33,017 bases of DNA. Source: a bacterium (GTDB taxonomy: Bacteria > SM23-81 > DAOVCL01). Below the pieces are notes generated by a model. That model saw only the letters and a list, made by a program, of their open reading frames with translations. It searched no databases and had not been told where the DNA came from. Below, piece by piece: positions 1 through 33,017 of this stretch. Position numbers and translations under genes: made by a program. Location: assembly GCA_029932675.1 (NCBI GenBank), contig JAOZPP010000033.1, forward strand, positions 1-33,017, written 5' to 3'. Positions within the stretch are counted from its first letter, which is position 1. Each line of letters begins with the position of its first letter.

Positions 1-104
1 GGATGAAAGAGAGAGAATCTATCCAGGGTGGTTACCATGTGGGGTCATCAGCCAATCCCGATGAATAATCCTCTTGACAGAGACCCTGGGGGGCATTAAA
101 TTAA

Positions 105-386
105 AAGGACAACGGCAAGCCCTTAACCCGTGTCACCAGATCCTTTGAGACCGCTAAGAGGAAGGCTGGGATTGAGGATTTTCACTTTCACGACCTGCGT
201 CACACCTTTGCCTCGAGGCTGGTTATGAGGGGTGTTGACCTGGTGACGGTGAAGGAGCTTTTGGGTCACAAGTCAATCGATATGACCCTCCGATATGCCC
301 ACCTCTCGCCGAGCCACAAGAGGTTTGCCGTAGAGGTCCTGGAGGGAGATTCAGCCGAAGTTGACCCAAATCTGGCACAGCGGTAG
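105..386 (+). pseudogene. Tyrosine recombinase (phage-type integrase), C-terminal remnant
   Basis: The readable frame carries the C-terminal catalytic half of a tyrosine recombinase. FHDLRHTFASRL is the Arg/His box, LLGHKS is the second His box, and TLRYAHLSPSHK contains the nucleophilic Tyr. The frame is closed by a TAA at 102-104 and another stop at about 75-77, just where the upstream beta-strand and GKPL region should be. No other frame continues the domain in the first 100 bases, so the core-binding domain and the first catalytic Arg are missing. The stop codon lies 24 nt before tRNA-Arg on the same strand, a usual position for an integrase of an element inserted at a tRNA. I read it as the leftover of a lost integrated element. 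Family assignment is secure; that it is dead rather than a sequencing artefact is likely but unproven. Confidence 0.8.
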
Positions 387-410
387 GGGGGAGGTGTCGT
401 AACTCATTGT

Positions 411-484
411 GCCCCCGTAGCTCAGATGGATAGAGCAAGGGATTCCTAATCCCTGTGCCGCCCGTTCGAGTCGGGCCGGGGGTA
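411..484 (+). tRNA. tRNA-Arg(CCT)
   Basis: A full cloverleaf can be drawn: acceptor GCCCCCG with CGGGGGT (G1:U72 wobble), D arm GCTC/GAGC, anticodon stem AGGGA/TCCCT with loop TTCCTAA giving anticodon CCT, and T arm GCCCG/CGGGC with loop TTCGAGT. The discriminator is A484 and no CCA is encoded. It reads AGG codons. A T-rich stretch follows (ATTTTGGTTT). It sits between the integrase remnant and the TPR-like gene, and may have been the insertion site of the lost element. Confidence 0.93.
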
Positions 485-549
485 TTTTGGTTTGATAGTA
501 TTTAAGACAGGGTGAACAGGAGAGACAACATTTCGTAAGGGAGGAATAG

Positions 550-1224
550 GTGAGTCCCAGAAGGAAAGTTACTGTTAAGAAGACCCAGCTCAAACAGGAC
601 AAACTGGTCAATGCCATTTTCCTTTTTACCAAATGGGCTAAGGAGAAACAGTATCTGTTGATAGGCTTTGTAGCTGGTTTGGTGGTGGTGATAATTTTGG
701 CTGGGGTGATAGCAAGCGGGAGGAAAAAGTCAGCTCTGAGGGCCAACGAACTCTTCGGCAAGGCAGTAGTCCTCTATTCTGCTCAGGCCTATGATCGAGC
801 CACTCCTTTGCTTAACGAACTCATTGAGAACTATAAGGGGAGGGAACAATCCAGATTGGCCATCTTCTATATGGCAAATTCCCTATATAACCAAGGGAAT
901 TTCGATGAGGCTATGGGCTACTTTGAGAGATTTCTTCGAGAGGTGCAGGATGATGATTTGCTCATCCCTTCAGCAATAGGCGGGATCGGAGCCTGCTTGG
1001 AAGAGAAGGGGGACTATAAAGGTGCAGGTGAGAGGTACTTAGAAGCAGCCAAGAGATACCCAGATTACTACCTTGCCCCTGAATACCTCTTAAATGCTGG
1101 TAGATGCTTTCTTAAGGCCGAAGATGTGGCGAGGGCCAAAGAGGTCTACGGACTTTTAATCGCCACTTACCCTCAGACAGAGTATTCTGATAGGGCAGAG
1201 CTTGCCTTGGCTGAACTTCCCTGA
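550..1224 (+). CDS. Membrane-anchored TPR-like protein (YfgM/DUF2133-type architecture)
   Basis: This 224-residue protein has a short basic N-terminus, one membrane segment at about residues 36-57 (LLIGFVAGLVVVIILAGV) and then helical repeats to the end. The repeat signatures include AQAYDRATPLLNELIENY, YNQGNFDEAMGYFERFL, EKGDYKGAGERYLEAAKRYP and AEDVARAKEVYGLLIATYP. The layout matches YfgM-like TPR_21 proteins, in which a single N-terminal helix anchors a TPR domain outside the cytoplasm that binds other envelope proteins; the partner here is unknown. The start is GTG at 550, chosen because GGGAGG lies just upstream at about 539-544. It stands alone on the + strand and ends before a bidirectional hairpin at 1287-1309. 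Function beyond TPR scaffold is not shown. Confidence 0.75.
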   Translation: MSPRRKVTVKKTQLKQDKLVNAIFLFTKWAKEKQYLLIGFVAGLVVVIILAGVIASGRKKSALRANELFGKAVVLYSAQAYDRATPLLNELIENYKGREQSRLAIFYMANSLYNQGNFDEAMGYFERFLREVQDDDLLIPSAIGGIGACLEEKGDYKGAGERYLEAAKRYPDYYLAPEYLLNAGRCFLKAEDVARAKEVYGLLIATYPQTEYSDRAELALAELP

Positions 1225-1286
1225 TAAGGTTCTCCCCCCAATTGCTTCGCATAAGAAACATTATGTAAACTTAGGCCGCTCTTCAA

Positions 1287-1309
1287 AATCCCTCCTCAAA
1301 AGGGGGATT
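1287..1309. terminator. Bidirectional hairpin terminator between converging genes
   Basis: AATCCCTC (1287-1294) pairs with GGGGGATT (1302-1309) across a 7-nt loop, 8 bp with one G-U pair. On the + strand it is followed by TTATTATTTT, and on the - strand by TTTTGAAG. It lies between the converging TPR-like gene and ktrA, directly after the ktrA stop codon, so it can serve both. Confidence 0.65.
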
Positions 1310-1310
1310 A

Positions 1311-1967
1311 TTATTTTAAGTTCTGTATCTTGTCCAGATCCTCATTCTTCCCCAGGGTAACCAGTATGTCACTATCCTTAATGATGTACTCTGGTGTGGG
1401 GACAAGGATGACCTTTTCCGGAACTAATCCCTTAATTACAATCACCTGAACGCCAAATTTTTTTCTCAGGTCTAGCTCTCTTAGTGTTTTTCCGACGAAC
1501 CCAGGTGGTGGAGCTAACTCAATGATGCTGTAACCTGGAGCCAAGGGCAGATAATCCAGCACATTTGGTGAACCAAGGCTCCCGGCAAGCTTGAGGGCCA
1601 AATCCCTTTCCGGAAAGATGACTTTGGTTGCTCCCAACTTCTGTAATATTCTCCCATGGTCCTCAGAGAGAGCCTTCACTATTATGTTTTTAACCCCAAA
1701 TTCCTTTAGGTAAAGCGTTACAAGTATGCTGGAGTCTATTTTATCCCCGAGACTTACTACCACAACATCCATATCCTTTAAACCTAAGGAGGCCAAGGTA
1801 TCCTTTTCGGTTGCATCGGCAATGACTGCCTCATGGACAAAAGGTTTTATCTCTTCAATCTTTTCCTCGTTGTTGTCAATTGCTAAGACTTGACAGTTTT
1901 TGTTAACTAGACCTTTGGCTAAGTAGGAACCAAAGCTGCTCAACCCTATAATGGCAAATTGTTGCAT
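1311..1967 (-). CDS. ktrA: Ktr/Trk potassium uptake regulatory subunit KtrA (RCK domain)
   Basis: This is the cytosolic gating subunit of a Ktr/Trk K+ channel. The RCK_N (TrkA-N) Rossmann domain spans about residues 1-120, with the mononucleotide-binding start FAIIGLSSFGSYLAKGL and the acidic strand end VLAIDNNEEK; the RCK_C (TrkA-C) domain fills about residues 135-218. Length (218) is usual for KtrA. The glycine motif reads GLSSFG, so the middle Gly of the usual GxGxxG is Ser. The gene starts 11 nt after ktrB, with AGGAGG before the ATG, so both subunits are probably co-translated from the asnS-leuS-ktrB-ktrA unit. Nucleotide binding (NAD(H), ATP or ADP) is family knowledge, not visible here. 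Confidence 0.93.
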   Translation of the reverse strand: MQQFAIIGLSSFGSYLAKGLVNKNCQVLAIDNNEEKIEEIKPFVHEAVIADATEKDTLASLGLKDMDVVVVSLGDKIDSSILVTLYLKEFGVKNIIVKALSEDHGRILQKLGATKVIFPERDLALKLAGSLGSPNVLDYLPLAPGYSIIELAPPPGFVGKTLRELDLRKKFGVQVIVIKGLVPEKVILVPTPEYIIKDSDILVTLGKNEDLDKIQNLK

Positions 1968-1978
1968 GATTCCTCCTC

Positions 1979-3343
1979 TTACCCAACCATTACATTTTCT
2001 TCCGGGTACTTATATCTAACCCCCTCTTTGCTTTCTCCAACGGCTATGGCTACGGTCAAAGGCCCTAGCCTGCCAATGAACATTACCATAATTATCAAGA
2101 CCTTACCCAGAGTGGAAAGATGTGGGGTTAATCCCATGGAGAGACCCACAGTGCCAAAGGCGGAAACGACTTCGAATAGTACCTCTGGGAAAAGACCTCT
2201 CCCTCCCCCACCTCTGGCCACTACCATTAAACCGAGGGTAAAGACAAAGATGACTAAGACCGAAGATACTAATATGGAGATCGCCCTCGCTGTTGTTTCT
2301 TGAGGAAGGGTTCTGCTAAAGAGATGAACTCTTTCCCTTCCCCTCAAACGAGCAGAAAAAAGGGCGATGAGAACTGAAAATGTAGATGTTTTTATCCCTC
2401 CCCCACAAGACCCTGGTGAGGCACCAATAAACATTAAAACTATAAGGAGGAGGATAGTGGGATTGGTCAACCCTCCAATGGGCACTGTATTGAACCCTGC
2501 TGTTCTTGGTGTCACCGTTTGAAAAAAGGAGATAAGAAGTTTGGCCGGAAAGGTTAAACCTTTTAAGCTATGACCAGATTCTAATAAGAGGATCAAGATC
2601 ATTCCCCCGCCCAGGAGGATAGCTGTGCTTACTAACACGATCTTTGTATGAAGGGTAAGCATCCTCTTTTTTTCCCAATCTTTCCAAAGGATATATCTCT
2701 TTATATCCAGAAGGCACATAAAGCCCAATCCTCCAACAATAATTAAGGAAATCATTACCAGGTTTATCAGGGGATCGGAGCGATAGTTCACCAAACTGGT
2801 GGAGAAAAGGGAAAAACCAGCATTACAAAAGGCAGATACAGAGTGAAATATACCAAGGCTAATAGATTTTTTAAAAGGAAATTGGAACCACCATCTAAAG
2901 GAAAGTATTAAGGCTCCAAGTGCTTCAATCGAAAAGGTAAAGACAAGTATGGATTTGAGCAACGAGCCGATATCAGAATATGGTGTGGAACTTATGGTCT
3001 GTTGAACGATTTCTCGGCTTCTAAAAGAAAGTTTTTTTGTAAAGAAAAGGATGAAAAAAGTGCTGTAAGTCATTATCCCTAAGCCCCCTAATTGTATCAG
3101 TAACAGTATAACCCAACGACCAAAAGAGGAGAATTTTGTTCCAGTATCTACTACTATCAGACCGGTGACACAACTTGCAGATGTGGAGGTAAACAGGGCG
3201 TCAATGAAGCTAAGGTTAGGCCCATTGGTGGAGAAGGGAAGGGCTAAAAGAAAAGTGCCTAAAGAGATAAGGACAAGAAAACTGAGGATGAGAACCTGAT
3301 GGGGGGTAAATCCCCTTTTAATCTGTGGTTCTAAGATCTCCAT
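1979..3343 (-). CDS. ktrB: Ktr/Trk potassium channel subunit KtrB
   Basis: This 454-residue inner-membrane protein of the TrkH/KtrB superfamily consists of many hydrophobic segments arranged as four membrane-pore-membrane units. The four selectivity loops are visible: SCVTGLIVVDTG, FCNAGFSLF, TPRTAGFNTVP and FGTVGLSMGLT, each with the conserved pore Gly. The family imports K+ coupled to Na+ or H+ under control of the RCK ring, here encoded by the next gene. Length and lack of a long N-terminal extension fit KtrB better than TrkH. It begins 9 nt after leuS with no strong Shine-Dalgarno, so translation may be coupled. The link with two aminoacyl-tRNA synthetases looks like simple co-transcription. 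Confidence 0.92.
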   Translation of the reverse strand: MEILEPQIKRGFTPHQVLILSFLVLISLGTFLLALPFSTNGPNLSFIDALFTSTSASCVTGLIVVDTGTKFSSFGRWVILLLIQLGGLGIMTYSTFFILFFTKKLSFRSREIVQQTISSTPYSDIGSLLKSILVFTFSIEALGALILSFRWWFQFPFKKSISLGIFHSVSAFCNAGFSLFSTSLVNYRSDPLINLVMISLIIVGGLGFMCLLDIKRYILWKDWEKKRMLTLHTKIVLVSTAILLGGGMILILLLESGHSLKGLTFPAKLLISFFQTVTPRTAGFNTVPIGGLTNPTILLLIVLMFIGASPGSCGGGIKTSTFSVLIALFSARLRGRERVHLFSRTLPQETTARAISILVSSVLVIFVFTLGLMVVARGGGGRGLFPEVLFEVVSAFGTVGLSMGLTPHLSTLGKVLIIMVMFIGRLGPLTVAIAVGESKEGVRYKYPEENVMVG

Positions 3344-3352
3344 AAAGGGAGC

Positions 3353-5797
3353 TTATTTAACTACAAGGTTAACTAACTTTTGGGGGATTATGATGAATCT
3401 CGATATCTTCTTGCCCTCTATGTACCTTTTTACCTTTTGATTACTAACCACCATTCTCTTTAATTCCTCTTCTCCAATAAATGGAGAGACCTTGATTTCT
3501 GACCTCAGTTTACCATTTACTTGAATGGCCACACTTATCTCCTCTTCCTTGAGGGCTTCTTCATCATAGGTTGGCCAAGCCTGCAGGAAGATAGATCCTT
3601 CCCCTCCTCCACGATGCCATAGTTCCTCAGAAAGAAAGGGAGCAAACGGGGCCATTAATAAAAGGAGTTTATGGAGACAAAACAGGTAGAGGGGTGAGTC
3701 TGAATCAGAATACCTATAGAGGTCATTGACAAACTCCATCAAAAAGGCAATGGCAGTGTTAAAGTGGAATTCTTCCAAGTCTTGGGTACATCTCTTAATG
3801 GTGTAATTTAACCTCCACCAGAGGGCTTTATCTTTTTTAGATACATAGCTGATATTAATATCTGGTTGGAGTCTCTTTCCGTCAAGCAGCCTATACACCC
3901 GATTGAGAAATCTGAAGGTCCCATTTATCCCAGAGCTGTCCCAGTCACCACCCTGTTCATAGTTACCCATAAACATTAAATACATCCTAAACGCATCGGA
4001 TCCATATTGGGATAGATACTCCTCCGGGCGCACTACATTCCCCTTAGATTTAGACATCTTTGCCCCAGCATTAGTAATGATTCCTTGATGTCTTAGCTTT
4101 AGAAAGGGTTCATCAAAGTTTATCAAACCCAAGTCATAAAGAACTTTGGTGATGAAACGTGCATATAAGAGGTGCATAACAGCATGTTCAGCACCTCCTA
4201 CATACTGATCCACTGGTAACCACTTGGAGACAAGTTCTGGGTCAAAGGCCCCTTCCCCATAATCAGGGTTGGGATAACGAAGGAAATACCAAGAGGAACA
4301 GACGAAGGTGTCCATTGTGTCCACTTCCCTGCGGGCATTATCGCCGCATTTAGGACAGCGGGTTTCGACAAATTTAGTGGATGTAGCCAGAGGGGATTCT
4401 CCAGTTCCGGTGGGCTTGAAGTCCACTTCAAAAGGGAGTTTAACGGGTAGATCTGCCTCCGGAACGGGAACCTCTCCGCATCTCTTACAGTAAATGATGG
4501 GGATGGGAGCCCCCCAATACCTCTGTCTGGATATGAGCCAATCCCTTAATCGATAGTTCACTTTCGGTTCAGCCAATCCCCTTTTCTGAAGGGTTTCCAC
4601 CACCTTTCTCCCTCCCTCCTCGGAGGAGAGCCCATCAAACCCTGCAGAGTTGCACATAACCCCATAATCCACAAATGCTTCTCCCCTATCTCCCACTTCC
4701 CCATCTGGGGGTCTGATCACCCATCTTATCGGGAGATTAAACCTTTGGGCGAACTCGTAATCTCTTTGGTCATGCGCCGGAACAGCCATTACAGCTCCAG
4801 TGCCATAGCTGGGAAGAACGTAATCAGATATCCATATAGGAATCTTCTCCCCATTTATAGGATTTACGGCGTAACTACCAGTAAAGACACCGGTTTTTTC
4901 CTTGTCCAAGGATGTTCTCTCTATCTCGGTTTCTCGTTTGGTTTGTTCTATATACGAAAACACCTCATTCCTTTTGGAGGAAACCGTGATCCTTTCTACT
5001 AAGGGATGTTCTGGCGCTATTACCATATAGGTAACTCCATATAAAGTATCCGGACGGGTAGTGAAAACCCTTAATGTCTCCTCCTCCCCAACGACCTTGA
5101 AGCAGATCTCTGCCCCTTCGCTTCTCCCTATCCAATTTCTCTGCATAGTTTTTGTCTTCTCTGGCCAATCTATCCTCTCCAATCCCTCCAGAAGTCTATC
5201 CGCGTAATCCGTAATCTTGAAAAACCATTGTCTTAGGTTTCTTTTGGTGACTTCTGAGTTACATCTCTCACACCTTCCATCTATCACTTGTTCATTGGCT
5301 AAAACCGTCTGACATGAGGGACACCAATTCACTGGAGCTTTTTTCCGATAGGCCAGGCCTTGGTGGTAGAGTTGGAGGAAAAGCCATTGGGTCCATTTAT
5401 AATACTTGGGTGAGCTGGTATTTATTTCCTTGCTCCAGTCATACATTGCTCCTATTGCCCGCAATTGTTCTCGAATAATTGAGATGTTTTCTTCTGTGCT
5501 TATGGCTGGATGAATCCCTTCTTTTATTGCGTAGTTCTCCGCGGGTAGACCAAAGGCATCATATCCAATGGGCTCAAAGACATTATAACCTTGCATCTTC
5601 TTAAATCTGGCCCAGGTGTCTGTGGGACCATAGTTATACCACTGCCCGATATGCATCTTCTCTGCAGAAGGGTAGATAAACATCACTAAACAATAACATT
5701 TCTTTTCCGTTTTCTGCATATCGGTGATATAAAGGCCCTCCTCCTCCCACTTCCTCTTCCACTTGGACTCTATCTCAGCAAAAGGATAACTCCTCAT
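3353..5797 (-). CDS. leuS: Leucyl-tRNA synthetase
   Basis: Class Ia synthetase charging tRNA-Leu in the cytoplasm. The 814-residue length is normal. Domains in order: Rossmann catalytic start (IYPSAEKMHIGQW, residues 42-53), a zinc-type module with CPSC...CERC near 170, the CP1 editing domain (FTTRPDTLYGVTY and GTGAVMAVPAHDQRDYEF), a second cysteine cluster with CKRCGE and RCPKCGD, the signature TFVCSSWYFLRYP, KMSKSKGN at about 575-580, then the anticodon-binding and C-terminal domains. The HIGH motif reads H49-I-G-Q52, with CAG where the second His is expected; KMSKS is intact. asnS ends 47 nt upstream. The ATG at 5797 gives the family's usual N-terminus, though the Shine-Dalgarno is weak. 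Confidence 0.97.
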   Translation of the reverse strand: MRSYPFAEIESKWKRKWEEEGLYITDMQKTEKKCYCLVMFIYPSAEKMHIGQWYNYGPTDTWARFKKMQGYNVFEPIGYDAFGLPAENYAIKEGIHPAISTEENISIIREQLRAIGAMYDWSKEINTSSPKYYKWTQWLFLQLYHQGLAYRKKAPVNWCPSCQTVLANEQVIDGRCERCNSEVTKRNLRQWFFKITDYADRLLEGLERIDWPEKTKTMQRNWIGRSEGAEICFKVVGEEETLRVFTTRPDTLYGVTYMVIAPEHPLVERITVSSKRNEVFSYIEQTKRETEIERTSLDKEKTGVFTGSYAVNPINGEKIPIWISDYVLPSYGTGAVMAVPAHDQRDYEFAQRFNLPIRWVIRPPDGEVGDRGEAFVDYGVMCNSAGFDGLSSEEGGRKVVETLQKRGLAEPKVNYRLRDWLISRQRYWGAPIPIIYCKRCGEVPVPEADLPVKLPFEVDFKPTGTGESPLATSTKFVETRCPKCGDNARREVDTMDTFVCSSWYFLRYPNPDYGEGAFDPELVSKWLPVDQYVGGAEHAVMHLLYARFITKVLYDLGLINFDEPFLKLRHQGIITNAGAKMSKSKGNVVRPEEYLSQYGSDAFRMYLMFMGNYEQGGDWDSSGINGTFRFLNRVYRLLDGKRLQPDINISYVSKKDKALWWRLNYTIKRCTQDLEEFHFNTAIAFLMEFVNDLYRYSDSDSPLYLFCLHKLLLLMAPFAPFLSEELWHRGGGEGSIFLQAWPTYDEEALKEEEISVAIQVNGKLRSEIKVSPFIGEEELKRMVVSNQKVKRYIEGKKISRFIIIPQKLVNLVVK

Positions 5798-5844
5798 CTT
5801 CTATAGGAATTAAAGCGTTCAATGGGCTTAACCAAATATCCCCC

Positions 5845-7137
5845 CTAAGGTCTAATCCTATCTAACATCCTGGGAAAAGGGATGGCTTCCCGCACATGGG
5901 AGAGTCCACAGATCCAGGCTACAGTACGCTCGATGCCTAGGCCAAATCCAGCGTGGGGAACTGAACCAAACCTCCTCAGATCAAGATACCACTGGAAGGC
6001 CTCCTCAGGAAGATTATACTCCTCTAACCTTTCCTTCAGAGTTTCCAGATCATCCTCCCTCTCCCCCCCTCCTATTATCTCTCCATATCCCTCTGGGGCT
6101 AGGCCGTCTACACAAAGGGCTAAATGGGGAGCTTCCCCATCCCTCTTCATATAGAACGCCTTGCATTGCGCAGGATACCTGTGCACAAAGAAGGGGGTGT
6201 CGAACTTCTGGGAGAGAGCTGTTTCATGGGGTGCGCCAAAGTCTTCTCCCCACTCCAGCTCTATCCCCCTCTCTTTGAGTATCTGCAATGCTTCGTCATA
6301 AGAGATCCGGGGAAAGGGAGGTCTTATTCCCTCCAGAAAACTTATATCCCTCTCTAACCTCTTCAATTCCTCTCGCCGCCTTTCCAGCACCCTCTTGAGG
6401 ATAAAGAGAAGAAGCTCCTCACAGACTTCTATAGTCTCCTCAAGCCGCGCATAAGCCATTTCTGGTTCTACTTGCCAGAATTCAGTGAGATGCCTCCTCG
6501 TTTTAGCCTTCTCCGCTCTAAAGGCTGGTCCAAAGCAGTAGACCTTACCAAAGGCCATGGCGGCTGCTTCGTTATACAACTGCCCACTCTGGGTAAGATA
6601 TGCCTTTTTGCCGAAATAGTCAACTCCAAAGAGGGTGGTTGTCCCCTCACATGCCGAGGGCGTGAATATGGGAGCGTCTATGAGGGTGAAGCCGTTGGTA
6701 TTAAGATAGTCCTGACAGGCCTGGATTATCTCGGCCCTTATGCGCATAATCGCGTGTTGCCTCTTAGACCTTAACCAGAGATGGCGATAGTCCATAAGAA
6801 ACCCCACTCCATGTTCCTTAGGAGTTATGGGATAGCTTTGCGCTAATTGCACTATTTCAATTCCCTTTATGGAGAGTTCATAACCCCCAGGTGATCTTTT
6901 GTCCTCCCTAACCTTGCCAGTAACAATGAGCGATGATTCCTGGGTGAGTGAATTGAAGCACTCGAAGACACCATTTTCCACTTCTCCCTTAACCATCACT
7001 GCTTGCATAATACCAGTTCCATCTCGGAGAAGGAGAAATTTAACCTTTCCACTGTCCCTTTTGTTGTAAAGCCAACCCTTGATGGTTACCTCTTTACCAA
7101 CGAACTCTCCGGCCTTTTCAATATAGAATCGCTTCAT
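5845..7137 (-). CDS. asnS: Asparaginyl-tRNA synthetase
   Basis: Class IIb synthetase that charges tRNA-Asn with asparagine. An N-terminal OB-fold anticodon-binding domain (about 1-110; [25 protein letters not shown]) is followed by a class II catalytic core. Motif 2 is represented by [40 protein letters not shown] and AFYMKRDG favour AsnRS over AspRS, and [16 protein letters not shown] is motif 3. Length (430) is typical. GGAG precedes the ATG and a promoter-like sequence lies just upstream, making this the probable first gene of asnS-leuS-ktrB-ktrA. Confidence 0.96.
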
Positions 7138-7165
7138 ATTTCTCCAATCTGAGAGTTGAAAAAGT

Positions 7166-7194
7166 AAGTTAAAACCTCATCAGGGATTTGTCAA
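7166..7194 (-). promoter_or_regulatory. Possible sigma-70 promoter for asnS
   Basis: On the - strand a perfect TTGACA (-35, 7194-7189) is followed after 17 nt by TAACTT (7171-7166). The -10 is poor (T, A and final T match). The inferred start near 7160 would give a leader of about 22 nt to asnS. A small inverted repeat, TCAAC/GTTGA at 7191-7206, overlaps the -35 box. Confidence 0.35.
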
Positions 7195-7236
7195 CTATTT
7201 TGTTGATTATTCACGCATTCTAACTATGGAAGGAAA

Positions 7237-7589
7237 TCACCTATGGCGATTTTTTACCAGAATCCAGTTAAGGAAGGAACTCACCACGCTAATCAAGAGA
7301 GCACCCCAAAGGGCACTCCAGAAATCCCTTATCTTAAAACCGGAAATGACAAGGGAGACGCCGAGGAGGAAGAGGGTATTGATCAACCAGGCAAAGAGAC
7401 CAAACGTAAGGATGTCAGGGGGAGGGTAAAAAGCTTGATCACGGGCTTAATTACAACATTGATAATTCCCAAACAGAGAGCTGCCCAGACTGCAGGCCAG
7501 ATTCCCTCAACCTGAATGCCCTCGACTAAATACGCGATAATGAGGATGGTAAGAAAGGTAAGTAGCCACCTACGCAGGAAACTTCTCAT
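7237..7589 (-). pseudogene. Phage holin family 4 (YvlD-like, PF04020) small membrane protein, frameshifted
   Basis: The first 58-59 residues (from ATG 7589) match the N-terminal half of the roughly 115-residue YvlD-like family: a basic start, a hydrophobic helix ending in GI-VEG, then WAALCLGIINVVIKPVI and LFTLPLT. That frame stops at about 7383. From 7413 the neighbouring frame continues the family pattern, with ILTFGLFAWLINTLFLL, an SGFKI turn, WSALWGALLISVVSSFL, and a TGA at 7237. One missing base joins them into a protein of about 117 residues, the expected length. The break lies at 7413-7422, next to a run of five C. Function of the family is not settled; proteins are small, with four membrane helices. 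The ATG abuts the stop of the Na/Pi cotransporter gene. A true frameshift and a base-calling error are both possible. Confidence 0.8.
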
Positions 7590-9218
7590 CTAAACCCGTC
7601 CTAAAATTGAATAACCTATATAGGAAGCATGGAGGTTTATCCCCTTGAGGTCATTCAAAAGGTCTAAGTGGATGGTACTTGTCTCCAAACTTTCCCTATA
7701 CCCCTGTTGAAGCCTTTGGATATGGGTTCTATGGAGTCGGTTCTGTTCATCGACGAGCATCTTTGTCCGATCGATAATTTGCCTAGCCGAGATCTTGTCA
7801 AAGGATGCAGAAGCATTAAGAGCCATCTGAAGGGTAATCAAAGTCTTTCGATGATAACTCTTAATCTCGTCAAAACCTTGGTCCGAGAAGTAAAACCCCT
7901 CTTCCATCTTCCTTTTCGCATAGGTCATTATGTTTTTGCTTATCAGATCTCCTATATGTTCTAATTCATCAACTATATGCAAAAGGGCGATTTCCCTCTC
8001 TGACTGCTCAGGGGTGAGCTCTTTCTGGGATAGCTTTGTAAGATAAGGTGTTATGGATTCCTCCAAGAGATCAACCTTATCATCATCCTTTACTATTCTC
8101 TTCCGCAAATCTTCATCGTTTCTCTTAAAGACCTCCATTGTCCCCCTGAGCATTCCATAAACTATGTCTCCCATTCTCAATATCTCCCTTGTAGCTTGGC
8201 CTAAAGCCAAGGCTGGGGTCTCTAGTACTCTCGGGTCCAGGTAAAGGGGACCAAACTCCTTCTTCACCCTTGATTCTGGGATTAAGGAGTGGACCATACG
8301 AGCATAAATAGGGACCAAGGGGAGGAAGATTAATGCCATCCCCACATTGAATATGGTATGGGCATTGGCCACCTGACGAGCTAGATCTCCGGAAGTCCTG
8401 GAGACAAGGGACTCAAATCCTTGCAAGAACGGAAAGAAGAGAGCAACCCCTAAGATCTTAAATATGATATGGGCTAAGGCCACCCTGTGGGCCTCGGTAG
8501 ATGTGCCCAGAGAGGCTAAGAGGGCGGTAGCACAGGTGCCGATGTTCGCCCCCAAGACGAGGGGAATAGCCGAGTTTAGGTCTAGTATTCCCTTAAAACA
8601 AAGGGTGAGAACAAGACCTATGGTTGCTGCACTGCTTTGGATCAAAGCGGTAAAGACTGTGGATATGAGAACCCCGAGAAGGGGCATTCTACCCACAGAG
8701 GCAAAGGCGGACATAACACCGGGGTGTGACCTTAAGGGGGCCATCGCATCGGACATAACCTTCATTCCCAAGAAGATAAATCCAAAAGCCATAACCGCCT
8801 GTCCTAATCTGCCCCGATTCCCCTTTCCCCCACTCATCATCAGGACAAACCCTAAGAAGATGATTAAGGGGGAGTAATCGGAGATTTTAAATGCAATCAA
8901 CTGTACGGTGAAGGTGGTCCCGATGTCCGCCCCTAAGATTATACCCAACGATTGTCTTAAACTGATTAAAGCGGAATTGGCCAGACTAACTAAAATGACT
9001 GTGGTGGCGCTGCTACTTTGAGTGGCAAAAGTGGCTACAGTCCCAATGAAGAGGCCAATGATCCTCTTTCTAGTCAGCCTACTCAAGATCGGTTTAAGCC
9101 TGTTTCCAGCCATCCCCCTCAGTCCATCAGCGGCATATTTAATCCCAAAAAGGAAAAGGCTCAAACCACCCAAGAGGTAAAAGAAGGAGAAGACGGTCAG
9201 TTGTTCATTCCCTATCAT
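7590..9218 (-). CDS. Na+/phosphate cotransporter family protein with C-terminal PhoU-like domain
   Basis: This 542-residue inner-membrane protein has two inverted Na/Pi cotransport repeats (about 10-150 and 165-300). Each carries the family's Gln-Ser-Ser signature: FATQSSSATTVILVSLA and ALIQSSAATIGLVLTL, followed by GADIGTTFT and GANIGTCATALLASLG. A cytoplasmic helical PhoU-like domain follows at about 340-530 (LLHIVDELEHIGDLISKNI). Family members import phosphate with Na+; the PhoU-like tail is thought to regulate this. Bacterial homologues are poorly characterised, so the substrate is inferred. It starts 28 nt after the polysaccharide deacetylase gene and its stop touches the start of the holin-like gene, suggesting co-transcription. 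Confidence 0.92.
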   Translation of the reverse strand: MIGNEQLTVFSFFYLLGGLSLFLFGIKYAADGLRGMAGNRLKPILSRLTRKRIIGLFIGTVATFATQSSSATTVILVSLANSALISLRQSLGIILGADIGTTFTVQLIAFKISDYSPLIIFLGFVLMMSGGKGNRGRLGQAVMAFGFIFLGMKVMSDAMAPLRSHPGVMSAFASVGRMPLLGVLISTVFTALIQSSAATIGLVLTLCFKGILDLNSAIPLVLGANIGTCATALLASLGTSTEAHRVALAHIIFKILGVALFFPFLQGFESLVSRTSGDLARQVANAHTIFNVGMALIFLPLVPIYARMVHSLIPESRVKKEFGPLYLDPRVLETPALALGQATREILRMGDIVYGMLRGTMEVFKRNDEDLRKRIVKDDDKVDLLEESITPYLTKLSQKELTPEQSEREIALLHIVDELEHIGDLISKNIMTYAKRKMEEGFYFSDQGFDEIKSYHRKTLITLQMALNASASFDKISARQIIDRTKMLVDEQNRLHRTHIQRLQQGYRESLETSTIHLDLLNDLKGINLHASYIGYSILGRV

Positions 9219-9246
9219 TTCCCAATTCCCTAAATTAGCTAAAGAC

Positions 9247-10014
9247 TTACCTATGGTACCGGTATCCTTTAACTAAAGGAGTACCCCGAGAAAAGAAGTT
9301 GATAATTCTTCCCTTTACTCTCTCCTCCCAGAGGAACCTTCCCTCTCCCAGCTTTTGACGGAGGTTCCAAAGGGTGTCGATTAAATAGATCCCCTCTCGA
9401 GGAAGAAAACCCTTCTTCCCCTCACTGGGCTGGCCAAAGACTGCCTTATAGCCCATCTTTTGAGCAACTTGATTGGTAAGGAGGTTACCCCGGCCAAATG
9501 GACAGGCTAAGAATTCCACGGCCTCTCCCATCTTATCCTCTAAAAGCTTCTTGGAATACCCCAGCTCATATTCGAGTTGAGGAGGAGTTAGTCTGGTAAG
9601 ATCAGGATGATTAACAGTATGTGACTGAAAAGAGTGTCCATAAGTAGCCATTTCTTTCATCTGTCTCCAGCTTAGATGCTTAGACCTCCTCCCCCAGAGG
9701 TTGACATCCCAATTGTTCTCCTTTCCGACGAACCCCACGACAACGAAGACGGTGGAGACAAATCCATACTCCTCCATTATGGGAAAGGCATTGCGGTAAA
9801 TCGATTCATATCCATCATCAAAAGTTATGGCTAAACTTCTTTGAGGAAAGTTTCTGGTCTTGAAGTAGTAAAACCATTCCTCTATTGTCAAGGTGTGGTA
9901 GCCCTTGCGATGGAGATAGCCCATCTGTAACCTGAACTGGTGGAGGGTGGTAGTAGTGATGCCCAATTCAAAGCTGTCTTGAACCTTGTGATAGACAAGC
10001 GGAACGGGAAACAT
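9247..10014 (-). CDS. Polysaccharide deacetylase (NodB-homology, carbohydrate esterase 4)
   Basis: This 255-residue protein has a NodB domain at about 65-200. Visible catalytic motifs are LAITFDDGY (the Asp-Asp pair), SHTVNH (metal-binding His pair) and ACPFGRGN in place of the usual RPPxG motif. The family removes N- or O-acetyl groups from chitin-like oligosaccharides, peptidoglycan or exopolysaccharide using a divalent metal. No signal peptide is seen. The N-terminal stretch (PLVYHKVQD, FRLQMGYLHRKGYHTLTIEEW) resembles the PgaB/IcaB-like subgroup that trims surface polysaccharides. It follows a strong terminator hairpin, so it probably begins its own transcription unit with the Na/Pi cotransporter. 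Substrate unknown. Confidence 0.9.
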   Translation of the reverse strand: MFPVPLVYHKVQDSFELGITTTTLHQFRLQMGYLHRKGYHTLTIEEWFYYFKTRNFPQRSLAITFDDGYESIYRNAFPIMEEYGFVSTVFVVVGFVGKENNWDVNLWGRRSKHLSWRQMKEMATYGHSFQSHTVNHPDLTRLTPPQLEYELGYSKKLLEDKMGEAVEFLACPFGRGNLLTNQVAQKMGYKAVFGQPSEGKKGFLPREGIYLIDTLWNLRQKLGEGRFLWEERVKGRIINFFSRGTPLVKGYRYHR

Positions 10015-10094
10015 AACTAACTCTTATCTTAATCGAAGGCAAAAGGTATGTCAACCGAAAAATGGTTGTTGGATCTATGGATCGGAAACAAGAA

Positions 10095-10111
10095 AGGCCA
10101 CCGAGTGGCCT
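10095..10111 (-). terminator. Rho-independent terminator after the TPR-like gene
   Basis: AGGCCAC and GTGGCCT form a 7-bp GC-rich stem with a 3-nt loop. On the - strand it is followed at once by TTCTTGTTT. It lies 43 nt past the stop of the TPR-like gene and 80 nt before the deacetylase start, so it separates two transcription units. Confidence 0.75.
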
Positions 10112-10153
10112 GAGGTGTTAATCGCGTTGGCATTTCGTTGACCATGGCGAGGA

Positions 10154-11791
10154 TCAACCTACCCCTCTTATAATTTGGTGGAAAAACTCCTTTCCTCTTG
10201 CCCTTCCCTCGGTTTTTGCACAGCGAAAAGCGATTTGATACAAGGCCCAGGGCCTAAAAGAGGGGTGTTCAATCGTTTTTGCCACGGAGAGAGCTTGGTC
10301 GAGTTGCCCAAGCCCCGCGTAATCAATGGCCACTGTGGCTAAGATTTGGCCCTTGCCGTGTTCCTCCCGAATCGTCTTCCCCACCTGGATAGTTTGAGAG
10401 AGCACCTTGGAGGCTTGTTCCCTTTCTCCCATCTCTGCATATCGGGAAGCTATCTTATATATCGTCCAGGCTTTATGATGGGCATCCCTTGGAGTAATCG
10501 TCTTCGTTATTTGAAGCGCTTGGGAGAGTATCTCAGAGGCCTTGCCCTTTAGCCCAATTTCTGCATACCTGCCCGCTATCTCACTCAAAGCCGCTGCTTT
10601 ATGATGTTTTTCATGATCACTCCGGGGAGCCATTTTTTGGGTTATCTGAAGGGCTATAGCCAATATCTCGGAGGCTTTTCCCTTTTCGCCGGCTTTGGCA
10701 AAATTACCAGCTATCCCCTCCAACGCTTCAGCTTTGGAATGTGCATCCTCTATTCGTTTGGCCAGTTGGTAGGCTTCAGATAGTATCTGAGATGCGTTCT
10801 CCTTCTCTCCAAGTTCCGCATACCTGCCCGCTATCTCATACAAACCTTTGGACTTGAAAAAGGCGGATTTTATCGATCTGGCTACTTCAAGGGCCCGGTC
10901 GTATTTTCCAGCCTGAGCATATCCCTGAGCAATTTGAGCAAGAGTTGCTGCTCGTTCGTTGGGTTTCTCAATTCCTTCGGCTACCTGGAGGGCCTGGGAT
11001 AATATCTGAAGCGCTTCATCCATCCCTTCTGCCTCCATATACCCGATAGCTATTTGATTCAACACCCTGGCTTTGGGAGAGGCATACCCTATGGGTTCGA
11101 CTACCCGCAAGGCCTGGGATAACACCCCCCGAGCTTCCTCTCTCAGTCCAGCCTCAGCATATCGGGTAGCTACCTTGGCCAAACCCTGAGCTTTGTCATA
11201 AGGTCCCTTGATTGCTTTGGCCTCGGCAAGGAGACGGGTTGAGAGCTGAGAGGCCTTCTCCCTATCCCCTGCTTTCGCATACCGGCAGGCTATTTCAGCT
11301 AAAGCCTCCACCTTGTTAGAAGCCCAGTCTATGGCTCCAGCTACCTTTAAAGCCTGGTCGAACTGCTCTCTTTCCGCATAGCAGGAGGCTATCTCAACCA
11401 AAGCTTTGGCTCGGTAACTGCCCCACTTTATTGATTTGGCGGCAAGGAGGGCACAGAGGAGAGGATCTTCTTCCGCCTCAGCCCTCATCTTTGCTTGGGG
11501 GATAATGGTTTCTCTTAGTTCAGTGATCGTATATGGCCCAAGTTTAGCTTTGCCTGCGGTTAGATCCCTCGCCAGTTCTGAGGAAGGATACTTTGACCGC
11601 ACCATTTCTATCTTTTCCAGGGATCTTTTATAGAGTATATAGGCCTGAGAATAGCTTGACTCCTCAGCCTTTTGTGCACTTCTGAGGAGTTTTGCGGCCT
11701 CTTGAAACAGTCTGTTTTCTTTAGGGCTGGCGCAGCAGAGAGATAGCGCTATTCCCAAGTAAGCTCCGACATAAAATACCCATTTTCCCAT
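10154..11791 (-). CDS. TPR/SEL1-like repeat protein with about 11 tandem helical repeats, probably exported
   Basis: This 545-residue protein starts with a hydrophobic segment (about 4-20, VFYVGAYLGIALSLCCAS) that could be a signal peptide. The Cys pair suggests a lipoprotein, but the residue before Cys is Leu, so the lipobox is not canonical. After a charged linker, about 11 repeats run from residue 125 to the end. Each has the pattern KAxALxxIAxxYAxxGxxxxAxxxLxxALxxAxxI; a 40-residue form alternates with a 33-34-residue form lacking the last turn. This resembles TPR-like superhelices, which usually bind proteins. The target is unknown. It begins 33 nt after the ACT-like gene (AGGTGA, 6 nt before the ATG) and is the last gene of the surface cluster, just before a strong terminator. 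Confidence 0.7.
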   Translation of the reverse strand: MGKWVFYVGAYLGIALSLCCASPKENRLFQEAAKLLRSAQKAEESSYSQAYILYKRSLEKIEMVRSKYPSSELARDLTAGKAKLGPYTITELRETIIPQAKMRAEAEEDPLLCALLAAKSIKWGSYRAKALVEIASCYAEREQFDQALKVAGAIDWASNKVEALAEIACRYAKAGDREKASQLSTRLLAEAKAIKGPYDKAQGLAKVATRYAEAGLREEARGVLSQALRVVEPIGYASPKARVLNQIAIGYMEAEGMDEALQILSQALQVAEGIEKPNERAATLAQIAQGYAQAGKYDRALEVARSIKSAFFKSKGLYEIAGRYAELGEKENASQILSEAYQLAKRIEDAHSKAEALEGIAGNFAKAGEKGKASEILAIALQITQKMAPRSDHEKHHKAAALSEIAGRYAEIGLKGKASEILSQALQITKTITPRDAHHKAWTIYKIASRYAEMGEREQASKVLSQTIQVGKTIREEHGKGQILATVAIDYAGLGQLDQALSVAKTIEHPSFRPWALYQIAFRCAKTEGRARGKEFFHQIIRGVG

Positions 11792-11823
11792 TTATATCAC
11801 CTGAAAGGGATGTTTTCGGCTAC

Positions 11824-13707
11824 CTAGCTGGGTTTCTTTCCACTCTTCGTTTTCACTACCGACCCTCTCCTCCTCAATTTTTGTAGAAGCTCGTTTAGTC
11901 TCTCCTCGCTTAAGGGTCTCCCCTCCTGGGTAACCCTAAGGAGGAGGAGGGTTGATTCCTCCACATCGATTTTGCTCATGGTCACCCCATAATCTTGGAG
12001 TAATTTGAGAAATCCCTTTAAAAGCCGACGCTTAGATGGATAGGCCAACCCGATAAGAGTAGAGGAAGGAAGTTTCTTTCCCTCTTTTAGGGTTATTCCT
12101 GTGTTCCTCCCCTCCACAACAAATTCATGGCCTGATATCTCGTGTCGGTCTAAAACCTCTATTCCTAACTTTATCTCCTCGATTATCTCCTCCACTGGGG
12201 CAGTAGCCCGATAGAAGTCATCTAAACTGTAATAGATGGCCCTTACTAACCCATCTTCTGCCTCGGAGAGCTCCTCTTTCACCTGAATAAACCTCCCCAT
12301 CTCCAGCCTGCGCATACCCTCATCGAAATCTCGAAAATCCCCTATCACCGTTCTCAACTTTTTATGGATGACCTCGTAAATGTCCTCTGTTGTCTTGAAG
12401 GTGGATACATCTGCTTTAAGGTCAATTATATCGATCTCCTCCTTACCGAAATACTTTGGTGGACGGGCCGAGAGGATACTTAGGCCCTTAACCGCCTCCA
12501 ATTCCTGGATGCATTTAAACAGGACCCTCTCCCTTTCCGATTTCTCCTTGGAGAGGATGATGATTACCTTGAAATCGATCGACTCTTCTGTTGACCTGCT
12601 TACGCTTATATAAACCTGGGTCATTCCTGTAGATCTATACTCCTGCAGAAGAAAAGGGATTATAGCGCGCAGATAGTGTTCGAACCCCCCCAAGGACTCC
12701 ATCCATTTAATCCTCTCCATCTTCCTGGTGGAGGCCATTTTAAGGATACCTTTCCTTATCGCCTCCCCTCTCCTCTTGGAGAAAGCCCGACCTTCTCTAT
12801 CAGTTATCTCCATCCGATAGACGGTGATACCATCATTGGTAATGAACTCTTTGTTATACTTGTTTTTAAACCCTGGAACTGTGCGGTTTATGGCCTCCAA
12901 ACAGTCGTTGAGGGAGAAGTCCCTGTCCAGTCCGGCAATGGTGATCCCGGTTAAAGTGCCTCCCTTGGTCTCCAAGTTCTTCACCCAAACCTGTGCCCTC
13001 CCCCCCAATCTTCTCACCTTTTGAACGAATCTGAAGTTGGTTATTATCTGTTCGGCCAGATCCTCTATCTTCCTCTCCGTAATATAGGCCTCGGACCTGC
13101 TGGCGAAGAACTTCACTGCTTCTCCATCCTTGCCCAGAAGCCCTTCTCTCTCCTTCTCCTTACATAACCCATCAATGGCTTCCGCAACCTCTCCGTAAAT
13201 CTCCAACTTCCTCGCTTCCTTGGAGAGAAGATATCTCTTCGCCCAACTCCCTAAGCTGGCCCTCTCCAAGCTTTTGATAAAGGATGCCTTCTCCTGGCAG
13301 AATTCCCTTATCGCCTGAGGCGTTTCTAATTCTACAGCCATCAATATTGCACCTAATTTCTGGTGGTTATGTTCGAGGACAAATCCCTTCATAAATCTGA
13401 TGTTCCATCTTCTCTCGTGCACAGCGGCCACACAGGAGTCCGACATCCCTGGCCAGTCAGAAGCCAAAAGTCCTACAATGACCTGCTGGGGATACTCTTC
13501 CCCTTCCTTGAAGGGGGGGATGAATACCACACTTCTCCCCTTCTCCTCCCAGGTTTTAAGCAGGGCTACACAAAGGGCAACCTCCTCTGAATGAGGGATA
13601 AACTCGTGGGAGGATTCTACCTCCTGGAGGTAATCCCTCATTACATCCCCACTCAGCTCCACTCCATAACCCCTTAGGATATCACCTATTTCCTTTAACT
13701 TCTTCAA
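11824..13707 (-). CDS. Uncharacterised protein with several ACT-like regulatory modules
   Basis: I do not recognise this 627-residue protein as a named family. Residues about 72-125 read like an ACT domain (VIVGLLASDWPGMSDSCVAA...NIRFMKGF). Three other stretches have a similar beta-alpha-beta rhythm: about 255-325 (LTGITIAGLDRDFSLNDCL), 375-450 (TQVYISVSRS...FKVIIILS) and 568-615 (STLIGLAYPSKRRLLKGFL). Between them lie helical charged linkers. ACT repeats usually bind small metabolites and control an attached enzyme, but no catalytic domain is seen. The layout loosely recalls the N-terminal ACT region of large NAD-glutamate dehydrogenases. There is no signal peptide or membrane segment, unlike both upstream genes. 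The start is TTG overlapping the DUF4159 stop by 4 nt (TTGA). No Shine-Dalgarno is visible, so the start is uncertain. Confidence 0.6.
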   Translation of the reverse strand: MKKLKEIGDILRGYGVELSGDVMRDYLQEVESSHEFIPHSEEVALCVALLKTWEEKGRSVVFIPPFKEGEEYPQQVIVGLLASDWPGMSDSCVAAVHERRWNIRFMKGFVLEHNHQKLGAILMAVELETPQAIREFCQEKASFIKSLERASLGSWAKRYLLSKEARKLEIYGEVAEAIDGLCKEKEREGLLGKDGEAVKFFASRSEAYITERKIEDLAEQIITNFRFVQKVRRLGGRAQVWVKNLETKGGTLTGITIAGLDRDFSLNDCLEAINRTVPGFKNKYNKEFITNDGITVYRMEITDREGRAFSKRRGEAIRKGILKMASTRKMERIKWMESLGGFEHYLRAIIPFLLQEYRSTGMTQVYISVSRSTEESIDFKVIIILSKEKSERERVLFKCIQELEAVKGLSILSARPPKYFGKEEIDIIDLKADVSTFKTTEDIYEVIHKKLRTVIGDFRDFDEGMRRLEMGRFIQVKEELSEAEDGLVRAIYYSLDDFYRATAPVEEIIEEIKLGIEVLDRHEISGHEFVVEGRNTGITLKEGKKLPSSTLIGLAYPSKRRLLKGFLKLLQDYGVTMSKIDVEESTLLLLRVTQEGRPLSEERLNELLQKLRRRGSVVKTKSGKKPS

Positions 13708-14360
13708 TGGGTCAGCGCGTAGACAATGATGTTTACCCCCATCCTGAAAGCAGCCTCCCTCTTTTCGGGTGGATCCTTATGTACCTCAGAGTCGGCCCAC
13801 CCATCGCTGATGTTTGTCTCGTAGGTGTAAAAGACTACCAGTCTTCCCTCCCAGAAGATGCCCAATCCCTGGGGAGGCTTTCCATTGTGTTTATGTATTT
13901 TGGGCAATCCATGAGGGAAATCATAATGACAGTGGTAGATGGGATGGCTAAAGGGGAGTTCAACCAGATCCTTGTGCGGAAAGACCTTTTTGATCTCCTG
14001 ACGGAAGTATTTGTCCATTCCATAGTCATCATCGGCATAAAGGAAACCGCCGTGGGTAAGGTAGAACCGCAGCCTCTTCGCTTCTTGGTCTGAAAGGCTT
14101 ATCCGCCCGTGGCCTGTCATATAGAGGAAAGGATAGGAAAAGAGTTCCTTGCTGGAAAGTTCAACCACCACCTGATCTTTGGCCACTTTGATATTGGCTC
14201 GTTTCCCTAACTGGCGCAGCATATTCGGTATTATAGAGGGGTCATTATACCAATCACCTCCACCGCCATATTTCAGCCGCGCTATAGTAAACTCCCCTGC
14301 ACCATATGAGGTCAAGGGAAGAATGACCACAAATAGAGTTATGACTGTTCTTTTAAACAT
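13704..14360 (-). CDS. DUF4159 domain protein, exported
   Basis: This 218-residue protein has a signal peptide (MFKRTVITLFVVILPLTSYGA) followed by a DUF4159 domain. Typical features are FTIARLKYGGGGDWYNDPS, the strand FLYMTGHGRISLS, GGFLYADDDYGMDKYFRQEI, and a C-terminal FRMGVNIIVYALTH. The fold is thought to resemble class I glutamine amidotransferases, without a known activity. The frame stays open to 14462, but I chose ATG 14360. It has GAAGGA just upstream, begins with a proper signal peptide, and lies 8 nt after the preceding stop; the longer version would only re-read the end of that gene in another frame. Function unknown. Confidence 0.85.
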   Translation of the reverse strand: MFKRTVITLFVVILPLTSYGAGEFTIARLKYGGGGDWYNDPSIIPNMLRQLGKRANIKVAKDQVVVELSSKELFSYPFLYMTGHGRISLSDQEAKRLRFYLTHGGFLYADDDYGMDKYFRQEIKKVFPHKDLVELPFSHPIYHCHYDFPHGLPKIHKHNGKPPQGLGIFWEGRLVVFYTYETNISDGWADSEVHKDPPEKREAAFRMGVNIIVYALTH

Positions 14361-14368
14361 CTTTCCTT

Positions 14369-15553
14369 CTATCTTAAAAGGAGAAGCTTCAGCCAGTATC
14401 CCTTTCCTCCCGCCCGCAAACATGCCAGGTAGATTCCGCTGGGTAAGCTTTTTCCCCTCCAATTTTCGCCATCCCAGATTATCTTCCCCTCTTGTTCTGT
14501 CCCCTGAAGGAGCGTCCTCACCTTCTCCCCTAAGGGATTGTAGATCTCTAAGCTAACTCTTTGAGCCCGGGGTAGGGTGAATTGGATGGTTGTGGAGGAG
14601 TTGAACGGGTTGGGGTAATTCCCAAAATGTAATTGCATTCGCTGTGGAGGGACTGGCAGGTTCTGGCTTACATTTAAAACATCCTCTAATAGCCAATAAC
14701 AGGAGTTGAGGAAGATAACCTTGTCCGCCGCTTCGTTCCAACCGTCGTAGAGGCGGTCGCCGGGGGCTCCCGTCCCGTCATCCGCGGGAGAGCTATCTCC
14801 AATAGAAACAACCCTTCCTTGTCCATACCTACAGGTGGCGAGCATAACGTTATAATTTCCCTGGGGAGTTCCCTCCATCCATATATGGCCCTGCACGGTA
14901 GGGTTTTTTTCGGGATAAAGCACCATTGTAGTTCCCCCATGGAAGGCTAAGGAGTCGCCTCTTCCCCAATGTCCATTTATTATTGGATCAGTAATGGCTG
15001 TATCCACATTCCCCGAAGTCTGGGTGATCGAGTTGTTCGCCTCACCAGTGGTGTCAAAATGGATGCCGAAGCAGGTGTCGACCCCCAAATCGTTCCAGAC
15101 CCGCGGGGAATCGTCATAGATGCCATTGCTATTCCGATCTGATGAGTTATGGTCGGCCACCATAAAGAGCGAGCCGCCGTCATGGACCCATTGTAAGACC
15201 GCTCTTTTCTCCGAAGATGAGAAGAAGAGCTGGGGTTCACAGACAACAAAAAGGTCGTATTTCGATAAATCCATAGAGTTTGAGCTGTCCCCATAAGTGA
15301 GAGCACTATCCGGAGGAAGGGTATGCACCAAAAAACCCTCCCCCCAAAGGGAAAAACCCCAGGAGGAGATCCCCCCCAGCCAGCTCTCCGCTGAGGAGGG
15401 ATTAAAGGGCAGGGGAATTGGTTGGTCGTCGTCTATTACCCAGTCTGCATTTCCCGCTTGCTCGTCCTTGGTGTTATCGAAAAGGACGGAGACAGGGGAA
15501 GCTTGTGGGGTAAAGAGAAGGATCAGAATAAAAAACCAGAGAAAGACCTTCAA
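14369..15553 (-). CDS. Secreted protein: GATase-like/DUF4350-like domain plus C-terminal FlgD/Por (T9SS type A) sorting domain
   Basis: This 394-residue protein has a signal peptide (VFLWFFILILLFTPQASP). An alpha/beta domain follows: SVLFDNTKDEQAGNADW at the N-terminus, then YDLFVVCEPQLFFSSSEKRAVLQWV and GGSLFMVADHNSSDRNSNG, resembling the GATase1-like domains of DUF4350 proteins. The last 80 residues are a classic beta-sandwich sorting domain: FGNYPNPFNSSTTIQF, VSLEIYNPLGEKVRTLL, SGIYLACLRAG, ending in LKLLLLR. In Bacteroidetes-like bacteria this domain sends proteins through type IX secretion. The frame opens at TTG 15568, but AAGGAGG lies inside that extension; the TTG at 15553, 5 nt after GGAGG, is the likely start (TTG 15556 is the alternative). 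It heads the cluster with the DUF4159, ACT-like and TPR-like genes. No T9SS machinery genes are in the window. Confidence 0.85.
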   Translation of the reverse strand: MKVFLWFFILILLFTPQASPVSVLFDNTKDEQAGNADWVIDDDQPIPLPFNPSSAESWLGGISSWGFSLWGEGFLVHTLPPDSALTYGDSSNSMDLSKYDLFVVCEPQLFFSSSEKRAVLQWVHDGGSLFMVADHNSSDRNSNGIYDDSPRVWNDLGVDTCFGIHFDTTGEANNSITQTSGNVDTAITDPIINGHWGRGDSLAFHGGTTMVLYPEKNPTVQGHIWMEGTPQGNYNVMLATCRYGQGRVVSIGDSSPADDGTGAPGDRLYDGWNEAADKVIFLNSCYWLLEDVLNVSQNLPVPPQRMQLHFGNYPNPFNSSTTIQFTLPRAQRVSLEIYNPLGEKVRTLLQGTEQEGKIIWDGENWRGKSLPSGIYLACLRAGGKGYWLKLLLLR

Positions 15554-15586
15554 CAAAGCCTCCTTCAAATCAAAATAAAATAAGCT

Positions 15587-15605
15587 GGGTCGCTGGACGT
15601 GACCC
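15587..15605 (-). terminator. Possible weak terminator after the PAP2 gene
   Basis: GGGTC and GACCC pair across 9 nt. On the - strand the stem is followed by AGCTTATTTTATTTTGATTT. It lies between the PAP2 stop and the T9SS-tagged gene. The stem is only 5 bp, so partial read-through is likely. Confidence 0.35.
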
Positions 15606-15628
15606 CGGAGCGAGCTAAGCTCTCCCCC

Positions 15629-16204
15629 TTAAGGTTCACTTACCTTCCTCTTATCTAAGGCCTTTAGGACCCGATTCTTCATCATCCAGGTAAATCCCCC
15701 ACAGATGGATCCCAATAAGGCCCCACTCAAGACGTCAAAGGGGTAATGCACCCCCACATAAATCCGGGAGTAGGAAATGAGCAAGGCAACGCCCATTAAG
15801 GGTAGAACGACCTTTCTATATTCAAGGGAGAAAAGGGTTGCTATGCTGAAACAGTTAGCCGCATGGGAGGAAGGTAGGGAATAAGAGTGGGGGCAGCCAA
15901 CCAAAAGGTGAACTCCGGACAGAACATGGCAAGGTCTCACCCGGGAAAGGAGGGGTTTAAGAAAGTGACTACTCAATTGATCGCTAAGGAATAAAGCTAA
16001 GATTCCTGTCCCTGCTATCCACCTCTCCCTCTTCCCACCCCTGATTATTAGAGCTATCCATACTCCCACCAAAGGGACTCTCCAATAGTGGAGATTTGTC
16101 AAAATGGGCATTAGAAAATCAAAGATCCCGTTTTGGAGCGTACTGTTAATCAGGTAGAAGACCTTTACATCCCAACCTAAAAGCCAACTAAGAGAAACCG
16201 CCAA
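15629..16204 (-). CDS. PAP2-family membrane lipid phosphatase
   Basis: This 191-residue membrane protein has the three-part PAP2 catalytic signature: KPLLSRVRP (motif 1), LPSSHAANCF (motif 2, with the catalytic His) and SRIYVGVHYPFDVLSG (motif 3, nucleophilic His). Five to six hydrophobic helices surround these. Relatives dephosphorylate undecaprenyl diphosphate, phosphatidylglycerophosphate or phosphatidate; which applies here cannot be told. The start is TTG at 16204 with AGGGAAG directly upstream, 22 nt after the pyrF stop, so it is probably the last gene of the gcv-pyrF unit. Confidence 0.92.
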   Translation of the reverse strand: MAVSLSWLLGWDVKVFYLINSTLQNGIFDFLMPILTNLHYWRVPLVGVWIALIIRGGKRERWIAGTGILALFLSDQLSSHFLKPLLSRVRPCHVLSGVHLLVGCPHSYSLPSSHAANCFSIATLFSLEYRKVVLPLMGVALLISYSRIYVGVHYPFDVLSGALLGSICGGFTWMMKNRVLKALDKRKVSEP

Positions 16205-16226
16205 CTTCCCTATCTCCCCCTTGAAT

Positions 16227-17039
16227 TTAAGGGTTCCTGTGGGAATTTCCTTCAGGTCTGAACTTATTTATTTCCTCTCTAAGCCTTTCTGCCTCCCTCC
16301 TTGCGGCAAGGGAAAAATCCGGACCAGAAGAGGCATAGATTATTCCGCGAGAGGAATTTATGATAACCTTTTCCTTTTGGGCATCCGCAGCAAACTTCAT
16401 TACCGAGTCGAGCCTTCCCCCTTGGGCACCAACTCCCGGAACAAGGAAGATCAATTGGGGAGCCACACTTCTTATCTGCGGTAGATACTCTGTCCTGGTG
16501 GCCCCCACTACCAGACCGCAGTTGCCCATTTTATTCCACTCCACTGCTTTCTTCGCTATCCGGAGGTAGATTGAGCCTTCCGCGGTCTGAAAATCATCCA
16601 CTGAGGGATTAGAAGTAAGGCAGAGGAGGAAACTAAAGCTCTCTTTATATTCTAAGAATGGAGATATAGCATCATATCCCATATAGGGATTAAGGGTCAC
16701 TGCATCAAATCCCATCAAATCAAAGTAAGTGCGGGCGTAAACCCGAGCCGTGTTGCCAATGTCACCACATTTAGCATCGAGGATCACGGGAATATGGGGA
16801 GGAATTAGTTTTCTGGTCTCTTCAAGGGTTTTGAATTCCTCAAGGTAAAAGGCCAAGTTGAGTTTATAGGCGCAAACTAAATCCTGAGTGGATTCTACTA
16901 TCTCCCTGTTGAAGGTCAGGATGGGTTTTTTCTCCTTGAGAAGAAACCGCGGAATCCTATCTGGGTCAGGGTCCAGACCGACACAGAGGAGTGATCTGTT
17001 TTTGTTCTGAAGAGAGGAAAATTTTTCTTTAAAATCCAT
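16227..17039 (-). CDS. pyrF: Orotidine 5'-phosphate decarboxylase (type 2)
   Basis: Converts OMP to UMP, the last step of de novo pyrimidine synthesis. The 270-residue protein has the type 2 subfamily layout: LLCVGLDPDPDRIP near the start, the catalytic DAKCGDIGNTA block (Asp-Lys-Asp array), TLNPYMGYDAISPFL, LVVGATRTEYLPQIR and FLVPGVGAQGG, where phosphate is bound. It lies 39 nt after gcvPB in the same orientation. No other pyrimidine gene is in the window, so its place here appears to be operon convenience. Confidence 0.95.
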   Translation of the reverse strand: MDFKEKFSSLQNKNRSLLCVGLDPDPDRIPRFLLKEKKPILTFNREIVESTQDLVCAYKLNLAFYLEEFKTLEETRKLIPPHIPVILDAKCGDIGNTARVYARTYFDLMGFDAVTLNPYMGYDAISPFLEYKESFSFLLCLTSNPSVDDFQTAEGSIYLRIAKKAVEWNKMGNCGLVVGATRTEYLPQIRSVAPQLIFLVPGVGAQGGRLDSVMKFAADAQKEKVIINSSRGIIYASSGPDFSLAARREAERLREEINKFRPEGNSHRNP

Positions 17040-17078
17040 ATCCCTTAAGAATCAAACGATAATGCAAAGGTGGTTTCC

Positions 17079-18524
17079 CTATCCCTTCCACCGCACATCG
17101 AGATCTTTGGCCGCCTTCCTTTCATCAAGCCTAGAGACAGGGGTCGTATGAGGAGCTGATCTTACCAACTCAGGGTCTTCCTCTACCTCTTGTGCAATTT
17201 TCTTCATCGCTTCGACGAAGCCATCCAGGCTCTCCTTGGACTCAGTCTCAGTAGGTTCAATCATTAAGGCCTCAGGGACGATGAGGGGGAAATATACTGT
17301 GGGGGCATGGAAGCCATAGTCTAAGAGCCTCTTGGCGATATCCAGGGTCTTCACCCCTTTGGCCTTCTGGCGAGAGCCGGAAAGGACGAACTCATGAAGG
17401 CAGAAACGATCGAAGGGAAGGTAATAGTAGTCCTTGAGACCCTTCATTAGATAATTGGCATTGACTATCGCCCCCTCGCTAACCTCCCTCAACCCTTTGG
17501 CCCCTAACATCCTTAGATAGATATAGGCCTTAACCATAACTCCAAAGTTACCATAGAATCCTTGCATTTTCCCGATGGAATTGGGCTGGTCGTAGTCAAA
17601 CTTATAACCCTTTTCGCCCTTCTCTACGAGGGGCACAGGGAGGAAATCGACCAGCTTTTCATTAACTCCCACCGGGCCAGATCCAGGTCCCCCACCCCCA
17701 TGAGGGGTAGAGAATGTCTTATGCAAGTTGAGGTGGACTGCATCGAATCCCAAATCACCCGGTCTGGTTATCCCCAAAAGGGCGTTCATATTAGCCCCAT
17801 CCATGTAGAGAAGAGCTCCCACCTGATGCACCAAATCAGCAATCTCCTTGATGTGGGATTCAAACAATCCCAAGGTATTAGGATTGGTGAGCATCAAAGC
17901 TGCCACATCCTTGTCCATTAGTCTCCTTAACTCCTCGAGGTTCACCAGCCCTTGGGGATCAGACTTTACCTCTACTGCCCGATATCCGGCTAAGTGGGTA
18001 GAGGCGGGGTTTGTCCCATGGGCAGAGTCAGGTATAATCACCTTCTCCCTGGGGTTTCCCCTCTTGGTATGATAGGCTCTGATCATCAGTAAGCTGGTTA
18101 ATTCCCCTTGGGCACCAGCAGCAGGTTGGAGGGTAAAGCGAACCATACCTGTTATCTCACAAAGCATTTCCTCCAGCTCATACATCAATTTCAAAGCTCC
18201 CTGAACTGTCCTTTCCGGTTGATAGGGGTGGAGGTCACGAAAGCCAGGAAGCTTGGCCAACTCCTCTCCTACCTTGGGGTTGTATTTCATCGTGCAGGAA
18301 CCAAGGGGGTAAAGGCCTTGATCAACATGGTAGTTTAATTGGGAGAGGTTAACAAAATGGCGAACAACCTCCACTTCGCTTACCTCTGGCAGTTGCGGTG
18401 GATATTCCCTGAGCACTTCCGGTGGGAGAAGCTCCTCTGGAAATAGGGGAGGCACATCGGGTTTGGGTAGGGCATATCCTACTTTCCCCCTTCCGCTAAG
18501 TTCAAAAATCAGTTTATCGGCCAT
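17079..18524 (-). CDS. gcvPB: Glycine decarboxylase (P-protein) subunit 2
   Basis: The C-terminal half of the P-protein as a separate polypeptide, 481 residues, normal for the two-subunit type. It carries the PLP site: [23 protein letters not shown] contains the Lys that forms the Schiff base and the glycine-rich loop. Other markers are [18 protein letters not shown] near residue 65, [12 protein letters not shown] and [13 protein letters not shown]. With GcvPA it decarboxylates glycine and passes the aminomethyl group to GcvH. It starts one base after the gcvPA stop (TAA-A-ATG), so translation is coupled. Confidence 0.97.
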
Positions 18525-18525
18525 T

Positions 18526-19878
18526 TTAACCTCTTCTCTTAGCTGAAGGGATTTCCTTCAAATTTTCAATGAGAAGGTCCATCTCTTCCTTGCTCCTTTT
18601 CTCTGTTGTAGCTACAAGAAAGCCATCGCCCATCCCGAACCTTCCCAAGTCCGGCCCGACAAAGATTCCCTGCTCCGCCAAGAAGTCAATCACCTCTTTG
18701 GCCGAGAGGGGGGGGACAACGGCAAACTCCTTGAAAAAGGGCGATGGGTATCTCAGTTTAAATCCATCTATCTCGCATAAATGTCTCTGCAGGTAATGGC
18801 ATTTCTGAAGGCAGAGAAGGGCCAGATCCCTTATCCCTTGGCGGCCGAGCAAGGTCAGGAAGACGGTGGCGGCCAATGCATTTAAGGCCTGGTTTGTGCA
18901 TATGTTGGAGGTGGCCTTCTCCCTTCTAATGTGCTGCTCCCTGGTCTGCAGAATGAGAACGAAGCCTCTTCTCCCTTGGCTGTCCACAGTTGCTCCCACC
19001 AGCCTGCCTGGCAACTTCCGCATAAATTCCTTCCTGCAGGCAAAAAAACCCAGATATGGGCCGCCGAAACAGGTAGGGTTCCCCAAGGCTTGGCCCTCCC
19101 CCACGGCGATATCTGCCCCGTAGTCACCCGGTGGTTTGAGGATACCTAAAGAGATAGGATCTACCACCATTACCAAGAGGGCCCCCACCCGGTGCACTAA
19201 CTCGCCTACCTGATTGAGGTTCTCCACCACTCCCAGGAAGTTTGGATTCTGGATGATCACCGATGCTACCCTCTCATCGAGCATCCCCGCAAGCTTATCC
19301 CAGTCTGTCCCTCCCTTCTTCAACGGTATCCTCTTCACCCTGAGGTTTAAACCGCTGGTATAGGTGGTCAAGACTTGAAAATGAGCCGGATTGAGCGCTT
19401 CGGAGACTAAAATGGTCTCCCTTCCGGTGATGGAATAGGACATAAGCGCTGCCTCTGCCGTTGCTGAGGCCCCATCATACATGGAAGCATTGGCCACATC
19501 CATTCCAGTAAGTTCACAGATCAAGCTCTGATATTCATAGATGGCCTGGAGAGTCCCTTGGCTTACCTCGGCCTGATAAGGAGTATAGGCTGTATAGTAT
19601 TCGCTCCTTTCGATAATGGAGGAGACAGCGGCTGGAACCCAATGGTCGTAGGAACCTCCCCCTAAAAAGCAGATGTGGTGAGCGAGGTCGTGATTCTCCT
19701 CGGATAGCCTGAGCATGAGCCGGGAGATCTCTATCTCGGAGAGGGGAGGGGGAAGATCAAGGGGCTTCCTTAACCTGAACTGGGGGGGAATGGAGGAGAC
19801 AAGATCAACAAAGCTCTCCACGCCGATGGAGGAAAGCATCTCCCTTCTCTCCTCAGCTGATATCGGTATCCAGCACAT
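18526..19878 (-). CDS. gcvPA: Glycine decarboxylase (P-protein) subunit 1
   Basis: The 450-residue N-terminal-type P-protein subunit. It shows the expected [60 protein letters not shown] and [17 protein letters not shown], and the glycine-rich [21 protein letters not shown]. As expected for this half, no Schiff-base Lys is seen; that lies in GcvPB. The ATG is 2 nt after the gcvH stop, with GGAGGG before it. Order gcvH-gcvPA-gcvPB is common, but gcvT (aminomethyltransferase) and lpd are not in this window and must lie elsewhere if the system works. Confidence 0.97.
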
Positions 19879-19880
19879 CC

Positions 19881-20270
19881 TTAGTGACCCTCCTCTTCCT
19901 CTATTAACTTCTCATAATCGGCAGGGGAAAGGAGGTTCTCCAGCTCGCTGGGGTCCTCTATCCGTAGTTTTATTATCCATCCTTCCCCATAGGGATCGGA
20001 ATTGATCAGCTCCGGTTTATCCGTCAACTGAGAATTGACCTCCAGTACCTCTCCCGATACTGGGGCATAGAGCTCCGAGACGGCCTTCACCGCCTCAATC
20101 GTAGCAAATGGCTTCATCTGTTCCACCTTCTTACCCTTCGTCGGCAGTTCTACAAAGACAATATCGCCAAGTTCACCCTGGGCGTAATCGGTTATCCCCA
20201 CCGTGCCCTGATCACCGTTCACCTTTATCCATTCGTGCTTTTTGGTGTACCTTAGGTCATCTGGGACCAT
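19881..20270 (-). CDS. gcvH: Glycine cleavage system H protein (lipoyl carrier)
   Basis: This 129-residue lipoyl-domain protein shuttles the aminomethyl group between P-, T- and L-proteins. The lipoylated Lys is K62 in TIEAVKAVSELYAPVSGEV; the domain begins with LRYTKKHEWIKV and YAQGELGDIVFVELP. AAGGAGGAG lies directly before the ATG. It is the first gene of its unit, with a promoter-like sequence about 30 nt upstream. That short leader leaves no room for a glycine riboswitch. Confidence 0.97.
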   Translation of the reverse strand: MVPDDLRYTKKHEWIKVNGDQGTVGITDYAQGELGDIVFVELPTKGKKVEQMKPFATIEAVKAVSELYAPVSGEVLEVNSQLTDKPELINSDPYGEGWIIKLRIEDPSELENLLSPADYEKLIEEEEGH

Positions 20271-20300
20271 CTCTCCTCCTTAGCTTATACAGTTGCCCTC

Positions 20301-20328
20301 AATATAAGATGATCGATCTTTAATTCAA
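20301..20328 (-). promoter_or_regulatory. Possible sigma-70 promoter for the gcv operon
   Basis: On the - strand TTGAAT (20328-20323) is followed after 16 nt by TATATT (20306-20301). It fits between the terminator-like hairpin of the radical SAM gene and gcvH, with a leader of about 24 nt. Confidence 0.4.
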
Positions 20329-20351
20329 GCTTTTTATTCCCCCTAAAAGAT

Positions 20352-20365
20352 GGTGGCTTTCCACC
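20352..20365 (-). terminator. Hairpin terminator after the radical SAM gene
   Basis: GGTGG-AAAG-CCACC (5-bp GC stem, tetraloop), read on the - strand, comes directly after the stop of the radical SAM gene and is followed by ATCTTTTA. Short, but well placed before the gcv promoter. Confidence 0.5.
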
Positions 20366-20366
20366 T

Positions 20367-21062
20367 CTATGTCCCTCGCACCTCCACCCTATCTACATAG
20401 GACCGCATAACCTCGGCAAATCCCCTCAACCTATCGGCCGGATAGGGCCTGAGTCGGGAAAGGGAAGGGTCCAAGGTGGTACCCGGCCTGAACTGCTGGA
20501 GAACATAGAGTCGACCCCCTTTGACCAATTCCCCTATCCCCTTTAGGTCACCCTCATCTACAAATCCCGGGACAAAGGTCGTGCGCAGCTCATATTCCAC
20601 CCCTGAATCAATTAAGAGGGCTATGCTCTTCTCTATCCTTCTCAGGTCAACCTGAAGGCCAGAGGCCAGGGAGTAACGTTTAGGGGAAGATTTAATGTCC
20701 AAGGCGATATAGTCCACAGCCCTTTTCTCAATAAGCTCCTCTACCCTCTGGGGAAGGTAGCCATTTGTATCCACCTTCACCTTCAACCTTAGCCCCTTTA
20801 GCCGCCGACAGAAGGAAACCAATTCCTCCTCTATAGTAGGTTCCCCTCCGGTGATACAGACACCATCGATGAAACCTTTCCTTTGGCTTAGTCTTTTGAT
20901 AAGCTCTTCCTCAGGAATGGTTGGGATCCTTTGGTAGTCGAGCACAAGGTCTCGGTTCTGGCAGAAGGGGCAACGGAAGTTGCAACCACCAGTAAATAGG
21001 GTGGTAACAATCCTCCTCGGAAAATCAACAGTCGAGACCCCTTGTATGCCCTTGATCTTCAA
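20367..21062 (-). CDS. NrdG2-type radical SAM protein (anaerobic RNR-activating-like)
   Basis: This 231-residue radical SAM protein has the CxxxCxxC cluster motif in FTGGCNFRCPFCQNRDLV (Cys 27, 31 and 34), binding a [4Fe-4S] cluster that cleaves S-adenosylmethionine. VCITGGEPTIEEELVSF is the SAM-binding GGEP motif. Sequence and length fit the family named anaerobic ribonucleoside-triphosphate reductase activating protein, NrdG2 branch (TIGR02495). No nrdD is nearby, so its glycyl-radical partner, if any, is elsewhere. The start is TTG at 21062, giving the family's usual MKIKGIQ start; no clear Shine-Dalgarno precedes it. It follows citF by 68 nt and may be co-transcribed with the citrate-lyase block. 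Confidence 0.85.
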   Translation of the reverse strand: MKIKGIQGVSTVDFPRRIVTTLFTGGCNFRCPFCQNRDLVLDYQRIPTIPEEELIKRLSQRKGFIDGVCITGGEPTIEEELVSFCRRLKGLRLKVKVDTNGYLPQRVEELIEKRAVDYIALDIKSSPKRYSLASGLQVDLRRIEKSIALLIDSGVEYELRTTFVPGFVDEGDLKGIGELVKGGRLYVLQQFRPGTTLDPSLSRLRPYPADRLRGFAEVMRSYVDRVEVRGT

Positions 21063-21130
21063 TTCAGAGTCTTTGATCGCTTCATTCAGGGGGAAACTAT
21101 CTCATAAATAACCCTCTGTGGGAATCCGAA

Positions 21131-22681
21131 TCAATCTATCTTCATCTTCACCACATCGATTACCGTCCCATCGACCCATTGAACAGCAGCCACTACCCTA
21201 TTTTTATCAACCTTTGGGGGAACCGGTGGCCCCCCGCAGATCTTTTCCACTTCTTCCTTTATCTCCTCAATGGGTCTAATGGGGAGTGAAGAACCCCGCA
21301 CCGCCTCCAATAGGTCCTCCCGGCGTGGGTTGATGGCAATGCCCCTCTCCGTGACCACTACATCGATTAGTTCCCCGGGGCCACAGAGGGTGGTTACCCG
21401 ATCAACGATAATTGGGATTCGGCCGCGAAAGGAGGGCACTGCCAGGATGGTGCACTTGGAGAAGAGGCAATCTTGCCACCCCCCAATGCCGTGGAGCAAT
21501 ACCCCGTCGGAGTGGGTAACCACATTGGCATTAAAGTTCGTATCCACCTCTGTTGCCCCGAGGACCACCACATCCACCATCGAGGCAAAGTGACCCTTCC
21601 CGTGGTAGCTATAACTGGTAAAGGGGCTTGTCCAGACATGATTAGGGTTATCCCTCATCGACCTCACCCCATCCAAGTCAAAAGTCTGTCCATCGAGTAT
21701 GGCTCCAGTGAGGCCCTTTTCCAATAATTCCACTAAGTACTTGGTGCTCCCCCCCCTTACCCATCCAGCCTTAACTCCAGCCTCTTGCATCATCCGCTTC
21801 AAGTAGACGACAAAAGCCAGGGAGGTTCCCCCGGCCCCGGCCTGGAAGGAGAAACCATCCTTCATAATCCCCGTCTCCTTGATGAAACGGGCGGTTAGCT
21901 CAGCAATGAGGAGCCGGGCAGGGCTTCTGGTTACCTTTGTTGTTCCGGAGATGATCTTTGAGGGATCACCGATCTCGTCCATCACCACCACATAATCCAC
22001 ATAGTTTCCCTGAATCTGCCAAGGAATACAGGGAAAAGGGACTAGGTTATCGGTGACCACAATCACCTTGTCAGCATACTGGGAGTCAGCAAGGGCAAAC
22101 ATGAGGGACCCACAGGCAGATTTCCCATATAGGGCATTAGCGTTACCAAACGGATCCGCAGTGGGGGCAGCAATTACTGCTATATCTATATGAACTTCCC
22201 CATCCTGCACGGCCCGGTACCTTCCCCCATGGGAACGGAGGACCCCTTGCCCCTTCATCTTACCCCTGGTGCAGAACTCTCCCAGTGGACCATTCATACT
22301 CCCCTCGATGTGATGCACCACTCCGCTCTCCAGGTGTTTGATAATTGGGGCATGACAGGGAAAGGAGGCACTGGGAAACCATCTTATATCCTTTACCCCC
22401 ATATCGGCAATGGTGTCAAAGAGTTGGTTGGTTAGCTTGTCCCCATCACGGAAATGGTGATGGGTAGAAATGGTCATTCCGTCCCTGAGGCCAGCAAGCT
22501 TTAAGGCTTGTCGGAGGGTAGGAATCACCTTGTCGCCATCGGTTGGATAGTTGGCACAACTGACCACTGGAGGAGCTGCCTTTCTTCCCCGCGGGATATG
22601 TTTACCCACTCCTTGGTAGGGGATGATTGGGTGGTTATTTATCTCGTCGGGCACCCATCTGCCCGCAGCGTTAACTTTCAT
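21131..22681 (-). CDS. citF: Citrate lyase alpha subunit (CitF family)
   Basis: The acyl-ACP transferase subunit of a citrate-lyase-type complex: it exchanges acetyl on the acyl carrier for citrate, giving citryl-ACP and acetate. The 516 residues match the family length. Visible features are NNHPIIPYQGVGKHIPRGRK, ISTHHHFRDGDKLTNQLF, AGGTSLAFVVYLKRMM, VVTHSDGVLLHGIGGWQDCLF and VTTLCGPGELIDVVVTERGIAINPRR. The open frame reaches 22729, but ATG 22681 is preferred: GGAAGGGAAGAG is in front and the alignable protein begins there. It then overlaps the end of the citD-citE gene by 11 nt. Citramalate lyase alpha subunits look alike, so the substrate is not fixed. citC, citG and citX are not in the window. 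Confidence 0.92.
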   Translation of the reverse strand: MKVNAAGRWVPDEINNHPIIPYQGVGKHIPRGRKAAPPVVSCANYPTDGDKVIPTLRQALKLAGLRDGMTISTHHHFRDGDKLTNQLFDTIADMGVKDIRWFPSASFPCHAPIIKHLESGVVHHIEGSMNGPLGEFCTRGKMKGQGVLRSHGGRYRAVQDGEVHIDIAVIAAPTADPFGNANALYGKSACGSLMFALADSQYADKVIVVTDNLVPFPCIPWQIQGNYVDYVVVMDEIGDPSKIISGTTKVTRSPARLLIAELTARFIKETGIMKDGFSFQAGAGGTSLAFVVYLKRMMQEAGVKAGWVRGGSTKYLVELLEKGLTGAILDGQTFDLDGVRSMRDNPNHVWTSPFTSYSYHGKGHFASMVDVVVLGATEVDTNFNANVVTHSDGVLLHGIGGWQDCLFSKCTILAVPSFRGRIPIIVDRVTTLCGPGELIDVVVTERGIAINPRREDLLEAVRGSSLPIRPIEEIKEEVEKICGGPPVPPKVDKNRVVAAVQWVDGTVIDVVKMKID

Positions 22682-23888
22682 CTTCTCTTCCCTTCCAATC
22701 TGCGGAAAGCTGTCCGTTGAGCATGGCAAGTTTCAATATCCTTTCCGCCCGTTTAACCACCGGGGGGTCGATCATCTTATTCCCTAAGGCCACCACGCCT
22801 TTCCCTTCCTGCTGGGCTTTGGCCAACGCCATGCTTACCCGCTTAGCCCACTCGATCTCCCTCTCGGTGGGAGCGAAACCTTGGTGGATAATCCTGATCT
22901 GGCTGGGGTGAATACAGCCTTTCCCCTCGAAGCCAAGGGCCTTTGCCTCCCGCACGCTCTCCTGGAGGCCCTCCTCATCTGCCAGATCTGAGTAGACGCT
23001 GTCGATGGGCTGAATCCCTGCGGCACGGGCGGCAAGGACAACTGTCTGGCGGGCCAAGCGGCTCTCCTCCCCGGCCTTTGTGCGTTCGGTCCCAATATCG
23101 GCGGTGAAGTCCTCCAAGCCTATGGTAAGGGCTACCACCCGAGGGGAGGAAGTGGCAATCCTATAGGCATTGATCACCCCCAAGGCGGTCTCTATTATGG
23201 GCATTAGGTAGATCTCTCCTTTAACTTTGTATTCTTTTTGCAAGGATTGCACCTTGGCATCCACTTCTTGGACTGTTCTTTCGTCCTCGCATTTGGGGAT
23301 GAGGATGGTATGTACCCCATGGGGGACGACGAACTCCAGGTCCGCCAAACCCATAGGTAGTTGGTTTATGCGCACCATTCGTTCTGCGCCGCGGAAGTCC
23401 ACCTCCCGCAAGGCATTACGCACCATAAAGCGGGCCGATCCCTTCTCCCCCGGAGCTACGCTATCCTCCAAGTCGAGGATGATTCCGTCAGGTTGGTAGA
23501 GGCCGGAATTGATGATCAGCCTTGGTTGATCCCCGGGGACATAGAGCCGACTCCGCCGAAAGCGGTCACGTTCTACTCCGTAGAGGTTTTCGGATAGGAC
23601 TTCCCCGAGAAACTCCTTCTTTAATGAAGGAAGGCACTTCTTGACTGCCGATTCTATCCTTGCCTTCAAGGCAAAGGGGAGCGCACCCTCATCCTCTATC
23701 TCCAGGGAGGCATTTTCGATATCAAAGAACTCCATCATCTCCTTAGCCAAGCCTCTAATGGAATCCCCATACATTGACCCTACTTTGCTTTTTAGCTTGA
23801 GGCTAATCCCCCCCCTGGGGAGGAGTTCTAACCTCACCCAACAGTCAGATGACTCTCCTTTCTTTCCCACCTCAGCGTTAACCACCAT
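22671..23888 (-). CDS. Fused citrate lyase acyl carrier protein (CitD) and beta subunit (CitE)
   Basis: One 405-residue chain joins two subunits that are normally separate. Residues about 1-100 are CitD-like: GKKGESSDCWVRLELLP, where Ser 13/14 is the expected site of the phosphoribosyl-dephospho-CoA group, then YGDSIRGLAKEMMEFF and GALPFALKARIESAVKK. Residues about 108-405 are CitE/HpcH-like: RSRLYVPGDQP, GIILDLEDSVAPGEK, MVRINQL, PIIETALGVINA and GFEGKGCIHPSQI, with the acidic metal ligands in place. The beta part cleaves citryl-ACP to oxaloacetate and acetyl-ACP. Having carrier and lyase in one chain sets them at 1:1. It starts 2 nt after the dehydratase stop and overlaps citF by 11 nt. The same design would suit citramalate lyase. 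Confidence 0.88.
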   Translation of the reverse strand: MVVNAEVGKKGESSDCWVRLELLPRGGISLKLKSKVGSMYGDSIRGLAKEMMEFFDIENASLEIEDEGALPFALKARIESAVKKCLPSLKKEFLGEVLSENLYGVERDRFRRSRLYVPGDQPRLIINSGLYQPDGIILDLEDSVAPGEKGSARFMVRNALREVDFRGAERMVRINQLPMGLADLEFVVPHGVHTILIPKCEDERTVQEVDAKVQSLQKEYKVKGEIYLMPIIETALGVINAYRIATSSPRVVALTIGLEDFTADIGTERTKAGEESRLARQTVVLAARAAGIQPIDSVYSDLADEEGLQESVREAKALGFEGKGCIHPSQIRIIHQGFAPTEREIEWAKRVSMALAKAQQEGKGVVALGNKMIDPPVVKRAERILKLAMLNGQLSADWKGREDES

Positions 23889-23890
23889 AG

Positions 23891-25720
23891 CTATCCCCCC
23901 CGTTCAAGCAAACCTCCTTTCTGATAGATCTCCAGTTGGACCTTAGAGAAAGGTTGACCGAAGAGCACCTCTCCACTGGATAATTTCTCAATCCTACCGG
24001 TGAGGAAATCAACCTCAACTTCATCCCCTGAATGGAGGTTAAGTCTCTCTATCTCACCGGCTTCCATAATGGGAAAACCAACGTTTATAGCATTTCTTTC
24101 GTAGATGCTGGCAAAGGACTTGGCGATGATCATCCCTATCCCCAGGGCCCGGAAGCAATCCACTGCCTGCTGGCGAGATGAGCCTCGACCAAAGTTTTGC
24201 CCAGCAACGATTATATCCCCAGGTTTTGCTTTTTGAGGGAAATCCTTCCACCCACTTAGGTTGCTAAAAGCGAACCTTCCCATCTGCTCAAACTCGGTAA
24301 TAGCCAAGTAGCGGTTATGGTAGATCATATCGGTATCTATATCATCCCCTTTTATGACCCAAACCCTTCCCCTCACCACCGTTGGCCTCTGCGGGCTAAT
24401 AGCCACCCCCTGCGGCTTCCCCCTCTTTATCCCTGTCTTCTGCAAGGGGAGCCGCGGCACGAAAACAGCCGGCCTCTCCGGGATCTTATCTGCTGTAGTT
24501 ATCTGCCCAGCAACCGCAGAGGCGGCAGCAGTGGCCGGTGAGGCAAGGTAGACCTCACCCAAACCCTGCTTACCCGGAAAGTTACGATTACCGGTGCTCA
24601 CCGTCACCTCGCCTGGACCGTTCTGTCCAATCTGTCCAGCCGCACAACCGGCGCAGCCAGCATTGCCCACCAGGGCCCCTGCCTCCTTGAAGAGGGAAAG
24701 CAACCCTTCTCTAAGGCAACGTTGCCAGCAACGGTCCGTGGAAGGGACGATCTTTAGTACTACCCCGGGAGCGACCTTCTTCCCTTGCAAGATCTTGGCG
24801 ACGGCCAATAAGTCCTCGTATCTCCCATTTGTGCAAGAACCAATGAATACAGAGTCGATCTTTTTACCTCTTACCGCTGCCACCGGCACCACATCCTCGG
24901 GATGGCCTGGGCGGGAGATGAGGGGGGGGAGATCCTCTATCCCTATCTCCAAACCCTTTAGGTAGTCCGCATCATCATCGGCAGAGAGCTGATGAGGTAT
25001 CTTCCCCCTTAACTTCCTGTAGTGGTCCTCCACCGCTATGTTCGGTGGGAAGAGAATACATATTCCCCCCATCTCCGTGGCCATTGAGGCAATGGTGACC
25101 CGCGAGGAGAGGGAAAGCCCCTTCACCCATTCCCCATAGAGCTCAACGGCAAAGCCTAACAGGCCGGATGCGCCCAACTCCCTAAGCATAGCCAGAACAA
25201 CATCCTTTGCGCTGGCTAAACTGGAGGGTTTGCCCTGGAGGGTAATCTTCATCGTGGGAGGAACCTTGAACCAGATCTCCCCGTGGGCAAAGGTATAGGC
25301 GATGTCCTTGTCTCCCATACCCTGTCCGAAAGCGCCCACTGCCCCCACTATATTGGCATGGGAGTCCGTGCTCACCAGCGTCTCCCCTGGGCCAACGAAC
25401 CCTTCGTCTATGGCCAGATGGGTGCCAATGCCGGCATTAATATCATAAACCCTTATTCCGTTTTCCCTGGCGAAGATTCGGCAAAGCTGCTGGTTTGCAG
25501 CATAAGATTGATCTGATCCCCCCGGGTTGCAATCAAATGTAAAGAAGGTCTTTCCAGGATCTTGAATGGAAAGGTTGTGTTTCTTTATATTCTTCACCAC
25601 ATTGGCCCCACCGAAATCGCGAGCAATCCGGGCATCGATGCGCAGATCCACCACATCCCCAGGCTTCACTGGTCCATCAGTATGGTTTTCGATGATCTTT
25701 TCGATTATAGTCTTTCCCAT
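23891..25720 (-). CDS. Aconitase-superfamily (LeuC-LeuD fused) hydro-lyase
   Basis: This 609-residue chain joins a LeuC-like large domain (1-about 425) and a LeuD-like swivel domain (about 448-600) in one protein. The [4Fe-4S] ligands are Cys 296 (GSCTNGR), 356 and 359 (GNAGCAGCAAG). D119-S120-H121 is the active-site DSH, and the swivel domain has DIDTDMIYHNRYL and GQNFGRGSSRQQAVDCFRALG. The aconitase Asp-His pair reads D63-Cys64 (TFDCNPGG), so the catalytic His is replaced. Relatives hydrate or dehydrate citrate/isocitrate, isopropylmalate, homoaconitate, citramalate/mesaconate or dimethylmalate. Next to citrate-lyase genes, an aconitase or mesaconase-like role is likely; leucine synthesis is unlikely because no leuA or leuB is near. 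It directly abuts the HD gene (TAA-ATG). Confidence 0.88.
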   Translation of the reverse strand: MGKTIIEKIIENHTDGPVKPGDVVDLRIDARIARDFGGANVVKNIKKHNLSIQDPGKTFFTFDCNPGGSDQSYAANQQLCRIFARENGIRVYDINAGIGTHLAIDEGFVGPGETLVSTDSHANIVGAVGAFGQGMGDKDIAYTFAHGEIWFKVPPTMKITLQGKPSSLASAKDVVLAMLRELGASGLLGFAVELYGEWVKGLSLSSRVTIASMATEMGGICILFPPNIAVEDHYRKLRGKIPHQLSADDDADYLKGLEIGIEDLPPLISRPGHPEDVVPVAAVRGKKIDSVFIGSCTNGRYEDLLAVAKILQGKKVAPGVVLKIVPSTDRCWQRCLREGLLSLFKEAGALVGNAGCAGCAAGQIGQNGPGEVTVSTGNRNFPGKQGLGEVYLASPATAAASAVAGQITTADKIPERPAVFVPRLPLQKTGIKRGKPQGVAISPQRPTVVRGRVWVIKGDDIDTDMIYHNRYLAITEFEQMGRFAFSNLSGWKDFPQKAKPGDIIVAGQNFGRGSSRQQAVDCFRALGIGMIIAKSFASIYERNAINVGFPIMEAGEIERLNLHSGDEVEVDFLTGRIEKLSSGEVLFGQPFSKVQLEIYQKGGLLERGG

Positions 25721-26290
25721 TTATAAGATCAGAAGGCCTTTATCTAACATAGAAATCGGTTCAAAGGTGGCAAAATCAGCATGGTGGATGAGGACGGTCT
25801 CCACCCTCTTTGGCCTCCCTTCCCCTTCCTTTGAGTGGCAAGCCACTATGTTCACCACCTCCTCAGTAAGTCCAGCTTCAGCCACTATAATCGCCCCTGA
25901 AATAGGATGGCGTGCGCATCGGCCATAACGGCTTCTCCTATAACCTTCCTCTCCCCTCTCAATCTCCAGTAGCTTTCCCACATCATGCAACAATCCACCG
26001 GCGATGAGCCAATCGTAATTGATTTCAAAGGGCATAACTTCATACTGTTCTCTCATTGAGTTTGCCAGCCCCAGCGCCCCCTCGGTAACTGCAATTGTGT
26101 GATCAATTAAACTTATCCCTTTCGTGTCGACCAACAGGGTAAACGGAATCTTCTCCAAATCGTCCGCCTTCCATCCCCCTTTTTGGGCTGCTTTGGCCCA
26201 GATCTCGACGACCTTCTCCCGGAGATGAAGATCTTTGATCTTCCCCAACTGCCCAGCAAACAACTCCCCTATTTTTGCCCGCAATTCCAT
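25721..26290 (-). CDS. HD-domain phosphohydrolase
   Basis: This 189-residue protein has HD-superfamily metal ligands: His in LIDHTIAVTEGAL, the His-Asp pair in GGLLHDVGKLLEI, then ARHPISGAIIVAEA and an HHADFATFE motif near the C-terminus. Such proteins hydrolyse phosphomonoesters, nucleotides or cyclic nucleotides; the substrate is unknown. The frame opens at 26320, inside the upstream gene. I prefer the ATG at 26290 (or 26293), because GGGAGG sits after the activator's stop and 5 nt before this ATG; the longer start has no such signal. It is locked between the sigma-54 activator and the dehydratase, so it probably belongs to the same pathway or its control. Confidence 0.85.
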   Translation of the reverse strand: MELRAKIGELFAGQLGKIKDLHLREKVVEIWAKAAQKGGWKADDLEKIPFTLLVDTKGISLIDHTIAVTEGALGLANSMREQYEVMPFEINYDWLIAGGLLHDVGKLLEIERGEEGYRRSRYGRCARHPISGAIIVAEAGLTEEVVNIVACHSKEGEGRPKRVETVLIHHADFATFEPISMLDKGLLIL

Positions 26291-26306
26291 CATATCCTCC
26301 CGAAAA

Positions 26307-27695
26307 TCAGTAGAGCCCATGTTTTCTTATTCGATCCCTCAGGGTATTCCTGCTTATCCCTAAGAGTTCGGCTGCCCTCACCTGATTGCTCCTTAACCTC
26401 TTCAGTGTTAGGCTGATTAGGGCCTTCTCTAAGGAACCAGTTAACTTGTCGTAGATTTTTCCCCTATGGGTTGTGCGTAGTTCGTCAAAAAGGGGATTGA
26501 TTAAATCAGAGAACAACTTAGTATAACTATCCTTAAACTCCTCCCCGGAAGGTGGTTTTTCCTCTTCCTGATTGATGGGGAAATGCTCCGGAAGGAGGAC
26601 ATCGCCCTTAGCCAAGATGACTGCTGTCTGCAGGTTGTTCTCCAACTCCCTTACATTTCCTGGCCAGGGATAGTCCTTGAGCAACTCCATTGCCTGGGGG
26701 GAGATGCCCCTTATCTGGCGATTGAACTGAGTGGAGAACTTCTTCAAGAAGTGGTGAGCCAACAGGGGAATGTCCCCCCTCCTTTCCCTCAGAGGGGGGA
26801 GATAAATAGAGGCCAGCTTTAAACGGTAGAAGAGGTCCACCCGAAAGGAACCTTCCCGCACGCATTTCACCAAGCTCTTGTTGGTGGCAGTAATCACTCG
26901 CACATTTACCCTTATCCCCTTGTTCCCTCCCAAGCGGTAGAACTCGTGCCCTTCTAAGACCCGGAGGACCTTGCTCTGAATGGCCGGGGACATATCGGCG
27001 ATTTCATCTAAGAATATGGTCCCCCCATCACATTGTTCCAACTTTCCTCTCCTTCTCTCCACTGCTCCAGTGAAGGCACCCTTCTCATAGCCAAAGAGTT
27101 CTGACTCCAAAAGGGTGTCCGGAATAGAAGCACAATTGACAGCCAAAAAGGGCTTCCCTCTCCTTGGGCTGTTTTGGTGGATGGCGCTGGCCACCAATTC
27201 CTTTCCGGTTCCGCTCTCCCCTTGAATGAGAACGGAGATGTCACTGGGGGCTATCTGCCCGATAAGCTTGTATATCTCCAACATCTCTGGGCTCTCCCCA
27301 ATGAGTGGTTCCTCGCCCTCTGGTGCAAGCTTTGGCAACCTCGCCACCTTCCCCTTTTTCTCCGCCTTCAGCGCCTCCTCGACAACCTCCCTTAAGGAGA
27401 GATGTGAGCCGGAAAGGGGATAATAATCATAGGCTCCCTCCCTCATCGCCTCAATAGCTAAGGAGGTGGAGACCTTCTCCGAGCAAACGATTATGGGGAT
27501 CTGGGGGTGGGTCTGATTGCACCCCCGGATCACTGCCCCCAACCCAGAGGGACAGAGGGAGGAGTCAAGCAGGATTAAGTCCACCTTTTCTATGGCCTTT
27601 AATCCCTCCCAGGAAGGGAAATTGAAGAGTTCATACCCCTCCCCCAACTGGCTAGTCAACCTCCCCCCCTCCTCTATGGCGACGATCCTTTTCAT
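26307..27695 (-). CDS. Sigma-54-dependent transcriptional activator, NtrC-like with degenerate receiver
   Basis: This 462-residue bacterial enhancer-binding protein has an N-terminal receiver-like domain (about 1-120), an AAA+ domain (about 130-365) and a Fis-type HTH (about 430-462, NQVRAAELLGISRNTLRDRIRKHG). Walker A is GESGTGKE (159-166), GAFTGA (206-211) contacts sigma-54, and Walker B is GGTIFLDE. The receiver keeps Asp 44 (LILLDSS), but the usual Lys-Pro after the fifth strand reads YYPLSG and the N-terminal acidic pair is poor, so normal phosphorylation is doubtful. No histidine kinase is nearby. The start overlaps purM by 4 nt (ATGA). It likely controls the following HD-dehydratase-citrate-lyase genes, but I see no -24/-12 promoter in the window. 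Confidence 0.93.
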   Translation of the reverse strand: MKRIVAIEEGGRLTSQLGEGYELFNFPSWEGLKAIEKVDLILLDSSLCPSGLGAVIRGCNQTHPQIPIIVCSEKVSTSLAIEAMREGAYDYYPLSGSHLSLREVVEEALKAEKKGKVARLPKLAPEGEEPLIGESPEMLEIYKLIGQIAPSDISVLIQGESGTGKELVASAIHQNSPRRGKPFLAVNCASIPDTLLESELFGYEKGAFTGAVERRRGKLEQCDGGTIFLDEIADMSPAIQSKVLRVLEGHEFYRLGGNKGIRVNVRVITATNKSLVKCVREGSFRVDLFYRLKLASIYLPPLRERRGDIPLLAHHFLKKFSTQFNRQIRGISPQAMELLKDYPWPGNVRELENNLQTAVILAKGDVLLPEHFPINQEEEKPPSGEEFKDSYTKLFSDLINPLFDELRTTHRGKIYDKLTGSLEKALISLTLKRLRSNQVRAAELLGISRNTLRDRIRKHGLY

Positions 27696-28720
27696 CCAAA
27701 TGTGACCTTCCTTGGACCCTCTCCCTTTATCTCCCCTATCGGCCAGGCAATCTGATCATGGCTTCTCAGATGAACGAGGCTTTCCTCCACCACCGAGGGG
27801 GCCACTACCAGGATGAAGCCTATCCCCATATTGAATACCTTAAACATCTCCCCCTCATTTACCTTGCCCACCTCTCTTATCAATCGAAAGACCTGAGGGA
27901 CCTCCCAACTCCCTTTCTTGATCAGAGCAGTGAGACCTGGGGGAATAACCCTGCTCAGGTTCCCTTCAATTCCCCCTCCAGTGATGTGGGCCATTCCTTT
28001 GATCCTCAATCCTGCGGAGAGGAGGCTACCAATGGCCTGGCCATAATAACGGTGAATCCGCAAAAGCTCCTCGCCCAAGGTTGTGCCGAGGTCATCGATG
28101 TAGTCATTGAGCCTCCACTCACTGAGCAGGACCTTTCTGGCCAAGGAGAAACCATTGGTGTGCAGGCCATTTGAAGCTAAGCCAATTATCTGGTCTCCAG
28201 CCCTTATCCCCGCGCCGTCTACTATCTTTCCTCTCTCCACCAAACCGAGGATGAATCCGGCGAGGTCATATTCGCCAGGCCGGTAGAAACCAGGCAGTTG
28301 AGCGGTCTCTCCCCCGATGAGGGAGCAACCGACCTCCTTGCACCCCTTGGCTAGGCCCCTAATTACCTCCTCAATAACTTCGGCTCTGATCTCAGTGGTA
28401 GCCAAGTAGTCCATAAAAAAGAGGGGGCTAGCCCCATGGACTAAGATGTCATTCGCGCAGTGATGGACGAGATCCTGACCGACGGTAGAATGTCTATCCA
28501 GCAGAAAGCCTATCTTCAGCTTCGTCCCCACCCCATCTGCACTGGCGACCAATACGGGTTCCTTGTATCCCTTTACATCCAGCTTGTATAGTCCAGCAAA
28601 CTGACGGAGGTTGGAGAGGACCCCCTTGCCCCAGGTAGAACCGATCAGCGGCCCTACTTCCTCCAAGGATTTCTGGAATACCTCGATGTCCACCCCCGCC
28701 CTTTTATAATCGATGACCAA
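27692..28720 (-). CDS. purM: Phosphoribosylformylglycinamidine cyclo-ligase (AIR synthetase)
   Basis: ATP-dependent ring closure of FGAM to AIR in purine synthesis, cytoplasmic. The 342 residues are the usual length. Signatures: YKRAGVDIEVFQKSLEEVGPL, VLVASADGVGTKLKIGF, CANDILVHGASPLFFMDYLAT, LIGGETAQLPGFY, LASNGLHTNGFSLAR and AHITGGGIEGNL. The start is TTG at 28720, fixed by AGAGGAGGT at 28729-28737, 8 nt upstream. argF ends 107 nt upstream and no terminator is obvious between. Its stop overlaps the sigma-54 activator start, so a housekeeping gene drives or shares expression with the regulator. Confidence 0.96.
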   Translation of the reverse strand: MVIDYKRAGVDIEVFQKSLEEVGPLIGSTWGKGVLSNLRQFAGLYKLDVKGYKEPVLVASADGVGTKLKIGFLLDRHSTVGQDLVHHCANDILVHGASPLFFMDYLATTEIRAEVIEEVIRGLAKGCKEVGCSLIGGETAQLPGFYRPGEYDLAGFILGLVERGKIVDGAGIRAGDQIIGLASNGLHTNGFSLARKVLLSEWRLNDYIDDLGTTLGEELLRIHRYYGQAIGSLLSAGLRIKGMAHITGGGIEGNLSRVIPPGLTALIKKGSWEVPQVFRLIREVGKVNEGEMFKVFNMGIGFILVVAPSVVEESLVHLRSHDQIAWPIGEIKGEGPRKVTFG

Positions 28721-28827
28721 CTCGTTTGACCTCCTCTACTTCCTTTGGTTCCACCCCTTCTCTTCTTTTTTCCCTAAAACGGAAACATTTGTAGAAGTCC
28801 CTAGTTCTCTTCTTCCCCTGAAAGAGT

Positions 28828-29745
28828 TCAGCCATCTCCCAAAAGCTTTACCAAGAGGGCCTTCTGGAGGTGGAGCCTGTTCTCCGCCTGATCGAAGACC
28901 ACCGAGTGGGGGCCATCAATGACCTCATCGGTTATCTCCCTTCCCCTCTCTGCGGGAAGGCAGTGCATCACCAAACAGTGGGGATCTGCATAGGTCAACA
29001 ACTCCCTGTTCACCTGAAATTCCCTTAAAAGCTGGGCTTTCTCGTTGAATCTCTCCTTCTCCCCCATGCTTGCCCAGACATCAGTATAGACCACATCTGC
29101 CCCCTCAGCCGCTTCCCTGGGATCATAGAATAACCTCACCCGGCTGGGTCCCGCATTCTGGGCCGTGGTTAAGATTTCCCTGTTTGGCTCGCACCCCTTG
29201 GCCGTTCCGATCCTTAAGTCGAGTTTGACGCGCAAGGAGGCATTGAGCCAGGAGTTAGCTACATTGTTGCCATCTCCCAGGTAGGCAATCTTTAATCCCT
29301 CGAGCTCTCCTCTCTTCTCTTTGATAGTGAAGAGATCGCTCAACACCTGGCAGGGATGGAGGAGGTCAGTGAGTCCGTTTATCACCGGCACCTCTGCCCA
29401 CTTGGCTAACTCTTCCACATCGCGATGGGAAAAAGTGCGGATCATAATCGCCTCCACAAATCTGGAGAGCACTTTAGCCGCATCGTGGATGGACTCCCTC
29501 CTGCCCAGTTGAATCTCTTGGTCAGTGATGTAGACCCCCCTTCCCCCCAATTGGTTCAACCCAACCTCAAAGCTTATCCTTGTGCGTAAAGATGGCTTGT
29601 GGAAGATCAAAGCCACAGACCTTCCGGAGAGAAGGTGGGGAGATTTTCCCTTCTTGGTCTTTTCCTTGAGCTCCGCGGAGAGCTGCAGGATATCCTCGAT
29701 CTCCTCTCGGCTAAGATCAGTTATGGAAAGAAAATCCTTTTTCAT
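28828..29745 (-). CDS. argF: Ornithine carbamoyltransferase
   Basis: Forms citrulline from ornithine and carbamoyl phosphate in arginine synthesis. The 305 residues are a normal length. The carbamoyl phosphate loop reads HKPSLRTRISFEVG (usual STRTR with Leu in place of Thr), followed by LLHPCQVLSDLFT, YLGDGNNVANSWLNAS (ornithine side), YTDVWASMGEKE in place of the common SMG loop, and HCLPAERGREI. A run in reverse to biosynthesis (catabolic) cannot be excluded, but no arcA or arcC is nearby. AGGGAG is 8 nt before the ATG. A promoter-like sequence and a 16-nt palindrome lie in its leader. Confidence 0.95.
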   Translation of the reverse strand: MKKDFLSITDLSREEIEDILQLSAELKEKTKKGKSPHLLSGRSVALIFHKPSLRTRISFEVGLNQLGGRGVYITDQEIQLGRRESIHDAAKVLSRFVEAIMIRTFSHRDVEELAKWAEVPVINGLTDLLHPCQVLSDLFTIKEKRGELEGLKIAYLGDGNNVANSWLNASLRVKLDLRIGTAKGCEPNREILTTAQNAGPSRVRLFYDPREAAEGADVVYTDVWASMGEKERFNEKAQLLREFQVNRELLTYADPHCLVMHCLPAERGREITDEVIDGPHSVVFDQAENRLHLQKALLVKLLGDG

Positions 29746-29794
29746 ACCACTTCTCCCTCTATAAAAGTGGGTGAGAGAACCCAGAATGTTAGAT

Positions 29795-29810
29795 CCCTTC
29801 TTAAGAAGGG
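29795..29810. promoter_or_regulatory. Perfect 16-nt palindrome in the argF leader
   Basis: CCCTTCTTAAGAAGGG reads the same on both strands. It begins a few bases after the predicted argF start of transcription, 50 nt before the ATG. It does not resemble an ArgR box. It may be a repressor operator or a 6-bp stem-loop at the 5' end of the mRNA. Confidence 0.5.
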
Positions 29811-29822
29811 GCAGTTTTCTTA

Positions 29823-29851
29823 AAATTAACCTTATTTCCCATAAGAGTCAA
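29823..29851 (-). promoter_or_regulatory. Probable sigma-70 promoter for argF
   Basis: On the - strand TTGACT (29851-29846) and TAATTT (29828-29823) are 17 nt apart. The inferred start near 29816 gives a leader of about 70 nt that contains the palindrome. Confidence 0.45.
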
Positions 29852-30012
29852 GCCAATTTTGGGTAAAATTGAAATGTATACAAGCTCTCTACTTCCTGGC
29901 TTCACCAAACCAAAGGCTTAAACAGCCTCCCTGATGCACTCTGCGTCATGCGATAATAACTTAATGTTGGGCTAATGTCAAAAAGATTCTCCCTATGAGG
30001 CTAAGAATTCTA

Positions 30013-30041
30013 TTGACCAAAGGAAGATGGCTGGATATAAT
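30013..30041 (+). promoter_or_regulatory. Strong sigma-70 promoter for the GH57 gene
   Basis: TTGACC (30013-30018), a 17-nt spacer and a perfect TATAAT (30036-30041). The start would fall near 30048, giving a leader of about 66 nt before the GH57 ATG. Confidence 0.7.
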
Positions 30042-30113
30042 TTACTACAATAGTTCGAATTTTCTAAGAAATCCCACCCTCCAGATAAGTAGTGACCGAA
30101 AGGAGCTAAGTTT

Positions 30114-32510
30114 ATGTCAGGAGGAAGAGGGAGGCGAAGGTTCTACTTAGTGGTTCATGGCCATTTTTATCAACCCCCCCGAGAGAACCCTTGGACAGAA
30201 GAGGTGGAGAGGGAGGTGGGTGCTTCTCCCTATCACGATTGGAACCAAAGGATCACCGACCAATGTTATCGACCTAACTCCGCCGCTCGCTTAGTTAACG
30301 GGGAGGGCAGAATTCTCGAAATTGTGAACAACTACTCCCTGATGAGTTTCAACTTTGGCCCCACCCTCCTTAGCTGGCTCCAGAGGAATGACCCAATAAC
30401 ATATGCAAGGATCTTAGAGGCCGATCGAGAAAGCCTTCACACTCACTCCGGTCATGGAAATGCATTAGCACAGGTTTACACCCACTTAATTATGCCCTTG
30501 GCCACCTATAGGGACAAGTCTACCCAGGTGAGGTGGGGAATCAAGGACTTCATCTTCAGGTTCAGAAGAAAACCAGAGGGGATGTGGCTACCCGAAGCGG
30601 CAGTGGATAGGGAAACCTTGGCGGTCCTCGCTCAAAATGGTATAAAATTCACCATCTTGGCCCCCCAGCAAGCAAAGAGGATAAGAAGAATTGGAGGGAA
30701 AAGATGGAGAAATGTCACTCCTGAATCACTTGATACCACAAGAGCTTACCGATGTTTTCTCAAGGAGAACTACATAGATATTTTCTTCTTCAATCACCCC
30801 TTCTCCTGGGAGCTAAGCTTTGGCGATCTCTTAAAGGATGGTGAGTTATTCACCCAGAGGTTGACTTCAGTCTTAAAACCGAGAGCAAGAGGTAATCAGC
30901 TCATCCTTTTGGCCACCGATGGGGAAACATTCGGCCATCATAAACCATTTGGTGAGATGGCCTTGGCTTATGTCCTTGCCAAAGCCGCGCCTCAGAGAGG
31001 GTTAAAAGTGACCAATTTAGGTGAATTCCTTGCGGAAAATCCCCCCCAATGGGAAGTAGAGATCGACGAGGGCCCCCGAGGAGAGGGTAGCTCTTGGAGC
31101 TGTAGTCACGGAGTGGAGAGATGGAGAGGGGATTGCGGTTGTTCTACCGGTGGCCAACCCCATTGGAATCAACGGTGGAGGAAACCTTTGAGACAAGGGC
31201 TGGAGTGGCTTAGTGAAAAATTAAAGGTTATCTACGAGAACCAGGCAAAGGGATATTTTAAAGATGTCTGGTGGGCAAGAGATGAATATATTGATGTGAT
31301 CCTGGACCGTAGTGCGAAATGTGTGGATAGGTTCTTTAAGAAAGTTCAATGCTTTCCTTTAAATAAGGATGAAAAGATTAAATGTCTCAAGTTATTAGAG
31401 ATGCAAAGGAATTCTATGCTGATGTTTACCAGTTGTGGCTGGTTTTTTGCCGATATCTCCGGATTGGAAACGGTACAGATACTGAAGTATGCTGCCCGCG
31501 CTATCGAACTGGCCAGATGCTTCAGCAAGGAAGATTTGGAGGGTACCTTTTTAAAGCTCCTGCACAAGGCCAGAAGTAACATTAGAAGATATGGGAACGG
31601 TAGGGGAATCTACCGCAAATTTGTCAAGCCTAAAGCGATATCCGCAAAACTTGTTATCGCCAACTACTCTATGCACCTTCCCCTTCAAAGGGCAAAAGGG
31701 AAAATAGCTCAGCCATATTCATATCAGATAGTAGATGCAAAGGGGGAGATTAAAAGGAGGAGGGGGGAAATATTTTCCTGGGGAAAAGCAAGTTTAGAGA
31801 ACATTTTTACCCAGGAGAGGGGGGATTTCCTTTACCTCTCCCGTTTTCAAAGCCAGGGGAGGCTTGACTGCTGGGTCAAGGAGTGCCATGCTCTGCTCCC
31901 CTCCCCTCCCTCCTCCCTCGAGGAGCTTATCTCCCAGGTTGAAACCGAACGGGGTTGGGAGCATTTCGCCCTGGAGGGACTTCCCGGTGAATGGAAGGGG
32001 GAAATCCTAAGAGCAATGAAGGGGATGATGCTGCAGGAAGTTAGCCGGAGGTGGAGAGGGATTTACCAAAATAATCTTGCTCTAATGCTCTATCTTAAAG
32101 AGAGAGGTGAGACAATTCCTCAAGTCCTTAAGCAATTGTTCTCCTTTTTGCTCACCCAGGAGATAGAGGAGGGTCTGCGGGGGATGAGAAAGGGGTTTGA
32201 GAAGAACTACAAGTTTGTTAATAAACTGCATTCGGAGGTAGATATGATTGGCTTTCCTCGCGTTGATAAGGGAAAGTTAGCATCCCTTCTCTCCGATCTC
32301 ATCTTGGAGGGAATTGAGTCTCTTTGCAAAAGGGTCTCTGAGAAGGAGGTCATTAAGGTAAATATGCTTTTGGATCTTGCAGATAATTGGGGGTTGAAGC
32401 CAGATTTGAGGGGGGCACAGGAGAGCTTTTACCCCCTCTGGAAGGGGTTAAGAGGGGCAATCAATGTTTCCTTAAGGGAGTTAGCCGAGAGATTGGGGTT
32501 CAGCGTTTAA
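30114..32510 (+). CDS. Glycoside hydrolase family 57 protein with DUF3536 domain
   Basis: A 798-residue cytoplasmic-looking enzyme (no signal peptide). The N-terminal GH57 (beta/alpha)7 barrel starts with YLVVHGHFYQPPRENPW and has HTHSGHGNALAQVYTHLIMPLA. The likely nucleophile is Glu 161 in GMWLPEAAVD and the acid/base is Asp 269 in LLATDGETFGHH. The DUF3536 region follows, with SSWSCSHGVERWRGDCGCSTGG and NQRWRKPLRQGLEWL, then a helical C-terminal half. GH57 enzymes act on alpha-glucans (amylase, branching enzyme, 4-alpha-glucanotransferase). The DUF3536 subgroup has no assigned activity that I know of. AAAGGAG sits 8 nt before the ATG. It is a single gene under its own near-consensus promoter. 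Confidence 0.93.
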   Translation: MSGGRGRRRFYLVVHGHFYQPPRENPWTEEVEREVGASPYHDWNQRITDQCYRPNSAARLVNGEGRILEIVNNYSLMSFNFGPTLLSWLQRNDPITYARILEADRESLHTHSGHGNALAQVYTHLIMPLATYRDKSTQVRWGIKDFIFRFRRKPEGMWLPEAAVDRETLAVLAQNGIKFTILAPQQAKRIRRIGGKRWRNVTPESLDTTRAYRCFLKENYIDIFFFNHPFSWELSFGDLLKDGELFTQRLTSVLKPRARGNQLILLATDGETFGHHKPFGEMALAYVLAKAAPQRGLKVTNLGEFLAENPPQWEVEIDEGPRGEGSSWSCSHGVERWRGDCGCSTGGQPHWNQRWRKPLRQGLEWLSEKLKVIYENQAKGYFKDVWWARDEYIDVILDRSAKCVDRFFKKVQCFPLNKDEKIKCLKLLEMQRNSMLMFTSCGWFFADISGLETVQILKYAARAIELARCFSKEDLEGTFLKLLHKARSNIRRYGNGRGIYRKFVKPKAISAKLVIANYSMHLPLQRAKGKIAQPYSYQIVDAKGEIKRRRGEIFSWGKASLENIFTQERGDFLYLSRFQSQGRLDCWVKECHALLPSPPSSLEELISQVETERGWEHFALEGLPGEWKGEILRAMKGMMLQEVSRRWRGIYQNNLALMLYLKERGETIPQVLKQLFSFLLTQEIEEGLRGMRKGFEKNYKFVNKLHSEVDMIGFPRVDKGKLASLLSDLILEGIESLCKRVSEKEVIKVNMLLDLADNWGLKPDLRGAQESFYPLWKGLRGAINVSLRELAERLGFSV

Positions 32511-32596
32511 CCTGAACCTCCATAACTGGTAAGCCAATTTTCCGCAGATAATTCTGGGTTTGAGATTGGAAACCTATTTGGGTGGGTAAAAATTGC

Positions 32597-32625
32597 TTGA
32601 CATCTATCAGCGATTGGATTATCTT
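32597..32625 (+). promoter_or_regulatory. Sigma-70 promoter for tRNA-Ala
   Basis: A perfect TTGACA (32597-32602), a 17-nt spacer and TATCTT (32620-32625). Transcription would begin about 10 nt before the mature tRNA-Ala. Confidence 0.65.
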
Positions 32626-32641
32626 ACTCTTAGGTTTAGGT

Positions 32642-32718
32642 GGGGCTGTAGCTCAGCTGGGATGAGCGCTTGTCTGGCAGACAAGAGGTCACGGGTTCGA
32701 TCCCCGTCAGCTCCACCA
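32642..32718 (+). tRNA. tRNA-Ala(GGC)
   Basis: Complete cloverleaf: acceptor GGGGCTG/CAGCTCC with the alanine identity pair G3:U70, D arm GCTC/GAGC, anticodon stem CTTGT/ACAAG with loop CTGGCAG (anticodon GGC), and T arm ACGGG/CCCGT. The discriminator is A32715 and CCA is encoded (32716-32718), unlike the tRNA-Arg at the other end of the window. An eight-T run follows at once and may help termination. Confidence 0.95.
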
Positions 32719-32733
32719 ATTTTTTTTGCCCTT

Positions 32734-32762
32734 TTGACTTGACCCGATTTGAGGTGTATACA
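32734..32762 (+). promoter_or_regulatory. Orphan sigma-70-like promoter downstream of tRNA-Ala
   Basis: TTGACT (32734-32739), a 17-nt spacer and TATACA (32757-32762). Transcription would begin near 32769 and run into the foldable, non-coding-looking tail. No clear gene follows within the window. Confidence 0.45.
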
Positions 32763-32892
32763 AAGAGATAAGAGGTGACCAGGTTGAAAGATCTTTGGCT
32801 ATTCAGCCAGAGGGAAGATATCCGCACCAGGTGCTGATATGAACAAGCTATACGCCATCCCTCCACATTACCTGGCAAAGGATTGAGGGAAG

Positions 32893-33006
32893 ATGGATGT
32901 AGCTAAATCCAAGAATGGTGTGCCAATCAGATTGAGAGGAGGCGAAAGATATGGGAACAGTAGAACTAAACTACTACCGCCTAAAGGCGGTAGGTTTATG
33001 GGGTAG
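32893..33006 (+). pseudogene. Possible N-terminal fragment of a small gene disrupted by a hairpin element
   Basis: ATG 32893 follows GAGGGAAG and opens a 37-residue frame. Its first 14 residues, MDVAKSKNGVPIRL, recall the start of a group of short uncharacterised proteins, possibly nuclease-like, that I remember as continuing with Thr-x-Glu-Arg-Trp. Here the likeness ends abruptly and the frame runs through the bulged hairpin to a TAG. It may be a gene start cut by insertion or decay. This is recall of a pattern, not a search result. Confidence 0.25.
32967..32998. repeat. Long bulged hairpin, IS200/IS605-end-like
   Basis: An 8-bp perfect stem (CTACCGCC 32974-32981, GGCGGTAG 32986-32993) with loop TAAA is extended by TAAAC (32967-32971) pairing with GTTTA (32994-32998), leaving TA (32972-32973) as a bulge. 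Imperfect hairpins with a small bulge mark the ends of IS200/IS605 elements, where the Y1 transposase binds. It is not followed by a T-run, so it is a poor terminator. No transposase gene is in the window. Confidence 0.45.
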
Positions 33007-33017
33007 CCATAGAAAAT

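Follow-up and report, generated by a model that had tools for sequence, protein, structure and literature searches.

A citrate lyase-like gene block with a CitD-CitE fusion probably forms the core of a conserved, carrier-free acid-cleavage module

Which acid is cleaved by a citrate lyase-like enzyme whose carrier and lyase subunits are fused and encoded directly behind an aconitase-family hydro-lyase, and does this enzyme use the acyl carrier of citrate lyase at all? The question is raised by a five-gene block on a bacterial contig, of which a stretch of 33,017 nucleotides (the window) was analysed. Genomic CitDEF genes are taken to encode citrate lyase, and from this citrate fermentation or a reverse TCA cycle is deduced. 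The initial annotation proposed an unassigned acid-cleavage pathway for this block, in which a hydro-lyase is followed by a carbon-carbon lyase. Our analysis indicates that the block probably forms the centre of a conserved module for acid cleavage, with a lyase that is likely to be a carrier-free representative of the citrate lyase family.

The ORF listing confirmed five open reading frames on the minus strand across 21131-27695. The first encodes a sigma-54-dependent activator (26307..27695) with a receiver-like N-terminus, an AAA+ domain and a Fis-type HTH (Pfam Sigma54_activat and HTH_8). It overlaps by 14 nt the gene of an HD-domain protein (25721..26320; Pfam HD), a recurrent partner of the lyase, which is followed with 0 nt spacing by the gene of hydratase A (23891..25720), a 609-aa aconitase-superfamily hydro-lyase with fused large and small subunits (Pfam Aconitase and Aconitase_C). 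The CitD-CitE fusion, CitDE (22671..23888; 405 aa; Pfam ACP(CitD/MdcD) and HpcH_HpaI), lies 2 nt further, and the CitF alpha subunit, a CoA transferase (Pfam CitF), completes the block. The listed CitF ORF of 532 aa begins with a TTG at 22729 and would overlap CitDE by 59 nt. The ATG at 22681, with an overlap of about 11 nt, is probably the best start because the N-terminus there, MKVNAAGRWVP, matches those of the homologues, and we prefer the coordinates 21131..22681. The description of five real and compactly packed genes therefore stands, with neighbours overlapping or at most 2 nt apart. Directly downstream of the cluster, we read by eye a radical-SAM activating-enzyme-like gene (window 20367-21062) and glycine cleavage genes encoding an H protein and two P subunits (window 17079-20270); a same-genus genome (G001) has the same radical-SAM and glycine cleavage set downstream of its cluster.

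To what extent is this arrangement conserved? CitDE fusions were found in 28 of the 386 genomes surveyed, a sample with mostly one genome per family. The gene order is HD, A, CitDE, CitF in the same-genus genome, and A, hydratase B, CitDE, CitF in a genome of the same phylum (G002). In the neighbourhoods fetched from other phyla, the repeated module consists of a beta-decarboxylating dehydrogenase, the HD protein, A, B, CitDE and CitF, with B either fused or split into large and small subunits. The module dehydrogenases of L066, L069, L075, L134 and L023 share 70-77% identity with the copy at L068. Hydratase A was not seen in the clusters L023, L071, L082 and L083, which carry a PrpD homologue, and a TIGR00139-type hydratase occupies the place of B in L023, L073, L074 and L076. 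Scanning the genome contigs with the HD protein returned one locus, in Melioribacter, and a single-protein comparison against plasmids returned only ordinary citD+citE pairs. The adjacency of HD, A, CitDE and CitF is not due to chance, as they are neighbours in other genomes too, and the block is part of a widespread and apparently undescribed bacterial gene set. The expected joint conservation of all five genes thus held for these four and failed for the sigma-54 gene, and the proposed succession of hydro-lyase and carbon-carbon lyase in an unassigned acid-cleavage pathway was supported, with the unit recurring across genomes.

Two further genomes showed variant arrangements. In G243 (97% complete), locus L080 contains a CitDE fusion and no CitF was detected; another CoA transferase or ligase may be its partner. 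The small genome G262 carries three citDEF loci (L054, L055 and L056) on one contig of 1,848,474 bp. L054 has split hydratases A and B and a module-type dehydrogenase, yet a Ser-type CitD, and CitD, CitE and CitF are near-identical between L055 and L056. No glutamate mutase was found in G262.

The initial annotation assumed that the lyase uses a CoA-like acyl carrier. The prosthetic group of E. coli CitD sits on Ser14, and our alignment confirmed that residue 14 is Ser. Among the fused CitDE proteins aligned from 28 genomes, the carrier position is occupied by R, K, N or A, and by Ser only in the window (Ser13) and in L069/G084. Among the standalone CitD proteins, only that of L081 departs from Ser, with Lys at this position; the CitE of this locus clusters with the fused proteins. 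Moreover, a family search for CitG and CitX (PF01874 and PF03802) gave no match in the window genome. Genome-wide, CitG and CitX were present in none of the 28 genomes with only fused or K-type CitD, whereas 10 of the 11 genomes with Ser-type unfused CitD had both (Fisher's exact p 2e-8, uncorrected for relatedness). The ten include G107, a natural internal control bearing both a canonical citCDEF-G locus (L045) and a CitDE-CitF pair of the carrier-free type (L072). The lone exception, G110 (L059), combines a Ser-type CitD and CitC with no CitG/CitX genome-wide. The L059 CitE has M where canonical CitE has R101; this locus possibly encodes another carrier-free or differently primed lyase. Gaps in metagenome-assembled genomes may explain single absences, but not the 0/28 pattern. 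No citC was found in the window or in the neighbourhood of any fused-type locus. The reported lack of citC, citG and citX in the window was thus confirmed, and for citG and citX it extends to the whole genome. Because the carrier attachment site is unconserved in the clade and CitG/CitX are missing, we infer a lyase that seems to run on ordinary CoA, with CitD kept as a structural domain, and the assumed acyl carrier was not borne out. Our search of open-licence papers returned nothing relevant on a citrate lyase without a carrier or on CitD-CitE fusions. That the window CitDE is instead a normal carrier protein, modified by an unrecognised enzyme, would agree with its Ser13 and the Ser in G084, but is very improbable considering the Ala of the same-genus orthologue (76% identical), the VRAD of the same-phylum orthologue with no Ser nearby, and the genome without CitG/CitX.

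Features of the lyase domain point in the same direction as a CoA-using enzyme. The fused and K-type CitE sequences group in a single clade (95/88), distinct from canonical CitE. E141, D142, R173, E233, D260 and the lid residue D374 of CitDE are kept in 30/30 fused proteins; these are all the lyase residues that PMC3832036 names for malyl-CoA lyases. R101 of canonical CitE is replaced by L in 26/30 fused proteins; CLYBL, malyl-CoA lyases, DrCitE and MtbCitE carry M, L or V at this site. Every fused protein and each of the five structures has His at position 327, where canonical CitE mostly has Asn. The positions that separate the clades, R101 and 327, therefore look like those of CoA-thioester lyases of known structure. 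We dropped R114 of CitDE as a contact to the CoA 3'-phosphate, as CLYBL has V there. The AlphaFold model of CitDE (pLDDT 93) found its best fold matches in malyl-CoA lyases and CLYBL bound to CoA. The window CitDE scored 288 against TIGR01588 citE, below the cut-off of 443. CitF passed the TIGR01584 equivalog cut-off (510.1 vs 501.45 bits), and a single Glu (E394 of the 532-aa ORF) is conserved across all CitF proteins of both lyase types. The component reactions of ordinary citrate lyase subunits with free CoA are those of citrate CoA-transferase (EC 2.8.3.10) and citryl-CoA lyase (EC 4.1.3.34).

Hydratase A forms its own clade (100/99) and B a separate one (87/88); for the dehydratase and CitE, the phylogenetic comparison suggested at the outset thus placed each in a clade of its own. 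Both hydratases fall in the PRK00402, TIGR02086/02087 subfamily by HMM. A carries the motifs DTDM...RYLAIT and NRNFPGK (NRNFxGK in the clade), and B carries NTDV..PGKYTYT. In the motif comparison, neither had the aconitase TDH...LRS loop, and A had no NRNFxGR; the loop reads STDH...LRSN in the true aconitase of the window genome (contig C68) and TTDH...LRSN in aconitases of ordinary citrate lyase operons (read in L048 and L055). The best solved relative of A is the isopropylmalate/citramalate isomerase of M. jannaschii. Where the small subunit of the solved homoaconitase has an Arg (YLRT), A (YLAI/YLTI) and B (YTYT) have none. B shares its PGKYTY loop with the TIGR00139-type hydratase of the Melioribacter cluster, which scores 867 bits against the homoaconitase cut-off of 530. 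The methylcitrate cycle uses two hydratases, PrpD and then AcnB, and two hydratases also split the two half-reactions of fungal homocitrate metabolism in lysine synthesis. By analogy, the exchange between A and PrpD fits one enzyme per half-reaction.

The window genome (97% complete) holds the whole module on three contigs, with hydratase B on contig C109 (L130) and the module-type dehydrogenase on contig C21 (L132). At L130:8242-11422, the gene for the large subunit of B overlaps one that scores as 5'-deoxyadenosine deaminase, and the same-genus genome has this pair as well (L133). A separate operon for citrate synthase, aconitase and IDH lies on contig C68 (L131). E. coli Icd, the ICDs of citrate lyase operons and the IDH encoded on C68 all have S-[LI]-N at E. 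coli positions 113-115, the established site for the isocitrate gamma-carboxylate. All eight aligned cluster module dehydrogenases and the C21 enzyme have S-P-I or S-A-I there. The module dehydrogenases belong to the LEU3_arch/AksF family, and their highest scores are against AksF homoisocitrate dehydrogenase models, albeit below the cut-off. PF00682 synthases (2-isopropylmalate, citramalate and homocitrate) were found in none of the window genome, G001 and G002, and LysX exceeded its cut-off only in G347 among 19 genomes and stayed below it in the window genome. Leucine or lysine synthesis therefore does not explain the genes here.

How could these enzymes act together? CitF would convert acetyl-CoA and R-C(OH)(COO-)CH2COO- to the acyl-CoA and acetate, and the CitE domain would split the acyl-CoA ester into a 2-oxoacid and acetyl-CoA, which would be recycled, with the CitD domain serving as structure only. 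A (or the PrpD homologue) and B would interconvert 2- and 3-substituted malates via the unsaturated acid, and the LEU3_arch/AksF-family dehydrogenase would carboxylate or decarboxylate at the other end. The proposed sequence is R-CH2-CO-COO- + CO2 + NAD(P)H -> R-CH(COO-)-CH(OH)-COO- -> unsaturated acid -> R-C(OH)(COO-)-CH2-COO- -> R-CO-COO- + acetate, and the net reaction would be 2-oxoacid + CO2 + NAD(P)H <-> acetate + a 2-oxoacid one carbon shorter. Both the role of CoA as carrier and the direction are what we infer from sequence; cleavage is suggested as the direction because the equilibrium makes it unfavourable to form the tertiary acid with free acetate. No PF00180 dehydrogenase was found in G001 and G002 (90% and 92% complete), and carboxylation is therefore not a step shared by all these genomes. 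As a whole, the scheme of a reverse chain elongation, in which carboxylation of a 2-oxoacid would be followed by isomerisation through two dedicated hydratases and by carrier-free cleavage in a widespread, undescribed pathway with a non-citrate substrate, remains tentative, somewhat short of even chances.

As to the substrate, citramalate, homocitrate or a similar acid appears more likely than citrate. A route from 3-methylmalate via citraconate or mesaconate to citramalate, and on to acetate and pyruvate, would link 2-oxobutyrate and pyruvate. The solved relative of A, the missing homoaconitase Arg in A and B, which fits a small non-acidic side group, and the dehydrogenase without the isocitrate Asn all favour it. 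Such residue rules are indirect, however, and none of the window genome, G001 and G002 has a PF00682 citramalate synthase, which leaves citramalate possible but doubtful as the specific substrate.

Only slightly behind comes the ordinary citrate route, from isocitrate via citrate to acetate and oxaloacetate by a variant citrate lyase, as in the citrate branch of the reductive TCA cycle; we consider it doubtful as well. The CitF score above the citF equivalog cut-off speaks for it, as do the Ser-type clusters, in which citDEF is accompanied by a single aconitase and an ICD-type dehydrogenase. A reverse TCA cycle via citrate lyase has been proposed for Geobacter bemidjiensis (PMC2996986), and Melioribacter roseus is without ATP-citrate lyase (PMC3534657); we counted both in its favour. 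However, the module dehydrogenases carry S-P-I/S-A-I rather than the isocitrate-type motif, A and B are without the aconitase loop, and two dedicated hydratases are present where one aconitase would suffice. Since the module enzymes do not have the isocitrate and aconitase signatures kept by the separate C68 set, a plain isocitrate-to-citrate route is unlikely, and this part of the initial annotation is weakened.

Less probable still is the homocitrate route, 2-oxoadipate <-> homoisocitrate <-> homoaconitate <-> homocitrate <-> 2-oxoglutarate + acetate. The AksF-like dehydrogenases, the TIGR00139 score of the Melioribacter hydratase with the loop shared by B, and the precedent of two hydratases in fungal lysine synthesis are in accordance with it. 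Yet B does not have the homoaconitase Arg loop, and the distribution of LysX argues against lysine synthesis in the window genome. The mesaconate-citramalate-pyruvate reading as part of the methylaspartate route was rejected: glutamate mutase (PF06368), already reported missing from the window, had no match in the whole window genome and none above the cut-off in 30 genomes searched, and the adjacent hydro-lyase is of the aconitase family, whereas mesaconases of such clusters belong to the class I fumarases (PMC4682846).

The HD protein and the sigma-54 activator had been considered unusual partners for citrate lyase. For the HD protein, this view does not hold, as it is a regular partner that occurs in nine genomes including the window genome. 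Its residues H74, D113, H138, H162 and D182 are invariant in seven homologues. A fold search with its AlphaFold model (pLDDT 85) returned only weak matches to the HD superfamily (YhaM-like and HD phosphohydrolase), weakly suggesting an HD-hydrolase-like fold. The HD proteins of L069 and L023 have another residue in place of the His in the HD pair (ADVGK and IDVGK) but keep the other metal-ligand positions, and the family may be without the usual two-metal binding. The sigma-54 gene, which overlaps purM by 4 nt, had no counterpart beside the related clusters in the neighbourhoods of relatives, and TrmB-like and XRE-type regulators occur instead at L068 and L069. Its link to the module is therefore local. 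A simple sigma-54 promoter pattern gave no site in window 20,000-30,500, and a role as dedicated regulator of the cluster is at most putative.

If the clade is free of the prosthetic group and probably acts on a non-citrate acid, deducing citrate fermentation or a reverse TCA cycle from such genes would be a mistake in many uncultured lineages. The clade would also offer a simpler, CoA-using citrate lyase that works without activation enzymes and lends itself to direct expression in other hosts, as well as an extra acetate-forming, CO2-using route between 2-oxoacids.

The closest known systems include the ATP-independent citrate lyase (CitDEF, EC 4.1.3.6; E. coli citCDEFXG), with homologous gamma, beta and alpha subunits, the order D-E-F and the same lyase residues. 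It differs from the enzyme described here, in which CitD is fused to CitE, the carrier Ser is unconserved in the clade, CitE forms a separate clade, the genome has no CitG/CitX and the cluster no CitC/X/G. CoA-thioester lyases such as malyl-CoA lyase, CLYBL and RipC share the barrel and its residues, the kind of residue found at positions 196 and 327 and, as we propose, the use of free CoA esters; unlike them, CitDE still has a CitD domain and is paired with CitF, and by phylogeny it lies nearer to true CitE. The citryl-CoA synthetase and citryl-CoA lyase of Hydrogenobacter likewise cleave in two steps via a free CoA ester, as proposed here, but their synthetase is ATP-dependent, in contrast to the putative ATP-free CoA transfer by CitF, and their lyase is a different one. 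The citrate lyase operons with aconitase and ICD (L047, L048, L049 and L051) follow the same logic of dehydrogenase, hydratase and CitDEF, although with one PRK07229-type aconitase, an ICD of isocitrate signature, a Ser-type CitD and CitX/CitG. Finally, A and B are members of the homoaconitase/isopropylmalate isomerase family, in which A stands apart as a fused clade with NRNFxGK, and, in contrast to the setting of LeuCD-type isomerases, the window genome encodes them without a PF00682 synthase.

Follow-up and report, generated by a model that had tools for sequence, protein, structure and literature searches.

What is the folded stretch that follows the tRNA-Ala gene at the end of this contig, where a promoter-like pair leads into a series of hairpins? 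A sequence-only reading had proposed a non-coding RNA or the RNA of a mobile element. The window, meaning the whole 33,017-nt stretch of DNA analysed here, is the entire contig C107, one of the 116 contigs that make up a 3.03-Mb genome (G000). Our analysis indicates that positions 32795 to 32856 are very probably a decayed integron attI site, of the kind located directly 3' of tyrosine-recombinase integrases akin to archaeal XerA and followed by cassettes in the same direction. The features of the region are the following:

32642 to 32718, plus strand: tRNA-Ala (GGC), the left neighbour (ARAGORN, Rfam)
32734 to 32762, plus strand: promoter-like pair TTGACT-17 nt-TATACA (read directly; missing from the promoter scan)
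32795 to 32810, plus strand: left hairpin TTGGCT-ATTC-AGCCAG of the presumed attI region, of the CTGGC..GCCAG type (similarity to G375:C49, G489:C2 and G525:C42)
32818 to 32840, plus strand: putative attI palindrome ATATCCGCAC-CAG-GTGCTGATAT, with one C/T mismatch (match 32808-32860 of covariance model R1; covariation)
32847 to 32856, plus strand: putative core GCTATACGCC, the cassette joining point (alignment of 24 sites)
32893 to 33006, plus strand: open frame of 37 codons that begins MDVAKSKNGVPIRL and runs into the insertion sequence (translation; gene pairs of contigs C84 and C96; N-terminal part by resemblance only)
32951 to 32963, plus strand: beginning of a DUF2283-type gene that the insertion sequence interrupts (similarity to the C96 DUF2283 gene)
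32964 to 33017, minus strand: probable end of an IS200-type element, inside which the contig stops (repeat at 8 other contig ends; Y1 transposase of G023; hairpin 32974-32993)

The promoter-like pair is present in the sequence as it had been described, but our promoter scan, whose rule requires T at the last -10 position, did not list it and gave only one promoter, at 32597, upstream of the tRNA; the pair may be a cassette promoter. Both hairpins reported earlier (32795-32810 and 32818-32840) were found in place, as were the strings CCAGGT (32779-32784) and ACCTGG (32870-32875). The outer helix that these two strings had been thought to form was set aside, its arms lying on either side of the cassette junction. 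The relatives inspected showed no trace of this pairing. Folding was modestly better than that of shuffled sequence, with a z of -2.48 for DNA at 32779-32876 (1/200 shuffles as good) and of -2.11 for RNA at 32734-32998 (6/200). In favour of a structured non-coding RNA, or of a leader starting from the 32734 pair, one could cite these modest z-scores, the promoter-like pair and the stem covariation described below. However, a scan of the window at Rfam gathering scores returned two tRNAs and no other RNA family, the pair went unlisted, and the conserved element is found again immediately 3' of integrase genes, with a recombination core at its end. We abandoned the RNA interpretation as very unlikely.

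Covariance model R1 was built from 11 aligned sites, all 3' of integrase genes or their remnants, with the window left out. The 10-bp stem, chosen on this same 11-site alignment in a way that favours the covariation score, scored 0.505 against 0.162 in shuffled alignments (0/500 as high) and 0.04-0.09 when slid. A 24-site alignment, in which two rows came from training and all others had been selected by R1, covaried too (0.377 against 0.133; 0/500 as high). Comparison with related sequences, proposed earlier as a check, did reveal covariation in the stem and marks a conserved palindrome; a DNA-binding dimer and a hairpin explain this covariation equally well. The palindrome at 32818-32840 is a probable integrase-binding repeat, and the string GAACAAGCTATACGCC occupies 32841-32856 directly after it.

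Up to an E of 10, R1 had a single match in the window (32808-32860; 25.4 bits), with an E of 3.9e-4 that amounts to only 0.036 genome-wide. Elsewhere in the same genome it matched the training site on C22, the opposite strand of the C22 palindrome, and a new site on C93 (E 0.001). The integrase remnant 5' of the C22 site is interrupted by a stop codon. On C93, the last codons of an integrase come first, then the site and a gene for an AadA-like nucleotidyltransferase, with GTTAGGC strings further on. The AadA-like nucleotidyltransferase (L111 / L136, G000:C93) was weak against named resistance models.

In 290 further genomes (own included), R1 matched 23 places at E<=0.01; these were spread over 16 genomes and included two training sites. 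Integrase sequence was located upstream on the same strand in 9 of the 21 non-training matches, while tblastn detected none in the examined DNA around the other 12; the match in G286 looks like chance. When named genomes were queried with the G004 enzyme, the best 80 of 587 confirmed stretches were taken. Thirteen of these 80 had an R1 match at E<=0.02, including nine training sites, and 67 had none; the non-training four (L054, L062, L044, L059) shared the strand of the integrase and lay no more than ~340 nt from where its match ended. The palindrome and core of the window also matched G004:C82 (76% of 59 nt), where the matching DNA is directly 3' of a tyrosine-recombinase gene. Furthermore, a number of the best 80 of 587 loci, mostly from Bacteroidota, presented a hairpin and then GTT shortly after the integrase. 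A scan for this hairpin-plus-GTT arrangement in 76 integrase 3' flanks found 11 matches against 2.2 in base shuffles, the places picked in L047 and L051 being doubtful.

A second group consisted of 245 genomes from the phylum of G264, 19 of which had an integrase match at E<=1e-40. Several of their sites carried a CTGGC..GCCAG hairpin before two palindromes. With E values that hold for the compared loci only, window positions 32796-32839 matched G375:C49 (86% identity over 44 nt, E 1.4e-8), 32796-32835 matched G489:C2 (85% over 40 nt, E 2.1e-6) and 32796-32812 matched G525:C42 (17/17 nt identical, E 0.046). In G375:C49 and G489:C2, the matching DNA lies 32-43 nt after the integrase matches. 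By R1 and by these two loci, the window site is homologous to attI-type sites that adjoin integrases. In G375, the integrase end is followed by the hairpin, then by palindromes 1 and 2, and then by the core. The window palindrome repeats palindrome 1, down to the C/T mismatch, and leads straight into the core, which suggests that a deletion removed the second palindrome. L114, L118, L179, L186 and L168 likewise have two tandem palindromes ahead of the core, where the window has one. Of note, one site, L190 (G375:C75), has GGCAGATAAC four times in its downstream DNA, the pattern that a cassette array would give.

On the general integron model, the palindrome(s) of intact relatives would serve as binding sites for the integrase, and a circular gene cassette would enter by recombination between its folded attC and the G|TT core. 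The window has departed from that arrangement. No integrase sequence was found within 1.5 kb upstream of its site; C22 and C93 have remnants only, and intact adjoining genes occur in other relatives. One palindrome remains. In the 24-site alignment, the window alone has GCT in its core and the other 23 sites have GTT, so that GCTATAC stands where a G|TT core of the RYYYAAC/GTTRRRY type would be. Since no integrase was found and the core is altered, this copy is probably inactive. The lack of an integrase upstream would also suit an orphan attC or a secondary integration site, where a cassette was captured away from attI, and arrays without an intact integrase do exist in this genome on C83 and C96. 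The palindrome and left hairpin nevertheless match the attI side found 3' of integrases and are unlike the attC sites seen here, which makes a capture of this sort improbable.

The attI reading carries a prediction about the cassette. In integrons, the bases that follow the attI G derive from the attC of the cassette, so their reverse complement is expected at the far end of that cassette. The sites examined for it were hand-picked, 28 at first (9 with an exact partner) and 26 after two plain cassette starts of the own genome were dropped. An exact partner of the 10-base core was present 100-6000 nt downstream in 8 of these 26 sites, compared with 4/648 for foreign cores, that is, cores swapped between loci. 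Within one mismatch, 14/26 sites had a partner (60/648 for foreign cores) and 12/26 had none. Single-base shuffles gave 0.14 of 26, and direct downstream copies of the core were seen in 2/26. Four further sites, outside this set, gave one exact partner and three with one mismatch, among which L187 is unconvincing. The partner of the window core itself is expected beyond the contig end at 33017.

The clearest cases of an exact attC partner combined with an intact enzyme lacking the IntI-specific (I2) region and an attI-type site were L033 and L036 (Bacteroidota) and L037 (Spirochaetota), L037 being a complete set of integrase, site, one gene and canonical attC. At L052, the partner is present and our script did not find the inner attC stem; in G264, all on one contig, the partner has one mismatch. 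In most of the 18 loci put through an attC scanner, the counts were close to the values for shuffled DNA (L148, 0 vs 4.0; L151, 2 vs 2.4), and the scanner's matches were used only where they were also read by eye.

Downstream of the core, the earlier statement that no good coding frame explains the segment was partly right: an open frame of 37 codons does run through 32893-33006, but its parts look like remnants of a gene pair. We infer that this frame could be the start of the first cassette gene fused by deletion to the end of the same gene. Positions 32937-32970 matched the start region of the C96 DUF2283 gene (88%, E 3.4e-5), and the first cassette was probably a pair of PBECR2-like and DUF2283 genes that has lost most of its first gene. 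The N-terminal remnant of the cassette peptide had no homologue in plasmids, and a search of 98 genomes returned itself and one weak match. Such pairs exist elsewhere in the same genome. On C83, a cassette opens with GTTATACGCC and closes with GGCGTATAAC in an attC, after which come a PBECR2-like gene whose frame shifts midway and a DUF2283 gene. The pair on C84 (L143) is uninterrupted, with the PBECR2-like gene overlapping the DUF2283 gene, and its first protein matched PBECR2 with an E of 1.3e-4, under the curated cut-off. It is possibly a toxin-antitoxin-like pair. DUF2283 had eight matches in this genome, some in cassette arrays.

The last hairpin had been described as IS-like, and it is indeed present at 32974-32993. 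From 32964 onward, the final 50-54 bases of the contig are found again, free of mismatches, at eight further contig ends in this genome. In G023, a 34-nt match (91%) extends over the 3' end of a gene for a Y1 (IS200-type) transposase, which is encoded on the opposite strand. These repeats and the Y1 overlap mark the hairpin as the probable end of an IS200-type element within which the contig was broken. The suggestion of a mobile element with a conserved folded structure was right. The likeness to the IS200 family consists of the subterminal hairpin and of the Y1 transposase beside a similar end in G023; the difference is that the visible part of the contig has the end only, without a transposase. 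This end was not found in viral contigs. The cassette would thus carry an internal deletion, with its second gene interrupted by the IS200-type element.

The position of the site, 77 nt after the tRNA, brings to mind the attachment site of an element integrated at tRNA-Ala or a dif-like Xer site, as does the presence of the tRNA-Ala without the site in G001, which is of the same genus. Against this, a search with 32719-33017 found no second copy of the tRNA-flanking part, and the relatives of the motif adjoin integrases in the same layout. We therefore regard an attachment or dif-like site as extremely unlikely. Under the attI reading, the G001 arrangement implies that the integron was either gained in the genome studied here or lost in G001. 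At the other end of the window, positions 1-52 are repeated at the start of contig C96, a second contig-breaking repeat, and 123-314, just before a tRNA-Arg (410-485), encode the C-terminal part of a further tyrosine integrase (PF00589, 69.9 bits), likely the remnant of an integrated element.

The integrases adjoining the related sites are distinct. For the intact L037 and L033 enzymes, the best family was XerA-type NF040815; neither of these two, the ones scanned, reached the TIGR02249 cut-off of 265 bits (200.7 and 215.5, respectively, in two pieces). A profile of ten such enzymes has about 43 residues fewer than IntI4 in the I2 region, and the I2 domain expected of an IntI is absent from the integrases of the relatives. 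Among 88 loci examined, two fixed motifs were spaced 56-67 residues apart in 63 of the 65 frames that had them, the rest being without the motifs. The spacing was 100 residues at L099 and L105, which by length alone would pass for ordinary IntI. The full-length L037 model (pLDDT 80.8, pTM 0.54) had PDB 4a8e as its best match (Z 23.4, rmsd 9.6, 255 aligned).

For the N-terminal domain, Pfam HARP was above cut-off in one of eight N-terminal pieces, that of L037, and below it in L148 and L149. Foldseek placed the HARP domain of SMARCAL1 first (E 0.0095), with no match at E<=0.001; a profile search gave HARP an E of 0.86, and a second structural aligner did not have HARP among the best 50 matches listed (best Z 5.6). 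We therefore call the domain HARP-like tentatively. By eye, the integrases of L039, L043, L049, L056 and L058 are followed at once by a transposase-like gene, which we take to be IS91-type. Judging from their position, the I2-less enzymes would themselves move the cassettes, the alternative being a classical IntI acting in trans on them.

The I2 region is held to be required for recombining single-stranded attC. Natural I2-less integrases beside attI-type sites and attC would make this question testable. According to the available text of a 2008 survey (PMC2426708), matches were retained if they had either the IntI additional domain or the IntI patch, criteria by which an I2-less group could have been left out. 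The open-access literature, as far as its available text goes, yielded no I2-less integron integrase. We give even odds to the site being one of a widespread class of integrons with I2-less integrases, which may use the N-terminal HARP-like domain instead. If so, a search built on the IntI-specific domain could overlook such systems, and they could account for some attC clusters 'lacking an integrase'. From partial text, attI sites outside class 1 are described as poorly characterised (PMC9024848), and a model such as R1 is able to find some of them. On the attI reading, the apparent RNA gene becomes a fossil integron, which places cassette capture in a little-sampled lineage (3/59 other genomes drawn belong to its phylum).

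Several known systems can be compared with this one. The attI1 site of class 1 integrons has a core plus upstream repeated integrase-binding elements, as here; these are direct repeats, and the neighbouring intI is divergent, with its 5' end next to the site, unlike the arrangement described above. In the available part of a report on Treponema-type chromosomal integrons, intI is transcribed toward attI, in the direction of the cassettes, and the core stands between intI and the first cassette (PMC3607928). Direction and core position are the same here; the Treponema-type enzymes are called integron integrases, and that part of the report makes no mention of an attI palindrome. For archaeal integrons, the accessible text describes an attI directly downstream of intI, as here, semi-conserved across phyla, and many attC clusters without intI; archaeal IntIs are reported with the IntI-specific domain (PMC9668308), whereas the enzymes studied here are without it. 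Both by sequence and by model, the solved structures nearest to the L037 integrase are those of the XerA-type recombinases 4a8e and 5hxy, from which the enzymes described here differ by their extra N-terminal, tentatively HARP-like domain and by the attI and cassettes adjacent to them.
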